IMG/VR virus record: IMGVR_UViG_3300025168_000074
Coordinates: 1-64,000 of that record
From: a virus
Strand: one strand, 5' to 3'
Length of the DNA stretch: 64,000 nucleotides
Shown: piece after piece, positions 1 to 64,000 of the stretch
How positions within the stretch are numbered: the stretch's first letter is position 1
Layout of the letters: the number at the start of each line of letters is the position of its first letter
Made by a program: the position numbers and the translations under genes
The notes under the pieces: model-generated
What the model saw: only the letters and a program-made list of their open reading frames with translations
Told to the model about the DNA's origin: nothing
The model's database searches: none

Positions 1-6
1 AGGTGT

Positions 7-35
7 ATTATAACGTGGCGTAGGGGTCTTGTCAA
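7..35 (-). promoter_or_regulatory. sigma-70 consensus promoter P1
   Basis: On the minus strand this reads TTGACA (30-35), a 17-nt spacer, then TATAAT (7-12), a perfect match to the bacterial sigma-70 consensus. The gene it drives lies to the left of the window. It is the first of five equivalent sites in the first 1.5 kb. Confidence 0.85.
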
Positions 36-46
36 GCACTTTCTTA

Positions 47-151
47 CTATTTTTTGAGTTCATCGCGGATTGTAAGATAGGTGAATGTGAATGTGAGTCC
101 AATGAGGAACACGAATACACAGTAAGCGAGTAGGGAGAGAGCGTCTAACAT
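47..151 (-). CDS. 34-aa single-pass membrane micropeptide
   Basis: Unrecognised small gene, read directly from the sequence: start MLDALSLLAYCVFVFLIG, one hydrophobic segment over about residues 5-27, then a charged tail ending IRDELKK. The ATG (149-151) lies 6 nt after the TATAAT box of promoter P2, so the message should start at or within a base or two of the start codon. There is no room for a Shine-Dalgarno site. The dedicated promoter, correct phase and membrane-like composition support a real gene; the function is unknown, perhaps an early host-envelope effector. Confidence 0.6.
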   Translation of the reverse strand: MLDALSLLAYCVFVFLIGLTFTFTYLTIRDELKK

Positions 152-157
152 ATGGAT

Positions 158-186
158 ATTATACACGTGCCTTAGCGTCCTGTCAA
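158..186 (-). promoter_or_regulatory. sigma-70 consensus promoter P2
   Basis: Minus-strand TTGACA (181-186), 17-nt spacer, TATAAT (158-163). The -35 box lies inside the last codons of the upstream 80-aa gene and encodes its Leu-Thr. The -10 box is 6 nt from the ATG of the 34-aa gene. Confidence 0.85.
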
Positions 187-414
187 GACATTTTCAAAGA
201 AACTTTTAGTTACAATGTTAGTCTTGCTTCGAGACCAACCGTTAAGAGAGACTACGCAGTCTAGGTAACCGTAGCTACCTTCTTTGAGCAGTCTAGGCTC
301 TGTTTGGTGGTCACCTAAGACACCTACCTTAGCGTATAGTACGCATTCGACGTTAGCATTTTGTCTCGCGAATTGCATCGCAGAGAACTTCTGTTTAGTA
401 GTGAGAGATTTCAT
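172..414 (-). CDS. 80-aa hypothetical early protein
   Basis: No family recognised. It is a small, slightly basic soluble protein beginning MKSLTTKQKFSAMQFARQ and ending ENVLTGR. Its first four codons (ATGAAATCTCTC) match those of the 81-aa gene at 637-882. Promoter P3 sits 6 nt upstream of the ATG, implying a leaderless transcript. The 3' end is reused as the -35 region of P2. By position and promoter type it is probably an immediate-early protein; the role is unknown. Confidence 0.7.
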   Translation of the reverse strand: MKSLTTKQKFSAMQFARQNANVECVLYAKVGVLGDHQTEPRLLKEGSYGYLDCVVSLNGWSRSKTNIVTKSFFENVLTGR

Positions 415-420
415 ACGTAT

Positions 421-449
421 AGTATAACGTCGCGCACCCGTCCTGTCAA
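421..449 (-). promoter_or_regulatory. sigma-70 promoter P3
   Basis: Minus-strand TTGACA (444-449), 17-nt spacer, TATACT (421-426), one mismatch from consensus in the -10 box. The box ends 6 nt before the ATG of the 80-aa gene. Confidence 0.8.
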
Positions 450-521
450 GTACTTTATGGGGATTATTTAAATTGTCTGTAACCCCTTGCTGTGAGCGTA
501 CTTAGGACGGTTTTGGCCGGG

Positions 522-536
522 CTGCCGTTTTGGCAG
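522..536 (-). terminator. short hairpin after early gene pair
   Basis: CTGCC (522-526) and GGCAG (532-536) form a 5-bp stem with a 5-nt loop, immediately after the stop codon of the 32-aa gene. There is no U-tract, so it is a weak terminator candidate at best; it could instead protect the 3' end. The rest of 450-521 holds no gene I can support. Confidence 0.3.
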
Positions 537-635
537 TTACCACCTATCCGTATGGTGCATCCAATCGGCAAATAGTATGCCTGCACCACATGATATGATG
601 CAGTAAGCGATGACGCATATTGTGCAAGTATCCAT
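537..635 (-). CDS. 32-aa membrane/cysteine micropeptide
   Basis: Begins MDTCTICVIAYCIISCGAG and ends HHTDRW. It has one hydrophobic stretch over about residues 5-24 with four cysteines. The ATG lies one base after the stop of the 81-aa gene (TAATATG), so translation is probably coupled to that gene, with which it shares promoter P4. Not recognised as any family. Real-gene status rests on the coupling and the hydrophobic composition. Confidence 0.5.
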   Translation of the reverse strand: MDTCTICVIAYCIISCGAGILFADWMHHTDRW

Positions 636-636
636 A

Positions 637-882
637 TTAGCAATCCCCAAAGGCTTTGTAGTTATCGTAGAGCTTCTGTAGTTGCTCATCATCAGGCATC
701 GGCTCTATAAGAGCGTCCTCCATATCATGCCCTATGCGAGCCTTGCCATGCATACAATCACAGTATACATCATCACCTATAGAGCCTGTATCATAACAAG
801 CACCACAGTCCATGTAGTTATCATTTTGCTCACACACCTCATTAGGGCTGTAAGACGAATCAAAGTAAGAGAGAGATTTCAT
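637..882 (-). CDS. 81-aa cysteine-rich early protein
   Basis: Small acidic protein with a compact Cys cluster, MDCGACYDTG followed by VYCDCMHGK (about residues 24-45). The C-x2-C...C-x-C pattern resembles half of a DnaJ-type zinc ribbon and could bind one Zn2+. The remainder is acidic and ends with another Cys. It starts ATGAAATCTCTC like the 80-aa gene. Promoter P4's TATAAT lies 8 nt before the ATG, so at most 1-2 nt of leader are expected. Zinc binding is inferred from the Cys spacing alone. Confidence 0.7.
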   Translation of the reverse strand: MKSLSYFDSSYSPNEVCEQNDNYMDCGACYDTGSIGDDVYCDCMHGKARIGHDMEDALIEPMPDDEQLQKLYDNYKAFGDC

Positions 883-886
883 ATGG

Positions 887-1318
887 TTATATTATAGCAC
901 TGCCACCGCATCGTGTCAAGTAGTATTTGACGTTTTTTATCCAATGTTTGTTAAGCCCTGTAGGGTCATTATCAGCACCAATAGGACAGTAACGCGCACC
1001 TAGTGAGACGATGAACTCACCTACACGACCACCTTTGACCCACCTGTCATAGTGCTTCTGTACAGTAGACGCACACCAACCCGCTTGGCTACGGTATGTG
1101 GGCTTCACACGTGGGTGTAGTATACCATACTCACGACCCTTGCCACCATTCTCAGCATGGCGTATAGACGCTACTATAGGTGCGAGCATAGCACGACACT
1201 CAGGTCGTATGTTCACTATGATAGCGTCCTTATATGCATCGGCACATATAGCACCGTCCTTAGCCTCGATAGCATCATAGGCTAGTGTAAACTGTAGTGT
1301 GAGTAGTAGGCTTATCAT
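887..1318 (-). CDS. putative exported lysozyme/transglycosylase-like protein
   Basis: 143 aa. Residues 1-18 form a signal-peptide-like hydrophobic start (MISLLLTLQFTLAYDAIEA). The core carries IRHAENGG, REYGILHPR, QAGWCASTVQKHYDRW and GLNKHWIKNV. This spacing resembles SLT/lysozyme-like enzymes, in which Glu of HAENG would be the catalytic acid. If so, it cleaves peptidoglycan after export. The start overlaps the stop of the 40-aa gene by ATGA, so the two are translationally coupled under P5. The last codons (LTRCGGSAII) contain the whole of promoter P4. The family call is recognition by pattern, not by search; it could be a non-enzymatic relative. Confidence 0.5.
   Translation of the reverse strand: MISLLLTLQFTLAYDAIEAKDGAICADAYKDAIIVNIRPECRAMLAPIVASIRHAENGGKGREYGILHPRVKPTYRSQAGWCASTVQKHYDRWVKGGRVGEFIVSLGARYCPIGADNDPTGLNKHWIKNVKYYLTRCGGSAII
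891..919 (-). promoter_or_regulatory. sigma-70 consensus promoter P4
   Basis: Minus-strand TTGACA (914-919), 17-nt spacer, TATAAT (891-896). It lies wholly inside the 3' end of the 143-aa coding sequence. The -10 box ends 8 nt before the ATG of the 81-aa gene. Confidence 0.85.
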
Positions 1319-1437
1319 CGCTTGGTGATAGGGTTTCTGAATGGAGACTGTAGGCTATACCCTTTGTGGGATATAACATAGCCGAACACCATACCTATAA
1401 AGAATATGATGATGAACGTAGTAATGAGAGATAACAT
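1315..1437 (-). CDS. 40-aa single-pass membrane protein
   Basis: Sequence begins MLSLITTFIIIFFIGMVFGY, an N-terminal hydrophobic helix of about 20 residues, followed by a basic tail ending FRNPITKR. The stop overlaps the next gene's start (ATGA). P5's TATAAT lies 6 nt upstream of the ATG, so the transcript should be leaderless. The pairing with a downstream exported muralytic-like protein makes a holin or envelope-effector role conceivable, but this is inference only. Confidence 0.6.
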   Translation of the reverse strand: MLSLITTFIIIFFIGMVFGYVISHKGYSLQSPFRNPITKR

Positions 1438-1443
1438 ATACAT

Positions 1444-1472
1444 ATTATAGCGTCGCGTATGCGTCATGTCAA
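1444..1472 (-). promoter_or_regulatory. sigma-70 consensus promoter P5
   Basis: Minus-strand TTGACA (1467-1472), 17-nt spacer, TATAAT (1444-1449). The -10 box ends 6 nt before the ATG of the 40-aa gene. It is the outermost promoter of the left cluster. Confidence 0.85.
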
Positions 1473-1783
1473 GTCTTTTTTTGAGAAAATCCCACCGGAG
1501 AAAAAAACGTTCTTGGGACTCCTAGGGGGGTTCAAGCCCCCCCACTTCCTCCTATGGATATAATCTTAAAGACAAAAAAATAAAACAGCCCCGCTACGGT
1601 CAAAAAATTAAATTTCATCTAACCTATCCAAAAACAGTTCAAAATGAGCGGAATTACATCCTAGGGACTCCTACTCTATCCCAGGCACCCCGAAAAAAAA
1701 TAAAAAAAAATTTTGTCCCGAACTGGTCGAAATTCAATGTCATAACGTTAGACCTTAGCACTAAATAAGGTAGGTAAAAACTT
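1473..1783. other. gene-free divergence region with hairpin and repeat
   Basis: No convincing coding frame. It holds a G6/C6 hairpin (1525-1530 with 1537-1542, loop TTCAAG), two copies of the 10-mer GGGACTCCTA (1516-1525 and 1664-1673), homopolymeric A-tracts (1694-1711) and a late-type box near the right end. It separates the minus-strand early cluster from the plus-strand late genes, a typical place for an origin, packaging signal or structured RNA. None of these is proven. Confidence 0.5.
1761..1768 (+). promoter_or_regulatory. late-type promoter box CTAAATAA
   Basis: CTAAATAA resembles the T4 gp55-dependent late core (TATAAATA) and recurs before other late units. It is 15 nt upstream of the ATG at 1784, with an AAGGTAGGT Shine-Dalgarno-like stretch between. 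Confidence 0.5.
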
Positions 1784-2266
1784 ATGAAACCCCTAACCCC
1801 AAAGGAAGCAGTAGAAATAATCGAGGAAGGAGCCCCCTACAAAGTCCCGGCAAAACCCCCTCAAGATAAGGACCAAAAGGAAGCACAGCTCCTAGGCTCC
1901 ACCAAAGAGGCTATTGCTCTTCGTCGTGCGGAGATTGATGGAGAGATTCGTCTGAGAAAAGCGAATTTGAAGGGTCAAATTGATACCATCAAAGCCAGCG
2001 AATCTGCGAAGGAAAAAGCCGGAAAACACCTGGCGGTATTCGGAGCACTGTATTTGTGTACATGCACGATTGCATTCCTCTTCTCAATGTCTATGTTATC
2101 CTCTGAATCAATAGCGGTGGCGGCGACCCTCATCACACTGGTTGTAACCCAGCTGGCATCTATTCTGAAGACTGTTGTCGATACGAAAGAGCCAAAGGAC
2201 CCGGTAGAGCTCATGTCTGAGATTGTACACGTAACTTTGGGTAATGAAACAGATAACAAATCTTAA
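1784..2266 (+). CDS. 160-aa protein with two C-terminal membrane helices
   Basis: The N-terminal 80 residues are charged and predicted soluble/coiled (KEAIALRRAEIDGEIRLRKAN). They are followed by two hydrophobic segments, about 83-104 and 110-127, with a short loop and an acidic tail. There is a good Shine-Dalgarno (AAGGTAGGT) and a late-type box upstream. The two-helix hairpin architecture would fit a holin or a membrane anchor, but no family was recognised. The 46-aa gene overlaps its last 23 bases in another frame, which recalls lysis cassettes. Confidence 0.7.
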   Translation: MKPLTPKEAVEIIEEGAPYKVPAKPPQDKDQKEAQLLGSTKEAIALRRAEIDGEIRLRKANLKGQIDTIKASESAKEKAGKHLAVFGALYLCTCTIAFLFSMSMLSSESIAVAATLITLVVTQLASILKTVVDTKEPKDPVELMSEIVHVTLGNETDNKS

Positions 2267-2384
2267 AAGGCGTATAAAAATTTTATTTATACTTGTATTG
2301 TTTGGACTGGCTGTAGGTAATTGCGATTTTTCTACTGTTACATATAATCCTATAGGTCCAGGCATCATCTGGTCACCATTCTAG
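2244..2384 (+). CDS. 46-aa overlapping exported/lipoprotein-like peptide
   Basis: Out-of-frame ATG inside the end of the 160-aa gene. The product is MKQITNLKRR, then the hydrophobic segment IKILFILVLFGLAVGNC, then a short tail ending IIWSPF. The basic n-region, hydrophobic h-region and Cys27 look like a signal peptide, possibly a non-canonical lipobox. The size and overlap resemble Rz1-type spanin lipoproteins, but the lipobox is imperfect and no Rz partner is recognised. Confidence 0.45.
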   Translation: MKQITNLKRRIKILFILVLFGLAVGNCDFSTVTYNPIGPGIIWSPF

Positions 2385-2385
2385 T

Positions 2386-2393
2386 CTATATAA
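2386..2393 (+). promoter_or_regulatory. late-type promoter box CTATATAA
   Basis: CTATATAA lies 4 nt before the ATG at 2398, close enough that the transcript would be essentially leaderless. The same octamer is found at 5185, 12183, 49460 and 58727. Confidence 0.5.
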
Positions 2394-2397
2394 CTAT

Positions 2398-2928
2398 ATG
2401 GCTACAAGACCCACTACCAATACTACCCCACCGAACTCAATATTCGATAAAGACTTTGACGGGAACTGGTGTCTTGTCCTCTGTGAGGTTGATATGAAGG
2501 TATCGCAACAGGGCAACGGCTACACAAATGAAATGATAGTCTTTTACAAGACGTTTTGTGTGGACCCGGAAAGCTATACCCATACTAGGGAAGACGGTGA
2601 AACGTTTGATGCAGATGGCGGTTGGTTTGGTCCGAACTTTACCCCTGGAGTGTTTGAAGATATAATGAATGGTGCGCGTCCAACTCCAATCCCGTGGAAC
2701 AAAGAGAGTGCTACCGTACGAAGACTTAAATACTACGAATGGCACATAACAGGGGATTGCGAGTGTGTTGCCCAACAGCGTAATACGGCTGCCACGGTAA
2801 CCTTGAGCGGTAGTATGGGCGGTAGGAAGTTAGATGACAGAGATTTCGTAGGATTGGTTTTTGCTAAGGGTATGAGCGGGGCGTTTGAAGCAGGGGTTGC
2901 CAGTGGTGATGCCAATTGTTGTAATTAG
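2398..2928 (+). CDS. hypothetical protein (176 aa), late
   Basis: Acidic, Trp/Cys-containing protein with no signal peptide or membrane segment and no family recognised. Notable stretches are NWCLVLCEVDM near residue 23 and a C-terminal Gly/Ala region ending GDANCCN with paired cysteines. The late-type box immediately upstream and the neighbouring head/neck-like gene suggest a virion component. No Shine-Dalgarno is visible, in keeping with a leaderless start. Confidence 0.65.
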   Translation: MATRPTTNTTPPNSIFDKDFDGNWCLVLCEVDMKVSQQGNGYTNEMIVFYKTFCVDPESYTHTREDGETFDADGGWFGPNFTPGVFEDIMNGARPTPIPWNKESATVRRLKYYEWHITGDCECVAQQRNTAATVTLSGSMGGRKLDDRDFVGLVFAKGMSGAFEAGVASGDANCCN

Positions 2929-2936
2929 GTAATTTA

Positions 2937-3500
2937 ATGGGAAAAGAATTTAAAGCAAATCACAAGAGGTTAGTTCCACCGGAACCACCTCCAAGTAATA
3001 GTCTCCGGATGTTCGACCTGAACAACCCGGATATCGACTTGTTCAATATGATTGATGATGAGCTTATTCGAATGTCAGGTTCTGAGATGTATGTTTACAA
3101 ATACGAGGTTGATGAGAACTTCGATGACGTATTCGGGGAAAACCGTGTGAAAGCTGTGAGACAACAACCTATTTTGGTTGAAGGTCATTACGACCCACGT
3201 GCGTTTGAAGAGAACCTGACCGAGTTTGGAATAGAGATGACCAACGACCAGTTGTTCACTTTTAATAAGTCGTATATCGAAGCCAGGCTTGGTCGTCCCT
3301 TAATTGCGGGCGATATAATACAACCAAGATTTCAGAACGTCTACTACGACGTATTTGAAGTACAGCAGGATGGATTTGAGGCATACGGTGTTTATCACCT
3401 TGTAGCGTCAGCGAGAGTCCTACGCGATAAGCCAGAGATACTGGAAGATTCAGGCGGGCAAGCGGAAGCTGATATTTACGACCCGCAGGACTGGGGTTAA
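2937..3500 (+). CDS. putative virion connector/structural protein (187 aa)
   Basis: Mostly beta-type sequence after a Pro-rich start (residues 14-20). The C-terminal half has the pattern GDIIQPRFQNVYYDVFEV...YGVYHLVASARVLRD. This resembles phage head-closure and small neck proteins that describe a 'D-x-I...Y-x-V...L' barrel. It is a pattern-level resemblance only. The ATG is 8 nt after the preceding stop. Probably a late structural gene. Confidence 0.55.
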   Translation: MGKEFKANHKRLVPPEPPPSNSLRMFDLNNPDIDLFNMIDDELIRMSGSEMYVYKYEVDENFDDVFGENRVKAVRQQPILVEGHYDPRAFEENLTEFGIEMTNDQLFTFNKSYIEARLGRPLIAGDIIQPRFQNVYYDVFEVQQDGFEAYGVYHLVASARVLRDKPEILEDSGGQAEADIYDPQDWG

Positions 3501-3501
3501 T

Positions 3502-3906
3502 ATGAAATTTGTTGGAAAACTAGAAGAGAGATGCTGGAAAGGGTACGAACCTACTCCAGGAAAGAAAGCTTATGCAGATGGGTCGTGCCGTCCTGTGAAG
3601 AGAAAGAAAAAATTAAAAAAGAAACTCAAGGAAGCTGCTGCCTGGACACGTAAAGCTGGGAAGAACCCTGAAGGTGGTTTGAACAAAAAGGGAGTTGCAT
3701 CCTACCGTGCTGATAACCCTGGCTCCAAGCTAAAGACTGCTGTCACTAAAGACCCAAAGAAATTAAAAAAAGGCAGCAAAGCTGCCTCTAGACGGAAGTC
3801 GTTCTGCGCGCGTATGGGCGGGATGAAGAAGCGTAATACTTCTAAGAAAACTGCGAACGACCCGGATAGCCGTATCAATAAGTCTTTACGTAAGTGGAAT
3901 TGTTAA
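3502..3906 (+). CDS. Lys/Arg-rich basic protein (134 aa)
   Basis: Very basic. The N-terminus has CWKGYEPTPGKKAYADGSC, a two-Cys motif I recall from short basic proteins of marine viruses. The C-terminal half has PGSKLKTAVTKDPKKLKKGS and SFCARMGGMKKRNTS. The C-terminal half matches a family of small phage proteins of unknown function (I believe DUF6321, not checked). The charge suggests nucleic-acid binding or packaging with DNA. It follows its neighbour by one base (TAATATG), so it is co-translated. Confidence 0.65.
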   Translation: MKFVGKLEERCWKGYEPTPGKKAYADGSCRPVKRKKKLKKKLKEAAAWTRKAGKNPEGGLNKKGVASYRADNPGSKLKTAVTKDPKKLKKGSKAASRRKSFCARMGGMKKRNTSKKTANDPDSRINKSLRKWNC

Positions 3907-3938
3907 CCTAACTAGGTTTAATGGGTGTTGAGCTTAGC

Positions 3939-4463
3939 TCAGGTACCACCACCCTTCTTTTTATGAGGGTGTAACTTACCGTGAACGCGTTTCTTCTTTT
4001 TAACCAGAGATTTCTCTTCTCCGTACATCTGCTCACGTTGCTCTTTGGTGTAAGACTCTTTATCCATCTCATGAGGGTCTAAGTAACCACCCTCTGGCTC
4101 TGCGCACAATTTGGCGAGGTCGTAGAGATTCATCTCCTTTTGAAGAGAAGCTTTTTTATCTCTTTTTTTCATTGTACCGGCTAACCAGCTTCTATCCTTA
4201 TCGGATACTACCCAAGCGTTCTCAAAGCTCCTTCCATCAGCACCCACGCCAGCCCCCTGGACGACGTATGTCTCTCCCAGGATATTTCGTACTACTCCAG
4301 TGAGCTTGCCTCTAGGAATAGGCTTAGAAACGCTCTCCGTCTTAGTCTTCTTAGCATTGCTAATAGCGATAGCCACGGCTTGGTCTTTTTTGCGACCTTC
4401 CCTACTCAACTTCTTAATATTAGAGGAAATTGTTTTTTTAGAGTTACCTGGCTTTAAAGGCAT
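3939..4463 (-). CDS. basic phage protein with DUF6496-like N-terminus (174 aa)
   Basis: Residues 1-40 (MPLKPGNSKKTISSNIKKLS...DQAVAIAISNAKK) match a small module frequent in phage and prophage proteins, known to me as DUF6496, with no defined activity. A central region (about 50-95) looks globular, and the C-terminus is Lys/His-rich (KKKKRVHGKLHPHKKKGGG). The start overlaps the upstream stop as TAATG, indicating coupling. DNA binding is plausible from charge but unproven. Confidence 0.65.
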   Translation of the reverse strand: MPLKPGNSKKTISSNIKKLSREGRKKDQAVAIAISNAKKTKTESVSKPIPRGKLTGVVRNILGETYVVQGAGVGADGRSFENAWVVSDKDRSWLAGTMKKRDKKASLQKEMNLYDLAKLCAEPEGGYLDPHEMDKESYTKEQREQMYGEEKSLVKKKKRVHGKLHPHKKKGGGT

Positions 4464-5155
4464 TACTTTGATGCGGTGGTGTTACCGACAGGATTTAGCC
4501 CAGGCTTCTTCTTCTTTTTATCTCTGGGCTTTAGAGGGCTGGAGTTATTGTCCCTATCGCCATTATCTGAACCTTTAGCTTTTGAGTCGCTGCCTCCGTA
4601 TGCTCCGCCTGCACCTGGCTCGAATGCTTCATACTGCGCTTCCTTCTTTACTGTCTTCTTCTTAGCCATCTTCTTGAAAGTTTTGGCTAGAGTTTTGGCT
4701 TTGCCAGTACAGCCTTTCTTGGTGATAGGGGTACACTTACCTTCTGTACCGCGACGCTCAATATCCTCTTCAGCACCTTGAATCCAGTTATCGCCTTTCT
4801 TCGCTTCATCGTAAGGACCGCCGACTTTTTCGTTACCCGGGTTCTCTGTATTACCTGGTTGGGAGCCGTAACTAGACATGGAACGTCCACCTTTAGTGAT
4901 GGCTGTCTGGGTCTGGTTGGTAGAAAGCACCTTATCGGCATCCTTCAAGAGTTTAGCTTTGCCAACCTTCTTAGCTTTAGCTATTTTAGCTGCGGCTTTA
5001 GTGCCGCCTTTAACCCCTTGCTTAGGATAACCCTTCGAAGCGTTCTCATCAATCTTTACTTTACCACCAAACAATGTGTCTGATACTAAAGGGTATGATT
5101 TTGACTCTGCAGGCTTGGTCATTCGTGATTCTGTAATTGTTCCAACTTTCTTCAT
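4463..5155 (-). CDS. Lys/Gly-rich protein of unknown function (230 aa)
   Basis: Low-complexity basic protein. It has an N-terminal segment with SDTLFGGKVKIDENA, an Ala/Lys-rich stretch (GGTKAAAKIAKAKKVGKAK), a compact motif around GDNWIQGAEEDIERRGTEG and CTPITKKGCTGKAK, and a charged tail ending NPVGNTTASK. The TATATAAAG box 5-6 nt before its ATG fits the near-leaderless pattern seen elsewhere. Together with 3502-3906 and 3939-4463 it forms a group of basic proteins that may be packaged with DNA. Confidence 0.6.
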   Translation of the reverse strand: MKKVGTITESRMTKPAESKSYPLVSDTLFGGKVKIDENASKGYPKQGVKGGTKAAAKIAKAKKVGKAKLLKDADKVLSTNQTQTAITKGGRSMSSYGSQPGNTENPGNEKVGGPYDEAKKGDNWIQGAEEDIERRGTEGKCTPITKKGCTGKAKTLAKTFKKMAKKKTVKKEAQYEAFEPGAGGAYGGSDSKAKGSDNGDRDNNSSPLKPRDKKKKKPGLNPVGNTTASK

Positions 5156-5184
5156 AACTTTATATACTCAGCGCACAGGGAGAA

Positions 5185-5193
5185 CTATATAAT
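5185..5193 (+). promoter_or_regulatory. late-type promoter box CTATATAAT
   Basis: CTATATAAT lies 16 nt upstream of the ATG at 5210. The ATG is in the recurring context ACTTAAATTATGGC, without a Shine-Dalgarno. Confidence 0.5.
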
Positions 5194-5209
5194 TATGTAA
5201 ACTTAAATT

Positions 5210-5854
5210 ATGGCACCAATCCCAGCACCCTCTCCCACTTCTCTGACTGGCTACTCGGCACCGAACGCGGCTGCAGGTGGCGGTAATCAATTTCAATCCA
5301 GTGGTCCTTGTTCAGGAACTACGTGGACTCACACTCAAGATTTATTTATTGCGTACGAGGTTGTCGAAATACCACAAAACGCAGGTACTTGGTTACCTTC
5401 CACTAGCAACGTAAGCGCATTAAAGCTTACAGTGTATGGTCAAGCAGAAGACTCTTTGGATTTCTTCTCCACTAGCTCTGTTTCTGGCGCAACCGGGTGT
5501 GCCACTGCCGCTGATGCAAGACAAGCTCACGTACTAACCTTATCTTCTACCGGTGCTCTTCAAGGCATGGGTCCTGCTGGCGCGATTTACACCCTATCTG
5601 GTGGTTACGAAAGACGTTGGACACAGACTGGAGACGTTGCTCGGTCAGACAACCGAACCTACATGAACGGTTTATTTCCGATTGACGGACTTCCATCTGG
5701 TTGGAACAATGACGTAACTTTATCTAATCTCGTTGCACGTCAGATTATCGCAAGAGTAGTTAATGGAGGTATTCGTTATAGCAATGATGGAACGACCCCT
5801 CCTGTGACAGCAGGCGATTGGGACTTAATGTACTTCGGTTTGATGGACGTCTAA
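5210..5854 (+). CDS. putative virion structural protein (214 aa)
   Basis: Ser/Thr/Gly-rich beta protein without membrane segments. The N-terminus (MAPIPAPSPTSLTGYSAP) is Pro-rich and flexible. The body ends with DWDLMYFGLMDV, a hydrophobic C-terminal strand as often seen in decoration and tail proteins. It has its own late-type box and is followed by a strong terminator, so it is a monocistronic late unit. No family recognised. Confidence 0.6.
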   Translation: MAPIPAPSPTSLTGYSAPNAAAGGGNQFQSSGPCSGTTWTHTQDLFIAYEVVEIPQNAGTWLPSTSNVSALKLTVYGQAEDSLDFFSTSSVSGATGCATAADARQAHVLTLSSTGALQGMGPAGAIYTLSGGYERRWTQTGDVARSDNRTYMNGLFPIDGLPSGWNNDVTLSNLVARQIIARVVNGGIRYSNDGTTPPVTAGDWDLMYFGLMDV

Positions 5855-5870
5855 CTTAACAAGACAATAT

Positions 5871-5911
5871 AAAAAACCCAGGAGGCTTTCACTTCCTGGG
5901 TTTAGTCTTTT
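5871..5911. terminator. bidirectional intrinsic terminator
   Basis: AAACCCAGGA (5874-5883) pairs with TCCTGGGTTT (5894-5903), a 10-bp stem. It is flanked by an A-run on the left and a T-rich stretch (5905-5912) on the right, so it can stop RNA on both strands. It sits between convergent genes (5210-5854 and 5944-6366). Confidence 0.85.
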
Positions 5912-5943
5912 TACGGGGACCATCCCAAAGAACAAATATATAT

Positions 5944-6366
5944 TTAACCGAATAGCATTACAGACTGAGCCTCTTTAGCTTTTGGGATAGTTACGCTTAG
6001 TAACCCATCCACATAAACCACCTTAGCTTTCTTAGTGTCATATTGCTCATCTACATTAATAGAAAAATCAACATCTTTTCCGCTTATCCCACGGTGCAGC
6101 ACGCAACGCGTGTCTTCCTCTGCGTTTTTTGAGGCACGTACAGTAAAGGAGTTCTTACCCCCGATAACCTTCACCTCTTTTTCCTTGTAACCCGCAAGGG
6201 CAAACTCAAAGTGTAGTGAGTTTTGGTCTTCCGATAGGTAGCAGTTGCTAACTGGGTATTTCGGCAATCTACAAGCTTCTTTGGCTTGTTGTGGTTGGAA
6301 CTCCTTTTCGAAGCTCCCATGTAGCTCACTGAAGAGCCTATCAAAATGTGTAAAGTAATGATTCAT
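5944..6366 (-). CDS. hsp20: small heat-shock protein Hsp20
   Basis: 140-aa alpha-crystallin-domain chaperone that holds unfolding proteins in the host cytoplasm. The core (about 40-135) shows LHFEFALAGYKEKEVKV and the diagnostic C-terminal strand YVDGLLSVTIPKAKEA. Hsp20 genes are common in T4-like marine phages. A strong Shine-Dalgarno (AGGAGGAAT) precedes the ATG inside the 3' end of the upstream exported-protein gene, which it overlaps by 26 nt. A likely role is stabilising host or phage proteins, perhaps during scaffold-assisted assembly (inference). Confidence 0.9.
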   Translation of the reverse strand: MNHYFTHFDRLFSELHGSFEKEFQPQQAKEACRLPKYPVSNCYLSEDQNSLHFEFALAGYKEKEVKVIGGKNSFTVRASKNAEEDTRCVLHRGISGKDVDFSINVDEQYDTKKAKVVYVDGLLSVTIPKAKEAQSVMLFG

Positions 6367-6739
6367 AATTTTTATTCCTCCTTTCGGCAGGTGTTAGAAG
6401 ACTAATTATTTTATTTGTTACGTCCTCTGTTTTATGGAGGGTTTTATCCACCCCATCGATTTCGACAATCAGAGAGTACCCTGATTTGCCAAGTGTAGCT
6501 TTATATAGAGAGGTACAGCGACGCATTAGTATGTTATACCTAGCACTGCCCTTCTCAAGCTTCTCCTTCGTTATAGTCTTGTAAGGCTCCATTTGAACAT
6601 AAACTTTCTGCGACCGTACGACATGGACTGTCTGACCCTCGACGAAGTTCTTCAGGTTTCCGTGACGGACTTTGCTCGCTTCTATCCCTTTAGGGCTAGA
6701 TAATACGAGGCAGGTAATTAAAAATAGTTTATGAAACAT
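6341..6739 (-). CDS. exported hypothetical protein (132 aa)
   Basis: N-terminal signal peptide (MFHKLFLITCLVLSSPKGIEA, cleavage likely near residue 20). The mature domain is a mixed alpha/beta fold with NFVEGQTVHVVRSQKVYVQ and SLIVEIDGVDKTLHK. No family recognised. It is co-transcribed with hsp20 through a 26-nt overlap. A periplasmic phage protein could act in superinfection exclusion or lysis timing, but nothing in the sequence decides this. Its ATG is in a divergent position to the SLOG-like gene. Confidence 0.65.
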   Translation of the reverse strand: MFHKLFLITCLVLSSPKGIEASKVRHGNLKNFVEGQTVHVVRSQKVYVQMEPYKTITKEKLEKGSARYNILMRRCTSLYKATLGKSGYSLIVEIDGVDKTLHKTEDVTNKIISLLTPAERRNKNYESLLYTF

Positions 6740-7243
6740 GTTCGGGAAAATACAAAAATGGGGTTGTTAGGGGAAAACCAGTTTCCCCCTATGGTTAACT
6801 CTCACCTCTCTACGAAAAGACACTACGCGCTTTCACAGTGTTTTGGCGCAATAGCTCAGAATAAACCATCGGTTATTTATATATGTCCTACCAAAGGGGT
6901 TAATATTAACATCCTCCCTCTGATTATTATCAACAAAATAAAGTTTGTGCTGGTAATACCAAGTAAAAAGTTTTTTACTTTGCTGACTAAGGACGAAAAA
7001 GCAATTTTAGATTCAGCAAGCGCCTTAGCAGAAAAAATAATAATTTTAGAGACCAAGACTTCGAATCCCTTAGATTGGAATAAAGATTTGATAGCAGGAA
7101 CCAAACGAGTTATAGACTCCTCAGACTGGGTAATGATAGCTCACAATCAAAATGAGGAGAACGAAGCTTTTGCAGACCTGTGCCTACAGTTCGAAGGAGA
7201 CCCTACTCCGGTTTTGGAAGTTGGCTTTGGTCAGGAAGAGTAA
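6731..7243 (+). CDS. SLOG/Rossmann-like protein (up to 170 aa)
   Basis: Pattern seen: SVIYICPTKGVNINILPL (strand, Gly-containing loop, helix), KFVLVIPSKKFF (second strand), ALAEKIIILET (third), then KRVIDSSDWVMIAHN (fourth). This order resembles SLOG-superfamily nucleotide-ligand proteins such as the YspA/YpsA (DUF1273) type, where 'VDxSDxxIA' is typical. The binding loop is divergent. Either ATG 6731 (overlapping the divergent gene's start by 9 bp) or the in-frame ATG 6758 may be used; 6758 leaves 18 bp between genes. The 3' end overlaps the convergent glycosyltransferase gene by 41 bp. Function unknown. Confidence 0.55.
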   Translation: MKHVRENTKMGLLGENQFPPMVNSHLSTKRHYALSQCFGAIAQNKPSVIYICPTKGVNINILPLIIINKIKFVLVIPSKKFFTLLTKDEKAILDSASALAEKIIILETKTSNPLDWNKDLIAGTKRVIDSSDWVMIAHNQNEENEAFADLCLQFEGDPTPVLEVGFGQEE

Positions 7244-7922
7244 TCTCGAGGAAACCATCTCCATACATTTTATGGAAAGCTAAGCGGCTTTCATTCCACT
7301 CTTCACTCATTGCACCCTCACCTTCTGATGAGTGTAGAACCATGAGAGGAACTACGTGGTTCTTTCGCCCTTTACGATTAGCTTGTAACGTGTAGTACAT
7401 GTCGTAGTAATCCCAATCGGATGAAAATTCTTTTGGTTTAGCGGTTTTTATATTGTTTAAAGTTGCGCCCGTGGTAATCAATAACAACCCGTCTAAAACC
7501 TCCGCTTCTCCGTAACCTCCGTAGTACGTAGGAAAACACTCGTCAAGGCTGTCGCCGTGCCACACGCACCCGCGCAGGAAGCTATCTGGATGAGGGTATT
7601 CCCTGCCTAGCCCATGCCACCAACAACTCGTCTTGTTTAGGCGTTGGGGACCTGCGATACCAAGAAACCCTACGTCCTTCGTAAGATTATTGTCTACAAC
7701 CTCGTTAAACATTTCAGGAGTATTTAAAATTTGTATGTCATCGTGGCACATAATAACTTTATCTTTCGCAATAACGTTATTATCTTTAAATGCTTTTGTA
7801 TAGGCTTCAAAGATAGAGCTCTCATTTACTAAGTAATGTACCACCCATCCTGCTTTCTCTAAAAAAGTTTTAATTGGGCGTTCTTTCGCTTCGCGGGTAG
7901 GTATGAAGGCAAGTTTTCTCAT
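7203..7922 (-). CDS. StrF-like glycosyltransferase (239 aa)
   Basis: Carries VIMCHDDIQIL (metal-binding DxD-like HDD at residues 60-62), then VGFLGIAGPQRLN and the CWWHGLG segment. This combination is typical of the StrF/GT2-like family of sugar transferases (Pfam Glyco_tranf_2_5). It should transfer a nucleotide-activated sugar to an unknown acceptor in the cytoplasm. Next to a GDP-mannose dehydratase gene, it may help modify host polysaccharide, phage protein or DNA. The ATG is 2 nt after a CTATTATATAG box. Confidence 0.75.
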   Translation of the reverse strand: MRKLAFIPTREAKERPIKTFLEKAGWVVHYLVNESSIFEAYTKAFKDNNVIAKDKVIMCHDDIQILNTPEMFNEVVDNNLTKDVGFLGIAGPQRLNKTSCWWHGLGREYPHPDSFLRGCVWHGDSLDECFPTYYGGYGEAEVLDGLLLITTGATLNNIKTAKPKEFSSDWDYYDMYYTLQANRKGRKNHVVPLMVLHSSEGEGAMSEEWNESRLAFHKMYGDGFLEITLPDQSQLPKPE

Positions 7923-7924
7923 GT

Positions 7925-7935
7925 CTATATAATAG
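7925..7935 (-). promoter_or_regulatory. promoter-like box CTATTATATAG
   Basis: The minus strand reads ACACTATTATATAG followed within 2 nt by ATG. The same 14-mer precedes the gmd gene. TATTAT is 6 nt from the ATG, so a leaderless transcript is predicted. Confidence 0.5.
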
Positions 7936-7973
7936 TGTTATTGCAGGAAATGTGAAGCCCTAAAAAGCCTAAA

Positions 7974-8945
7974 TTAAATATTGTCCGCTACTAGCTTCAT
8001 GTCAGCATCTACCATGGCTGTGACTAAGCCCTCAAACGTATGCCGAGGAGCCCATCCTAAAACTTCTTTAGCTTTAGTATTATCCCCTTTCAAGATATCC
8101 ACCTCAGCTGGTCTATAAAACTTAGGGTCTACTACCACATGTTGTGTTAGGCAGAGTCCTACATGCTTAAATGCTATTTCGCAAAACTCCCTCACTGTAC
8201 GTGTTTCCCCCGTAGAAATTACAAAATCTTCAGGGGTATCCTGTTGTAACATTAACCACATAGCCTCAACGTAATCAGGAGCATACCCCCAATCTCGTTG
8301 GGCGTCGAGATTACCTAACAGTAACGTGTCCTGCAGGTTATGAGAAATCCTAGCGACGGCTTGGGTAATCTTACGTGTAACAAATTCCGTGCCCCTCCGG
8401 GGCGATTCGTGGTTAAACAGAATACCTCCACATGCGTACATACCATAACTTTCCCTGTAGTTTTGAACCATGTAGTGAGCGTAGGTTTTTGCAACCCCGT
8501 AAGGGGAACGGGGGTGAAATGGTGTCGTCTCGGTTTGAGGGGTTTGTCGCACTTTACCAAACATCTCACTAGTAGAGGCTTGGTATACCTTAGCCTTTGG
8601 GTGCATAAGACGTACTGCCTCCAAAACATTTAAAGCTCCTATAGCGTTTACCTGGGAGGTATGAATAGGTTCATCAAATGACGCGTGTACAAAACTTTGC
8701 GCTGCAAGATTGTAAATCTCATCAGGCTTGTACCTCCCTACTATATGCATTAAGCTGGATAAATCCGTAATATCTCCTTCTACCAGCTTGAGCTCGTCGG
8801 ACTCTATATGGGAAATCCTTTGAGTGTTCTCTGAGGAAACTCTTCGAACGAGACCAATAACAGTATACCCCTTGTCCAAAAGAAATTCAGTTAGGTAAGA
8901 ACCGTCCTGTCCGGTTATCCCCGTAATAAATGCAACTCTCCTCAT
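7974..8945 (-). CDS. gmd: GDP-mannose 4,6-dehydratase
   Basis: 323-aa extended short-chain dehydrogenase that converts GDP-D-mannose to GDP-4-keto-6-deoxy-D-mannose, the precursor of GDP-fucose, GDP-rhamnose and perosamine. Visible: NAD(P)-binding [10 protein letters not shown] (residues 9-18), the S-T-S-E catalytic segment (about 124-127), the YGVAK catalytic Tyr149/Lys153 pair, and FNHESPRRG, a hallmark of the GMD family. Length is close to the usual 320-370. The start at 8945 (MRRVAFITG) is preferred over 8969 because it removes the promoter box from the coding sequence. It probably supplies the sugar used by the neighbouring glycosyltransferase. Confidence 0.92.
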
Positions 8946-8946
8946 G

Positions 8947-8957
8947 CTATATAATAG
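8947..8957. promoter_or_regulatory. divergent promoter box CTATATAATAG
   Basis: An 11-mer in the 22-nt gap between gmd (minus) and terminase (plus). On the minus strand it reads CTATTATATAG, 1 nt from the gmd ATG. On the plus strand TATAATAG lies 10-12 nt before ATG 8968. It probably serves both directions. Confidence 0.5.
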
Positions 8958-8967
8958 TGTAACCATC

Positions 8968-10443
8968 ATGAGTCCTGAAGAAATAAAGAAAGAATTTTTG
9001 AGGTGTAAGGAAGACCCAGTCTACTTTATGCGTCATTATATTAAAATTATTCACCCCATACGCGGGAGAGTGAATTTCGATTTATACCGATTTCAAGAAC
9101 GTATTATTAACGAGTTCAAGGAAAACAGATTTAATTTAATGCGTAAGTTCCGTCAGGCGGGCGCCACAACAATTAGCGCTGCGTACGCTCTTTGGTACAT
9201 CACGTTTAATAACGATAAGAATGTTATGGTGGTATCTATTGGTGACCGTGAATCTAGAGATTTTCTAGATAGAGCCGTTAATATGTATGATGATTTACCT
9301 GAATGGTTACGAGCACCGGAGACAGAGCGTAATAAGCACGTTCTTAAACTCTCTACAGGAAGCAAGATAAAATCTCAACCTGCTGGTGCGGGACGTGGAG
9401 AGTCTGTATCTCTCCTCATCGTAGACGAGGCTGCGTTTATTGATAACATGAGAGAGTTTTGGATGGCTATCTACCCAACAATCTCTACAGGTGGTTCTGC
9501 ATGTATCCTTTCTACAGTGAATGGTATGGCTAACCTTTATTACGAGCTATATCGAGACGCTGAGCTGGAGAAGAACGATTTTAACGTAATTGATATTCAT
9601 TGGAGGGAGCACCCTGAATACACTGAGAAGTGGTCGGAGCAGACGAGAAGTAATGTAGGTGAGCGTGCGTGGTTGCAGGAGTACGAAGGACAGTTTCTAG
9701 GCACAGGTGAAACCTTTATTGACGGTGGCACTTTAGACCAAGTTAAAGTAAGCACCACTCACAAATTCACCAAAAAGCATTATAACATGATGCGTATTTT
9801 TGAAGAACCTCAACCCTACCACACCTACCTAATAGCTGCAGATACTTCCTTCGGACGAGACAGGGATTACTCCGCCTTCCATATTATCAACCTGTACAAC
9901 GGAACTCAAGTAGCTGAGTTCTACAGTAACCGTTGTGGGTTGAACGAGTTTGCTCGAATCATGTCTGAAGAAGGGTTGCGCTACAACACCGCGTTTATAT
10001 GCCCAGAACGAAACGGTTTAGGGTTAGCTCTTATAGAGCAATTATTTGAAGTGCATGAATATGAAAATATGTGGTGTGATGATAAAGGTCAGATGGGGTA
10101 CTTGGTAAATAACAAAAATAGAGATATTATGTTAAATACCTTACAAGAAAAATTAAAAACTTCAAAAATAAAAATCAATTCAGAGAGAACTTTTAAAGAG
10201 TTAACTACTTTTATAATAAGTAAGTCAGGAAAAATCAAAGCAGAAGATGGTTTTGCAGATGACCTGGTTATGAGCCTAGCTATTGGTGCTACTATTATGG
10301 AAGACATCGTAGGCAAAAGCCCGGTACCTATAGTTATGGGTGACCTGGACAAACCTTCTAGTAAAGAAAGTATAGAAGGTGGTTTTTCCAGGGGTACATA
10401 CAATAAGAGCCAGGAGTTTGAGGAATACAGAAAATGGATTTAA
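8968..10443 (+). CDS. 17: terminase large subunit gp17
   Basis: 491-aa DNA-packaging motor ATPase and headful nuclease. ATPase: Walker A-like KFRQAGATT (residues 60-68), Walker [11 protein letters not shown] with D153/E154, coupling motif STVNG (about 182-186). Nuclease, RNase H fold: D292 in AADTSF, E347 in PERNG, D431/D432 in [10 protein letters not shown]4 gp17 is 610 aa, so this one is compact. An upstream in-frame ATG (8944) would put the promoter box in the coding sequence, so 8968 is preferred. The 3' end overlaps the portal gene by 10 nt, which couples the two. Confidence 0.95.
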
Positions 10444-12155
10444 ACGATAACAACAACGACAATCTCGATGAGAATGAACAATTAGATGAGAATGCAGGTT
10501 TTACCGCATTCCCTGGGTCACGTGGCTATAACCAACAGGCACCTTTATCCGGAGCATTTGCTGCGTTCTTTAAATCATTCTTTACAACAAAGAAGAAGCG
10601 TGGTAGACCTGCCGCTGCTAAAGACCCGTTTAGAGGGGACGTAGTAAAGCAAGCAGACGGTGAACAAGACACCTCTATGGGTATTGGTGTATCCAAAGGT
10701 GGTGTGCAATTACCTCAAGTTGAGTACGAACGTCGGCGCCGTTACCAAGATTATGAGGCTATGGACGAGTACCCAGAAATCGGAGCCTCTCTAGACATCT
10801 ATGCAGATGACGCTACTCAAACCCATCTTGACGGTCACATGATTGAGGTCCAGACAGAAGTTCCAGAGATTGCAGAGGCAGTAGAGGCTTTTGTTCATGA
10901 AACGAACTTAGAAATGTTTATGTGGGATATCATCCGTAATATGTGTAAGTACGGCGATTGTTTTTTAGAAAATATTGTGGATTTAAATAATCCAGATGCA
11001 GGTATCCAAAGATTGAAAGTATTGAATCCTGTATTTTTATTCCGTCGCGAAGATAGATTCGGGTATTTGAAGGGGTTTGTCCAAGAAGTACCAGAGTCCA
11101 CATCCCAAGCATACAATCAGGGCATGGGACACATTAAAAAGAAGAGTATTATCGACTTAGACCGTCACCAACTGGTACAGTTTAGGTTACATAACTCAGA
11201 CTCTAACTATTACCCTTACGGGAAATCCATTTTGGCTCCGGGAGTGCGGGCGTGGAAATCACTACGTATGATGGAAGACGCGATGTTGATTTATCGTTTA
11301 CACCGCGCTCCAGAACGCCGTATCTTCTATATTGAAACGGGTAATCTCCCTCAATCTAAGGTAGAGATGTTTATGGAACGCGTTAAGCAGAAGTTCAAGA
11401 AAGAGAAATTTTACAATATGCAGGAAGGCGCAGGTGACGAGCAATACAACCCTATGTCAGGAGAGGAAGATTTCTTTGTCCCAATCAAAAATGGTCAAGG
11501 AACAAAAATCGATACCTTACCAGGCGCTCAGAACTTAGGAGAGATTGACGATGTTAAGTACTTCCGAGATAAGGTTTTAGCCGCAATGAAAATCCCTAGA
11601 GATTTTATTGTAGAGCATGACAAGTCTCCGGAACGTAAAGGCAACCTAGCTCAGCTAGACGCCAAGTTTGCTAAAGCTGTTATGCGTGTCCAACGTGATA
11701 CAGAGGTAGGCTTGAATACTTTAATTAAACGTCACCTAAATTTGCGTAAATTCCCAGCACAGCTGGTTAAGCAGCTTCGTATTAAACTCGCTCCGCCATC
11801 CGATATGGCTGAGAAGAGAAAGTTGGAGTTATCAGAACAACAGACACGTGTAGTCCAGGCAGTTAAAGGTTTGGAGATGTTTTCTAAGGAGTATATCTTT
11901 AAGAATTACTACAACTTCAACGATAGAGAAATTGAAGAAGTTAACCAACAACGTGAGGATGAGACTGCTGCTGACCAAGAACAACAAGCTGCGGCGCAGG
12001 GCGGTATGCCAGGCGCAGCCCCATCTCCAGGAGGTCCTCCTTCACCAGCTCCAGGAGGTTCGCCTTCACCAGCTCCAGCTCCAGCTCCAGCAGGACCCGA
12101 CCAAGGTGGGGGACCAGGTGGTTTAGGAGGAAAACCAAAAGATACACCTCAATAA
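10434..12155 (+). CDS. 20: portal vertex protein gp20
   Basis: 573 aa. It forms the dodecameric portal through which gp17 packages DNA and to which the neck attaches. Recognised by IGASLDIYADDATQ, KYGDCFLENIVDL, SLRMMEDAMLIYRLHRAPERRIFYIE (given in parts), and the PRDFIVEHDKSPERKGNLAQLDAKFAKAV region, all characteristic of T4-type portals. The last ~60 residues are Pro/Gly/Ala-rich low complexity (SPAPAPAPAGPDQGGGPGG), an unusual extension. It starts inside the end of the terminase gene. Confidence 0.95.
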   Translation: MDLNDNNNDNLDENEQLDENAGFTAFPGSRGYNQQAPLSGAFAAFFKSFFTTKKKRGRPAAAKDPFRGDVVKQADGEQDTSMGIGVSKGGVQLPQVEYERRRRYQDYEAMDEYPEIGASLDIYADDATQTHLDGHMIEVQTEVPEIAEAVEAFVHETNLEMFMWDIIRNMCKYGDCFLENIVDLNNPDAGIQRLKVLNPVFLFRREDRFGYLKGFVQEVPESTSQAYNQGMGHIKKKSIIDLDRHQLVQFRLHNSDSNYYPYGKSILAPGVRAWKSLRMMEDAMLIYRLHRAPERRIFYIETGNLPQSKVEMFMERVKQKFKKEKFYNMQEGAGDEQYNPMSGEEDFFVPIKNGQGTKIDTLPGAQNLGEIDDVKYFRDKVLAAMKIPRDFIVEHDKSPERKGNLAQLDAKFAKAVMRVQRDTEVGLNTLIKRHLNLRKFPAQLVKQLRIKLAPPSDMAEKRKLELSEQQTRVVQAVKGLEMFSKEYIFKNYYNFNDREIEEVNQQREDETAADQEQQAAAQGGMPGAAPSPGGPPSPAPGGSPSPAPAPAPAGPDQGGGPGGLGGKPKDTPQ

Positions 12156-12164
12156 TTATCACAA

Positions 12165-12190
12165 AGAGCTAGGTTAGGAGCTCTATATAA
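12165..12190 (+). promoter_or_regulatory. hairpin plus late-type box before long acidic gene
   Basis: AGAGCT (12165-12170) and AGCTCT (12179-12184) form a 6-bp stem. It runs directly into the CTATATAA box (12183-12190), 22 nt ahead of ATG 12213. No Shine-Dalgarno is seen before that ATG. Confidence 0.45.
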
Positions 12191-12212
12191 AAACAGAACC
12201 AATTTTAGAACA

Positions 12213-14075
12213 ATGAATTTAAAAAACCTTTTTAATAACCGTAACAAGAATTTCGCTCGTTTAAACGAGGCAGGTGACTACTTAGGTCGTCGTCTAAGAG
12301 AAAATTTAGTTATTTACGATATAGATGACTCGAATAATCGAGTTACTTATGTAACAGAGTCTAGTAACCTTATCTCTTGTCATTACAAGGAAACAAACAA
12401 TAAGCTTACCTTAGAAAACTTTAATATTGCAGGTCTAGACGAAATAATGTCGGACGACGCAGTAGACACTCAGGTCCAAGGTAATATCCATCAGTTTGTA
12501 ACAGGTCTTGTAGATGACAGGTACGACAAAGCAGAATCTTCTTTTGATGCAATTGTCGAAAGTTTTACTATGAGAGCTAAAATTGAGGAGTCTCGTAAGA
12601 AGCTTAACAAGAAAATAGCTCGCTTTGGTGAAGCATACAACATAACCGAGACTAAGTCGTTCAGTAAGTTCGAAGAAATCTCTCCTATGCTTGAGAAGTT
12701 CTTACAAGAAAATATGGAAGACCTACAGGCTAACAGTAAGCTTATCGAAGGTCTACGTCTATCTAAGGTGGTAGGCGACACTTACGACCTCCCAAGACTA
12801 ACTCTTGAAGGTTTGTCTAACGAGTTTATCGTAGTCCCGAGCAATACCCAAAAAACACTATACGAAATGGTATGCGAAAAAGAGTTAGTGCGTAAGGAGC
12901 TTATGGAATCCAAGGAATCATTCTCGCGCATGTGGGCACGTAACGGACATATCTCTAACCTAGCTTCTAATATTTACTCAACGGATGCGATAATTAAATC
13001 TGCGTTGCAAGAGGCTGTTTTGGATATTCCATATATCGCTCTATCCAACAAAGTGGATTTATCAACAGTTATGGAATCTGTATTCCATATTACCAACCCA
13101 GGAACTATCTCTCAAAAAGATATTCGTGAGTTTGTTGGTAAGATTTACGAGTTTAAGAAGCCGTTAAAGGCTGAAGTTATTACCGCTCTTAATGAGAAGT
13201 ATGGTGTAAATGTCCAAAGCCTACGCTTTGTACCTTCTTTCAAAGGATTGGCTGAGGTTCAGTCTGAAATCTTTTCTATGTTAGGTGAGGCAGCTGGTGA
13301 CGGTGTACTAGCGGATGTGCTTAAAGAGTTCTCCGTTTGTATGTCTCGCAAAGGTGGTGTGCAAGTTTTAGACATCTCTAACATGCTTTCTAATATTATG
13401 AAAGAAGCTAACTTTACAGTAGTAGACATTGACGAAAACTTCGAGATGAAAAAGCTGTCTGATTACCTAAAGAACAATCTTCAGGATAACCAGTACTACG
13501 GTGATGACGATGACCTATCTAACGACCCAGGTGAAGGCAGTACCGCTAAGAAAGGTTCTAAGTCCAAAACTAAAAAGGGCGCTAAGGATTTTGAAACTAA
13601 GGACGGTAAGTCTAACTTCGGCGGCAACAAGGGCGATATAAAGTCTGCAGACCGTAAGGAAGATGACGACAGTAAGTTAACTGCTGACGAGAAGGGTGAT
13701 ATCGATGATAACGATAACGACCTACCTAACAATAAGGAAAAGAAAGGTAAGAAGCTTTCTAAGAAGCAAAAGGCAATGGATGGTGATGGCGACGGCGATA
13801 TCGATGCCAAAGACCTAAAGAAGCTTCGTAAAGAAGGTGTAGCCGAGGCTGAGCGTGAAGTAGCGCAGGACGGGCAAAGTGAAGAGAAGTCTGAGAAAGA
13901 TGCGGAAGATGTAGCTGCCTTTAACGACATGTTCAATAAAGTGCAAGATATCTCTAAGAGTATGAAGCTAGACTTGGAGCCAGATGAAGAGGAAGCGGAC
14001 TCAGCTGACCCAGACCCAACACCCGAAGAGGATGAAGAGGTAGAAGCAACTGAAGAAACCGAACCTACTCAGTAA
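12213..14075 (+). CDS. long acidic protein with EF-hand loop (620 aa)
   Basis: N-terminal ~430 residues are a helical globular domain with no family recognised. From about residue 440 the chain becomes charged and low complexity (DDDD, KGSKSKTKKGAKDFETKDGKS). It contains a canonical 12-residue Ca2+-binding EF-hand loop DGDGDGDIDAKD at 523-534 and ends in an acidic tail (EEDEEVEATEETEPTQ). ARLNEAGDY near residue 15-23 fits an LxE|A prohead-protease site. Its position after the portal suggests a head-internal or core protein. The DFET/KGD-type tail composition recalls the repeat protein at 50208-50954. Confidence 0.65.
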   Translation: MNLKNLFNNRNKNFARLNEAGDYLGRRLRENLVIYDIDDSNNRVTYVTESSNLISCHYKETNNKLTLENFNIAGLDEIMSDDAVDTQVQGNIHQFVTGLVDDRYDKAESSFDAIVESFTMRAKIEESRKKLNKKIARFGEAYNITETKSFSKFEEISPMLEKFLQENMEDLQANSKLIEGLRLSKVVGDTYDLPRLTLEGLSNEFIVVPSNTQKTLYEMVCEKELVRKELMESKESFSRMWARNGHISNLASNIYSTDAIIKSALQEAVLDIPYIALSNKVDLSTVMESVFHITNPGTISQKDIREFVGKIYEFKKPLKAEVITALNEKYGVNVQSLRFVPSFKGLAEVQSEIFSMLGEAAGDGVLADVLKEFSVCMSRKGGVQVLDISNMLSNIMKEANFTVVDIDENFEMKKLSDYLKNNLQDNQYYGDDDDLSNDPGEGSTAKKGSKSKTKKGAKDFETKDGKSNFGGNKGDIKSADRKEDDDSKLTADEKGDIDDNDNDLPNNKEKKGKKLSKKQKAMDGDGDGDIDAKDLKKLRKEGVAEAEREVAQDGQSEEKSEKDAEDVAAFNDMFNKVQDISKSMKLDLEPDEEEADSADPDPTPEEDEEVEATEETEPTQ

Positions 14076-14292
14076 AGTAACCTTGTTTAGTCCAGTTAAT
14101 AATATTGGATACAAATAAAGAACGCATAATAAGGAGCTCAGATATTAAATTATCGAGCTCCTTTATTGTTTCCTCAGTTACCATCTTACTCTCACGCATA
14201 TTTTTAAGCTGGTCTTCTAGCATAGTCAGCCTCTCCTTCGTATCGGGAGTGAAATCGTTTAGTTTCTTGGTTTCAATTTTTTTATTTTTCAT
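14065..14292 (-). CDS. 75-aa coiled-coil hypothetical protein
   Basis: Charged, helical small protein (LEDQLKNMRESKMVTEE, IKELDNLISELLIM) likely to form a coiled coil. No family recognised. Its ATG overlaps the 3' end of uvsW by 11 nt, with a GGAG Shine-Dalgarno inside uvsW, so the two are translationally coupled. The 3' end overlaps the convergent acidic gene by 11 nt. A helper of UvsW or of recombination is possible (in T4 a small UvsW.1 protein follows uvsW), inferred from position only. Confidence 0.6.
   Translation of the reverse strand: MKNKKIETKKLNDFTPDTKERLTMLEDQLKNMRESKMVTEETIKELDNLISELLIMRSLFVSNIINWTKQGYFTE
14131..14163. repeat. inverted repeat inside 75-aa gene
   Basis: AAGGAGCTC (14131-14139) and GAGCTCCTT (14155-14163) can form a 9-bp stem with a 15-nt loop, followed on the plus strand by TTATTGTTT. 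It may help end the transcript of the upstream acidic gene. It may also be a coincidence of repeated KEL/SELL codons on the other strand. Confidence 0.35.
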
Positions 14293-15637
14293 GTTTAATC
14301 TCCAGTCCTAAGGACTTGTAGGATTTAATCCTTTCCTTAGCGTGTTTTTCGAGGTAAGGGGCTCGGTCAAAGAAGTCGTATATAAATACTTGGTTTTTAG
14401 ATTTATGTATTCGTAACGCACGACCCATCGCTTGAAGGGTAGCAATCTCAGACTTCAATCCACGAGCGTTAATCAAGTGAGTGATTTCTGGGATGTCAAT
14501 TCCGGTTTGCATAATAGTTGTGCCTATCAAAACAGAGACTTTGTCATCCTTAAAGGCGTTAATAGTCTTTTTTCGAGTAGCAAGGTCATCTTTCCCCTCT
14601 AATTTAAAGGAGTTAGGGATTCGTTGGTGTAGAATCTCAGCATGCTTCAGGTCTTTTACTATTATAAGAGTTCTCGACCGGTTTTTTTGTATTTTTTCTG
14701 TTAATTCCACAATCATATCATTGCGAATATCATTTTCAGTCACAAATTTCTCGTACACCTCTCGATATGACAGTTCTGTGTCCTCCACAGTACCTGTATC
14801 CTTCATAGGAATTATCTGGATGATTGGTTCAGTAAGGAATCCGTCGTCAATCAGACCTTTAGCATCAACCTCTTCAATCACTCTACCTAATCCTGAGATA
14901 AGGTTAAGACGGCTCATCGGGTCACGGGGTACGGTTGCCGTCATTCCAATTCTATAAGCTGCGTTAGGGAAGGACTTTATAACTTTTGTGGCTACTTTTC
15001 CTTTAGCAAACTCATGCACTTCATCAAAGATTATAAAATCGGAGGTTTTTAGATGAGTATCAATAACTTTGTCAATTGACTGCACAGTGCATAAGGTCAT
15101 GGGTTTAATAATAACGCCATCTCCGAAAGCTAACCCTACATCAATACCCCATTTACGTAGGTCATCATAGGTTTGTTTGAGCAACTGTTTCTTTGTGAAG
15201 AAAATTAAACCGGTCTTACCCTCCAAAGCTTTCAGGATACCCCCTAAAATTAAAGTCTTGCCCGCGCCCGTAGGAGCTTTAATAATACAACCTTTAGCTT
15301 CTAAAGCATTTCTAACCATTGATTCCTGGTAATCACGTAAGGTAATACCTGGTAATTCGATGTCATCTGAGTGGGTAGCATTACGAGAATCCTCTATTTT
15401 GTAGTCTATACCTAAATAAGTGAGGTCTTCCTCTATATGAGATAAAAGACCCGTACCAAACTTACCAGTTTTAGAAGAGAAGAACGCTTTCTCCCCATTC
15501 CAACCATGTTTTCTGTACGCAGCAGAATAGTTGTACCCAGGAACCTTAGCACTATACTTCTTTTCTAATGTTGTTAATAATTTTTTATTATCTGTTTTTA
15601 AAATAGATAAACTATTATTGATAATTATTGTTACCAT
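14282..15637 (-). CDS. uvsW: UvsW-type DNA/RNA helicase
   Basis: 451-aa SF2 helicase that unwinds R-loops and branched DNA. In T4 it switches replication from origin to recombination mode. Seen: APTGAGKT Walker A (121-128), IIFDEVHEF DEVH box (205-208), GMTATVPRDP motif III (about 231-240), a C-terminal RecA-like lobe with GIDIPEITHLINARGLKSE and LQAMGRALR (motif VI). T4 UvsW is 503 aa. The ATG lies 6 nt after TATAAT in the near-palindromic box at 15642-15650. Confidence 0.93.
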   Translation of the reverse strand: MVTIIINNSLSILKTDNKKLLTTLEKKYSAKVPGYNYSAAYRKHGWNGEKAFFSSKTGKFGTGLLSHIEEDLTYLGIDYKIEDSRNATHSDDIELPGITLRDYQESMVRNALEAKGCIIKAPTGAGKTLILGGILKALEGKTGLIFFTKKQLLKQTYDDLRKWGIDVGLAFGDGVIIKPMTLCTVQSIDKVIDTHLKTSDFIIFDEVHEFAKGKVATKVIKSFPNAAYRIGMTATVPRDPMSRLNLISGLGRVIEEVDAKGLIDDGFLTEPIIQIIPMKDTGTVEDTELSYREVYEKFVTENDIRNDMIVELTEKIQKNRSRTLIIVKDLKHAEILHQRIPNSFKLEGKDDLATRKKTINAFKDDKVSVLIGTTIMQTGIDIPEITHLINARGLKSEIATLQAMGRALRIHKSKNQVFIYDFFDRAPYLEKHAKERIKSYKSLGLEIKHEK

Positions 15638-15641
15638 AATA

Positions 15642-15650
15642 CTATTATAG
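15642..15650. promoter_or_regulatory. near-palindromic box CTATTATAG between uvsW and gp26
   Basis: On the minus strand CTATAATAG places TATAAT exactly 6 nt from the uvsW ATG. The surrounding AATACTATTATAGTATT is almost self-complementary, so the site may also fire toward gp26 (ATG 15679). Confidence 0.5.
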
Positions 15651-15678
15651 TATTAAAGTTTTTATAACTTATAAAATT

Positions 15679-16611
15679 ATGACTCAACCTAATAAAGAAA
15701 AATCTCTTATCGACCTTGCAAAAGAACATCTAGATAATGTGGGGGCTGACCCTGCACAAGGTGTTAGTGTTCCTGACGCACCTTCAACATCAGCGTCGGA
15801 GAGGGTAGAAATACCTGCAGAAGACCTAAAGTTTAATACTCCGAAAGAGGAACCTAAAGAGGTGATTAAAGACGCGTTTGATGGTACTGTTGCATCTGCT
15901 GTAAGTGACCTTCTTAAAAATATAACGGGAGGTGATGAATGGGTATCCTTAAACCTTCCTTCCCAAGGAAAATCATACCGTGACCACAACGGTACAGTTA
16001 AAATTAAAGCTTTTACGTACCGTGAGGAAAAGAAGCTACGGAGCATTAAAAAAGTAAACCAGGCTAATAATGTGATAAAATCTTTATTTGAGGATTGTGT
16101 ACAGGGGTTAGATTACGACTCAATGACTTTACAGGACAAAAACTTTATTTTATTTAAGTTGCGCGAGATTTCTTACGGCGATAAATATGTAATCTCAGCC
16201 GAGTGTCCAGATTGTTCTGCAGAAAACAACTTAAATCTCCTTATTAGTGAAATTCCGGTTGAGTACGCCGCTGATGATTTCGAAGAGCCGTTGGAAATAA
16301 CTCTCCCAGACAGTGACCAGGTGGTTAAGTACGTTTCCCCCCGGGCAAAAGATGAACCTTATATGGAAGATATGGTAACACTTACAGAAAATCTATGGCG
16401 TTTCGCATTATCAGTAGGGACACATGCGGATAAAAATATTTTACGTCAATTCTTTGAGAAGACCACTGTTAGGGATATTGCCTTTTTCCGTGAAAATCTA
16501 TCAAAAAGCCACTATGGGTTTACGAAAAAGGTTGCTTTTGATTGCGCGAACTGTGGGGAGACCACAGAGACGTTTGTACCGTTTAACGAGTCTTTTTTCT
16601 CCGTGAGCTAG
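15679..16611 (+). CDS. 26: gp26-like baseplate hub assembly protein
   Basis: 310 aa. The N-terminal ~85 residues are disordered and acidic. The conserved part runs from WVSLNLPSQGKSYRDHNGTVKIKAFTYREEKKL (given as the LPSxG...TYREE signature) through LQDKNFILFKLREISYG. It includes two CxxC pairs (CPDC about residues 175-178, CANC about 295-298) that could bind one zinc. This matches the T4_baseplate family (gp26, PF12322). It ends NESFFSVS, and its last codons contain a T TTT TTC slip site. gp26 helps assemble the central baseplate hub. Confidence 0.8.
   Translation: MTQPNKEKSLIDLAKEHLDNVGADPAQGVSVPDAPSTSASERVEIPAEDLKFNTPKEEPKEVIKDAFDGTVASAVSDLLKNITGGDEWVSLNLPSQGKSYRDHNGTVKIKAFTYREEKKLRSIKKVNQANNVIKSLFEDCVQGLDYDSMTLQDKNFILFKLREISYGDKYVISAECPDCSAENNLNLLISEIPVEYAADDFEEPLEITLPDSDQVVKYVSPRAKDEPYMEDMVTLTENLWRFALSVGTHADKNILRQFFEKTTVRDIAFFRENLSKSHYGFTKKVAFDCANCGETTETFVPFNESFFSVS
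16593..16599 (+). promoter_or_regulatory. -1 ribosomal frameshift heptamer T TTT TTC
   Basis: In the gp26 frame the codons are TCT TTT TTC, so the heptamer is in the correct phase for X XXY YYZ tandem slippage. It is 7 nt upstream of a stem-loop and four codons before the gp26 stop (TAG 16609-16611). Confidence 0.65.
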
Positions 16612-16787
16612 TTGTTCGAGGGGAGAACCTAGCGTCTGAAGTATACTCCTTAATAAAACATGCCAACTTTACCCTTCATGATATGTATCTTATGACGGGG
16701 GAGGAGAGGGGTGAGTTTATGAATTTATTGGTTGAGGAAAGCAATCGAGAGAAAGAAGCAATTGACTCTGCTAGGTCCTCTAAATAA
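16599..16787 (+). CDS. gp51-like segment expressed by -1 frameshift from gp26
   Basis: After slippage the -1 frame reads 62 codons, LRELVVRGENLASEV...SLIKHANFTLHDMYL...EERGEFMNLLVEESNREKEA...SSK, then TAA at 16785. The SLIKHANFTLHDMY / REKEAI pattern resembles T4 gp51, the baseplate hub assembly factor encoded next to gene 26. The frame is open throughout, but its first ATG (16686-16688) is downstream of that conserved start, so independent initiation would lose the conserved part. The product would be a ~371-aa gp26-gp51 fusion made alongside gp26. Gene identity is moderate; the frameshift is inferred. Confidence 0.6.
   Translation, partial: LRELVVRGENLASEVYSLIKHANFTLHDMYLMTGEERGEFMNLLVEESNREKEAIDSARSSK
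16607..16633 (+). promoter_or_regulatory. stem-loop downstream of slip site
   Basis: GCTAG + TT bulge + GTTC, loop GAGGGGA, then GAAC + CTAGC: nine base pairs with one 2-nt bulge. It begins 7 nt after the heptamer, the usual distance for a frameshift stimulator. The gp26 stop codon is inside the 5' arm. Confidence 0.6.
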
Positions 16788-16794
16788 ATAAGAC

Positions 16795-17781
16795 ATGACT
16801 ACTTTCAACGATATCACTGTAATCAACAGAGCAAACCGCCCTTCTCCTATCAGCCCATGTAAACTAGATTTTATATGGATTAAGGATGGTAGTTACCAGA
16901 ATCCTTTTCAGGTATGCTCAGTACATATTTTCCCAAATACACAGTTTGGGTCTCCTAACCCTTACGTCAACCTAACCGCAGGGAATGCCAGCTATGGTTT
17001 GGTTAGCTCTACCGCCACGGAATACATTTTCCGTAACTATAAGCGTAATGATGTTGGTGACCGAATTGGGTTTGATGCTAATGTTAGTGCGTGTGCAGAA
17101 GAACCCGATTATGTTGGCGGAAATTCCGCTAGTGCTATTTTTAATACTAGCCCAGGTAATTTTTCCGTAATTCTACAGCCAGAGGCAGATTACTTTCCTA
17201 CTACAGCGCCTGCTAATGCTTGGTTACCTGTGTCGAGTAACACCGCGTCCGCGACAGGAGATTATTTAGATATTTGGACACTAGTGGACGTTGAGGGTTC
17301 TCGCGCACAGATTTACGTCAACTCTTTTAAATTAAATTCTAACTCTAACGTGGCACTAACCCAACCTTTGTTGGTAACCCCGACAAACAAACTGATTCAA
17401 CGTTACGTAGAGGTAGGGAGCAAGGAAAAGCTTCGCGTTAAAACCGAATTGGTTGTAGATAATGAGCCTATTACGAACGACCTTCGCAACCTGCTAGAAA
17501 CCGGTTCACTTCTTTCTAAACCACAGATGCGAATCGTTAAGCTGAATGAGAGCCCTGAATTAACTAGCAGGGTAGTGGTTCAGGAATTCGGGGACACTTC
17601 GGGTAGTATACAACTAGACTCACAAAACCTAATAAGCTACCTTTGGAATACCGAGACGATTGTCCCGAAATATGAAGATGATATTTTAGGTGGTTCTAGA
17701 GGAGTGTACGAAATCACTGTAAAATATGATATTTTAACAGAGAGTTTTTACAGCCCTAAGTTTAAGTTAATAGTGAGGTAG
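16795..17781 (+). CDS. putative tail/baseplate structural protein (328 aa)
   Basis: Beta-rich protein, N-terminus MTTFNDITVINRANRPSPIS, C-terminus VYEITVKYDILTESFYSP. No membrane segment and no family recognised. It lies 7 nt after the end of the frameshift reading frame and within the baseplate operon order, so it is probably a hub or wedge component. A CTAAATAA-type box overlaps the preceding stop (16779-16786). It overlaps the convergent primase gene by 20 nt. Confidence 0.6.
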   Translation: MTTFNDITVINRANRPSPISPCKLDFIWIKDGSYQNPFQVCSVHIFPNTQFGSPNPYVNLTAGNASYGLVSSTATEYIFRNYKRNDVGDRIGFDANVSACAEEPDYVGGNSASAIFNTSPGNFSVILQPEADYFPTTAPANAWLPVSSNTASATGDYLDIWTLVDVEGSRAQIYVNSFKLNSNSNVALTQPLLVTPTNKLIQRYVEVGSKEKLRVKTELVVDNEPITNDLRNLLETGSLLSKPQMRIVKLNESPELTSRVVVQEFGDTSGSIQLDSQNLISYLWNTETIVPKYEDDILGGSRGVYEITVKYDILTESFYSPKFKLIVR

Positions 17782-18745
17782 CAGTTAGCTCCCAGTTTGC
17801 CTTAAATATATTGGCATACACATACGTTTCAAAATCTTTACGATTTGAGGCTACCCAGAAGTCATTCCAGTCTTTATAGTGTTTCGGAGGACGTAAAGCG
17901 TAGATGTCATTAGTGCGTTGGGTCAGAAGTCTCTTCTTAGCCTCAGTAAAGCCCTCCTGACCGCTTTCGTCGTTATCGTACGCAAGTATTACTCTTTTAC
18001 CTTTAAGCTCCTTAGCTTGGACGGTAGACATCTTACAGCCCTGAGTACACGTAGCGTTGAAACCTGCTGCCCGTAAGGACATAGCATCTAAAGGACCTTC
18101 CGTAACCATTACATACTCTAGAGACTTATCGTAGGGGTACAGTACTTCTGATGTCTTAATACCGTACAAACCCTTGCTCGGGTTTAGATACTTAGGGTCA
18201 CGATTTATAAGGGTACGAGCTTGGAAGTAAAAACAACCTTTCTTATCAATGTAAGGAATTATGATTCTCTGAAAGTAGCGCCCCTTCTTTCCAACGTAGA
18301 ATTTAAAAGAAGCGAGTTTGCGGGAGATAGCAAAGTTAGAAGCTAACCGCTTTAGAGTGTTCGTAGACTTTATATCCTTTTTAGGGTCTACCTCAATCCA
18401 GTCCTCCATATCACCCTCGATAGTCCGCTCCACAGAAATAGCTTCATTCTCCACATTCAGGGTAGATACTTCAAAGAGATTAACTCCCTTATCAAACGCA
18501 ATCCTATTTACAAAGGAACGAGCTGCGGGATACGGGACATTCTCTACGTGCGAGATAAGTTGGAGGAAGTTTCCTTTTTCCCCAGATTTGAAGTCAGTCC
18601 ATAATCCCGTATCCAGGTTAATATAGAGCTTATGCTTGTCGTCGTCGGCAAAGATTGAATTAATACGGAATTCCCGCCCTGCGGAGGTATTTTCTGTAAA
18701 TTTTTCAGACAAATAGTCTTTAATAATAGCTGGAGGAACATTCAT
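17762..18745 (-). CDS. 61: gp61-like DNA primase
   Basis: 327-aa DnaG-type primase that lays down RNA primers for lagging-strand synthesis with the replicative helicase (gp41 in T4). The Toprim domain shows EGPLD (216-220) and DNDESGQEG (257-265), which bind catalytic metals. The N-terminal region keeps the fold pattern LYINLDTGLWTDFKSGEKGNFLQLI, but the zinc-binding cysteines usual there are absent (I see no CxxC in the first 100 residues). T4 gp61 is 342 aa. The ATG shares bases with the divergent Cas4-like gene (CATG). Confidence 0.88.
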   Translation of the reverse strand: MNVPPAIIKDYLSEKFTENTSAGREFRINSIFADDDKHKLYINLDTGLWTDFKSGEKGNFLQLISHVENVPYPAARSFVNRIAFDKGVNLFEVSTLNVENEAISVERTIEGDMEDWIEVDPKKDIKSTNTLKRLASNFAISRKLASFKFYVGKKGRYFQRIIIPYIDKKGCFYFQARTLINRDPKYLNPSKGLYGIKTSEVLYPYDKSLEYVMVTEGPLDAMSLRAAGFNATCTQGCKMSTVQAKELKGKRVILAYDNDESGQEGFTEAKKRLLTQRTNDIYALRPPKHYKDWNDFWVASNRKDFETYVYANIFKANWELTATSLLT

Positions 18746-19532
18746 GTTTATTAATAAGGTATCACCCAGTAAGATTAAAGTCTACGACGAATGCAAATTG
18801 AAGTATAAATTCAAATATATTGACTATTTGCAGGAAAAGTCCACTAATACGGACGCCCTACAGTTTGGCTCATACATTCATAAGATTTTCGAGGACGGCG
18901 TTAAAGCTACCTCTGAAGAGGAGTTGCATCAAGTGGCAGAGTCACTTAGGTCGAATTACAAGTTCGATAAAGAGCGAGAAAATAAGATAGAGATTTGTAT
19001 AACTAATTTTCTAAATTTTAACAACTCGCTATCAAGCTGTGAGCAAATCGCAACCGAGCAGGTATTCGCAGTAGAGCTGAAACAAGGTTACGCCGTAAAC
19101 GGTATTATTGACCGCGTGGTAAAAAGCGAAGACGGTAATTATCTAGTTATCGACTACAAAACCAGTAAAAGACCTTCTACTAAAAGAGACCTGATAAAAG
19201 ACCCTCAAATGTTATTGTATGCTTACGCAATCTCTAACCTTTACACGGTACCTATTTCTTCAGTAACTCTAGCTCATTACTATCCTCATCTCGATAAGCT
19301 GGTACACATTAAATTTTCTGAGGCACATGTATTAATGTACATGAGAAAGCTAACACAGCAAATTTGGGAGATTAGGAAGAAAAAAAAGGACGAGTTCTTT
19401 CCCCAAGTAAACCAATTCTGTAATTGGTGTGGGTATAAGGATATGTGTCCTAAACAGAATCCTACAAGTCACTTAGCTGAACATGCTGAAGCTATGAAGA
19501 ACAAGAAGCCTAGAAAGAAGTTTAATACTTAA
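18744..19532 (+). CDS. Cas4/RecB-like PD-(D/E)XK nuclease with Fe-S cysteines
   Basis: 262 aa. N-terminal SPSKIKVYDECKLKYKFKYI with Cys17, H46 in FGSYIHKIFE, D123 in GIIDRVV, the catalytic IDYKTSK (D137, K139), QMLLYAYA motif, and a C-terminal FCNWCGYKDMCP (C226, C229, C235). The four Cys plus the nuclease motifs match the Cas4/AddB-type 4Fe-4S exonuclease family. It probably trims DNA ends in recombination-dependent replication. TGGAGGAA Shine-Dalgarno lies within the divergent primase gene. No cas1/cas2 or repeats are near, so this is not a CRISPR locus. Confidence 0.85.
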   Translation: MFINKVSPSKIKVYDECKLKYKFKYIDYLQEKSTNTDALQFGSYIHKIFEDGVKATSEEELHQVAESLRSNYKFDKERENKIEICITNFLNFNNSLSSCEQIATEQVFAVELKQGYAVNGIIDRVVKSEDGNYLVIDYKTSKRPSTKRDLIKDPQMLLYAYAISNLYTVPISSVTLAHYYPHLDKLVHIKFSEAHVLMYMRKLTQQIWEIRKKKKDEFFPQVNQFCNWCGYKDMCPKQNPTSHLAEHAEAMKNKKPRKKFNT

Positions 19533-19837
19533 ATAAGGTCTTTCTTCTGAGACATGTATTTTTTATCCTCATACACAAGAGGGTAATATTCCTCTATTGA
19601 TATTAACCTGAAAAAGTCTACAACCTCTGTAGTAGAATATTTATATTTTTTTGTATAGGTAGATAATAAGGATGATAACTTCAAAGGTCTTTCAGTCTTT
19701 ACTGAGTTCAATACTTTAGACTGAAACACTTCTATAAAGTGAGTACTAAACCTATACCTCCATTTTTCTTTAAACTTCAAAGACAAACAGTAATCTATTT
19801 GCTCTAGGAATTCAGACAACACTAATTCATCGCTCAT
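19529..19837 (-). CDS. 102-aa hypothetical protein
   Basis: Helical, aromatic-rich small protein (DYCLSLKFKEKWRYRFSTHF, EVVDFFRLISIEEYYPLVYE). No family recognised. The size is near that of the late coactivator gp33 of T4, but I cannot see a convincing gp33 signature or the hydrophobic clamp-binding C-terminus, so I leave it unnamed. The 3' end overlaps the convergent nuclease gene by 4 nt. Upstream is a very AT-rich stretch (19845-19862) of alternating TA that probably contains its promoter. Confidence 0.6.
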   Translation of the reverse strand: MSDELVLSEFLEQIDYCLSLKFKEKWRYRFSTHFIEVFQSKVLNSVKTERPLKLSSLLSTYTKKYKYSTTEVVDFFRLISIEEYYPLVYEDKKYMSQKKDLI

Positions 19838-19891
19838 AATTTATTTAATATATATAATATAGTCGAAGCTTATCCAGTTCTGACGTAAAAA

Positions 19892-20278
19892 ATGGTAAAA
19901 AATAAAAAAACTCTGTTTCTGGGCACCACCAAGAAGCTCCCCTTTCAGGATACAGCTAAAAAACAGCCTAAAATGTCTCCTGGAGGTTGTTTGTTCACCT
20001 TCAAGTATAGAGCGAGGGACGGACGTGACCCATCACCCTTCATTATTATGGTGTCAGGACGATGGAAAGCTAAAAATGGCGGTACTTATTTTAATGGGGT
20101 AAATTTAAAGACTTTAGGTGCTACAGCTAGAGCCAGGGTAATCCTTGAGTTTGGCGCTTTACCTGTAGGGTCAGTATCGTACAATGATATCCAGGCTGTA
20201 GCCGGTCAGGACCCTGAATGCTGTATCAGGACGTATAACGTTAGGAAGGTAAGAGCCCTACATAAGGTAGGAAACTAA
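19892..20278 (+). CDS. 128-aa phage protein, tail cluster
   Basis: Basic beta protein. The segment MSPGGCLFTFKYRAR...FIIMVSGRWKAKNGGTYFNGVNLKTLG, then IRTYNVRKVRALHKV, resembles a widespread T4-like phage family. In that family a 'PG-x-L/F-x-F-x-Y' strand is followed by 'G-x-NL' and 'I-R-x-Y'; its role is not established to my knowledge. It opens the long plus-strand tail operon, 5 nt before the next gene. Confidence 0.55.
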   Translation: MVKNKKTLFLGTTKKLPFQDTAKKQPKMSPGGCLFTFKYRARDGRDPSPFIIMVSGRWKAKNGGTYFNGVNLKTLGATARARVILEFGALPVGSVSYNDIQAVAGQDPECCIRTYNVRKVRALHKVGN

Positions 20279-20282
20279 AACT

Positions 20283-22004
20283 ATGGCTGCCGAATCAGAA
20301 TTACCCGAACTAATCTCCTCCATCAAATCGTTGGCGGAAGGGTTAGCAGCTGATAGAGCCAAAAAAACAGACGCAGAAGATGCAAAAACTTCTTCAAAAA
20401 CCCTCGCTACTAATTTAGCTAAAAACTCCGTAGCTGTGTTAGGGTTGTCGCAAGGTCTCACCTCGATGAAAGGCTTCTTTTCTCAAGCAGCAAGAGACAA
20501 CACTAAGGTTGTTGGTCAACTGGCGAAGTTTACTACAGCATCTACCACTACAAGCAAACAGTTATTAGCGTCTCTAGACACCGGTTACACTACCATGCAA
20601 GAAGGGTTGGCAACTCAAGGGGAGTTGATTAATATGGGTATGGCTGACATGTCAAAAGGGAATAAAGAATCCTTTATTGCTATGAAGGCTTTAGGGGTTA
20701 ATCTCGCTGGAGTAACATCCATTACCCGATTCAATCAGGAAGCATTAGGCATAAGTGCTGACGCATCTACCGAGTTATCCAAGAGCCTTATTGAGACCGC
20801 GATAAAGAACGGTACCAGTATGGAAGCCTTGGTTAGCGCCGTTGAATCCATGAGAGGAGCTTTAATAAAGACTTCTGTCGAATTGGGACCTGAGATGTCC
20901 ATGAAAGTGCAGAATGTTGTGGCTCGTATGACCCAAAACAATTCTGATTTAGCGGGAGCGGCAGCCAACTTTGTCACAAGCCTCGTTTCAGGAGAAGAAG
21001 GCTTCTTCAAAGCAGCTAAACTAGGAATAATGTTCAACAGAGGTGATTCGGAAGACCAGTTAGTTGCCAAAATAGAAGAGGCAGCCCGTCGAATGAATCA
21101 GATGAGCGCAGGTGCCGAAGGCGGTGTTGCGTTCCAGAGATTTGAAGATGCGTTTGGTATATCAAGAGAAAACTTTCTGGTTGCCAAGAAACTAGGTACT
21201 AATATAGAGCGGATGAGAAGGGCTGATACTAAAAGTGCTACTGAACAGCTTAAACAAATGGACGTAGGCAGGCAGATAGAAGTTAATTCCTTTATGCTGC
21301 AGTCTAAAGGAGTTGATTTTATGCAGGGAGTAGCCCAGGCTACCGCACCTCTACAGATGTTCGTACCTTTAGCACTAACCGCTTTAGGAACTATCGCCTC
21401 AATGACTACCATGATGGCGCTTAAAGGTACTGGCGCAAATCCGACAAGTATTCTGGGTTCGCTTAAAGCTAAAACAGGACTGCTGCCTTGGGCTGCTGGG
21501 TTAGCTGGACTCCTGTCTACTGCTAAAGATATGGACGATGTTATTAATGGTTCACGTAAAAAGGAAGATATGGGTGGAATCGGCGGAGGTGTTGTCGGGG
21601 GGACTATTGGATTTGCCTTGGGCGGTCCGATTGGTATGGGTATAGGCGCGATGCTTGGTAATGTTGTAGGTGGATACATAGGACATGCGTCTGATGAGAA
21701 CACATCACACGCTACAAGAACCAACGAGCTTCTTAAGGAGATGCACGGTCAAGACGGAAAGACGCAAGAAGATACAGAACAGATTCGTCGAATCCAGCAA
21801 GACCAAGAGCGTCGAGCTAGAACCTTGTCAAACCCACAAATATCTATTCTTACTACTATAAACGATACCCTTGTTAGGAACCTAGCGGTACTAGAAAGAA
21901 CCGCTGGTCAGACACGCCGTCAAACGGAACTTATCGAAGATTCAAAATTCGACAACGCTACTATGAAAGCTCCTATGCTGAGTAGGGCTATAGGTGGGAC
22001 TTAA
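20283..22004 (+). CDS. putative tail tape-measure protein (gp29-like)
   Basis: 573 aa, close to T4 gp29 (590 aa). The N-terminal half is helical and Ala/Ser/Thr-rich (SFIAMKALGVNLAGVTSI). Hydrophobic segments lie at about 355-375 and 395-410, and a Gly-zipper stretch (GGIGGGVVGGTIGFALGG...GNVVGGYIG) at about 435-465 is typical of tape-measure proteins that reach the membrane during injection. Position between gp26/gp51 and gp48 matches the T4 hub-tube order. Function is inferred from composition and context, not motif. Confidence 0.55.
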   Translation: MAAESELPELISSIKSLAEGLAADRAKKTDAEDAKTSSKTLATNLAKNSVAVLGLSQGLTSMKGFFSQAARDNTKVVGQLAKFTTASTTTSKQLLASLDTGYTTMQEGLATQGELINMGMADMSKGNKESFIAMKALGVNLAGVTSITRFNQEALGISADASTELSKSLIETAIKNGTSMEALVSAVESMRGALIKTSVELGPEMSMKVQNVVARMTQNNSDLAGAAANFVTSLVSGEEGFFKAAKLGIMFNRGDSEDQLVAKIEEAARRMNQMSAGAEGGVAFQRFEDAFGISRENFLVAKKLGTNIERMRRADTKSATEQLKQMDVGRQIEVNSFMLQSKGVDFMQGVAQATAPLQMFVPLALTALGTIASMTTMMALKGTGANPTSILGSLKAKTGLLPWAAGLAGLLSTAKDMDDVINGSRKKEDMGGIGGGVVGGTIGFALGGPIGMGIGAMLGNVVGGYIGHASDENTSHATRTNELLKEMHGQDGKTQEDTEQIRRIQQDQERRARTLSNPQISILTTINDTLVRNLAVLERTAGQTRRQTELIEDSKFDNATMKAPMLSRAIGGT

Positions 22005-22013
22005 ATTTAAATT

Positions 22014-23162
22014 ATGGCAGCAAACTCAACATGGGATTTTTCAAAAGGACTTGGCTACAATGGTAGACCAGGGATAAACCAAGCTGTAGAAAAGCGTTCT
22101 GGTTTGCTGTTTAACTATGGTGGAACTGCTCGTTCCCTGGGCAAGACCATGAAAAGATGGTTACCCTTTTACGAAAACCCTCAAATTGTTGAAAGTAGGA
22201 AAGCTAATTATGCGTCCACTGACATCTTTTTAAGGAATGAGCCTGTTAGGTTATTCACAGGTGCGGACGCAAGACAGTTTAGAGTAGAGATTCACTACAC
22301 TTTAATCCATATGGCATCCATGGTACCTACTTCTGAAATTTTAAAAATGTTTAGTAATGATAAAAAGTTAGACGACGACGAGATAACAAAGGTTGAGGAG
22401 TACGTCAGAAATGTAATCCGACGAGACACAGGAAGTAGGCGCCCTTTAGGTGAAGGTACTGCAGAACAATTAGCCCGAGCCGTCCAAGCTATTAATGGAA
22501 CTCCTAATGTTCCTTCACAAGCAAATAATCCTTATACTAATAATTTTCCAAACCAAATAAATAATATGGATGGTCTGAACTCCATTGCTAATTCCCAAAG
22601 AAGTCTAGCGGACTCCATGTTAGAGGAAGTTGCGAGTCGGGCTACCGACGGCACCGACGGACCCTTTGGTAAACTTCCAAACAGTATATCCTCTCAGTGG
22701 AACGACGCTTTAATTTATACTATGGGAACTCAGTCTGGGTATAATAAGCTAACAGCACTTCTTCAATACGCAATGAACCATATCCGTGCTTCAGTAATGG
22801 GAAGTGGGGAGGTTGCGGTTAAAGGTCCACCTATCGTTCAGTTAAAGCATGGAGCTATGTATGACTTTGTCCCGTGTATTGTAAAAGATTACCGCCTGCA
22901 GCCTGTAGACGATGCAGGCTTCGACGCCAAATCACTCTTCTCCCAAAGACTTAAAGTATCTTTAACTTTAGAGGAAATGAGGAGCGTTCATGGGAATCAA
23001 TTTGGCGACCCTTCCATAACCGGTTCTTTACCCGGATGGGAGAATATTCTCCAGACAGGCACCTTACCTACTCCGTTACCTACGACTGCTAAACAACATA
23101 AACTCATGGATGACTCCAACTTCCAAAACGAGATAAAAGAATCATTACCTTGGCTTAAATAA
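22014..23162 (+). CDS. 48: baseplate tail-tube cap/initiator (gp48/gp54-like)
   Basis: 382 aa. The conserved N-terminal signature is KRWLPFYENPQIVESRKANY...FLRNEPVRLFTGADARQFRVEIHYTLIH (given in parts). The C-terminal half, with RASVMGSGEVAVKGPPIVQLKHG and DYRLQPVDDAGFDAKSL, is the tube-like barrel ending in the RLKVSLTLEEM strand. These features match the T4 gp48/gp54 proteins that connect the baseplate hub to the tail tube. Whether it is 48 or 54 cannot be decided here. ATG in the recurring AAATTATGGC context. Confidence 0.75.
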   Translation: MAANSTWDFSKGLGYNGRPGINQAVEKRSGLLFNYGGTARSLGKTMKRWLPFYENPQIVESRKANYASTDIFLRNEPVRLFTGADARQFRVEIHYTLIHMASMVPTSEILKMFSNDKKLDDDEITKVEEYVRNVIRRDTGSRRPLGEGTAEQLARAVQAINGTPNVPSQANNPYTNNFPNQINNMDGLNSIANSQRSLADSMLEEVASRATDGTDGPFGKLPNSISSQWNDALIYTMGTQSGYNKLTALLQYAMNHIRASVMGSGEVAVKGPPIVQLKHGAMYDFVPCIVKDYRLQPVDDAGFDAKSLFSQRLKVSLTLEEMRSVHGNQFGDPSITGSLPGWENILQTGTLPTPLPTTAKQHKLMDDSNFQNEIKESLPWLK

Positions 23163-23164
23163 TT

Positions 23165-23464
23165 ATGGCATTTTCTAACGACCGCGCAAGTATTTTCCCT
23201 GGACGAGTTATTTCTCATCGAGGAAAGACTATAACAGATATAGGAAGTTCTCCTTCTTATCTTTCTTTTCTAGAACAACAAAGCACAGCAACTAATTATA
23301 GAGTTGCTATTGTTCCTAATGATATGGAAGGTAGACCGGATTTGCTGTCCTACGCCGCCTATGGCACAGAGCTAATGTGGTGGTTAATCGTCGAAGCTAA
23401 TTCAATTTACGACTACGAAGAAGATTTGAAAGCTGGCACTCAAATAATGATACCCCAACTCTAG
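23165..23464 (+). CDS. 53: gp53-like baseplate wedge protein with LysM-like fold
   Basis: 99 aa. The segment RPDLLSYAAYGTELMWWLIVEAN...DYEEDLKAGTQIMIPQL is the core of T4 gp53 and of LysM-like baseplate proteins (P2 gpX type). T4 gp53 is 196 aa, so this is a minimal version. It lies 2 nt after the gp48-like gene and 3 nt before the hub gene, all in one operon. It should lock wedge proteins gp6/gp25 around the hub. Confidence 0.8.
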   Translation: MAFSNDRASIFPGRVISHRGKTITDIGSSPSYLSFLEQQSTATNYRVAIVPNDMEGRPDLLSYAAYGTELMWWLIVEANSIYDYEEDLKAGTQIMIPQL

Positions 23465-23467
23465 GAA

Positions 23468-26400
23468 ATGATTGGAACACCTCCTACCGAAACAAATACA
23501 CGAGCATATAATGGTAACAGCGTTGCTTCCGTGTATATTTCTTCGGGCTATGGTGACCTAGTAACTAAGACTGATGGTGGTTCCGGTCCAAATGGACAAT
23601 TTGATGACCCCTCGTTAAGCCTGCAAAACGGTATTTACGGTATGTCAGACCCGGCTAACTTACAAGGTTTGGTAGAAAGGTTTGAGGTTGAGCTTGAGCA
23701 AGGTGGTACCTCTAAAGGAACCTATCGACTCCGTCTTATAAATCCCACGGATGAACTAGAACTATTTTTGTTCGGGATTTATAACGCTGTATTCCCTTCC
23801 ACAAAAACGTCCTTTGATATTTATGCGGAAGCTGCTTTAGAGCAGCAAGCAAAGACTACTGTAAATGCTGTTGACGAGGAAAACCCTTTAAAAGACCTTT
23901 TGTCTCGTGGTATGCAGTTACCTTTTCTTTACCTCCGTTGGGGGTATGGTACTAAGTTAGAAGAAGGGCTATCTCGAATACATAAATGCGTATTGTTTAG
24001 CTGCGACTACTCTATAAACGCTAATAAGGACAAGGTTATAGAGCTTCATCTTATTGATTGGTTTTCAAGCCTCGCCGAAAACCAAACGTTTAACATTGCT
24101 CCGCACCTAACAGAAGTGTCGTGTTTGGACGAAAATAAACAACTTAAAAACTTTAATGTAGTTGTGGAGGAGCTTATCACGAAGTATGCGGGCGTATTTC
24201 CCGGGGTACTTCCTTTGTACGATTCGGAGAGCTCTAATATGGAGCAACTGAAGGTAATCGCTAGTAATATGGCGGTACTTCGCTGGAACGAGTACCAGGA
24301 ATACGTTAAAACAGATTCGGTAGGGCAACCTCTTAACTTTGCCAATTTTGTTGCGAGTAGTACTGGTGAGACTGCGGCGTCTTCACTAGGTAGTGCCGAT
24401 GTTCTTACTATAAGTGATAACCTTACTTTAGGCAGAGACTTTAGTGATAGCGAAAACGAGTTATCCGCCGCTCACAAAATATGGCTTGGGGCGTATTCTG
24501 AGATATTTAAATTTTTAGGTATAAAGCAGAGCCACTTATCAGACCAAGGGGATATTCAACCAGTCTCCCTTTCCAACTCTGCGTTCGCTCAGCCCGATTC
24601 CCGCAGTGCTCTAGGAAAAGCGTACAATTACTATAAAGACACTACGGTTATGAAGACAACCGATATTGGGGAATTAGATTTTATGGTACCTGTATGGGAA
24701 GCGCCTGAGGTTAAGTCTACTTGGATTGCCCAAGACCCCACATTAATGGTGGCGGCGAAGCCCAAACTACAGCCCTTCTTCACACCACGCCCTGTTAACT
24801 ACAATCCAAATGCTGTGGTGCAAGAGGAGATGACGACCAATATAGGTAGTCCATATGTAAAAGGTTATTTGTGTGGCACCGGTTTGCAAGCCCGGTCAAA
24901 ATTGAAGGATATTGGAGATGATTCTTTAGGTCGAGATGGTAAAGTAATAGATGCTTACACATTAACATATGCGGAGTTCGAGAATGCTATCGTGGAGCTT
25001 CGAAAATTAAATGATTTTGTTCTTGAGGGGAAAAGCTTTGGTATGGACAGCGGCGAATTCGAGTTAATGCCTACGGCACTGCTTACTGCGACAACCATTA
25101 ATAACTCTCAACCAAGCTGGTCGCCATTTAGCGCACCTATTCCGTTTTCGAATTACCTTTTATACAGTCCTGTAAATGCATCCGAAACCATCTCCCCAAC
25201 AACCAGCAGCCCGTACGTCGGGGCAGGGCTTCCATTACTTAGCGCAGGAAGCTTCCAAACAAAAGGTCGTAGTTTGAAATCAGGTAAGACTGTTACCCCT
25301 GGTCTCCCGGAGTACCAGTATATTTATACCGACGAGGTTACTATAGGAACTGACAGTAACATTATGGACCTTGAAACCAAGCATGATTATTACGCAACCA
25401 CGACCGGGCGCTCGCGTATCAATAATGCAAATCCTTTTATGCGATTGGTCCCGTCCCCCCAAGCAATTATCACTCTCGAAGCGAAATTTCTGCAAATGCA
25501 AAAATACGTACTTGAGTTGGCTAAAGGGGGTATTCCTAAGGAAGTAGGTGGCTCCGTACTTCAAGGTACAAAGCAACCAGAAGACCTCCTACCTCCGGCA
25601 GAACCATCCCGCGACCTCGAGGCACCTTACTCGCACTCCGTGACAGCATTTCTAGGCACGGGAAACTCTACCACTCCACATATTACGGGGGTGCTTATTA
25701 ATTTAGTTACGGGCATGAACAAATTGGTAGTGGGTGAGGCGGACCCTTTCGTAGTACAGCAAGTAGATTTAACTCAATTAACTCCGGAAGAGCTTACCGA
25801 TATGTTTAAACCAACGGGGTTACTTCACGACCTTACCACAGGACCTTCTAACCTTTCGACGCTGCAATCGAATTTAAATATATTATTAAATAGACCTACA
25901 TTACTTTTGATAGGTAGAAGCAGTTGGTTAGTTAACGCTTTTTCTAATAGATTGTTGTCAAAAATTAATTCTTTTCCTGAAATAACGAGAGTAGAAGAAG
26001 AGTACCAAGATTATATTTTCTTATCTTACGGAGAAAAAGATTCTATTGTAACTGATTTAAATTTTACGGGAGACATAAGAACACTTTATAATATACCGAG
26101 AGCATTTTATTCAACTAGACAGTTTAATAGTCTTCAAGGATTTTTCAAAACAACTAGTGACAGTGAAAGTAATCAAATGCTTAAAGATATGATTCTTTTT
26201 GTGCATGATACTCAAAACAAAGAAACGTTATCTAATTTACAATACGCACTTACACAAAGTTCAGACGATGAGCTTACTAAATCACTGTTAAAGGATAGAG
26301 ATGCAATTGAAACTGAGCGAGCAGATATAAAAAATCTAAATTCGATTGATTACGTGACCCATAAAGAATACTTAGATATGTTCCCCGCTTTAATCACTGA

Positions 26401-26926
26401 ATTTACCGATGAACAATTAGAATCCGCAGGGTTCAAAGACCCTTTGGCTGCTCGTAAAGTAACTAGTATTTTGGGCTCCAAAGAATTTACAGACATTTTA
26501 TTTCCTGCTGTGTCATATAATCCCGGAGGAATTTTTTTGGAAACCACAAAAACTCCTCTACCACTCCGCCGACAATTAGACGTCGCCTATTTCAATCAAA
26601 AGTTATCGCAATTAGAAAGAGCTTCTATGGACGCAAAAAAGAACTATGTAGAAAATACTCAAAACGAAGCTTGGCAAATTCAAATCGCCACACTTGGAAT
26701 ACCAGAAATTGATGTTATGGGTGCCGAGTTCTTCGCACGAAGAGTTTATCTTACCGTAAACACCCCCCGAGGAGGAAAGACTAAAGAGGGGACCGAAGGA
26801 TTGCATTGGCTTTCCGGTATCTACTCTATCGTCGGCATAAGACACGAGCTAGAACCTTCCTCAGGATTTATCACTAACCTATCACTTGTAAAAGTACCCG
26901 CAGCAGCCATGACTACCTATGCCTAA
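23468..26926 (+). CDS. large baseplate hub protein (gp27-like)
   Basis: 1152 aa, about three times T4 gp27 (391 aa). The N-terminal part has a typical hub barrel start, FEVELEQGGTSKGTYRLRLINPTDELE, and FLYLRWGYGTKLEEGLSRIH...FSCDYSINANKDK. The C-terminus ends with YLTVNTPRGG...SGIYSIVGIRHELEPSSGFITNLSLVKV, the second hub barrel. Between them is a long insertion whose DNA from about 25,870 to 26,420 is visibly more AT-rich. The order gp48-gp53-hub-gp5 supports the hub role. A Shine-Dalgarno-like AGGA is nearly adjacent to the ATG. Confidence 0.6.
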   Translation: MIGTPPTETNTRAYNGNSVASVYISSGYGDLVTKTDGGSGPNGQFDDPSLSLQNGIYGMSDPANLQGLVERFEVELEQGGTSKGTYRLRLINPTDELELFLFGIYNAVFPSTKTSFDIYAEAALEQQAKTTVNAVDEENPLKDLLSRGMQLPFLYLRWGYGTKLEEGLSRIHKCVLFSCDYSINANKDKVIELHLIDWFSSLAENQTFNIAPHLTEVSCLDENKQLKNFNVVVEELITKYAGVFPGVLPLYDSESSNMEQLKVIASNMAVLRWNEYQEYVKTDSVGQPLNFANFVASSTGETAASSLGSADVLTISDNLTLGRDFSDSENELSAAHKIWLGAYSEIFKFLGIKQSHLSDQGDIQPVSLSNSAFAQPDSRSALGKAYNYYKDTTVMKTTDIGELDFMVPVWEAPEVKSTWIAQDPTLMVAAKPKLQPFFTPRPVNYNPNAVVQEEMTTNIGSPYVKGYLCGTGLQARSKLKDIGDDSLGRDGKVIDAYTLTYAEFENAIVELRKLNDFVLEGKSFGMDSGEFELMPTALLTATTINNSQPSWSPFSAPIPFSNYLLYSPVNASETISPTTSSPYVGAGLPLLSAGSFQTKGRSLKSGKTVTPGLPEYQYIYTDEVTIGTDSNIMDLETKHDYYATTTGRSRINNANPFMRLVPSPQAIITLEAKFLQMQKYVLELAKGGIPKEVGGSVLQGTKQPEDLLPPAEPSRDLEAPYSHSVTAFLGTGNSTTPHITGVLINLVTGMNKLVVGEADPFVVQQVDLTQLTPEELTDMFKPTGLLHDLTTGPSNLSTLQSNLNILLNRPTLLLIGRSSWLVNAFSNRLLSKINSFPEITRVEEEYQDYIFLSYGEKDSIVTDLNFTGDIRTLYNIPRAFYSTRQFNSLQGFFKTTSDSESNQMLKDMILFVHDTQNKETLSNLQYALTQSSDDELTKSLLKDRDAIETERADIKNLNSIDYVTHKEYLDMFPALITEFTDEQLESAGFKDPLAARKVTSILGSKEFTDILFPAVSYNPGGIFLETTKTPLPLRRQLDVAYFNQKLSQLERASMDAKKNYVENTQNEAWQIQIATLGIPEIDVMGAEFFARRVYLTVNTPRGGKTKEGTEGLHWLSGIYSIVGIRHELEPSSGFITNLSLVKVPAAAMTTYA

Positions 26927-28202
26927 TGTAACACCCTCCGAACAAGCCGCCGCTCTAACTAGAGCTAATGGTGGCACCGCTACAACTGCAGCCCAAAGAG
27001 AAGCGGCTTTTGGACAAACCACCCAAGCCCCCACATTCGGCTTCGGTATTGTTAAGGGTTGTAGTGACAGTGAAAAGGGTGGTCAGTTATTGGTACTCGC
27101 GGATATCTTTGGACCCCTTGCAGTACCTTGCGCTTACGTCTCTCCTGTAGGGGGAGGAGGTGCTGGGTTTTTTGCTCTTCCTGGTATAGGAGCTACTGTG
27201 TTATGTGCAAATATTCCGTCAACTAACCCTCCCGTACAAAATGTATGGATGGGTTGTCTGTACCCAGAGGGGTCTGTTATCCCCGAAAGCTACGTAACAC
27301 AACCATACTCAAAAACTGAGAGGGAGGTATCTAAATTTTATACCCCAGAAATAACTCCTCCTCGAGGAAAACCTACACAGCTTGCGGTGGGCGCAGGAGT
27401 ACCTAACCAAGACGTAATTTATTTAGATAATAATCTACCTAATTCGTATGTATTCCAACACCCGGCTGGACATTCATTTAGAATGACTAAGAAAGTTACG
27501 AGACATCGTAACCAAAATGAAATTGTAGTGCGTAGCGCTATGGGAAAAAGATTGGTGTTAAGCGATGCACCTGCTGACAAAGGAGGAAACTCACTACAGT
27601 TGTTGGACGAGAACGATAATGGGCTATCTATTTACACACAAAGTACCGCACCTACTGTAAAGATAGAGACTGATGGCGATATAGTACAAAAAACTAGGGT
27701 GGGGGATATAACCTCTACCATCTCAGCAGACGCTAAAGATGCTTCTATTGAATCGACCAATGCTGGTATAAACAGTCATATCGGTGTAAGCAGTATTGGT
27801 GATAGCGGAACTCTTAACTTAACAGCCTCTAAAGAGATTATCCTTCAGGTGGGAGGCTCCCAAATAATAATGACTGAGAACGCTATAACAATTAACGCCA
27901 CTAAATTAAACATTACTGGTGGAGACGGCTCAGATATTACCCTAGCAAGTATTCCTTTTGTGGACCACACACACGGCGTTACTGTCAATATACCTGATTC
28001 TATATTAAACACAATAGCCGTTACTACCACAGGCATAGGAACGGCTACCTTAGATGGAGCAGCCATAAAACAGGGGCTGCAAGCCACGACCGTAGCCAGC
28101 ACAGGAACGGTTTTATCAACGACCGGTGGTCTAACTACCCAAGAAATCACAAGTAAGCCTATAACTTCAACCGGTTCCAGCGAACCACTCTACCTCGCGT
28201 AG
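26919..28202 (+). CDS. 5: baseplate central spike (gp5/gpV-like), no lysozyme domain
   Basis: 427 aa. An OB-fold at about 38-120 (FGFGIVKGCSDSEKGGQLLV...FFALPGIGATVLCAN...NVWMGCLYPEG) is followed by a connector and then a repetitive beta-prism from about 200-340 (ITSTISADAKDASIEST, KEIILQVGGSQIIM). Then comes DHTHGV (348), a His motif common in spike tips. The T4 gp5 lysozyme domain is missing, as in P2 gpV and many marine T4-likes. It starts inside the last codons of the hub gene (8-nt overlap). Confidence 0.78.
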   Translation: MPNVTPSEQAAALTRANGGTATTAAQREAAFGQTTQAPTFGFGIVKGCSDSEKGGQLLVLADIFGPLAVPCAYVSPVGGGGAGFFALPGIGATVLCANIPSTNPPVQNVWMGCLYPEGSVIPESYVTQPYSKTEREVSKFYTPEITPPRGKPTQLAVGAGVPNQDVIYLDNNLPNSYVFQHPAGHSFRMTKKVTRHRNQNEIVVRSAMGKRLVLSDAPADKGGNSLQLLDENDNGLSIYTQSTAPTVKIETDGDIVQKTRVGDITSTISADAKDASIESTNAGINSHIGVSSIGDSGTLNLTASKEIILQVGGSQIIMTENAITINATKLNITGGDGSDITLASIPFVDHTHGVTVNIPDSILNTIAVTTTGIGTATLDGAAIKQGLQATTVASTGTVLSTTGGLTTQEITSKPITSTGSSEPLYLA

Positions 28203-28207
28203 CATAC

Positions 28208-28216
28208 CTAAATAAT
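28208..28216 (+). promoter_or_regulatory. late-type promoter box CTAAATAAT
   Basis: CTAAATAAT lies in the 22-nt gap between the spike gene and the 1040-aa gene, 8 nt before ATG 28225. It would allow an internal late start in the tail operon. Confidence 0.4.
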
Positions 28217-28224
28217 ACAAGAAA

Positions 28225-31200
28225 ATGATAGAACTAAAAAAAGCAAGTGCAATGTTGATGAGTACGGCATCCCTCATCGCAGTCGGAAACCTATTGGTTC
28301 AACAGGCTTCGTCTTTAGGAAATAAAATTGCGTCGACACAAAACAAAGCCGACGCTTTAGAAGGTAAGTCCACGGTACAAACCGGTGCTAATGGTGTCGC
28401 TAAAGTGGATGGTAACTCAGGCAATACAGGAGACCCTAATACGGTAGCCGCTGACGCTGATGCCGCGAAAACTGTAGCAGATGCGGGGTATGCACCTTTC
28501 GTTCCTGGAAGCGTTCCTAACCCTCCTGACGAAGGAACTTTAGAAGGTCTGTATAATGATGCCTCGGAACTAGCAGGAGATGCGGTAGGTTTAGTTAATA
28601 AATACGCAGGAAATGTTATGGGTCTTTTAATGGCATACCGAGGTCTTATAGCGGGGTTCAATATATTGATGGCGCTGATTGAGAAAAACCAAGCCGTTGT
28701 CAACCAAAGACTTACGAACCGTGCTGCAGGAATTGAACCTGAACCCCAAGTTAACTTCGAGGCACTTCAAACCGAAGAGCTTCCCCCAGATGTTAAAGCG
28801 GAGATAGAGAATGCTGCTTTAACATATAAACAACTTGTACAATCCCAGGTAATAATCCCTGCTACTGAATTAGAAGCAAGGCAAGCCGCCATACAATTAC
28901 AGCTGTCTGGAACCGGAGAGCCCGTACCAGTATTTGATTTAGAGTTCGGTCCGCCTATCTCTGCCTCTAATAAATTTATATTATCAAAAGATGGTCTGTA
29001 TTACAATTCTCGAACTCAAGACGTCCCAATAATCAACCCTAGAGAAGGAAGCGATAAGACTTGGGATTTAGATTACGATTCAAACGTAGGTGGTCGAGGT
29101 TTAACCTTTAGTGAAGATGATACTTATGGCAATTTTGGAACTGTTTTTCATATCGATACAGATATAGGAAAAGGAAACCCTGTAGCGGAATCCTACCACC
29201 TATACGATGACGTATTACAACAATTTAAAGACGACAAAGTTTCTCAAATAACTGAGGTTTCTGGATACATCACAGAGTTAATCGGTAATAATTATTCTGA
29301 TGATGACGCATTGGTACAATCTTACACCGCGCAACTCGCTGGAGTAGCTGCTACTTATGATTATAAGATAAAGAAAAGAAAGAAGCAGTTAGACTTAGCA
29401 GCTGTATACGGTAGAGACACATTTTTTCTTACTGACCGGGACCACCCACTAGGAGAAGGTCTCTTCTTCCAATACCAGATACCTACTGGAAAAGCTTTTG
29501 AGTATAATTTGCGTTACAAGGATTTAAACGCGGAATTGAAAACCATTACCTTTCTATCAGTACAAACAGACGATGGTCCCACGACGGTAGCATGGAATAA
29601 AAAAACAAATAAGATTACTACTGTCCCTGACCAAGATACAGTGATGGCAGCAGTAGGAGATTGGAAACAGATACCAAGAATTCCTATTAACGATTTTTCT
29701 TATCTAAAAGAGTCGGATATCAGTTTAGATTCTCAGACAAAACTAACACTTTTCTCAGAGGATTTAGATACGGTTGTAGCTCCCTTTCAAGCTCGATATG
29801 TTATAGCTCCTAACGCGCCAGAAACATTCACTCAAAACCTATCGGTTGACCCAATAGGGTTAGGTGATTGGGTTAAAAGAAAAGGGTCTCGAAGTCTAAG
29901 TTCCTCTGAACCTCTTTACAAATCCCTAACGGACGATATCGTGGACGATGAATTAGTAGCCTGCTACAACTTCCTAGACCCGGATGCCATAACACAACCT
30001 TCAGGAACCCTATACGCATTAAACAATGCTGCAGAAGGCTCTACAAGATTGGACGCTAAATTAGTTGGTACTAATGCTAATCGTATGTTCCCTTCTGGAG
30101 TAGGCACTGCTTATCTTGGTGGAACTATTTACGATATGCATTTATCCGAGTCGGCTGTATGGGCTGACATCAAAGGGTCCTATGCGAGACTACCAAATAT
30201 TACTAAAAATTATGAACTGTATAACCAACCTAACAAAGGAACCCGTGCGTTAGATAATTTATTTTACAGTATGGATGGAGTAACTTTTGATTTTTGGGCA
30301 TACGTACCTAGGGTTCACAGAGATATGACGGACGAACATCGATACCGTCTAGTGTTAGCCAACGAAAATAGTGGTCCGACCCCTGGACGATTTGTGGTAG
30401 CTAATCCGAACGACACGCAAAACAGAGGTACCGACGGAAGTAAAACTGTAGGTATGATGATGGGTTGGAGAGATAAAGGAAGCCCTCAACACGAAAACAG
30501 TTATACTACTAGTGGTCTGGAATTCTTTATTGCTCCCACAGTAGGACAAAATCAATCTTACACGCGCAACCCAGTTACTAGCTGGGGGCATAGTGTTTGT
30601 TTAGCAGAGAAATGGGGAGACGTAAACGCACCGACACCGTCTCAAGTATCTGCAATCGGAATGTTTATTCCAAGTGCCACTTTAAATCAAAGCGGGTCAG
30701 GTATCGCAGATGTAAGCAGTGCTTATCTTCACTTTAACGTGGCATTTGATTACGGCGCCAACCAAGTAAGGGTGTGTTTAGACGGAGAACTTTTAACTAC
30801 CTCCTCCATGGAAGATGTTTTGGGTGTAAATCCTTCGACAGCAGTTACACCAACTGCTGCACAAATAGGTAAAGCCCCACCTCTACCTCCAGACCCTACA
30901 CGTGGGACTGCACCAACCAAGGAAAGCTTTTTAGGAGTTAATATTTACGATGAACCTTTAACACCGGAGAGAGTGCCGTTCCCTGTGTTTACCCCTTGGA
31001 TTATTGGAGGTGGTTACACTGACAATATCCCAAGTATAGAAGGAACTGAGTACCGACCGATGGGATTCCTAGGCTCCAACACAAATAACACATACCAACT
31101 CACTCAGCCTGGCACTGCAGTAGCAACTACTACCATTGCTGGTAAGACTTACATAAAGGGGCAACACAACCCACCTTTGTCTAACAGTAAGGGCTCCAGT

Positions 31201-31347
31201 GGACCTACTACTAGAGTTATCCCACGAAGTGGTTTAGACGGCTATCTTGGTAGTTTTAAGATTTACGGAAAGCCCCTAACTACTATTGAGGCAAAAGTTA
31301 ATTTTGATTCACAAAAAGGATTCTTTAAAAATATCCTAACCCCATAA
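28225..31347 (+). CDS. LamG/ConA-like virion adhesin candidate (1040 aa)
   Basis: The N-terminus has a hydrophobic segment (residues 9-28) and a second at about 133-152 (MGLLMAYRGLIAGFNILMAL). The C-terminal ~350 residues show a concanavalin/LamG-like jelly roll: FDFWAYVPR (about 690), HRYRLVLANEN, LHFNVAFDYGANQVRVCLDGELL, and the closing strand LGSFKIYGKPLTTIEAKVNFDSQ. Such domains bind glycans. Its place between the spike and gp25 is unusual for T4 and suggests a baseplate-attached receptor-binding or peptidoglycan-contacting protein. The fold call is by pattern. Confidence 0.6.
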   Translation: MIELKKASAMLMSTASLIAVGNLLVQQASSLGNKIASTQNKADALEGKSTVQTGANGVAKVDGNSGNTGDPNTVAADADAAKTVADAGYAPFVPGSVPNPPDEGTLEGLYNDASELAGDAVGLVNKYAGNVMGLLMAYRGLIAGFNILMALIEKNQAVVNQRLTNRAAGIEPEPQVNFEALQTEELPPDVKAEIENAALTYKQLVQSQVIIPATELEARQAAIQLQLSGTGEPVPVFDLEFGPPISASNKFILSKDGLYYNSRTQDVPIINPREGSDKTWDLDYDSNVGGRGLTFSEDDTYGNFGTVFHIDTDIGKGNPVAESYHLYDDVLQQFKDDKVSQITEVSGYITELIGNNYSDDDALVQSYTAQLAGVAATYDYKIKKRKKQLDLAAVYGRDTFFLTDRDHPLGEGLFFQYQIPTGKAFEYNLRYKDLNAELKTITFLSVQTDDGPTTVAWNKKTNKITTVPDQDTVMAAVGDWKQIPRIPINDFSYLKESDISLDSQTKLTLFSEDLDTVVAPFQARYVIAPNAPETFTQNLSVDPIGLGDWVKRKGSRSLSSSEPLYKSLTDDIVDDELVACYNFLDPDAITQPSGTLYALNNAAEGSTRLDAKLVGTNANRMFPSGVGTAYLGGTIYDMHLSESAVWADIKGSYARLPNITKNYELYNQPNKGTRALDNLFYSMDGVTFDFWAYVPRVHRDMTDEHRYRLVLANENSGPTPGRFVVANPNDTQNRGTDGSKTVGMMMGWRDKGSPQHENSYTTSGLEFFIAPTVGQNQSYTRNPVTSWGHSVCLAEKWGDVNAPTPSQVSAIGMFIPSATLNQSGSGIADVSSAYLHFNVAFDYGANQVRVCLDGELLTTSSMEDVLGVNPSTAVTPTAAQIGKAPPLPPDPTRGTAPTKESFLGVNIYDEPLTPERVPFPVFTPWIIGGGYTDNIPSIEGTEYRPMGFLGSNTNNTYQLTQPGTAVATTTIAGKTYIKGQHNPPLSNSKGSSGPTTRVIPRSGLDGYLGSFKIYGKPLTTIEAKVNFDSQKGFFKNILTP

Positions 31348-31351
31348 TACC

Positions 31352-31762
31352 ATGGTAAATTTCAATCTACAATATCAAAAAACCGAAAATAGAACAGACA
31401 TTCTAGGGTTATCATTCCCGATGCTACAGAACGGTATTGGAGGTGTGCTTACCCAAAGCGAAAACTTAGGGGCTTTACGGGATGGTGTTATCCAATTAAT
31501 CATGACATCAAGAGGCGCACGTGTCATGAGACCTGATTACGGTACTGACCTTAGAAAATCAGTTTTTGAGCCTATGGATACTACAACAATCCAAACGTTG
31601 AGAGGTCAAATAACTCAAACTATCGCTACGTACGAACCTCGTGTTGTCGTACAGCAACTTAATATTATTCCTGATGAGAGTAGAAATTCCCTAACTGTAA
31701 GTTTGGTTCTCTCAACGAAGAATGACTTACTTACCACAACATCCGTGGCTTTAACAGTATAA
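31352..31762 (+). CDS. 25: baseplate wedge protein gp25
   Basis: 136 aa, matching T4 gp25 (132 aa) and the GPW/gp25 family shared by contractile tails and type VI secretion. Seen: ENLGALRDGVIQLIMTSRGARVMRPDYGTDLR and the conserved TYEPRVVVQQL, containing the EPR knot motif. With gp6 and gp7 it forms the wedge core. Four nt after the preceding stop; one base before gp6. Confidence 0.93.
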   Translation: MVNFNLQYQKTENRTDILGLSFPMLQNGIGGVLTQSENLGALRDGVIQLIMTSRGARVMRPDYGTDLRKSVFEPMDTTTIQTLRGQITQTIATYEPRVVVQQLNIIPDESRNSLTVSLVLSTKNDLLTTTSVALTV

Positions 31763-31763
31763 C

Positions 31764-33398
31764 ATGGCACAAGACTACTCTAAATTTTTCCAAGGACTTT
31801 ACAATACGTCCGGGTTTGATGGGACAATAGAATCTGATTTCTTAAAATTAGGGCAGATTCCTGATGACCGTAAGCCTGATTTGATTGATTACAATCTTAA
31901 CGGCTTTAACGATTACCGCGCAGCACTGCAGAACTACCTTAGGGCTGTATACCCACTGGACTACAATAACTTCGCAGCCTCCGACCTAGGACAGATGCTG
32001 TTGGAAATGTTTGCTTATATGGGAACCACACTAACCTTACGTGCGGACATGACAGCTAATGAAATGTATATTGACACGGTTAAAGATAGAGGTAATCTTG
32101 GTCGACTTCTTGAGTTGATTGGGGTAGCCATGAAAGGACCTACTGCATCTAAAGCGACAGGTAAATTAACCTTACCTATTTCATACCCAAACATCGACGC
32201 CGCTGGGGTCACCATAACAGAAAGCAATAGACAAATCCAAATTGTTAACCAAAGAACTGGCACTCCTCTTACCTACTCGATTATGCGTCAACAACTCGAC
32301 GGCACTTTAGATGTTTTTAGTAGAGATGTGGACATTCTTAAAACAGACTTCGTAGGGGATGCAGTTAGCGATGCGTACGCACCAAACCTTATGTTGTTGG
32401 AGGGAGTCACTCAATCACAAGTAGGAGCTTTTGGTCAAGACGCCAATCGCCAAACCATTAGGATAACTAACGGTCCCGTCATTGAAGGTAGTATCGGGGT
32501 ATCATCCACCGAAAGCGGGGGTACTTATTACAACGAAATTTCTAATCTTTATGTAGCATCTGGAGGAAACACCCCTGTGTTTGAGAAAAAGTACAATCAA
32601 GATATGACAGCAACTCTGTTCTTTGGTGATGGGGTAAGAGGAAGACTGCCGTCTCCGGGAGCTAATTACATAGTTACATACCGTACAGGTGGTGGTGTTA
32701 ATGGCGATATTGCCCGGGGTACCATAAACTCTCCTGTTTCTATAATAAATGGTGTGGACACCCTTGACGCTACCATCGAAAATACTACAAAAGGTTCGGG
32801 CGGTACAGCCGCTGAAACCGTAGCCCACGCAAAGCGCTACGCACCATACTTCTTCAGAACACAGTACCGCGCTGTGACGGGAGAAGATTACAACGCCTTA
32901 GCAAACTCCTTCGTAGGTGTTGCTGGAAAGACTGCCAAAGCAATGGCTTCTGTGCGTAAAAACGGCGCTGCCGCAAACGTTATCGACCTTTTCGTCTTAG
33001 CCAAAGCCTCAGAAACACAACTCGAACGCGCATCTGTAGCTTATAAAAAGGAACTTCTAGATTATTTCCAGAACTATAAAATGCTTACCGATGATATTGT
33101 GGTGTCTGATGGAGTGATTAGAACATTAGATTTAGTTGCCTCTCTGTATATTGATACAAGCAACAGACGAAATGCAGATAACATAAAACAAAAGGCTGCA
33201 AATGAGTTGTTAAGATACTTTAATGTAGATAACATGGAGTTTGGTCAAGTACTTTCTTTAGCAGACCTCAATAACTTTATGTTACAAGTACCTGAAGTAA
33301 GATTCTTTAAGGTTAACAATATCGATTCCGATATATATTTAAATTTCAATGAAATTATCCAACTCAATAACTTTGAGTTTAGCGTAGAATTAGTTTAA
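31764..33398 (+). CDS. 6: baseplate wedge protein gp6 (J-like)
   Basis: 544 aa (T4 gp6 660). The conserved N-terminus is NFAASDLGQMLLEMFAYMGTTLTLRADMTANE, followed by VKDRGNLGRLLELIGVAM. The baseplate-J-like C-terminal domain shows RYAPYFFRTQYRAVTGEDYNALA. gp6 dimers build the ring that triggers sheath contraction. Start codon follows gp25 by one base (TAACATG), and the stop overlaps the gp7-like start (TAATG). Confidence 0.92.
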   Translation: MAQDYSKFFQGLYNTSGFDGTIESDFLKLGQIPDDRKPDLIDYNLNGFNDYRAALQNYLRAVYPLDYNNFAASDLGQMLLEMFAYMGTTLTLRADMTANEMYIDTVKDRGNLGRLLELIGVAMKGPTASKATGKLTLPISYPNIDAAGVTITESNRQIQIVNQRTGTPLTYSIMRQQLDGTLDVFSRDVDILKTDFVGDAVSDAYAPNLMLLEGVTQSQVGAFGQDANRQTIRITNGPVIEGSIGVSSTESGGTYYNEISNLYVASGGNTPVFEKKYNQDMTATLFFGDGVRGRLPSPGANYIVTYRTGGGVNGDIARGTINSPVSIINGVDTLDATIENTTKGSGGTAAETVAHAKRYAPYFFRTQYRAVTGEDYNALANSFVGVAGKTAKAMASVRKNGAAANVIDLFVLAKASETQLERASVAYKKELLDYFQNYKMLTDDIVVSDGVIRTLDLVASLYIDTSNRRNADNIKQKAANELLRYFNVDNMEFGQVLSLADLNNFMLQVPEVRFFKVNNIDSDIYLNFNEIIQLNNFEFSVELV

Positions 33399-36300
33399 TG
33401 GCATCAGACAGTGGACCAGAGCAACAGCATTTTAAAGCGAATTACATAGAAGTAATTAAGCGCATAATTCCTGAATTTTATGACGAGACTGAATATAAAC
33501 TTTTCGGAGAAGAAGAGGATTTACAGTACAATGTACTAGCTAAACTCCTGTATACTGCGAAAAATATGTCGTCTCTTATCGACATACCCGTGTCGTCTGT
33601 CCAGTTTGGTGGGTCCGCAGGCGCGTCTTACTCCAGCGTACGCTTTGTACCCTACTTCGTTCCTTTTAATAAGATAAGTAGAGTTTCTCCTTATGATTAC
33701 GAACGTCATGTAATGAATCCATTAGGAAAGTCTCTTAGAGACTTCACGAATGTAAATGATTTTAGTTCTTTTATAATTACGTCTGCGTTACCACACACCC
33801 AATTAAACTATGTAACCGAAAGATTTGTTTCTGGGTATAGCGCGACAGTAGACGAATCCGTCTCATCTGTCTCCTCAGTACAAAACGCACTACTAGAGAA
33901 TTTAGGGTGGACTTACATGCTGAACACTAGTGGTAAGGTAGTAGACAGTAACTCCCTTGCACCCAGCTCTTTACTTTTAAGCAGTATAACAAACGAGCTC
34001 TACTTAGGAAAACAGCTAACCGAGGCAACCGGCGTTTCCATTATAATGAAATGGCTTCTCCGGAACTGTTTGGGTGGAGGTTCTGAATGGACCCAAATAA
34101 GACAGAATTATTTAGGACCCCCTTTTAACGCGCTCTCGTCTACATACTCCAACAATTACTACGCATCGGGCGCACAACTAGTAAGTGCCTTAGATACAAT
34201 GGTTAATGTGTGGGTAAATGAAGACGACCCTAACTCCTTATACTTTAAGGATATTGTAAACGCATCTCTACTTGGTCTTGACGTAAGGCGAATGGAGAAC
34301 GCTGGTCCTATGGGTAAGATGTTGAAGGCTTTAGCCTATGGATTTTATGATGTTAAAGATACCATTCGCGACGTACAGTTCTTGTTGGATATTGACGAAT
34401 GCCCTGAAGAATTTTTACAATACCTAGGACGTTACTTGGGGTGGACATTCTTTTCCGAAGACCCCGCTAAATGGAGAGAGCAGCTTAAACAAGCGATATA
34501 TCTGTACAAAGCAAAAGGAACACGACAGGCTTTAACCCAAGCTGTTCAAATGGTAATTCCTTCGGGTCTCTGGGATGCTAACAACGCAACCTCCGGTATC
34601 CAGGAGCTTTACGAGTCTTACGTACCTAACCTAATTTATTATGTTATTAAAACCGAAACCGATTTTGGAAGTAATCCTGAATCATACGGTAAGCTACTTA
34701 GGTCATGGAATAGGTCATTAGCAGCTTCAGGCGTTAATATGCAGATGGTAAATTTCGATACGAATGACCCTGATAATAACGCTAGATTCCTTACAGATTA
34801 CATACTTCAATATTTAAATGAGAAGCACGACTTTATTAGATTCCATTCTAAGAGTTTTAAAGATTCGGATATTATAAACACCCAAGTAAGTGCTGGTGTA
34901 AAATTTCCTGGCTTCTTTCATCGTGGAAGAAAAATACCAGTCCCTCCTTTCGAGGAACATCGTTTCTATCAAAATACTTTAATAGATGCGCCTGTACTGC
35001 GTGACCTGTCCGCGTTGATGATTCGCCCTGTCCAAAACTTAGGTCTTAATGTGTCGTCTACAGCAGCAGCAAGCCTCTCTCGATATATAACAAATGAAAC
35101 GGAGTTAAAAGGCGGTAACATGTTTAATATGCCTGCCATGGGCGCAAACCTAACGTTTAAGTTTATGACGTCCGGGCTCGAGCTTCCATATAACTATCAA
35201 AGAATTATTAGGAAAGGAGAGTTAGAAAATATGTCATTGTTTGATTTGTGGAACTCAAAAGCTTCCACCGTCAACAGTAAATTCCTAGCTTCATCTATCG
35301 ACTGGAACGTAGATGATTTTCACAATTTAGCAGAGACCAAATTAGGTAATCAAGCATTACCCTCGATTATAGATATCTTCCGTCAGTTTAGCCCTTTTCA
35401 CGTATTAAATAAAATATACGCCGGGTTTGAGCAGGAAGACATATACCCTATGTGGTCAGGAATTGCAGATAACTCGGAGATAGAGATTATCCAAACCCTA
35501 CAAACCGATGCGGACCAATGGAACAGCAGTTTCGTTACCTCTTCGTTCCCAGGAACCATAGGTACTGGAGTCTTCTCCGGGATATTTCCTAATATAACAA
35601 ACCCTCAACATGGCAGATGGGTTCCATCTGCAACACTGTACACCTCCCCATATTTTTGGAGCGGTGGTGGTGATGGTACAGAGAATAATCTACCGATTGG
35701 GTATAAACAAGTTGGTAATGCCCCTCGAAGCGCAGGGCGACGTAGAAGCAATCAGTACAAATTTACTGGGTGGGCTTACACAAGACGAGGTCTAAACCAA
35801 CCTATTAACACTGATTTATTTACCTTTAGTGGTACGGATGCTGCAAGAGGTTTGTATGCGTCTGGTTTCATGCCAAAAGGATTTAATTTTTCTTCTCAAA
35901 ATTTTGTAACTGCAAGCGGAAGCTTATCCTCCGTTTACTCTTACTACGATTCAAGTGGAGACATCCCATCCTTCCCAGGTTACGGCGGGAATACTATTAA
36001 AGGGTACTTTCCAGCACGAGCTATTCCCGATGAGGAGCTAAATGTTTCTGGGTGGAATACCTTAAGGGCAACCTTCGGTTCCCAAATACTTCACACCTTA
36101 GCAGATATATTTGCACGACGTGGTGCGGAAGACAACAGGTGGCAGCTGCAGACCGAAGAAAGTTATATTAACTTTAAGTGGGGTAACGGGATGATGTTAT
36201 TGCATAACGCATTAAACGATATTTTCGGGGGTCAATTACGAAATGTTGTGTCTGTAGGCACTCAGCAGGTAGGGGACAAATATTCAGGAGGGTTCAATTT

Positions 36301-38233
36301 AATCTCTCACATATTTGGTCCTATACTCTTTAACCACTCTTTTAATATACCTGGAAGTATTATAGCTAATTTAGGTAAAGCAGCATTTCCATCCATCGAT
36401 GGTACGGCTGTATCTGCAGGATACACTTCTTGGAGCGCCTTAGCTACAACACCAGCAGTTACCGAGGACCCTATCTTCATTACGGCTGGCGGAAACCGCC
36501 GCATATTAGAGACCGGTATTTTGCAGGCTAATGCGTACAATACCTACAGACATCCGTTAGACCTTTTTGAAGCTCCGAACACAGAGTATTTTTCAAACGG
36601 AGTACTTTTATCGGGAATTGATACTGTAGCACCTAACGTAAACTCGTTAGCTGTCTACAATTCTAAAACCAGTACAAGTTACAATGCAGACAAACTAGGA
36701 CCTTCGGGAATAACTTTAATCCAGAGACATACCACGACTAACCCACGCGAAACTGTTAGAGTTCGTTATCCGTTGGATGGTAATATGAATTACTCCTATA
36801 ACGGTCGTTTTAAATTTCCCCCTAGGGATGAAGCCACACTTAGCAGAAGTTTATCTTCTATAGCAGCTTGGGGTTTAATCGACCAATATAGAGCCTCTGG
36901 TATTTCTGCACAACTAATTGCTGATACTAGCATTGATTTAAATGCCTCCACTACATTAATTGAAACTAATGCGAGCGCCCTTAATTTTGTTAAACTTAGT
37001 TGTAGCGGAGGAGGTAAACTATCTACAAGCAGTATTCTTGGGTTTATTAATAACCCGTCCCTAGCAACACGGGTTAACACTGGGAGCAGATATACCCCTG
37101 CTAACCTGCGGTATTTGGAACCAGGCAGAACATACTCTATTACTTTAGATGCCTCCTCAAACAGCTTAGGAACCCCTTTGCTTACGTACAGCGTACTTAA
37201 CCGTGGAAGCGGGGGTCAATGGAAACAAATTTTGGCTGATGGAACAGGAGGAACTTGGATAAACACAACAACCGATTTGTCCGGAAACCAAGTAAACCCA
37301 TTATTCAGCAGTACTGAAGATTCAGGAAAAGATTGGAAAACTTATAGCGGAACTGTTACTGTTTCGTCGACATTCCAGAAATCGGACAACCATCAACTTT
37401 GGATAACACCTATGCAAAAGGGGACTCAAACGCAGAAAGTTACTTTTGGAATCCGTGACGTGCAGTTCAAAGAGATGTCCCCTCCGAGCCTAACCCCTAA
37501 AAGTAATGGAGTGGTGGGAAATAAATTATTACCTAACTCCAACTACCTATTGAAGTTACGTGCGCAGGTAGCGCAGTTAGCTGCTGAAACGCCAGTAGAT
37601 GAAAAAGTATTTATTCGGCTTGTTGTAGAGCAAAAACCTTTCCTTGGAAATGGTTACGAAGACTTTTTATGTCGTTCATGGGCTTTCAATTGGAATAATC
37701 GCAGATGGGCTGTAGCAAAAGAGATGACTCCTCAAGAAGAGTGGTTACAAGTCCCTTTAACAGCGATACGTCTTAATGCAAGCGGGTACCAAACAGAAGA
37801 GGATGAAACTTTCGAAATACAGTTTAACACCCAAAACAGTAGAACCCCCTTATCTTATCGCTCTTTATCTGTTCAAGGACCTATGAACGGATACTTCGCC
37901 TCCGCAGGTCCTGTACACGACGACCAGTCTGTTTACTATTTAGAGGTAGCAAAACCTATGCGTACCGGAGAATATAATGGAGTAACAATAAAAAGTATTA
38001 GTTTAGTAAATGAGCTCTATAATAAATATGCGGATGATTTACAGAAACCAGAGTTTTGGGGAGCATTCCAATTCTTCGATAGATTAGGAAACAGTAAATC
38101 TTCAAGAGACGCTAGAGATTCTTCTGGTACTTATCATACTTCTGGAGGTTCAAGAAGCGAGTACTTGGAATACTGGGGAGGCAGTCACTCTGCAACGGAC
38201 GGAATCTACGGGTTCAGAGACCAACAACATTAA
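33398..38233 (+). CDS. 7: giant gp7-like baseplate wedge protein
   Basis: 1611 aa against 1032 in T4 gp7. The N-terminal KRIIPEFYDETEYKLFG and the gpI-like segment at about 331-385 (DIDECPEEFLQYLGRYLGW...LKQAIYLYKAKGTRQALTQAVQMV) identify the wedge function. From about residue 1100 the chain becomes beta-rich with repeated lectin-like strands (LEPGRTYSITLDASS, LLPNSNYLLKLRAQ). These look like carbohydrate-binding jelly rolls added to the wedge. Directly coupled to gp6. Confidence 0.8.
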   Translation: MASDSGPEQQHFKANYIEVIKRIIPEFYDETEYKLFGEEEDLQYNVLAKLLYTAKNMSSLIDIPVSSVQFGGSAGASYSSVRFVPYFVPFNKISRVSPYDYERHVMNPLGKSLRDFTNVNDFSSFIITSALPHTQLNYVTERFVSGYSATVDESVSSVSSVQNALLENLGWTYMLNTSGKVVDSNSLAPSSLLLSSITNELYLGKQLTEATGVSIIMKWLLRNCLGGGSEWTQIRQNYLGPPFNALSSTYSNNYYASGAQLVSALDTMVNVWVNEDDPNSLYFKDIVNASLLGLDVRRMENAGPMGKMLKALAYGFYDVKDTIRDVQFLLDIDECPEEFLQYLGRYLGWTFFSEDPAKWREQLKQAIYLYKAKGTRQALTQAVQMVIPSGLWDANNATSGIQELYESYVPNLIYYVIKTETDFGSNPESYGKLLRSWNRSLAASGVNMQMVNFDTNDPDNNARFLTDYILQYLNEKHDFIRFHSKSFKDSDIINTQVSAGVKFPGFFHRGRKIPVPPFEEHRFYQNTLIDAPVLRDLSALMIRPVQNLGLNVSSTAAASLSRYITNETELKGGNMFNMPAMGANLTFKFMTSGLELPYNYQRIIRKGELENMSLFDLWNSKASTVNSKFLASSIDWNVDDFHNLAETKLGNQALPSIIDIFRQFSPFHVLNKIYAGFEQEDIYPMWSGIADNSEIEIIQTLQTDADQWNSSFVTSSFPGTIGTGVFSGIFPNITNPQHGRWVPSATLYTSPYFWSGGGDGTENNLPIGYKQVGNAPRSAGRRRSNQYKFTGWAYTRRGLNQPINTDLFTFSGTDAARGLYASGFMPKGFNFSSQNFVTASGSLSSVYSYYDSSGDIPSFPGYGGNTIKGYFPARAIPDEELNVSGWNTLRATFGSQILHTLADIFARRGAEDNRWQLQTEESYINFKWGNGMMLLHNALNDIFGGQLRNVVSVGTQQVGDKYSGGFNLISHIFGPILFNHSFNIPGSIIANLGKAAFPSIDGTAVSAGYTSWSALATTPAVTEDPIFITAGGNRRILETGILQANAYNTYRHPLDLFEAPNTEYFSNGVLLSGIDTVAPNVNSLAVYNSKTSTSYNADKLGPSGITLIQRHTTTNPRETVRVRYPLDGNMNYSYNGRFKFPPRDEATLSRSLSSIAAWGLIDQYRASGISAQLIADTSIDLNASTTLIETNASALNFVKLSCSGGGKLSTSSILGFINNPSLATRVNTGSRYTPANLRYLEPGRTYSITLDASSNSLGTPLLTYSVLNRGSGGQWKQILADGTGGTWINTTTDLSGNQVNPLFSSTEDSGKDWKTYSGTVTVSSTFQKSDNHQLWITPMQKGTQTQKVTFGIRDVQFKEMSPPSLTPKSNGVVGNKLLPNSNYLLKLRAQVAQLAAETPVDEKVFIRLVVEQKPFLGNGYEDFLCRSWAFNWNNRRWAVAKEMTPQEEWLQVPLTAIRLNASGYQTEEDETFEIQFNTQNSRTPLSYRSLSVQGPMNGYFASAGPVHDDQSVYYLEVAKPMRTGEYNGVTIKSISLVNELYNKYADDLQKPEFWGAFQFFDRLGNSKSSRDARDSSGTYHTSGGSRSEYLEYWGGSHSATDGIYGFRDQQH

Positions 38234-38235
38234 TA

Positions 38236-41200
38236 ATGATTAAAGGCAATATAGAAATAATTCAAAGCTGCGGCGATAAAAATACCACCTTGTTTAAAGG
38301 TAGTAACATGGTTACTGATGGTGTAAGAAAATCTATAGCTGACGTAATGACCTATATGCCAAACCCTTTTGGTGGAAGTGCAATGGAGGTAGGTACAAGC
38401 TCAGTCTCTAGCTATCAAATACAGGCGATGAGTTTAGGGAGTGCTGAGTATTACTACAACGCAAGAAACTCTCGTTTCTGGTTTAGTTCTATGGAGCAGT
38501 CTGGAGTAAGGTTTCAATACCTCACCCCAAATAAAAATAATCACTTTGAAATGCTCGACTGCTACTCCTCTATTGGAAACAGTCAGTGGATGTCGAAGCA
38601 ATCCCATGAAGCTAATTTAATTAAAGATAGTACGTTGGAGGACTTCTCAGAGTGGAATTTCCGACAAGACGACCCACCGAACCCAGCCAAAGACCCTATT
38701 TCCAGAATAACTACCCCTTTCGCAGAAGGTACGAAGGAGGTTACCCGATTTGAGGTTAGGCAAGGACAAGTACATACTATAATTTCTCAGCAAGTAGACA
38801 TGAGTTTAGGAGAAGTTTATCACGTCCTTACTCACGGTAAGGCGTACGAAGCTACCTTTGATGTACGTATAGCCAGAGGACGTCTAGGTCAGATTTATGA
38901 GTACTACGATTTTACTCAAGACCAGTTTGTTTTATTTGCCGACGCAGAAAAGACAACTAGAAAACAGATTAAACTTCCGGACAATTACGGAGTCGACAGC
39001 TTTCGTTTTAAACTTGAAGGGCATGCTCGAATGGAGGACTTCAATCAGAACGGACAGTACTTTATTGAGTACAGTTTCCCTGCTTTAGAATATAAGGATT
39101 GGACGTTTGCTCCATGGGAAACTAATTACGTAAATCCTTATATTGATATTATAAAATTAGAATTATTGAGTGATAGTAGTTACATACTAGAAAACCCTAA
39201 TTTCTTGAAGCATCAAAGTCGTCTATTAAACAGCGATTTTAATCATACTTATGATTTGGTTTCTCCATACTCGGAAGTAAATAATGCAGTTAAGGCTCGT
39301 GAACGAGGCTTGGTAGGAATAATAGGATGGAGCCAAGTAAATCCGTTAGCTAAGTTTTCCGATAACCCTACCTTTAAGGAAAGTGCTTCTGGCTTAGGTT
39401 ATGTACAACCGCTAACAGAGGGACTTCAACAAAATAAAGTTTTTTCTTCCGTTTACAATGGAGTTCTGCTACACGCCTCTTCCGCCGATTTAGCATCGAG
39501 CGGAGCTGCATCGATATCCCAAATATTCCTCCCTCCTTACACTGACCGCAACCTGTTTGCTTTTATGAATGAGAGTGACACTGCACCTAATAATTTAGGT
39601 AAAGGTGTACGGGGACAAGAAGATAATAACGCCACTTATATGCTTTACTTTAACGGCATGGTGTCAGGAGAAGCTACAGCTGCAAACTGCGGACACATTG
39701 AGGCTACTTTAAAAGATACTCAAGGAAACTCTTACGCGTTTTACCCAGACCCAATCACTGGAGTATGTGATAAGTTTCAAGATGGTGGAATATCTAAAAA
39801 GTTTACTTTCGATACTAAAAATACATGGCTTCAATTCAGTGTACCGGTAACTCTCCCCCCTTCTGTAAATGGAGAAGGTTATACGTTAGAGATAAAAGCA
39901 AGCGGGAGAACCGACACTAATGGTTTCTGTTTTTACGCTCTAAAAGATTTAAGTTTTGGTCCTTTAGGGGAGTGGAGGGTTTACTCCTACAACAAAGGCG
40001 ATGAGGGCACCGATTATGCAACTCGTTATTCAAACTGGGCATTAAGTTCAGGTTCTTGGTCCCGAGTTACATCCGGAGCAATATTCTCCTCGTTAAGCTT
40101 TAGTTCCCAGAAGTACGACCCTACTTCAATAGAAGCCGAACAAATACGTAACTCAATCTATAACCCTACTACTTCTGAGGAAGTTATGCCCGTTAATCAA
40201 TTAGTGCAAAATATAGTTGGTTTAGAACCGACCAAGTCATATAGACTTTCTTTAAAGGGAAGTACGAAAGATGCTACTGACCCTGCGTTTGTTGCTGTAC
40301 TCAAAGCAAAATCTAGAGGGGAGAAAGAACTAAGACTTCACGATTCCTATAACGTATTCGGAAGTTACTTCACCCCCAACCCTGCTACTGAACAGCAAAA
40401 TGGCACTATCAACCCGGCGACCATCAATACTACGCTCCCAGGAAACTTTTCCCCGTATTACAACAATACTTTTGGGCAAAATGGCTCTACGGTAATACGA
40501 CGTTCCTTCCCTACTTTTTCTTACCCAATTGCAAATCAAAACGCGCAAGCTACTGATTGGGGCGTAGAGGTAGGTGATACGACAGCCGCCAATGTAGGGC
40601 AGACATTCGTCCCCGTGAATCGAGGTAACTACACCCTTTCTATGGATATTACCAGTGAAGAGCAAAACGACTTAGGTAAAGGCAGTCATTTCATACTAAG
40701 TGCAATAGCTGACACAAGCAACTTCAAATTGTATTGGAATTGGAGTGCAGGTAACTTCGAACGACCTAGTCATCCGGACGGGCGAGTAGGAGATTCTTTT
40801 TTTAATGGGCATGGGTATAACCGCGAACTATCCTCGCTTTACATGCTTCCGTTACCATCTTCTCAAAATAAATATACTTCTTTTAAGCATGATAAACTTA
40901 TTAGAGTGAATGATGGTGCTGGGATAGCTGTAAATACTGAACGCTTGGACAATATAGAAGATGGTCCGTTGGTTGGTCGGTACCGCATAGGAGCCCTTTT
41001 AATGGGTCCAAGACCAGCGACAACCCAAACGGGAACGGGGCAGTATGGCGGAAAGGCTATGATTAAAAATCTAAGTCTTCGTGGACCTTCCCTTAACCCT
41101 GGAATATCCCCTTCTATTGAGAAGTACTATGATTTCGACGCACAAACATGGGGAGCAAATTACAAATACGTTAAACTTGAAGTTAATAGTAGCCGAGCCA

Positions 41201-42939
41201 CTACTCCCCGTAGTTTTATAGCCACCACTCCCCAAATGATATCTAATATGGCAGTCAATGGTTTGGACCGCGATACACAGTATCAACTAAATATTATGGA
41301 TGCGTCTGGCGGGGAGTATACGTTATACGACGTTGCCATTAACGACTCAGCTTTGGTAGCCAATACAGGGAATGATTTGTGGCAAAGAGATGCAGGAATA
41401 TTCACAAGCGAGCCGTACGCAGATAATCACATCACCAAATACAGTGATGGTACTGTAATAAAACCTCTTAACAACGGGATACTTAGCAATCTAGACTCAC
41501 CTGCAGATTGGGGTACATCCTATGGGTATCAGCAATGGGAAGCAAACGCATTCACTCCCGCAGGTGTTGTTCAGAACAGTACAGTACCTAATACCGCTGT
41601 AGTTCCAACCCTTGGCGTTTCCGGATTCAACTCTACTACCCATAGACCACAAGTCATTAGTAATTTTATTTTACAGGATTACAATATTTCTGCATCGGAG
41701 TACATGGCTGTAGGGTGGGATACAAATGTAACCCAACTTGGTCCTGCTACAATCCCGACAGCAGAGATGAGGTTGTACGCGATGTACAACGGGAATAAAT
41801 ACACGTACAATTTTGGCGCACAGAATTGGGATTCTATCCGAAGCCAGGCACAGATTAACGCTCAAGGAGCTACTTGGGTAAGTTCAATACAGCTTGCGGC
41901 TTCCTCAAGCGATGATGCTTCATGGGGATGGGGAGACGTAAGCGCAACTAATGATGTTATTAATTACACTCACTTCCTTTCTCCTGTGTTTAAGGCTCCA
42001 ACTTTTGGACCTACTACAAAGATAATTGCAGCGCTGGAGTTTCAAGGGAAGTTAGCAGATGACGAGACAATAAACATTAAGTCGTTCAAAACGTACTCGT
42101 GGAAAGAGCAGGTCCACGACACTTTCAGAGTATCCGGAGAGACGTTCGCTTTCCCTGAATTTCCTCAACCTAGTGACCACACATTACAATCTGCAACCCC
42201 TGCAAATTCTCCGGGTGAGCTAGGTCAGTTCCTTAACCACATTAATTACTTTGATTATAGTTCAATAATATACGCTGACGGCGTTAGCTCTACTCTAGAA
42301 ATAAATAATCCTATGGCTCCCTCTCCTACAGGGGAGTTGAGTTTAGAGGACGCAATTACCATGGGAGCATATCTCCCATCAGCAGGACTCTTCTTTGGGT
42401 CGGGTACATTCGGTACACGTAACCAAGACGTAGAATCAGGTAAAGGTTTAGCGTCCAGTGGAATGGGTCTTGTGTCGGGAACACTTAACCAAATGGGTGT
42501 TGTAAATAGTGATGGTTATATTTATAAGCATCCACATACCCCTACTAATATTCATGATGCAAGTGCCGGTTTTATAGCATCTTCCTTTACTCTCCCAGCA
42601 GCAACGACTTACGCACATAAAACTATAAGATATGTTTTAAAGCTTACTAAAGATGACTGGCATTTCTTAGATTACTACATGGGCGGAATCGGAGCAATGG
42701 GTCTACACACCATTGATTACAAAAAAACATATGAAAAATTAAATACGGCTTACCAAATAAGTGGTACAGGAGTTTCATATTCACAAGGTTCTCGGGCAGG
42801 ACTATATAATGTAGATAACCCTGATAAAAACCCTGTGTTCAATCTAAGTAATAAAAAAGTTATGTTTCCTCCGGGACTACAAATTGATTGGAATAATACA
42901 GATTATATTACTATAATATGGGATACAACCTTTGTCTAA
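38236..42939 (+). CDS. giant beta-rich structural protein with repeated CBM-like modules (1567 aa)
   Basis: Starts MIKGNIEIIQSCGDKNTTLF with an early VTDGVRKSIADVM segment. Then it shows several modules of the type 'L-x-x-x-x-Y-x-L/A-x-L/F' (HGKAYEATFDVRIARG, LEPTKSYRLSLKGSTKD, VNRGNYTLSMDIT, LDRDTQYQLNIMDASGG) separated by Trp-rich linkers. This resembles tandem carbohydrate-binding-module jelly rolls. Position after gp7 corresponds to gp8/gp9/gp10 in T4, but I cannot assign it. Likely a peripheral baseplate/host-contact protein. Confidence 0.6.
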   Translation: MIKGNIEIIQSCGDKNTTLFKGSNMVTDGVRKSIADVMTYMPNPFGGSAMEVGTSSVSSYQIQAMSLGSAEYYYNARNSRFWFSSMEQSGVRFQYLTPNKNNHFEMLDCYSSIGNSQWMSKQSHEANLIKDSTLEDFSEWNFRQDDPPNPAKDPISRITTPFAEGTKEVTRFEVRQGQVHTIISQQVDMSLGEVYHVLTHGKAYEATFDVRIARGRLGQIYEYYDFTQDQFVLFADAEKTTRKQIKLPDNYGVDSFRFKLEGHARMEDFNQNGQYFIEYSFPALEYKDWTFAPWETNYVNPYIDIIKLELLSDSSYILENPNFLKHQSRLLNSDFNHTYDLVSPYSEVNNAVKARERGLVGIIGWSQVNPLAKFSDNPTFKESASGLGYVQPLTEGLQQNKVFSSVYNGVLLHASSADLASSGAASISQIFLPPYTDRNLFAFMNESDTAPNNLGKGVRGQEDNNATYMLYFNGMVSGEATAANCGHIEATLKDTQGNSYAFYPDPITGVCDKFQDGGISKKFTFDTKNTWLQFSVPVTLPPSVNGEGYTLEIKASGRTDTNGFCFYALKDLSFGPLGEWRVYSYNKGDEGTDYATRYSNWALSSGSWSRVTSGAIFSSLSFSSQKYDPTSIEAEQIRNSIYNPTTSEEVMPVNQLVQNIVGLEPTKSYRLSLKGSTKDATDPAFVAVLKAKSRGEKELRLHDSYNVFGSYFTPNPATEQQNGTINPATINTTLPGNFSPYYNNTFGQNGSTVIRRSFPTFSYPIANQNAQATDWGVEVGDTTAANVGQTFVPVNRGNYTLSMDITSEEQNDLGKGSHFILSAIADTSNFKLYWNWSAGNFERPSHPDGRVGDSFFNGHGYNRELSSLYMLPLPSSQNKYTSFKHDKLIRVNDGAGIAVNTERLDNIEDGPLVGRYRIGALLMGPRPATTQTGTGQYGGKAMIKNLSLRGPSLNPGISPSIEKYYDFDAQTWGANYKYVKLEVNSSRATTPRSFIATTPQMISNMAVNGLDRDTQYQLNIMDASGGEYTLYDVAINDSALVANTGNDLWQRDAGIFTSEPYADNHITKYSDGTVIKPLNNGILSNLDSPADWGTSYGYQQWEANAFTPAGVVQNSTVPNTAVVPTLGVSGFNSTTHRPQVISNFILQDYNISASEYMAVGWDTNVTQLGPATIPTAEMRLYAMYNGNKYTYNFGAQNWDSIRSQAQINAQGATWVSSIQLAASSSDDASWGWGDVSATNDVINYTHFLSPVFKAPTFGPTTKIIAALEFQGKLADDETINIKSFKTYSWKEQVHDTFRVSGETFAFPEFPQPSDHTLQSATPANSPGELGQFLNHINYFDYSSIIYADGVSSTLEINNPMAPSPTGELSLEDAITMGAYLPSAGLFFGSGTFGTRNQDVESGKGLASSGMGLVSGTLNQMGVVNSDGYIYKHPHTPTNIHDASAGFIASSFTLPAATTYAHKTIRYVLKLTKDDWHFLDYYMGGIGAMGLHTIDYKKTYEKLNTAYQISGTGVSYSQGSRAGLYNVDNPDKNPVFNLSNKKVMFPPGLQIDWNNTDYITIIWDTTFV

Positions 42940-42940
42940 A

Positions 42941-43528
42941 ATGAAATTTTACGAAAACTACAACCCGGTGGGGCACATTGAAGTCTGGAAACATTTTCCA
43001 GATGGCACACGCGAACTTCACTACGAAGACAAAAATGTTATTTGTAGTGGTATGGGAGCGAACCTCTCTGAGATGTTTGACGCACCTCCAAATACTAATG
43101 TGGAGGAGTATCAATTAACTTATTTTAAGGTTGGTACTGGAGGAAGTACAGCATTACAAGTTTCTACGACAAATGATTTGGGAGCCCCCCTTAATCAAGC
43201 TGATTACGGCGATGGTTTAATCGATGTTGATGTCCATAACTTAGTAGCCAACGGAGCTGTAAATTCCGCTGCTGGAGGAACAACAACCTTCGCAGTAGTC
43301 CCCCACGCATACATCAAGAGAATTACAAATACCAAATGTATGTGGCAGTTGGTGATAGATGAGCAATCCGCTAACGTCGCTACTCCGCTCGATGAAGTAG
43401 GTCTCTTTTGTAAAAATCCCTACCGAACAACCCCTGAGGGTTCACTTCTTTGCGCATACAGGTATTTCACGCCTATTGCGAAAACCGATTCCTTTATTTT
43501 AGTCATACGATGGACTATTGATTTCTAA
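42941..43528 (+). CDS. baseplate/fibre-associated structural protein (195 aa)
   Basis: Begins MKFYENYNPVGHIEVWKHF. The body includes EYQLTYFKVGTGGST and closes with PLDEVGLFCKNP...LLCAYRYFTPIAK...FILVIRWTIDF. The 'EVGLF...AYR-x-F...I-x-W-x-I-x-F' ending is a recurrent fold of phage baseplate and fibre-collar proteins. A TTG codon 9 nt upstream is in frame, but ATG 42941 is preferred because it lies just after the preceding stop. Its stop overlaps the next start (TAATG). Confidence 0.6.
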   Translation: MKFYENYNPVGHIEVWKHFPDGTRELHYEDKNVICSGMGANLSEMFDAPPNTNVEEYQLTYFKVGTGGSTALQVSTTNDLGAPLNQADYGDGLIDVDVHNLVANGAVNSAAGGTTTFAVVPHAYIKRITNTKCMWQLVIDEQSANVATPLDEVGLFCKNPYRTTPEGSLLCAYRYFTPIAKTDSFILVIRWTIDF

Positions 43529-46500
43529 TGGCAAGCTTCAAAACAATTACTAGCGAGGGTGGCAATGGCTACATCCCTCTAAACTGGGCAGCAGATGTCC
43601 CTAAATACGACCCAAGTTCTTTTTATAACTGGGAGCAGGACAATATGCCTCTATGGAACTTAGAGGACCGTACCGACACATTGTATGAAGCTCTAGGCTA
43701 TCCTGGAGGAAATCCACAAGGCGTAACCTTTACATTGTCCGCTGCTGGAAACGTAGACCAAAGCAAAGGCGTCTATGATAACATAGAAGATATTATTGAA
43801 CGGATTCCTAAACGATTAAAATTTCCTGTTCTGATTGAGCTTTGTACTTACGGAAACTTAGGAAAACTAGAACTAGCTAACATTACATGTGAAGGTGATG
43901 GTATTCTAGAGGTTAGAAACCAGGCTTATTTTGAGCATGTGGACGCGTGTGCTTCTGCTACGGTAAATGTAAGTTCGAGTCCTGCTGGTAAAGCTTCTTT
44001 GATTGACCAAGTACAGTCAACTGACGCATCCTCTATTATGATGGATGTTTCCGCTACTCGAGGGGGAGTGAAATTCTTCAACCAAGCAAGCTGGAACTCT
44101 AATGCCCACATCATTACTACTGTAGGTCCTGACACTGACAGACAATTTAGCAATATTTCTGTTCATGTTGCAAGCGGTAATGCCGCCTATGACAATTTAG
44201 GAAACGGAACCAATAACGGGCGCTTTCAATTACACCCTTGGAACGCAATTATGGACCGTTCTATCTCCGCATCGACTGGAGACGCGATGGCGTTTTGGGG
44301 CTCTTCTACAGCGTCGGCTATGCAGGAAACAGCTACATACAATGGGTTGCTTTATAAGCGAGAGGGTGCGATTACAAAAGGACAATCTACGCTCTTTGGG
44401 TATGGAAACTGGTTTAGTGCCGTCTCTCTTAAAGACTGTCAAGGCACTATCGTTCTCCGTAATATTTTAACGGACGGTTCCACAGGTGCCAATGATGCCG
44501 AAGGAGGTACAGGCGCTGCACACCTCGCAAATACCGGGTTTGATATAGAAAACTCAGAGGTAATACTAGATAATACAGCTGCCATGTTTGCTGTAGAATC
44601 AGGGTATAGTGCCAAAAACTCTAGAATTAAGATTACAGGACATTGTGTTGGGTGGAGAAATTACACAAAAACTTCTATAACAGATACCTCCCGTCTTCAA
44701 GACGGTACAGGCTTTATAGGTTTAAACTCTGATATTCAATGGGATGAAACTGCTTATACTGATAGCCGAAAATATTTAAATTATTTTGGTAAGTCTAATC
44801 GAGGTATGGATTTACGAAACTGTACAGTCCGTGGAGGTATTGCCTGGGATACATCCCTCCCTCTTACCGCCCAAACTTCTGCACTTCCAAACGCAGGCTC
44901 TCAGCAAAAACCTAGTCCAGGACATGCAAGTCCTCGGGGAATGAGTTTAGTTGAAGTTTCTGGCGTAGGAGGAGATACTCTTACAACCACTATTAACGTT
45001 GCAAACTGTAATGGAGATGGTATTTATTTAGAAGGAACAGACTTTGAATTCAAGGGACGACTTAATAGTTTCTTGAATGTAGGTAATGGTCTTTATGCCA
45101 GTCGTAGCCAGGTCAGAGTTCCTCAGATTACTTCTAATAATAATTCCGAGTACGGTATCCATTTAGAAAGCTCTAATTTCACATACGGCTTTAACTTGGA
45201 TACATTATACCAACGACCTGATTTCTATGGGGACTTAGTAATGTATACAAAAAACTTTGCTGGCACATCCCTTAATACGGCGCTTCGCATCCGAAATAGA
45301 GCCAATTTCCACGTTGACAGTAATAACCAAAATATTTTAGCAAGTAAAAACTCTACGTTAACCGCCTTTTCTATGAATAATATTCCTAAGTACTTCGGTA
45401 GATGGGGAGGGTGTGATTGGACCAATGACAGCAAATACGGAACGGCTTACGATTATGGGGCTTTTGTTCTAGCGTTGCCAGCTACGCACTTCGGCGCCAC
45501 CCCGTTCCGTATCCAAAACAAACCAGGTATTATCGCCACTAACAACTCTACCGCAGAAATAGTTAACTCTGTTTATACAGTAGACTCCATAGATGCAGGT
45601 AAAGGTCGTGTAGGTATAGCCTCTAATGGGTCAACAATAGCTTTTCGCGGAACATCGGGATGCACAACAACTCATAACTATTACCCTGTAAACAACGTAG
45701 CACGACAGTTTAGAAGTTGGATTAGTAACGGCGTTATGGCTACTGATAATGCAGTAGTTGAACTGACAGGACCTACTAAATCCTCTCGATTTGGCGTACC
45801 TTTTTTAGCAGAGGATAGCTCACAGCTACTAGTAAAACCACCTACTTTGGAAGGCACAGACAATATTCTAGATGTTTCAGGATACACCCTCCTCAACAAC
45901 CTGGATAATCTTCAGTCATCCTCTAACCATACTATGTTACATGTGCACTCTACGCGGGCATGTATGGTCGCAAATAAAAATTCTGGAATTCAGTTTTATG
46001 GTTTAGGAGGCAAGCCGGTAGGTGACCCCGCTGGCGCTAACGCCGTAGACTCTGTAGACGTTCTCGCTACTGATTATGCAAGTACGTACCTTCAAGATGC
46101 CAACAATCAATTTGTTATGTGTACATCTGGGGGACACGTTAAGTTTTACCCGAATGGATTTACGAGTGGTACAGGCGCGATGAGCGAAGTAAGTTTGAAT
46201 TCAGTAGGAAGACCTTTAGACCCTTTCAAAAATTATATCCTTCCAGACGGAGAACATGATGCTGGCACCACAGGTGGTATGTGTCTACGGGCGGTAGGAG
46301 ATAGTTATGTTGATGCAAACCTTGTAAATTGGCATCACTATACTCTCCCTTACCATGTTTCTGGCGCCTTTTATAATCTAAATGGTACTGGTTGTGGAAG
46401 CGGTATTGACCTCGGAGGAAATACTGGCGACGACAACGAAACAGTACCTCCTCCAGGTTCTATCGAAGAAGTTCCTTCGAGTCCCGCACCAGTCCCCGTC

Positions 46501-47739
46501 GGTGGAGACATCGATGGAGGGTATACTGGAGAGACCGAAGGGGACTGGATAACAGGACGCTTACATGACGGTCCGACCACAAGCAAACTTGGGGGGACGG
46601 ACTCTAGATGGAATGGTCTTTACAGTCCTGTAAACCCAAACACCAATAACGCTTTGTTAACCGCTGCCTTTGGCGGAACAACAAATCCAGGCTCACCGGC
46701 ATGTATAGGTGATGAGCGAGAAGATGGGTTTAGGTTAGGCACTTATGGCTGGTCCGCTGGAGATGTCAAAGCCCAAAATAACATTGACCTTATGGGGGAT
46801 TTGGGTTGTATGGGTAGTCGCATCCACATCTGGAATATAGCTGATACCTCAAGGATACATGCTGCTAACTGTTTAATTAACAATGCTGACCCTGAAACTT
46901 ACTGTCTAGGAGACACACAAAGTAGCCCACCGGTAACCCTCACCGCCAACTACCACGGACCTTTTGGCAAGTGGTGGAATGGAGTGTCCCTAGATTATTA
47001 TGGTCGAGGAGGTCGCCGAAGCACTTATGGCGCTCTTGGAAACTCCTACTATAACGCAGGTATTTACAGATTAATGCTTTCAACTAGAGGAGACTTAAAG
47101 AGTTACTATGATGTAAGTACATTAAGTGGGACGATTCAAAACTCTGCAGGCGATGGTTCTTATCGAGGAAGCGCTGATTTAGGTGGTTCTTTTGTTGACC
47201 AGATAAATGGGCAAGGTTATACTCACTGGACACAAAATGTTCGCACTTTAGCCAACTCCGACCAACTCCGTAAAGTAGGAACCGACTCCGATTATATCGA
47301 AGGACTTTACCAAACATCAGGTGCCTTACGTGTGTTCGGCTGGGGTCATCCTAGCAATTTGGCTGATAGAGGTGTTGCGACTATGCAAAGCCGACTAGGT
47401 GGGTTCAGTTCTTATAACGTAGTATCTGGTGACGCTAACGCAGGTTATGCAGGTGACCCTGATAAGAGTTGGATTTATACGACGGCTGAACCTGAATTCC
47501 CTTTACCGCCTATCAATATGGATTGGCAAGGGTATATGAGAAATTGGTTGGACCAAACCGCCTCCAATGTTTGGCAGAACGCTAAACATATGTCCGAAGA
47601 TAAAGTTAACGCGATATCCATTTACAGGTCCCACCAATCCGGCGCAGCTGGAGGAGAGGGGCGCGACGCAGGACCCACGTACACTTACGGAGTAGGAGTT
47701 CGCTCCCTCAACTTATTCGACATGGATAGATTACTATAA
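43528..47739 (+). CDS. large tail-fibre/beta-helix protein (1403 aa)
   Basis: The N-terminal module (about 25-52, KYDPSSFYNWEQDNMPLWNLEDR) resembles that of the next gene and probably docks to the baseplate. Residues ~120-900 are repetitive, Asn/Gly/Ser-rich with IELCTYGNLGKLELANITCEGDG- and NGDGIYLEGTDFEFKG-type turns, suggesting a right-handed beta-helix. A Pro-rich linker follows at about 975-1000 (PPPGSIEEVPSSPAPVPVGG), then a Trp/Tyr-rich C-terminal domain. Likely a host-binding fibre or depolymerase-like protein; no catalytic residues can be assigned. Confidence 0.6.
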   Translation: MASFKTITSEGGNGYIPLNWAADVPKYDPSSFYNWEQDNMPLWNLEDRTDTLYEALGYPGGNPQGVTFTLSAAGNVDQSKGVYDNIEDIIERIPKRLKFPVLIELCTYGNLGKLELANITCEGDGILEVRNQAYFEHVDACASATVNVSSSPAGKASLIDQVQSTDASSIMMDVSATRGGVKFFNQASWNSNAHIITTVGPDTDRQFSNISVHVASGNAAYDNLGNGTNNGRFQLHPWNAIMDRSISASTGDAMAFWGSSTASAMQETATYNGLLYKREGAITKGQSTLFGYGNWFSAVSLKDCQGTIVLRNILTDGSTGANDAEGGTGAAHLANTGFDIENSEVILDNTAAMFAVESGYSAKNSRIKITGHCVGWRNYTKTSITDTSRLQDGTGFIGLNSDIQWDETAYTDSRKYLNYFGKSNRGMDLRNCTVRGGIAWDTSLPLTAQTSALPNAGSQQKPSPGHASPRGMSLVEVSGVGGDTLTTTINVANCNGDGIYLEGTDFEFKGRLNSFLNVGNGLYASRSQVRVPQITSNNNSEYGIHLESSNFTYGFNLDTLYQRPDFYGDLVMYTKNFAGTSLNTALRIRNRANFHVDSNNQNILASKNSTLTAFSMNNIPKYFGRWGGCDWTNDSKYGTAYDYGAFVLALPATHFGATPFRIQNKPGIIATNNSTAEIVNSVYTVDSIDAGKGRVGIASNGSTIAFRGTSGCTTTHNYYPVNNVARQFRSWISNGVMATDNAVVELTGPTKSSRFGVPFLAEDSSQLLVKPPTLEGTDNILDVSGYTLLNNLDNLQSSSNHTMLHVHSTRACMVANKNSGIQFYGLGGKPVGDPAGANAVDSVDVLATDYASTYLQDANNQFVMCTSGGHVKFYPNGFTSGTGAMSEVSLNSVGRPLDPFKNYILPDGEHDAGTTGGMCLRAVGDSYVDANLVNWHHYTLPYHVSGAFYNLNGTGCGSGIDLGGNTGDDNETVPPPGSIEEVPSSPAPVPVGGDIDGGYTGETEGDWITGRLHDGPTTSKLGGTDSRWNGLYSPVNPNTNNALLTAAFGGTTNPGSPACIGDEREDGFRLGTYGWSAGDVKAQNNIDLMGDLGCMGSRIHIWNIADTSRIHAANCLINNADPETYCLGDTQSSPPVTLTANYHGPFGKWWNGVSLDYYGRGGRRSTYGALGNSYYNAGIYRLMLSTRGDLKSYYDVSTLSGTIQNSAGDGSYRGSADLGGSFVDQINGQGYTHWTQNVRTLANSDQLRKVGTDSDYIEGLYQTSGALRVFGWGHPSNLADRGVATMQSRLGGFSSYNVVSGDANAGYAGDPDKSWIYTTAEPEFPLPPINMDWQGYMRNWLDQTASNVWQNAKHMSEDKVNAISIYRSHQSGAAGGEGRDAGPTYTYGVGVRSLNLFDMDRLL

Positions 47740-49436
47740 TGGCACGCATCTCAGAAGACATCAGATTTTATTTACCGTCAGACCCTTATTACTACAAGGT
47801 CGACAATTTACCCCTTCAAGACTTGTTGAAGAATGACAGACGTTTGCAAACTCAAATCGATGAGTTGCAGCAAGCGGACGTAGGCGTTACTGTTAATCGA
47901 AACGGTATCCTTGAGCTAAAGCCTTTTATTAATAATGCTATTCCAGGCACGATTTCTGTTAACCCTGGAAACTTTATAGGGCGTGTACAAAGAAGTTCTA
48001 ACGGTGACGGGGTTCAAGGCTCTACTTTGGAAAGTGTTTATAATGGCACCGAAGGAATAGGCAACCCTCCTACAATGCAAGACCCAGAAGGGGGTACAGG
48101 TGATTGGAAATACAACACAGGAAATCCTCCCAACAACCAACCCGCACCCGGCGAATCACGCAGCCCTGGCTACTCAGTAGGACGTACAGCTGTCTTCAAT
48201 TTCCCTGGAGGAAATATTAGTATTGACGGTTTTAATACAGGAGACTTCCAGTCCGTTCAATTGGGTGATGTAACTGACGCTCCTGCAGGTCGTATTGACG
48301 TAGTAGGTATTACTACTGTAAACGGAGCTCAAGATGACCCATTCATTCCTGGAAATGCCGATGAATTAAATGTTGCAATTGGAAACGGGCAATGCAAACT
48401 AGCAGTAGTAAAAGGTGCTGGGTTGGTAAGTACTGCTGGAAACGGACCAAGGGACGACCAGAACCGCGAAGTAGGTATAACTATCGGGGAAAGGTATCAG
48501 ACCATTGGTCAACCTAACGACGAGATTAACACTACAGCAAAAAATCCAGACGGAACTCTTACTAACGACCCTCGCGTAGGAACTTACCCTATGCCAGACG
48601 ACGTCGTAAATATTTGTTTTTCTAGAGCCGATATCCGCAATGACCTCGAAGAGAATACTTTGAAATCCTGGGCAGAGCGAAATCGCAATGCCTCTTTCTT
48701 CCTACCAATAGCATACGTGTTTGTTAACGACACTTACACTCTAAACAACCCAATCCCTCAAAATTGGTTATATGATATCCGCCCGTTCTTCCGGACAGCT
48801 GAACTAACTTTAAATGAGCGACAATCATTAGCGGCTTCTGTAAACCCTAGCGTTACGAATCCTGTGGTTACCGCTTCTTACCAAGAAACACGTTTCGGCG
48901 AGGAAGTTGATAGGACTAATGGATTAGCCAGCATACAACAACAAATTAATGTATTTAAAACACAGGTAGCGGATGTGTTTAATGGTATGGAGGGCAATGC
49001 CATAACTACGATGTCGAACACTGTGATTAATGGTGGCTTCGGCATTGTTAGCAATACCAAAATCGGCGCGGCGACCTACGGTGTGCCTGCTGAAGCAACT
49101 CATGTTATATTGTGGGGAAGCGTCATTGGCGGCGGAGAACCAACTGGCTCGAGTGGTGGTAGAACCTCCCGCCCGACGCTTACAGTACAGGGGCAAGACG
49201 GCAGTTTTCTCCTCGCTACAGCTGTTGGCAACGATGAGGATGGTGACCTGTCGCAAGACAGCGGTATGATTATCTTAAAGCTGTATCCTGGAGAACCAGC
49301 ATCAATAGGGGGCTACTTCTACTACCGAGGAGCAGGCGGATACACTACTGAAACCCGCTCACTATCTCTTAGGGGGTATATATTGCCGACCTCAATGCAA
49401 GTTTCCTTCCCAGCTCCGTCAGATACAACGCAATAA
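47739..49436 (+). CDS. baseplate-anchored structural protein (565 aa)
   Basis: N-terminus has PSDPYYYKVDNLPLQDLLKNDRRLQTQIDELQ in parts, a docking motif shared with its neighbour and with marine T4-like baseplate proteins. The middle is Gly/Asn/Pro-rich. The C-terminal ~140 residues form a beta domain (ATHVILWGSVIGGG, MIILKLYPGEPASIGGYFYYRG) reminiscent of fibre tips. Start overlaps the preceding stop (TAATG). It is the last gene of the 30-kb tail operon. Confidence 0.6.
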   Translation: MARISEDIRFYLPSDPYYYKVDNLPLQDLLKNDRRLQTQIDELQQADVGVTVNRNGILELKPFINNAIPGTISVNPGNFIGRVQRSSNGDGVQGSTLESVYNGTEGIGNPPTMQDPEGGTGDWKYNTGNPPNNQPAPGESRSPGYSVGRTAVFNFPGGNISIDGFNTGDFQSVQLGDVTDAPAGRIDVVGITTVNGAQDDPFIPGNADELNVAIGNGQCKLAVVKGAGLVSTAGNGPRDDQNREVGITIGERYQTIGQPNDEINTTAKNPDGTLTNDPRVGTYPMPDDVVNICFSRADIRNDLEENTLKSWAERNRNASFFLPIAYVFVNDTYTLNNPIPQNWLYDIRPFFRTAELTLNERQSLAASVNPSVTNPVVTASYQETRFGEEVDRTNGLASIQQQINVFKTQVADVFNGMEGNAITTMSNTVINGGFGIVSNTKIGAATYGVPAEATHVILWGSVIGGGEPTGSSGGRTSRPTLTVQGQDGSFLLATAVGNDEDGDLSQDSGMIILKLYPGEPASIGGYFYYRGAGGYTTETRSLSLRGYILPTSMQVSFPAPSDTTQ

Positions 49437-49459
49437 TAATTTAATTAATTTTTTAAAAC

Positions 49460-49470
49460 CTATATAATAG
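49460..49470 (+). promoter_or_regulatory. promoter box CTATATAATAG
   Basis: The same 11-mer as at 8947 and (inverted) 7925. TATAAT is 5-6 nt before ATG 49474, so the transcript of the small membrane-protein pair is expected to be leaderless. Confidence 0.55.
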
Positions 49471-49473
49471 ACT

Positions 49474-49692
49474 ATGTGGAAAACCATCTTAAATAATATC
49501 AATACTCTCATCTTAGCAAACTGGAAAACTCTTTTCACGTTTGTACTGGGAGCTCTCGCAGGCTTATTCCTGCTTTCATGCGCTATGACCAACAAAATCG
49601 TTGACGGAACTCAAGAGGTTCTAACTGACGCGGTTGATTATGTGGTCGAAAAGACAGCGGGCGACGACGAGGAAACTCCAGACGCTGAATGA
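49474..49692 (+). CDS. 72-aa membrane/lipoprotein-like protein
   Basis: One hydrophobic segment (about 19-38, LFTFVLGALAGLFLLSCAM) followed by an acidic helical tail ending DDEETPDAE. LFLLSC could be a lipobox, but the preceding 18-residue amphipathic stretch is unusual for a signal peptide. A membrane-anchored topology with the tail in the periplasm or cytoplasm is equally possible. It overlaps the next gene as ATGA. A lysis role (holin or spanin component) is possible from the pairing but unproven. Confidence 0.6.
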   Translation: MWKTILNNINTLILANWKTLFTFVLGALAGLFLLSCAMTNKIVDGTQEVLTDAVDYVVEKTAGDDEETPDAE

Positions 49693-50153
49693 AACTTTTA
49701 ATAAGCATTCTGCTGCTAACCTCTAGCTGTTCAACATTAGCCCCCATCTTTGGAGGCGCGGCTGGAGCAGCAGCAGGAAGTTTGGGTGGACCAGCAACCG
49801 CTGCTTTAGGTGGTGGCGCTGGTGTAGCCGTTGCTCAAATGGCGTACCCTAGTAACGATGCGCCCGTAAGTGATGCTGTAGCATTAGCTGCTGCCAACTC
49901 AGGCAAGCCCGCACCAGGAACTACAGCAAGCACTATCTACGAAACAAAAAGTTTAATTTTTCAGCTCGGATGGTGGTACGCAGCAATCTTCGTACTTGTA
50001 CCTTTGGTAACTAAGCGAGGTAGAAAATGGGTTAAGAAGTTTTCCGACCTAGGAAACACCGTATCTCAGAAAGATATTGATGCTCGTGATGAAGAGCAAG
50101 ATGTACGTCTAGCACAGATTGAAGAAATGCTAGAGAAAAATAACGTCTCTTAA
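49689..50153 (+). CDS. 154-aa lipoprotein-like Gly-zipper protein
   Basis: Signal sequence MKLLISILLLTSSCS with Cys14 as a possible lipidation site. Then a Gly/Ala-zipper segment at about 21-50 (FGGAAGAAAGSLGG, AALGGGAGVAVAQM), a linker, a second membrane helix at about 96-112 (WWYAAIFVLVPLV), and a basic-acidic helical C-terminus. A lipid anchor, a membrane-inserting zipper and a further helix together would suit an envelope-spanning lysis or injection protein. No family recognised. Confidence 0.6.
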   Translation: MKLLISILLLTSSCSTLAPIFGGAAGAAAGSLGGPATAALGGGAGVAVAQMAYPSNDAPVSDAVALAAANSGKPAPGTTASTIYETKSLIFQLGWWYAAIFVLVPLVTKRGRKWVKKFSDLGNTVSQKDIDARDEEQDVRLAQIEEMLEKNNVS

Positions 50154-50176
50154 AGGATAACTTAACTAGATATAAC

Positions 50177-50199
50177 AGAGGAAACAAGATGTAACCTCT
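50177..50199 (+). promoter_or_regulatory. small hairpin ahead of repeat-protein gene
   Basis: AGAGG (50177-50181) can pair with CCTCT (50195-50199), covering the only Shine-Dalgarno-like sequence (GAGGA) before ATG 50208. It might lower translation of this gene. The stem is short, so this is tentative. Confidence 0.3.
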
Positions 50200-50207
50200 T
50201 TGTACTC

Positions 50208-50954
50208 ATGAAATACTTAATAAACGAAACAAATTCTTGCGGTATGCGCTCTTTAGATGACGCTTTTCGCAACACTCTTCTTGAATCTTTGGGTTACTCT
50301 ATACCCGTCACTGACCTAGAAGCAACCGCAGCACCAGCTGAAGAAGTAGACTCTAACGAATACGTACAGCAAGATGCACCAGCTCTTTACGAGTGGGATA
50401 GCTCTGTCTTTGCTATGAGTGATGAAGTGTTTGAAATCGAAGGTGACCTGTTTGTATTAGCAGAAGAACTAGACGATGATACTACAGCTCAACTGGACGA
50501 GTCTCACGCTGACCTTTTCATTAACGATGTTACCTTTGATAGTGCTGAGCACTCACTAGGTGATGTTTACGAGATGGACGGTAAGACTTACATCAAACTC
50601 TCTGAAGGCAAGAAGAAAGGCGATAAGTCTGCTGACAAGAAAGACGACGATGATAAAGGCGACTTCGAAACTGGTGAACGTAAAGGCGACAAGTCTAACC
50701 AAAAGTCTAAGAAAGGCGATAAAGGTGACTTCGAAACTGGTGAACGTAAAGGCGACAAGTCTAACCAAAAGTCTAAGAAAGGCGATAAAGGTGACTTCGA
50801 AACTGGCGAACGCAAAGGCGACAAGTCTAAAACTAAGCCAGGCAAGCTAGACTTCATGAAGAAGAAGCTGAAAGAGGATGACGAAGACAGAGAGCCTACT
50901 AAAGCTGAGCTGGACAAGATAGCAAAAGAAGAAGAAGCGGGCACCGCGTATTAG
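50208..50954 (+). CDS. acidic/charged repeat protein, head cassette (248 aa)
   Basis: The N-terminal ~145 residues are acidic and look folded (DEVFEIEGDLFVLAEELDDD, LGDVYEMDGKTYIKLSEGK). Then come nearly three copies of a 22-residue unit, KGDFETGERKGDKSNQKSKK-GD (150-215), and a charged tail. It is located directly before the prohead protease cassette, the place of core proteins gp67/gp68 in T4, so an internal core or scaffold component is likely. It has no sequence-level match to those that I can see. Confidence 0.6.
   Translation: MKYLINETNSCGMRSLDDAFRNTLLESLGYSIPVTDLEATAAPAEEVDSNEYVQQDAPALYEWDSSVFAMSDEVFEIEGDLFVLAEELDDDTTAQLDESHADLFINDVTFDSAEHSLGDVYEMDGKTYIKLSEGKKKGDKSADKKDDDDKGDFETGERKGDKSNQKSKKGDKGDFETGERKGDKSNQKSKKGDKGDFETGERKGDKSKTKPGKLDFMKKKLKEDDEDREPTKAELDKIAKEEEAGTAY
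50655..50830 (+). repeat. 66-bp in-frame tandem repeat, 2.7 copies
   Basis: Copies begin at 50655, 50721 and 50787 and differ by only a few silent changes (for example GGCGAC to GGTGAC), so the array expanded recently. It encodes the 22-residue KGDFETGERK unit. Confidence 0.9.
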
Positions 50955-50957
50955 TAA

Positions 50958-51455
50958 ATGACTAAATCCATGGCGCAAATGGCTGATGAGATTCTTGGTG
51001 GAGCCTTAACTGACACCACCAAGAATCCATATGACCCTAACACAGGTCACCAAGCACATATGCCAGCGATGAACCCTGAAGATACTTTAGTGGAAATGTC
51101 CGATGCACAGAGACATAGTTTCCTAAAAGGCATCCCAGGTATTGAAGTACAAGAACTAAAAGAGGAGGTTATCCGTGAAGCTGTAGTAGAAGCTCCGAAA
51201 ACCTCTCCCGTCTCAGTAACTCCTGAAGAGGTAGATACTTTAAACGAAGCATTGCGAATCATTCAAAAAATTCAAGAAGCTACAACAGTCGGTAACATCG
51301 GTGTTAACTTCGCTGGAAGCGAAAAAGGTTTAGACCCTAAAAAAGCAGAAGTGCCGGGCAATACCAACGTATCCAAAGCTCCTAAGAAAAGGGAGAAAAA
51401 AACAAAAACAAAACCAAAATCACACTCTGATTTTCTAGCATACTTAAAAGCATAA
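50958..51455 (+). CDS. small head protein with prohead-protease site (165 aa)
   Basis: Helical acidic N-terminal two-thirds, then IQE|ATTVGNIG at 105-115 and a Lys-rich C-terminus (KAPKKREKKTKTKPKSHSD). The ATTVGNxG sequence following an [LI]xE site is nearly the same as at the mature N-terminus of the major capsid protein in this genome. Cleavage would release a basic ~58-residue peptide, as with T4 internal core peptides. Probable core protein. Coupled to gp21 by TAATG. Confidence 0.65.
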   Translation: MTKSMAQMADEILGGALTDTTKNPYDPNTGHQAHMPAMNPEDTLVEMSDAQRHSFLKGIPGIEVQELKEEVIREAVVEAPKTSPVSVTPEEVDTLNEALRIIQKIQEATTVGNIGVNFAGSEKGLDPKKAEVPGNTNVSKAPKKREKKTKTKPKSHSDFLAYLKA

Positions 51456-52060
51456 TGTTACTACGCGACTTCAACGATTTTCAACCCCTACAAATCCTTA
51501 GCGAGGCTAAAGGAAAAAGCAAGACTATGAAAGTACGTGGTATCTTTAGCGAAGCTGAACGTAAGAATGGGAACGGTCGCATTTACCCAACGCAGTTGTT
51601 AGAGCGAGAAGTACAAAAGCTTCAACCTATGTTAGACGAGCGCCGCCTATGCGGTGAGCTTGACCACCCAAATGATGAAGTGGTTCACCTATCTAACGTC
51701 TCACACATCATCACCGATTTAAAAATGGAAGGCAAGAATTTAATCGGCGAAGCGGAATTTTTAGACACACCATCAGGACGTATCCTCCAAGAGCTAATCA
51801 AGGCAGGAGTTCGTATTGGTATTTCTTCACGCGCTACAGGTAGCGTAGAACACGACATGAAAGAAGATGCTTACATGGTTCAAGATAATCTACGTATGAT
51901 TACTTGGGACATGGTAGCTGACCCATCATGCCAAAACGCCTTCCCATCTCTCGTGGAACACAAACAGTTAATGGAGAATCAACGCTCCCTTGATGATTAC
52001 CACAACAATCTAGAATCGGAAAGGATTTACTTAACTGCCTTAAAGCAAGTTTTAAAGTAA
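51455..52060 (+). CDS. 21: prohead core protease gp21
   Basis: 201-aa serine protease of the herpesvirus-assemblin-like fold that matures the T4-type prohead. Conserved: VRGIFSEAERKNGNGRIYP, LCGELDHPNDEVVHLSNVSH with H71, GEAEFLDTPSGR, and VRIGISSRATGS with the nucleophile at S124/S125. Its own N-terminus has ILSE|A (15-18), fitting self-cleavage. T4 gp21 is 212 aa. Confidence 0.93.
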   Translation: MLLRDFNDFQPLQILSEAKGKSKTMKVRGIFSEAERKNGNGRIYPTQLLEREVQKLQPMLDERRLCGELDHPNDEVVHLSNVSHIITDLKMEGKNLIGEAEFLDTPSGRILQELIKAGVRIGISSRATGSVEHDMKEDAYMVQDNLRMITWDMVADPSCQNAFPSLVEHKQLMENQRSLDDYHNNLESERIYLTALKQVLK

Positions 52061-52116
52061 AAAAAACACTCTTTTTTCCCTAAACCTAGTAGATATAAAC
52101 AGTAGGAAATATTTTC

Positions 52117-52701
52117 ATGAACAAAAGAATCGAACAAATCGCCGAACTACTCCCAGACGGCTTATCAGAAACCGGTCTCCAAGAAGTACTTAGTCTTGTA
52201 GAAGGTGCGGTTACTGAACGCGTCGCGGAAGAAGCTAAGCTTATGGAAGCCAAAGTAAGTGGCTTTTTACGCTCTAAAATAGAGGACCTTAAGGATGTAG
52301 CCAAACAAGAACTCGAAGCAGACGATGACGTCCTTCGTGGTTTTCGTATGTATGAGAACATCCGCGCAATGATTGCATCTGAAGTAGAATCACAAGATGT
52401 TGATTCTGCAGTATCAAAGCAACAGTCACAGATTGCGGAACTAGAAGAGAGTATTACAGCTTTAAACTTTAAGCTAACTAACTCTCTTCACGAAAACTCA
52501 ATGCTTTCTAGTAAAGTATCGAGTTTGAATGAAACAAACCAATCACTTAAAGAAAACTCTAAACTTCCGTTTAAGTCTTCTGAAAGTGCTGTAGTTATAA
52601 CTAACGAAACAGACTCGAGTCGTACTTCTCCTGAAGCGGCTAACAACATCTTCTTAACCGAAGACGTGCTTAACCTTAGCCAAAATAAGGTAATAAATTA
52701 A
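52117..52701 (+). CDS. 22: prohead scaffold protein gp22
   Basis: 194-aa, mostly helical, acidic and coiled-coil (IAELEESITALNFKLTNSL). It lies exactly between the protease and the capsid gene, as in T4 (gp22 269 aa). Several [LI]xE sites occur (LSE|T, LQE|V, LME|A), as expected for a scaffold that is digested after assembly. AGATATAAAC (52091-52100) ahead of it may be a late promoter, and TAGGAAA serves as Shine-Dalgarno. Confidence 0.82.
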   Translation: MNKRIEQIAELLPDGLSETGLQEVLSLVEGAVTERVAEEAKLMEAKVSGFLRSKIEDLKDVAKQELEADDDVLRGFRMYENIRAMIASEVESQDVDSAVSKQQSQIAELEESITALNFKLTNSLHENSMLSSKVSSLNETNQSLKENSKLPFKSSESAVVITNETDSSRTSPEAANNIFLTEDVLNLSQNKVIN

Positions 52702-52705
52702 TATT

Positions 52706-54313
52706 ATGTTAAATGAAAAATTTGCAACGTCCCTTTGTGAGAAGTGGGAGCCAATTCTGGAGGGTATCACAGACGAATCAACACGTCAGATGACTGCCGT
52801 TCTTCTAGAGAACCAAGCCAAGAGTATTCTTTCTGAGAATTCTCATGACCATGGTACTCTTGAAGAAGCAACAACCGTGGGTAACCTCGGAACTTTCCAA
52901 AAGTTTGCTTTCCCTCTCGTTCGGCGGGTTTTCCCGCAACTAATCGCCAACAAGATTTGTGGCGTACAGCCAATGCAAGGTCCTGTTTCTCAGATTTTCT
53001 ATCTAGGTTACAACCGTGCAGGTGTAGCCCAAGATGGAACTTCTCGTGGTGAAGTAGTTTACTCCAAGTACCGTATGGTATATGGCGGTAATATCGCTCA
53101 ATCGCAGAACAACATCGGCTCACTGGATTCACTAGCGGGTAAAGCAGCTTCAGGTAACTTCAGTTACTCATCGGATGCTGGTTCTTCTATGGGTTTGTCT
53201 GCTGTAACAACTATGGGTTCTGGTACTGCTGGTGGTAAGATTGCCGCATTCCCGAATGAAGACATACTCGCTGCTCAATACTTTGTATCAGCTGGTGAGC
53301 GTCTATCAGCCTCAGCTATCCCTGAAGTTAACTTCACAATTGAACAACAAGCTGTAACAGCACGTACTCGTAAGTTCCGCGCCCTATGGACGTTGGAAGC
53401 TTCACAAGACCTTCGTGCTTACCACAACTTGGACCTAGAGCGTGAATTGACTGAGCTTCTTTCTAAAGAAGTAGCTTTGGAGATTGACCGTGAATTGGTT
53501 GAATCAATCCGTTCGTTGGCATATGACATCCCTGCAAATACAGGTGGTAGCCCGACTTTCGGTCCCAACAACTGGGACCAAGGCAATGCAAACAGCTTCG
53601 GTAACAGTCTAGAAGGAGGTCCTCAAGGGTCTTTTGATTACGCACAACCTTTTGGTGCAAATAACGCTGAACCGGGTGTTCCTGGTCAGCCAGGCTCTAA
53701 CCTAGGTGGTCAAGCAGCAATGCCTGGAGAGACTAACGGTTCAAACGTGTTCTTCGTTGACTTCGGAACTACAGCTCTAGGGCTTGCTCCTCGTCACGTA
53801 GGTGAGGTTTACGCCAACTTGGTTGCCGTAGTTAACTTCGCTGCACAAGATATCTATCGCACAACTCTACGCGGTGCTGGTAACTGGATTGTATGTTCAC
53901 CTTTGGTGGCTGCTATGCTCCAGTCTGCTGCAAAGCTAGAGGGTGGTGTTGACCCTAACGAAGCAGGTCAGTTAGGTGCTACTATTGAATACAAAGGTAA
54001 GTGGATGGGTGCTTACGACGTTTACGTCGACCCTCTATACCCTGAAGATGAATTGATGGTTGGTTACAAAGGCGCTTCGCCTATGGATGCCGGTTTCGTG
54101 TACTCACCGTACATTCCGCTCCAAATGCTACCAACAATCACGGACCCAGAGACGTTCCAGCCACGTAAAGGTTTGATTACTCGTTATGCGACTACTCAAA
54201 TTAACCCGGCTTCACGTTTCTACCGTATCATCCGTATCGTAGGTGCTGACAGTCGTTACTTGACAACTCCGTTCCAGAAAGCTGGCGGCGGTACAACAAA
54301 CACTGCTTACTAA
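52706..54313 (+). CDS. 23: major capsid protein gp23
   Basis: 535 aa (T4 gp23 521). HK97-fold hallmarks of the T4 family: LVRRVFPQLIANKICGVQPM, GPVSQIFYLGYNR, ALWTLEASQDLRAYHNLDLE, NWIVCSPLVAAML, YDVYVDPLYPEDELMVGYKG, ITRYATTQINPASRFYRI. The prohead protease site is LEE|A at residues 52-55, giving a mature form from A55 (ATTVGNLG). Followed by a strong terminator. Codon choice is more GC-rich at third positions than in fibre genes, consistent with high expression. Confidence 0.96.
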   Translation: MLNEKFATSLCEKWEPILEGITDESTRQMTAVLLENQAKSILSENSHDHGTLEEATTVGNLGTFQKFAFPLVRRVFPQLIANKICGVQPMQGPVSQIFYLGYNRAGVAQDGTSRGEVVYSKYRMVYGGNIAQSQNNIGSLDSLAGKAASGNFSYSSDAGSSMGLSAVTTMGSGTAGGKIAAFPNEDILAAQYFVSAGERLSASAIPEVNFTIEQQAVTARTRKFRALWTLEASQDLRAYHNLDLERELTELLSKEVALEIDRELVESIRSLAYDIPANTGGSPTFGPNNWDQGNANSFGNSLEGGPQGSFDYAQPFGANNAEPGVPGQPGSNLGGQAAMPGETNGSNVFFVDFGTTALGLAPRHVGEVYANLVAVVNFAAQDIYRTTLRGAGNWIVCSPLVAAMLQSAAKLEGGVDPNEAGQLGATIEYKGKWMGAYDVYVDPLYPEDELMVGYKGASPMDAGFVYSPYIPLQMLPTITDPETFQPRKGLITRYATTQINPASRFYRIIRIVGADSRYLTTPFQKAGGGTTNTAY

Positions 54314-54336
54314 CAATAGTTAGCAGATTAATAAAG

Positions 54337-54368
54337 GAAGCCCAGCTAGTTTTAGCTGGGCTTCTTCC
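54337..54368 (+). terminator. intrinsic terminator after gp23
   Basis: GAAGCCCAGCTA (54337-54348) pairs with TAGCTGGGCTTC (54353-54364), a 12-bp stem with loop GTTT, followed by TTCC. The T-tract is short, but the stem is very stable. It ends the head cassette transcript. Confidence 0.8.
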
Positions 54369-54369
54369 A

Positions 54370-54379
54370 TATATAATAG
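54370..54379 (+). promoter_or_regulatory. promoter box TATATAATAG before gp13
   Basis: TATAAT (54372-54377) is exactly 6 nt from ATG 54384, with the terminator stem directly upstream, leaving no 5' leader. Same arrangement as at the uvsW start. Confidence 0.55.
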
Positions 54380-54383
54380 TATA

Positions 54384-55265
54384 ATGGCACAGTACCCAGG
54401 AAAACCAAACTTTGTGTGGGGTCCGTTCGATACGGTTAGAGAAGGAGCGGGCGCTAACGAAAGTAATTTTGTAGCACCCTCTGGAGATATCCCGTACGAT
54501 TCCCTAAACCGTAGATTCTTCAGCGACACCGTGGAGTTCAATCGCTTTTACACGACCATCCATGATTTTGTAAAGGCTCGTTTAGGGCATCCAGTAGTTA
54601 GAGTGGAGTTAGCTGATTTTCAAATCCTTACTGCTATTGATGAAGCGATTAGTAAATTAGATTACCATGCACCTGACTGGTGTTCCCAGTTAGCCGCATT
54701 CTCTACGTCGGCTGGCATTAACATGTACGAATTACCTTCTTACATGATTAATAATTTCAAGTATGCAGCGTACAAGAAGACCTTGTTAAGTATCCCTATG
54801 GCAGGTCAATCCCTTGAACAAGACTTTTTCATTAAATACTTTCAAGACCAATTTTTGTTTCAAGACTTCTCTGTAGGCGACTTCCTCTTAATGAAGATGC
54901 ATCTTAAGCAGATGCGTAAAATCTTGGGTCGCGATGGGTCGATGTCAGTAGTAAATAACAAGTACTTGGTAATAGCACCCACTCCCACCGCTAACGATGC
55001 CCAGGACGTAGTGATTGAGTATAAAGCACTAAACTCCGATACGCTACACCATTACTTTATTTCTTGGATTCAAAGATTTACATTAGCAATATGTAAAGGA
55101 ATTCTAGGAGGGATTCGAGGTAAGTACGCAGATTTACCTTCTCCTCAAGGAGGAGCTCGCTTAAACGGCGCGTCTTTAATACAGGAGTCTGAGCGTGAAA
55201 TGGCTCTTCTCGAAGAGCAATTGCTTCAAGAGATTGAAGAGCCAGCAAGCTTCTCTACTTACTAA
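54384..55265 (+). CDS. 13: neck protein gp13 (head completion)
   Basis: 293 aa (T4 gp13 309). Recognised by FVKARLGHPVVRVELADFQILTAIDEA near the N-terminus and GILGGIRGKYADLPSPQGGARLNGASL (given in part) with the following ESEREMALLEEQL helix, which is typical of T4-type gp13. It closes the portal after packaging. Stop overlaps the next start (TAATG). Confidence 0.82.
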   Translation: MAQYPGKPNFVWGPFDTVREGAGANESNFVAPSGDIPYDSLNRRFFSDTVEFNRFYTTIHDFVKARLGHPVVRVELADFQILTAIDEAISKLDYHAPDWCSQLAAFSTSAGINMYELPSYMINNFKYAAYKKTLLSIPMAGQSLEQDFFIKYFQDQFLFQDFSVGDFLLMKMHLKQMRKILGRDGSMSVVNNKYLVIAPTPTANDAQDVVIEYKALNSDTLHHYFISWIQRFTLAICKGILGGIRGKYADLPSPQGGARLNGASLIQESEREMALLEEQLLQEIEEPASFSTY

Positions 55266-56101
55266 TGGTCCTTGTATCTGGCACTCCGTTTGATAACTAT
55301 CCGCATAATGTGCCGGATGGTACTAAATCCATTAAATATAACGGTAAACGTATTTCTAATAAATTTACAATTAAAAAGCAGCTCTTTGAAAGAGAAAATA
55401 AAAATTTTAGAAGTTTAGAGTTTTACCGCGCTACTTCTAAGGAATTACTGGGGTTGTTAAGTACCGGGCAGATACTAGGAACAGATAATAAGATTGCTCA
55501 AGTACAAACCTTTTACGCTAACTATGAAAGAGCGATTGCAATGTTATTCAAGACACGAAACCTAACATTGCCTTTAATGACGTTAGCTATTAGCGATACT
55601 AAAGAGGACTTAGACCGTAGGCGCCCGGATTTCGACATAGAATACTGGACTGTTCAAAATAAGGAAACTCGTAGGCACACCCGAGTAGCCTCCCTCTCCC
55701 CAAAAGCAGTTAAAATATCTTACACTTTAAACCTATGGACAAGGTACGTAGAAGATATGAACCAATTGTTAGAATATGTGCTACAGTTGTTCCGCCCTCA
55801 TTTACGAGTAGAGACTAATTTCATGACGAATGCTTGTGCGTTTATCACAGCTGTATCTGACAACTCAACCCTAGCTGCTACTGATAGACAGGACAGGGTA
55901 ATAAGAAAAACTGTTACTTTTGAGGTTGAAACTTATATGCCGACTAGACAATATCAAATACAGTCTAACGGGGACATCGTAGATTTGAACTACGATATCT
56001 CCATAGAGCCAGAAGGGACGCTTAACCTCCCTAATCTAAACGCATCTGCCACGGAGAGCATGACTCTGTACCCTTTGTCATCTACCAACGACGCAACATA
56101 A
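55265..56101 (+). CDS. 15: tail terminator/sheath stabiliser gp15
   Basis: 278 aa (T4 gp15 272). Pattern LPLMTLAISDTKEDLDRRRP...TRRHTRVASLSPKAVKISYTLNLWTRYVEDMNQLLEYVLQLFRPHL matches the gp15 family, which caps the tube and the last sheath ring and joins tail to neck. Two codons after gp13 in one operon; gp14 is not found between them as in T4. Confidence 0.75.
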   Translation: MVLVSGTPFDNYPHNVPDGTKSIKYNGKRISNKFTIKKQLFERENKNFRSLEFYRATSKELLGLLSTGQILGTDNKIAQVQTFYANYERAIAMLFKTRNLTLPLMTLAISDTKEDLDRRRPDFDIEYWTVQNKETRRHTRVASLSPKAVKISYTLNLWTRYVEDMNQLLEYVLQLFRPHLRVETNFMTNACAFITAVSDNSTLAATDRQDRVIRKTVTFEVETYMPTRQYQIQSNGDIVDLNYDISIEPEGTLNLPNLNASATESMTLYPLSSTNDAT

Positions 56102-56137
56102 AAAAAATAATTAGAGCATTTTCCTAGAAGTATCCCT

Positions 56138-56145
56138 CTAAATAC
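56138..56145 (+). promoter_or_regulatory. late-type promoter box CTAAATAC
   Basis: CTAAATAC followed by TATAGG lies 20 nt ahead of ATG 56166, matching the T4 late core closely. It probably drives the sheath-tube unit. Confidence 0.5.
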
Positions 56146-56165
56146 TATAGGAAGAGAAATTTATT

Positions 56166-56348
56166 ATGACTTCAAAAACAGCAACAATTATCAACATAGC
56201 ATCTCAAGATTTAGAGATAGTGCTTAAGTCAGGACGTCAGTTCGAACACATCTGTTTGCAATCTGGACAAAATATTTCGGTTCCTAGAAAATCCATCACT
56301 GATTTGTGCTTGGAACTTCAGCGGAGACAGCTTCTTCAAATTCTTTAA
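56166..56348 (+). CDS. 60-aa protein upstream of sheath gene
   Basis: Small beta-type protein: ATIINIASQDLEIVLKSGRQFEHICLQSGQ, then ISVPRKSITDLCLELQRRQLLQIL. Similar tiny proteins (I...I-x-L-x-G...I-x-L...V...I) are common just upstream of sheath genes in T4-like marine phages, without a known role. 15 nt before gp18. Confidence 0.65.
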   Translation: MTSKTATIINIASQDLEIVLKSGRQFEHICLQSGQNISVPRKSITDLCLELQRRQLLQIL

Positions 56349-56363
56349 AAATAAAACTTAATT

Positions 56364-58724
56364 ATGGCTAATTTCATTTCCCCAGGTGTTTACACAATCG
56401 AAAAGGACGTATCTGATTACGCTCCAACAGTAAGCCCTTCTATTGTAGGTCTTGTTGGCTTCGCGTCTCAAGGTCCAACAGACACCCCAACACTTTTAAC
56501 ATCCCCTGCAGACCTACTTCGTACCTTTGGTACACCTGATTTGGTAACTGGAGGTCAAGGCATTTATGGTGCTTTGGAAATCCTACAAAAAACAAACCAA
56601 GTTTACTATGTCCGTGCTGCTACAACAAGTGCCTCAACAGCTAAAGGCTCTGGTAAGTTAGCGCAATGCCCTAACACGAGAATCGCAGTTGACAAGATGG
56701 ACCATAACTTAGTTTATCGTTTTGACACCCGCACTTTTGATGCTAACGGAGCACAATACGGAGAGACATCTCAGTCCTACGCATACCGCGAACGTCCTTA
56801 CGTGTCCGGGACACAGGACAACTTTATGCCAACTACCCCAGCTGCGAGCTGGACGACCAACGACTGGAACAATGCGATTGCTGCTGGTGTAGGTGATGTC
56901 TTTGACGCGCAAACAGGAAATGTTGGTTACATACCAAGTGGTGCAGGCGGAACAAGTGGCTTGTTTACTTCTAGACTGCCAGGTGCTACAGCATCAACCG
57001 CCTCCCGTTTAGAAACTACGATATACTACTCTTCAGGAGTATCTGCTGCCGGTACTTACACAGGAACCTATCTCTCATCTACTCCTATTGATGTTACAGA
57101 TTTAACTTTCTACAAGGCTGCTGACGCGACTCCAGGTCACGTAACTAACGCAGTGTTCGATATACTTCAAGCACCAAGTGGTACGAATGATGTGTATCTA
57201 ACAGCATCTTCGGTACTTACAGGAGCTAATAACTTGGCTTCTAGTGGTTTGACGTTCCTGCCAAAGCAAGCAGCAGGTGCGTACCTACTCGAATCCCTTT
57301 ACCCAGGTCTAGGGTATAACTACTCTGCTATTAACTACCAAGGCGGTCTTCAATACCGAGGTCTTCAAGCAAGTATTAACAACTTTGTTGATGGAACATT
57401 CGCACTGAATATTGCTGACGGTGGAGGTACAGAAGAGACTTACACTATGCAAATGACCAAGCCTACGAGCACGGTAAACGCAATCAGCCTCTACCCAGAA
57501 GATGTACTTAATAAAGGTAACGATAACGCAGTATCTCAATACGTTAAAGGAAACTTTTACAAGTTCAATAACGCGACATACCCTGTATCAGGCACAGTAT
57601 CTGCCGTAACGTCTTGGACAGCCCCAACATCTTGGGGTGGAAACTTCAACTTCGGTACGATAGCTGTTAATAATGCCGTGAGCATTCTTGCGGGCGGTAA
57701 TGCTACAATCCCAACTACCCTACCGACGCCAAGCACAAACACTAACTTCCGTGCTGTAACCTTGATTCAAGACTACAAAGACTTCTCTCAAGGAGCCAAC
57801 GGCGATGCTTCTGATTATGGCGGCAATATGTCGGACACAACTGTTCGAGCTGCTATCATAGGAAACACAGGAAATAAGAGCGGTCTCCACGCTTTAGACC
57901 AAGAGGATGTTCCGGTAACAATCGCAGCTGTCCCAGGTGTAACAGACCAGAACGTACAAAACTCTCTAATCTCTTTAGCTGAAACTACACAAAACTTCCT
58001 AGGTGTAGTATCTCCTCCAGTAGGATTTAGAAGCTCCCAGCAAGCAATCCAATGGACTAACGGCAAAGGAACAGGCAGAACTGCTGCTATCAACAGTAGT
58101 TACGGCAGTGTATATTGGCCATGGGTAAAAATGTTCGATGGCTTTACAGGCAAGGACCTTTGGATGGACCCATCTATTTTCGCTATCGGGCAAATGTGTT
58201 ACACTGACGAAGTAGCTGACCCTTGGTTTGCTCCAGCGGGTCTACGCCGTGGTCGTCTAACTAAACCAGTTGATGTTGAGGTAAAACTTAACCAAGGTGA
58301 TAGAGACGCGCTATACGGTCCAGGAAACGTTATAAACCCAATCACTAAATTTACAAGTGATGGCATCGTAATCTACGGTCAACGCACAGCTCAACGAGCT
58401 GCTACCGCTCTTGACCGCATCAACGTTCGTCGTATGATGATTTTCCTTCGCCGTCTAGTATTACAGTCTACTCGCCGTTTCGTATTCGAACCTAACGACC
58501 CTATCACATGGGAACAGATTCGTAACATCCTATCACCTGCACTTGGTGATATCCAACAACGTCGCGGAATCACAGCCTACAAGGTTGTCTGTGACGAAAC
58601 TACCAACACCCCACTACGCATCGACCGCAATGAGCTTTGGTGCAAGGTGATTATCAAGCCTACGAAGACTGCTGAAATGCTTATCTTTGAGCTTAACCTC
58701 ACAAATCAATCAGCTAGTGTATAA
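56364..58724 (+). CDS. 18: tail sheath protein gp18
   Basis: 786 aa (T4 gp18 659). The N-terminal FISPGVYTIEKDVSDYAPTVSPSIVGLVGFASQGPTDTP start and the C-terminal conserved domain (ITAYKVVCDETTNTP...WCKVIIKPTKTAEMLIFELN, and LDRINVRRMMIFLRRLVLQSTRRFVFEPND in parts) are diagnostic of contractile sheaths. The variable surface insertion (about 120-480) is longer than in T4. Start context AAACTTAATTATGGC lacks a Shine-Dalgarno. Confidence 0.95.
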   Translation: MANFISPGVYTIEKDVSDYAPTVSPSIVGLVGFASQGPTDTPTLLTSPADLLRTFGTPDLVTGGQGIYGALEILQKTNQVYYVRAATTSASTAKGSGKLAQCPNTRIAVDKMDHNLVYRFDTRTFDANGAQYGETSQSYAYRERPYVSGTQDNFMPTTPAASWTTNDWNNAIAAGVGDVFDAQTGNVGYIPSGAGGTSGLFTSRLPGATASTASRLETTIYYSSGVSAAGTYTGTYLSSTPIDVTDLTFYKAADATPGHVTNAVFDILQAPSGTNDVYLTASSVLTGANNLASSGLTFLPKQAAGAYLLESLYPGLGYNYSAINYQGGLQYRGLQASINNFVDGTFALNIADGGGTEETYTMQMTKPTSTVNAISLYPEDVLNKGNDNAVSQYVKGNFYKFNNATYPVSGTVSAVTSWTAPTSWGGNFNFGTIAVNNAVSILAGGNATIPTTLPTPSTNTNFRAVTLIQDYKDFSQGANGDASDYGGNMSDTTVRAAIIGNTGNKSGLHALDQEDVPVTIAAVPGVTDQNVQNSLISLAETTQNFLGVVSPPVGFRSSQQAIQWTNGKGTGRTAAINSSYGSVYWPWVKMFDGFTGKDLWMDPSIFAIGQMCYTDEVADPWFAPAGLRRGRLTKPVDVEVKLNQGDRDALYGPGNVINPITKFTSDGIVIYGQRTAQRAATALDRINVRRMMIFLRRLVLQSTRRFVFEPNDPITWEQIRNILSPALGDIQQRRGITAYKVVCDETTNTPLRIDRNELWCKVIIKPTKTAEMLIFELNLTNQSASV

Positions 58725-58726
58725 CA

Positions 58727-58735
58727 CTATATAAA
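58727..58735 (+). promoter_or_regulatory. late-type promoter box CTATATAAA
   Basis: CTATATAAA immediately after the sheath stop, 18 nt before ATG 58754, with AGGAAA as Shine-Dalgarno between. It would boost the highly expressed tube gene. Confidence 0.5.
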
Positions 58736-58753
58736 GTACAGGAAAACTTAATT

Positions 58754-59425
58754 ATGGCAGACGGCAAATTTTATGTAGACAACGCGGTAAATCTCTTAGC
58801 AGATACACCGCGCCTATCTCACGCTCTTGAATCATTCCGCGCATACAGTTGGGAGATTCAAATCCCACAGTTCGCGGGTGTTCTGAGCCAAGTTCCAGGA
58901 CTGGAAAACAATGACCGACTAACGTTGGCATGTAAAAAGATTACTCAACCAGGCTTTACTGTTGAAGATATCGAAGTACATCGTGTTAATGAAAAGTTTT
59001 ACTACCCAGGTAAGCCTTCTCCAGATAACATTACAGTTACTTTCGACAACCTCATCAAAGGCGATGTAGCTGATGCTTTGTTTGCGTGGATGAGAAGTGT
59101 GTACGACCCAGTATACGGAATTCACTACGCAGGTCTAGGCAATGGTACAAGCGATGTAAACCAAAGCCCTGAAGGTTTAGCGGGTCTTACCCAAGCACCT
59201 ATCTTTAAACGCACAGTAACCATCTGGCAGCTAGACGCTCACCGTAACCCAGTTACGCACGTGAACCTATATGGCTGTTACCCTAAAGGTTGGAAGCTAG
59301 GAGAGTTTAACTACGAGACTAACGATTTCCATACAATTGAGATGGACCTTCGTTACGACTTCGCAGTACAGTTCACTGAAACATCGGATATTGACCCAGT
59401 CATGTCTCCGATAGCAGTAAGCTAA
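58754..59425 (+). CDS. 19: tail tube protein gp19
   Basis: 223 aa (T4 gp19 163). Signature: FRAYSWEIQIPQF near the N-terminus, ITQPGFTVEDIEVHRVNEKFYYPGKPSPDNITVTFDN (given in parts), and the terminal strand KLGEFNYETNDFHTIEMDLRYDFAVQF. It polymerises into the tube inside gp18. The extra length is mainly a loop at about 105-150. Confidence 0.93.
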   Translation: MADGKFYVDNAVNLLADTPRLSHALESFRAYSWEIQIPQFAGVLSQVPGLENNDRLTLACKKITQPGFTVEDIEVHRVNEKFYYPGKPSPDNITVTFDNLIKGDVADALFAWMRSVYDPVYGIHYAGLGNGTSDVNQSPEGLAGLTQAPIFKRTVTIWQLDAHRNPVTHVNLYGCYPKGWKLGEFNYETNDFHTIEMDLRYDFAVQFTETSDIDPVMSPIAVS

Positions 59426-59451
59426 TAAAGATAAATTAAAATTTTTTAAGG

Positions 59452-59475
59452 CTTCTCTAGTAAATACTAGGGAAG
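59452..59475 (+). promoter_or_regulatory. hairpin with TAAATA loop after gp19
   Basis: CTTCTCTAG (59452-59460) and CTAGGGAAG (59467-59475) form a 9-bp stem (one G-U). The 6-nt loop is TAAATA, the late-promoter core. It may combine the end of the gp19 transcript with a start for the next gene (ATG 59492). Confidence 0.4.
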
Positions 59476-59491
59476 TCTACTTTAATATAAT

Positions 59492-62047
59492 ATGGATAAT
59501 TTCACTACCTTCACCGACGCATACCTCAACACAGGAAACACTATGATGTTGTCTGAGATAAAGATTGATGATAATAATGTCGCTGCTTACGCTAGAGGGT
59601 TTTCCCCTATGACAGCCGAGGAAGTCGGTCAGCTTGCTACACTCAATATGGCACAGGAAGGAGTGAAACCCTCTGTAGACGCGGTGGCAAACCCAGGTAA
59701 ACCCTATCGGACCGCAAAGGACCCAGCAGACGCGGAGGCAACGTTCGAGGTCGCGTATGGTCAAAAGGAAGGAAAAGGGGTGTATGGTAAAGCTGGCGCC
59801 AAGTTCTTTGTGACTGACGAAGCAGGGTGGAAAGCCGTTATAGCTTATTATCAAGAGAACACCGACCAACTTCAGGATGAAACCGGAGAAGAAGGGGGTG
59901 GGGGTGATACCACAACCAAGGTAGAGGTTGGCATGGACCCCAATGGTCCACCTGAGGAAAACGAAAAGCTTCTACGCGCTGAATCCGCCGCGATTTGTAA
60001 GGAGATGGAGACAGCCTGTACGACTTTTACTAAAAAGGTAGATGGCAAGCTAGACCGTAGCCAGATACCAGAAAAAGCACAGAAAAACATGGGCTGTGAC
60101 GAACCTTCGAAGACTAAGATGTGTAACGATATGCTCGGTCTCAACGCCCAGGGTCGTATGACAAAGTTCGCTAATCAAGGATGTGAGACAGCTCAAGAAT
60201 GTATAGATAATGCCAGGGCTATTATGCAACAGAGAATTGAGCTGTACAAGCTGAGTGATGCAATACTGGAAACCGGCTTTAAAGTGGAAAGTCTTAATTC
60301 AGCCCAGCTGGAACTTCTCTCCTGCGTTAAAATGAGAGGTACGGGGCAATCACGCGGCGTCTGGATTTCAGGAGGGAAAGGGTGTGACGGGGTTATAGCT
60401 GCGCTTGCCACTGGCGAAGGTCTTACTGGAGACGAAAGATACGGTATTATGGTGGGAAACCAAAACACTGCGCTTTGGCGTGCAATGAAAGCTGCTCAAG
60501 ACCAAAAAGTAATGACTGGAGAAGGTGAAGAAAAACAAAATATTATTACTCAAGGCACGGATGAGAGCGGTTTAATAAATTGGTATAACGCTACCTTTGG
60601 AAGAATAAACGAAAAATTACTCACATTTGCAATGTGTCTTGCACATTCACCGGGCGGAGTTTTGAAAGGGGAACAAAAGAAGTGCGCAGCAGACGCAGTC
60701 CGCGATATTGTCTCCGAGCTAGGGGGTAATGCAGGTTTCCAGAAAATGTACGAGATGGTAGGGGAAAAGTTAGACGACCCTGAATCCGAATTCGAATACG
60801 GGAGCATTGTGGATAAAGGTGCAGATGCAAAAGCTGCAGAGGTAGTTGAATGGGCGAATGAGAACGGTATCGATTTAGGGGACGATGAAGAGAGAGCTCT
60901 TAAAATTATATCTTACCTATTAGTGCAAGGTGTTAATAGATGGGAGGCTGTGGCTTCGCAGATGCCTGAAGGTAGCGAAGTGATTCAGGTGGGCGCTTCG
61001 AAAGTTGGGGTTGACCCAGAAGGTAACGTAGATAACGCTGATTCCGTTGTTAAAATGCCAGGAGGTCCTAAAGAGGAAGAGAAATTCTTAGATAGTATAA
61101 CAACCGAGCCTTTGTACACAGTCACAGAAGAACAATGTCCTGGTCGTGATGACGGAGAAGGGATGGGTATCTCTACAAAAGAATCCACAACCGATACCGG
61201 GAAGATGGCAGCAGGAAGCCGCGGGGTTACCAAGACTCAGTCAGAAGAAGCAGGTCTCGCTCGAGATAAGGCGAAGTGCTTTGCCGGTGCGGTCTGTGAA
61301 AACCACAAAAAGGCAGGAGAGGATTGTGGTTTAGAAGAAGGGTGGGAGGATAACGAAGCAGAGTACCGTCAAGGGCTTGAAGATAAAGTGGATACCTCTA
61401 TGAATGCTTTAGCTGAAATGGACCAGTCCACTCTGGACTCCCTTCAACAAGACAACAACTCTAAAATGTCCTTCTCAGACGCTCAGAACCAGAAAGGGTA
61501 TTGGGACGACGTAGCTGCCTGGAAGAAGGAAAAGAACCCTGAGATAAAGAAAAACTTGGAATCCCAGCTAAGAAACAGGATGACGATAGCCTCTCAAGCA
61601 AAGGACTTCGAGGATGATGTGCCTGGCTGCCGCGAAAAGCTTATGATAGATGCTTTGTACACTGGAGGCTCTACTAGAGACCAAGCATACGTACAAACCT
61701 CTCAAAGCAATGAGACCCGTGCAGCTCGTGAAAGCGATATTATTGGTCCTGCAGCAATGGCGTTTGTACAGAGTTCAAAAGAAGAGGTTAATTTTTCCCA
61801 AGGAAGTGTTACCATTAAAGACGTAGGAAGCTTTACCCTTCGCGTAAAAGGTATGAATGAGGATGGAACTGGAGGAAGCAACAAACAGTTCTTTAATATA
61901 GACAAGTCGTTCGTTAAGGACCATACTAGACCTTTAGAGAAAGGAGCCAGTTCTGTGGGTAACTCAAGTATGAAAGCCGAAGACTTCGTTAGAAAGCTCC
62001 AAGAACTCTTTCAAGGGATAAATGAAATACTTCCCGTCAAGGACTAA
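59492..62047 (+). CDS. large cysteine-containing protein of unknown function (851 aa)
   Basis: Acidic, largely helical. Fifteen or more Cys are spread through the chain, several in pairs (AAICKEMETACTTF, NMGCDEPSKTKMCND, GCETAQECIDNA, KCFAGAVCENHKKAGEDC). A Gly run GEEGGGGD is near residue 130. No signal peptide, membrane helix or enzyme motif is recognised. It follows the tube gene under its own late-type signals, so it is probably a virion protein, perhaps internal or ejected. The 3' end overlaps the opposite-strand nuclease gene by 84 nt. Confidence 0.65.
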   Translation: MDNFTTFTDAYLNTGNTMMLSEIKIDDNNVAAYARGFSPMTAEEVGQLATLNMAQEGVKPSVDAVANPGKPYRTAKDPADAEATFEVAYGQKEGKGVYGKAGAKFFVTDEAGWKAVIAYYQENTDQLQDETGEEGGGGDTTTKVEVGMDPNGPPEENEKLLRAESAAICKEMETACTTFTKKVDGKLDRSQIPEKAQKNMGCDEPSKTKMCNDMLGLNAQGRMTKFANQGCETAQECIDNARAIMQQRIELYKLSDAILETGFKVESLNSAQLELLSCVKMRGTGQSRGVWISGGKGCDGVIAALATGEGLTGDERYGIMVGNQNTALWRAMKAAQDQKVMTGEGEEKQNIITQGTDESGLINWYNATFGRINEKLLTFAMCLAHSPGGVLKGEQKKCAADAVRDIVSELGGNAGFQKMYEMVGEKLDDPESEFEYGSIVDKGADAKAAEVVEWANENGIDLGDDEERALKIISYLLVQGVNRWEAVASQMPEGSEVIQVGASKVGVDPEGNVDNADSVVKMPGGPKEEEKFLDSITTEPLYTVTEEQCPGRDDGEGMGISTKESTTDTGKMAAGSRGVTKTQSEEAGLARDKAKCFAGAVCENHKKAGEDCGLEEGWEDNEAEYRQGLEDKVDTSMNALAEMDQSTLDSLQQDNNSKMSFSDAQNQKGYWDDVAAWKKEKNPEIKKNLESQLRNRMTIASQAKDFEDDVPGCREKLMIDALYTGGSTRDQAYVQTSQSNETRAARESDIIGPAAMAFVQSSKEEVNFSQGSVTIKDVGSFTLRVKGMNEDGTGGSNKQFFNIDKSFVKDHTRPLEKGASSVGNSSMKAEDFVRKLQELFQGINEILPVKD

Positions 62048-62479
62048 CTCGGGTTTTACCTGGTAAGGCTTCCCGACGATTACTATAGCCATTCGCCTGG
62101 TCTTCTGGTAGATTACCATCCATTCCTTGCTCGCGTGAGAAGCGTCATTCTGTGCCTGTGAGATGAAAGACTTGAAATCACTTTTTCGTTTGAACAAATC
62201 ATCAAGCTGTACATCGTAACCATTTTTACATTCTATCACAAATGGAAAAGTAATTGGTGTGATAAGGTCCCCTTGAACACGTAGATGGTCGGGTAGGTCC
62301 TTGTGGGTAGTAGCGAAAGCTCCAGACCCTGGAGTTCTATTGAACTCCTTGGTATTAAACCGTTCGTTAAGCTGCTTCGCTATTTTACGCTCGAAGTTGC
62401 TTCCCTTGCGCTTACTGTTAACGCGCTTCTTTTTGGAGAAATCTCCAAATTCTAAAATTGAGTCGATATTTTTTGACAT
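61964..62479 (-). CDS. Holliday-junction-resolvase-like PD-(D/E)XK nuclease
   Basis: 171 aa. E30 in KGSNFERKIAKQL, then NRTPGSGAFATT (49-58), D71 in VQGDLITP, and E83-x-K85 in VIECKNGYD give the nuclease constellation of Hjc-type resolvases, with the characteristic R-x-PGSGA motif. It would cut branched DNA before packaging, a job done by gp49 (endonuclease VII) in T4, so it may replace that enzyme. Divergent from the 123-aa gene across an 18-nt gap. The 84-nt antisense overlap with the 851-aa gene is unusually long for this genome. Confidence 0.8.
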   Translation of the reverse strand: MSKNIDSILEFGDFSKKKRVNSKRKGSNFERKIAKQLNERFNTKEFNRTPGSGAFATTHKDLPDHLRVQGDLITPITFPFVIECKNGYDVQLDDLFKRKSDFKSFISQAQNDASHASKEWMVIYQKTRRMAIVIVGKPYQVKPELVLDGKYFIYPLKEFLELSNEVFGFHT

Positions 62480-62484
62480 GGGTT

Positions 62485-62495
62485 ACTATAATATT
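62485..62495. promoter_or_regulatory. bidirectional promoter box ACTATAATATT
   Basis: Occupies most of the 18-nt gap between divergent genes. On the plus strand TATAAT is 5 nt from ATG 62498; on the minus strand the complementary ATTATAG is 5-6 nt from ATG 62479. Confidence 0.5.
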
Positions 62496-62497
62496 TT

Positions 62498-62869
62498 ATG
62501 AACGCCGATAAACACAAACTTACATTTGCCGTCGACGGTGAAACTTTTGGTACTTTTAAACTCCGAGATGGAGACCGTAAAATGAAATTATACATTAAAC
62601 TAAACAAAGATGAGACTGCCCAATGGGAGGCTCTAAAACAAGCCCTTACAGGGGGAGATATGTCTAACGACACTCTAGCCCGAATTTTGTTCTTTAAAGG
62701 CATACACGCCATTACCTCTGAACTCAACGAACGTGTAGAAAACATGAGCGATGAAGAGAAAGAAGAGATAATGTCTAAAATGAGCGCAGAACAAGCTGGC
62801 GCTGCAATGTCCTTAGCCGAAGAAGAATTAAGTGGTGAAGATGCGAACACTGAAAACTCTACAGACTGA
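62498..62869 (+). CDS. 123-aa hypothetical protein
   Basis: Beta N-terminus (HKLTFAVDGETFGTFKLRDGDRKMKLYIKL), then acidic helices (SDEEKEEIMSKMSAEQAGAAM) and a disordered acidic tail. No family recognised. It overlaps the thioredoxin-like gene by 29 nt, so both are made from one leaderless message. Its role in the replication/late-regulation cluster is unknown. Confidence 0.65.
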   Translation: MNADKHKLTFAVDGETFGTFKLRDGDRKMKLYIKLNKDETAQWEALKQALTGGDMSNDTLARILFFKGIHAITSELNERVENMSDEEKEEIMSKMSAEQAGAAMSLAEEELSGEDANTENSTD

Positions 62870-63167
62870 TAAGGAACTGAATGCGGTCTTGAAACGCCGC
62901 AGAACTGATAACTTTGTTGTGCTCTACCATTCCTTATGGTGTGACTGGAGCCAACGAGCTGTAAAGTTCGCTGAAGAATGGGCAAAGAAAGAAGGTGACG
63001 AAACCATGTACGTCGTAAACAGTTGGGATTTACCTCAATCATTTTCTTCATTTTCCATTACCTCCGCACCAGCCCTTGTTCACATTAAGAACAAAAAAGT
63101 TAGGGTGGACGTTGAGTATCCGAAGATTTATAATTTCTTCCATTCTACTCGTCCAAAAAAGACTTAA
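62841..63167 (+). CDS. thioredoxin-like protein, single-Cys WCDWS motif
   Basis: 108 aa from ATG 62841 (a GTG 9 nt upstream is in frame). Thioredoxin fold: FVVLYHSLWCDWSQRAVKFAEEW with the active-site helix, YVVNSWDLPQSFSSFSI, cis-Pro in TSAPALVHIKNKK (P77). The usual CxxC is WCDWS: only C34 remains, so it cannot form the redox disulfide and may act by single-Cys chemistry or as a binding partner. T4 has a glutaredoxin-like nrdC; this is a different type. The 3' end overlaps gp55 by 23 nt, convergent. Confidence 0.75.
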   Translation: MRTLKTLQTDKELNAVLKRRRTDNFVVLYHSLWCDWSQRAVKFAEEWAKKEGDETMYVVNSWDLPQSFSSFSITSAPALVHIKNKKVRVDVEYPKIYNFFHSTRPKKT

Positions 63168-63507
63168 TTTTTTTATCACGGTATTGTTGAATCTTCTCTC
63201 TATATTTTTTATTTTTTGTATAAATTAATTTGAGATTATTAACAATAACTGTGGTAAAGTAATTAAAAGCTGAACCCTTTTCCTTAGTAAAGTTCTTTAA
63301 TACTTTAAGGCATAGTACGAAACACTCCTGCTTAGCATCCTCATGTTCTACTTTAAATTTAAATGAAATCAAAATACTTGAAATCAAAAGGTCTAACTGT
63401 TGAATAAGCTCGTCTTCGTGCTCGCTCTGATTACCCAGATAATTAAAGATTGTTTCTTCAAACTTCTTGTTATCAATATAATGCTTCTTTTTTTTGCGTT
63501 TCGCCAT
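63145..63507 (-). CDS. 55: late-transcription sigma factor gp55
   Basis: 120 aa (T4 gp55 185). Seen: KKHYIDNKKFEETIFNYLG at the N-terminus, the region-2-like EDAKQECFVLCLKVLKNF and the strongly conserved SAFNYFTTVIVNNLKLIYTKNKKYREKI, which contacts core RNA polymerase and the -10 DNA. It ends with a hydrophobic-acidic SFLDE, like the sliding-clamp-binding tail of gp55. It directs host RNA polymerase to the late boxes described above. Shorter than T4 gp55, as in marine relatives. Confidence 0.87.
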   Translation of the reverse strand: MAKRKKKKHYIDNKKFEETIFNYLGNQSEHEDELIQQLDLLISSILISFKFKVEHEDAKQECFVLCLKVLKNFTKEKGSAFNYFTTVIVNNLKLIYTKNKKYREKIQQYRDKKIKSFLDE

Positions 63508-63522
63508 AACTCATAATAGACA
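63508..63522. promoter_or_regulatory. 15-nt divergent gap with CATAATAG box
   Basis: CATAATAGACA precedes ATG 63523 with 5 nt between box and start; the reverse CTATTATG precedes the gp55 ATG by 4-5 nt. Only 15 nt separate the two start codons, so both messages must be nearly leaderless. Confidence 0.45.
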
Positions 63523-64000
63523 ATGGATTTAGAAAAAATAATAGAATCTTTCGATAAAGATGAAAAAACCAAAGATTACTCCTCAACCGACGTTGGTGAT
63601 GAGAAAATTGTCTTTGTTACCACCTGCCAGTATAGAGAGCGTGGAAGCCTCTATGATTTCAATGACCATGAATACGGTATTATATCTAGCTTACTAGACC
63701 AGACCAATATACCTAAGGGTCATTATCAGTTTATACCCGCCATTCGAGAGCCGAACACAGTAGAGGATGACCTTACTACTGCGGATTACAACACGCATCG
63801 ACCATTCCTCTTCGCTGATTTGGAGGAGATAAACCCAGAGCTGATTATCCCTCTTGGCAACGTAGCTTTGAAAACGTTACTTAAGAAGTCGGGACTGTTC
63901 AACAAGCGAGGTAGAGAGTTTACTTACGAAGAGTGTCCGGTCGTACCTACATACAGTTCCGACCTAGTATTTTTGGAGCCTAAGCTACGCAAGCTATTCA
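63523..64000 (+). CDS. uracil-DNA-glycosylase-superfamily domain (5' part, cut by window end)
   Basis: 159 codons are visible without a stop. NPELIIPLGNVALKTLLKKSG (about 104-124), KRGREF and CPVVPTYSSDLVFLEPKLRKLF follow the family-4/5 UDG order 'I-x-x-LG-x-x-A...RG...V-x-PTYHPSxL'. The catalytic His of the PTYHPS motif is replaced (PTYSS), so base excision is doubtful. In some phages such a domain forms the N-terminus of a family-A DNA polymerase. The rest of the gene outside the window would decide. Confidence 0.65.
   Translation, partial: MDLEKIIESFDKDEKTKDYSSTDVGDEKIVFVTTCQYRERGSLYDFNDHEYGIISSLLDQTNIPKGHYQFIPAIREPNTVEDDLTTADYNTHRPFLFADLEEINPELIIPLGNVALKTLLKKSGLFNKRGREFTYEECPVVPTYSSDLVFLEPKLRKLF

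Follow-up and report, generated by a model that had tools for sequence, protein, structure and literature searches.

The DNA analysed here, referred to as the window, comprises the first 64,000 nucleotides of a 68-kb IMG/VR record of a marine virus (IMGVR_UViG_3300025168_000074). On its plus strand, which carries the whole locus described below, an open reading frame at 15679–16611 encodes a gp26-like protein of 310 residues, denoted TAC-N as the putative short form of a tail assembly chaperone (TAC). Near its end the sequence reads ...AAC GAG TCT TTT TTC TCC GTG AGC TAG and contains, in the phase of the gp26-like frame, the slippery heptamer T TTT TTC (16593–16599), the TTC of which lies four codons before the stop codon TAG at 16609–16611. 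A 7-nt spacer of the sequence TCCGTGA (16600–16606) separates the heptamer from a bulged stem-loop at 16607–16633. This stem consists of 5+4 bp, GCTAG-TT-GTTC paired with GAAC-CTAGC, and carries the stop codon of the unshifted frame within its 5′ arm. The −1 frame (16599–16787) remains open for 62 codons up to a TAA at 16785–16787 and encodes a domain denoted TAC-C, with the sequence LRELVVRGENLASEVYSLIKHANFTLHDMYLMTGEERGEFMNLLVEESNREKEAIDSARSSK. It ends 7 nt ahead of the next gene (16795–17781, with its ATG at 16795), which encodes a protein of 328 residues without a confident family assignment. The first ATG of the −1 frame is codon 29, within the conserved domain, and no ATG, GTG or TTG was found upstream of it. 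The initial annotation had described these elements, namely the heptamer and its phase, the spacer, the 9-bp bulged stem with the stop codon in its arm, the extent of the −1 frame and the position of its first ATG well inside a gp51-like segment, and each of them was confirmed on direct reading. An in-phase T TTT TTC occurs only once, at this locus, among the 20,195 codons of the 51 window ORFs counted as genes.

The gp26-like ORF is a member of the T4_baseplate family PF12322 (68.6 bits against a cut-off of 24.5; E = 8.4e-19) and also matches PHROG150, baseplate hub (E = 4e-20). It is the sole PF12322 match in the whole record and therefore, unlike in T4, there is no second, long copy. Two CxxC pairs and a near-terminal Phe-Phe are conserved in the protein, the Phe-Phe being the slip site. 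An AlphaFold2 model of TAC-N built from 78 relatives reached a mean pLDDT of 88 and matched T4-type baseplate hub proteins in BFVD, including that of SP-15 with an E-value of 2.5e-19; wherever a significant BFVD match has a functional name, it is that of a baseplate hub or baseplate protein. A Foldseek comparison of the model with the PDB returned no solved structure at E ≤ 0.001 and no TAC among the 50 matches listed, and a fold homologous to the solved lambda/HK97-type TACs (such as HK97 gp13, 2OB9) was not found for the model.

An alignment-based scan of IMG/VR yielded 80 loci of the same clade. Two of these end before the stop codon; the other 78, which have an intact 3′ end, and the window make up the 79 loci compared here. 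All 79 contain an in-phase T TTT TTC or T TTT TTT, with a run of six T in most members and seven in several, and in all of them the −1 frame stays open for 52–64 codons beyond the gp26-like stop. A start codon near the gp26 stop is absent in most members, as it is in the window. The initial annotation had proposed an alignment across relatives as a check, and both the phase of the heptamer and the start-less −1 frame proved to be kept; in every relative of the clade the slip site was present and the −1 frame was free of early stops. All 59 of 59 distinct tails of the clade use TTT for the first Phe of the slip site, and the next-to-last codon, where it encodes Val, is GTG in 46 of 46. Past the stop codon, pN/pS was 0.27 in the −1 frame compared with 1.07 in frame 0 and 1.50 in the +1 frame, ratios that are descriptive because they derive from pooled pairwise counts and the pairs are not independent. 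The changes in this region fall mostly on third positions of −1 frame codons, and the conserved E-L of TAC-C begins directly past the slip, ahead of any start codon. Judged by these substitution patterns, the −1 frame is under purifying selection. The arrangement of the slip site is not a product of chance, and the comparative evidence makes a programmed −1 frameshift, which would yield TAC-N and a fusion, TAC-NC, nearly certain. The proposal that one gene gives both the short gp26-like product and an extended fusion is thereby strongly supported.

The stem-loop was compared among 22 close relatives, in whose alignment the stem starts at the same column. An eight-pair model of the stem was paired to 85.8%, compared with 26–40% for slid versions of the model, and five pairs showed changes on both sides. 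These compensating changes comprise GC to AU at the base of the stem and AU, UA and CG exchanges further in; the pairing reflects in part the −1 frame coding of E-L and L-A, but the compensating changes exceed what this coding accounts for. RNAalifold independently predicted a 5-bp stem core in the window's group. The window's own stem sequence was no more stable than its shuffles (z = −0.6), and the support for the stem is therefore comparative. In a second marine group RNAalifold gave no consensus stem, several members showing long complementary arms by eye, and the stem is accordingly claimed for the window's group only. In that group, the position of the covarying structure 7 nt past the slip site falls within the 5–9 nt downstream range of stimulatory RNA structures, and the bulged stem is a probable frameshift stimulator.

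The −1 segment was most often matched by PHROG634, annotated as baseplate hub assembly catalyst (16 of 27 members, best E = 3.6e-4). Profile–profile comparison with hhalign aligned it with residues 210–253 of T4 gp51 (probability 93.6, P = 2e-7), and with probabilities of 96 each with the C-domain of cyanophage-type and other T4-like phages and with the corresponding domain of the +1 clade described below. An HMM of the marine C-domain run against all six-frame ORFs of T4 placed gp51 at rank 7 with a non-significant E-value of 1, and a Pfam search with the C-domain gave no match. The model of TAC-C is helical, with a pLDDT of 86. The initial annotation had called the −1 segment gp51-like. This designation holds for the C-terminal ∼45–60 residues of T4 gp51, the only part that the segment resembles, and the long form thus carries a gp51-type C-terminal domain; it does not extend to gp51 itself. 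T4 gp51 is a PF12322 protein in its own right (E = 3.9e-52) to which the C-domain is appended, and T4 gp26 and gp51 are paralogues, both belonging to PF12322. Since gp51 already has its own gp26-like domain, the counterpart of gp51 would be the whole frameshift fusion, and, on sequence grounds, the short product would correspond to T4 gp26. The adjacency of genes 26 and 51 in T4, to which the initial annotation had also pointed, is real, but the two genes are divergent, on opposite strands, so that T4 cannot join them and their adjacency does not prefigure a fusion. Two divergent genes encoding gp26 and a long gp51 are found in T4, phiP4-3, phiAS4 and Acj9.

The same −1 design is present in isolated T4-like phages. 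An in-phase slip site followed by the C-domain in the −1 frame was seen in Vibrio VmeM-32, Rhizobium LG08 and RL38J1, Prochlorococcus P-SSM5, Aeromonas Aeh1, Cronobacter S13, Pseudomonas pf16, Agrobacterium Atu_ph04, Synechococcus S-RSM4 and Vibrio K575, and also in the huge phage LR756511. Around 4700–4780 of its locus piece, the unshifted frame of LR756511 is ∼27 codons longer and overlaps the −1 frame in a TAATG; a frameshift and an overlap route are both possible in this phage. In cyanophage-type contigs, T TTT TTC lies ten bases before the stop in 78 of 78. Phage annotations often omit the C-domain or give it in shortened form: it is unannotated in Aeh1 (after 1217 of the locus piece) and S13 (after 1223), and the S-RSM4 annotation starts it internally (1265–1399 of the locus piece). 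The omission or shortening of the gp51-type C-domain in these public annotations is apparently due to the lack of an early start codon, and the domain would be reached via a slip at the end of gp26. An IMG/VR search with a Vibrio query found no kin. One INPHARED record labels its gp26 homologue 'tape measure protein assembly chaperone'.

We propose that the gene at 15679–16787 gives rise to two products from one start codon. The majority of ribosomes would stop at the TAG at 16609 and release the 310-residue TAC-N. We infer that a minority would move one base back on T TTT TTC, with the help of the stem that starts 7 nt further on, and append the 62 residues of TAC-C to yield a TAC-NC of about 370 residues. 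The two proteins probably act as a pair of tail assembly chaperones, in which TAC-N would coat the tape measure protein and TAC-NC would couple the tape measure protein to hub or tube assembly. As the TAC-N model matched no solved structure, the likely chaperone function is argued from position, design, T4 genetics and the literature rather than from the fold. Listeria LIS04 has its annotated tape measure gene immediately downstream of the gp26-like gene with the frameshifted tail. In the window, a 573-residue ORF with a glycine-zipper stretch (20283–22004), proposed from its position and size, is the candidate tape measure protein and presumed client of the chaperone; its only family matches are weak Gly-zipper ones. 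Its location suits a tape measure gene; it lies two genes upstream of the baseplate wedge gene at 23165 and 3.5 kb downstream of the chaperone locus, with other genes between. We are highly confident of this explanation as a whole, with two products, a −1 slip and a gp26/gp51-like pair.

The −1 ORF might instead be a separate small gene that is translated by termination–reinitiation past the gp26 stop, as annotated for the gp51 of several cyanophages and rhizophages. Cyanophage-type loci do have an ATG 2 nt past the stop, so that reinitiation could serve in these phages, and Cygsa01 and Vibrio D503, two T4-like phages which lack a slip heptamer, have an initiation codon that coincides with or immediately follows the gp26 stop, in regions 2072–2982 and 483–1223 of their locus pieces; this suggests that these two have switched to reinitiation. 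The window offers no such start: its first possible initiation codon lies 29 codons in, inside the conserved domain, most clade members likewise have none near the stop, and Aeh1 and S13 also lack an early one. Conservation moreover reaches right up to the slip codons, and reinitiation would leave the invariant in-phase T TTT TTY unexplained; we regard it as unlikely for this locus.

The homopolymeric T run, present in all clade members and seven T long in several, would also be compatible with slippage of the RNA polymerase, giving mRNAs of differing length instead of a ribosomal slip. Transcript slippage usually needs longer runs, whereas most members have only six T and part of the +1 clade has the run interrupted as TTC TTT; the strict codon phase and the covarying stem at a fixed spacing are features of ribosomal slippage, which makes the polymerase route very improbable. 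Homopolymers are generically error-prone in sequencing, and the frame break might be such an error, or a decayed gene, in what is truly one frame. That explanation is already refuted by the recurrence of the same break in the same phase in 79 of 79 clade contigs and in cultured phages that different groups sequenced, and by the purifying selection on the −1 frame.

In phage lambda, gpG and gpGT are chaperones produced by a −1 frameshift (Levin 1993; Xu 2004; reviewed in PMC5009743, 2016). The design at the window locus is alike in that a short protein and an extended form would be made from one gene by a −1 slip near its 3′ end. The differences are that we found neither a sequence relation to the lambda proteins nor a Foldseek match of TAC-N to solved structures, and that the locus is separated from the candidate tape measure gene by other genes. 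The tail assembly chaperones that Vladimirov and colleagues described in T4-like phages are reportedly gp26 and gp51. Papers citing that work (Vladimirov, Gautam and Davidson 2022, Virology 566:9-15), which identified T4-like tail assembly chaperones, report separate short and long copies in some T4-like phages (PMC10885494) and, for the TAC-N genes of T4-like phages, −1 slip signals of the polyT type (PMC12846349). A short and a long form and a polyT −1 slip signal are likewise what the window shares with those chaperones. Judging by these citing papers, the connection of T4-type hub chaperones to the G/GT paradigm, which the initial annotation had put forward, appears to have been made already. 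The literature counts T4 gp26 and gp51 among the hub assembly chaperones, gp51 being needed for assembly yet absent from the particle (PMC3004832). They belong to the same family as the proteins described here (PF12322/PHROG150, and PHROG634 for the C-domain) and differ in being encoded by two separate divergent genes, whereas in the window phage one gene would supply both forms. The TAC of the Vandenendeviridae/Andersonviridae (phage Adele, PMC12846349) resembles the present case as a myophage polyT −1 slip with a C-domain usually missed by annotators; it differs in its slip motif, GTTTTT, and its proteins are not shown to be PF12322 members. Phage 0305phi8-36 (PMC2147016) resembles T4 in having two genes, gp143 and gp144, with a domain common to both and no frameshift, but these were assigned to the lambda G-like helical type.

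In a sister clade the C-domain is in the +1 frame past the same Phe-Phe (or Leu-Phe). This was observed in Bacillus SP-15, Listeria LIS04, Streptococcus GXN1 and an Erysipelotrichaceae contig, and in the IMG/VR relatives of the SP-15-like clade with an intact end; a scan of the genome collection gave a single +1 locus. The slip region of this clade is mostly TTY TTT CGT CC, with TTT TTT CAC in SP-15, and a peptidyl-tRNA on TTT can re-pair with TTC upon a +1 slip. Some five members have an A after the second Phe codon (TTY AAT CCC AGT, or TTT AGT ACC CGA) and may slip at the downstream proline or threonine codons instead. A −2 slip seems an unlikely alternative here, since it would leave the P-site codon unpaired, in contrast to a move from TTT_C to TTC, which allows re-pairing. 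The +1 C-domain is unannotated in LIS04 and GXN1, and the SP-15 annotation has only a late fragment of it. No description of the +1 clade was found in the papers searched, which covered few subscription journals.

The Phe-Phe codon pair, often as the same seven bases TTTTTTC, is common to the −1 and +1 clades. In a tree of the N-domain the +1 clade forms one group (95/93) beside the marine −1 clade, and gp26 and gp51 of the Straboviridae group together (93/90) among −1 phages (100/100). Most simply, the −1 frameshift is ancestral, changed direction once and was replaced once by a gene duplication, a provisional reading because the root of the tree is not fixed and several branches are long. 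We consider it probable that one chaperone gene switched its recoding direction, by a one-base change of phase from −1 (NNT TTT TTC) to +1 (TTT TTT CGT), and that Straboviridae near T4 swapped the frameshift for a duplication. One review calls the G–T frameshift a conserved feature of long-tailed phages 'except T4' (PMC5009743); T4 would have looked like an exception because its frameshift was replaced by gene duplication, with gp26 as the short and gp51 as the long form. T4 gp26 and gp51 fall inside a family whose other branches keep both forms in one frameshifted gene, which suggests that the two-gene state of T4 is derived, and the retention of the slip in every close relative examined helps explain that T4 does not need it. 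Other tailed viruses are well known to use −1 frameshifting; what is freshest among the present observations is the −1/+1 switch. The family-wide comparison makes both this switch and the exceptional status of T4 directly testable, and a natural series of −1, +1, possible reinitiation and duplication within one family is useful for studying the evolution of recoding signals.

Elsewhere in the window, two host-like accessory genes were recognized by the appearance of their sequence: a predicted small heat-shock (Hsp20-like) protein at 5944–6366 and a predicted nucleotide-sugar dehydratase (GDP-mannose 4,6-dehydratase-like) at 7974–8969.
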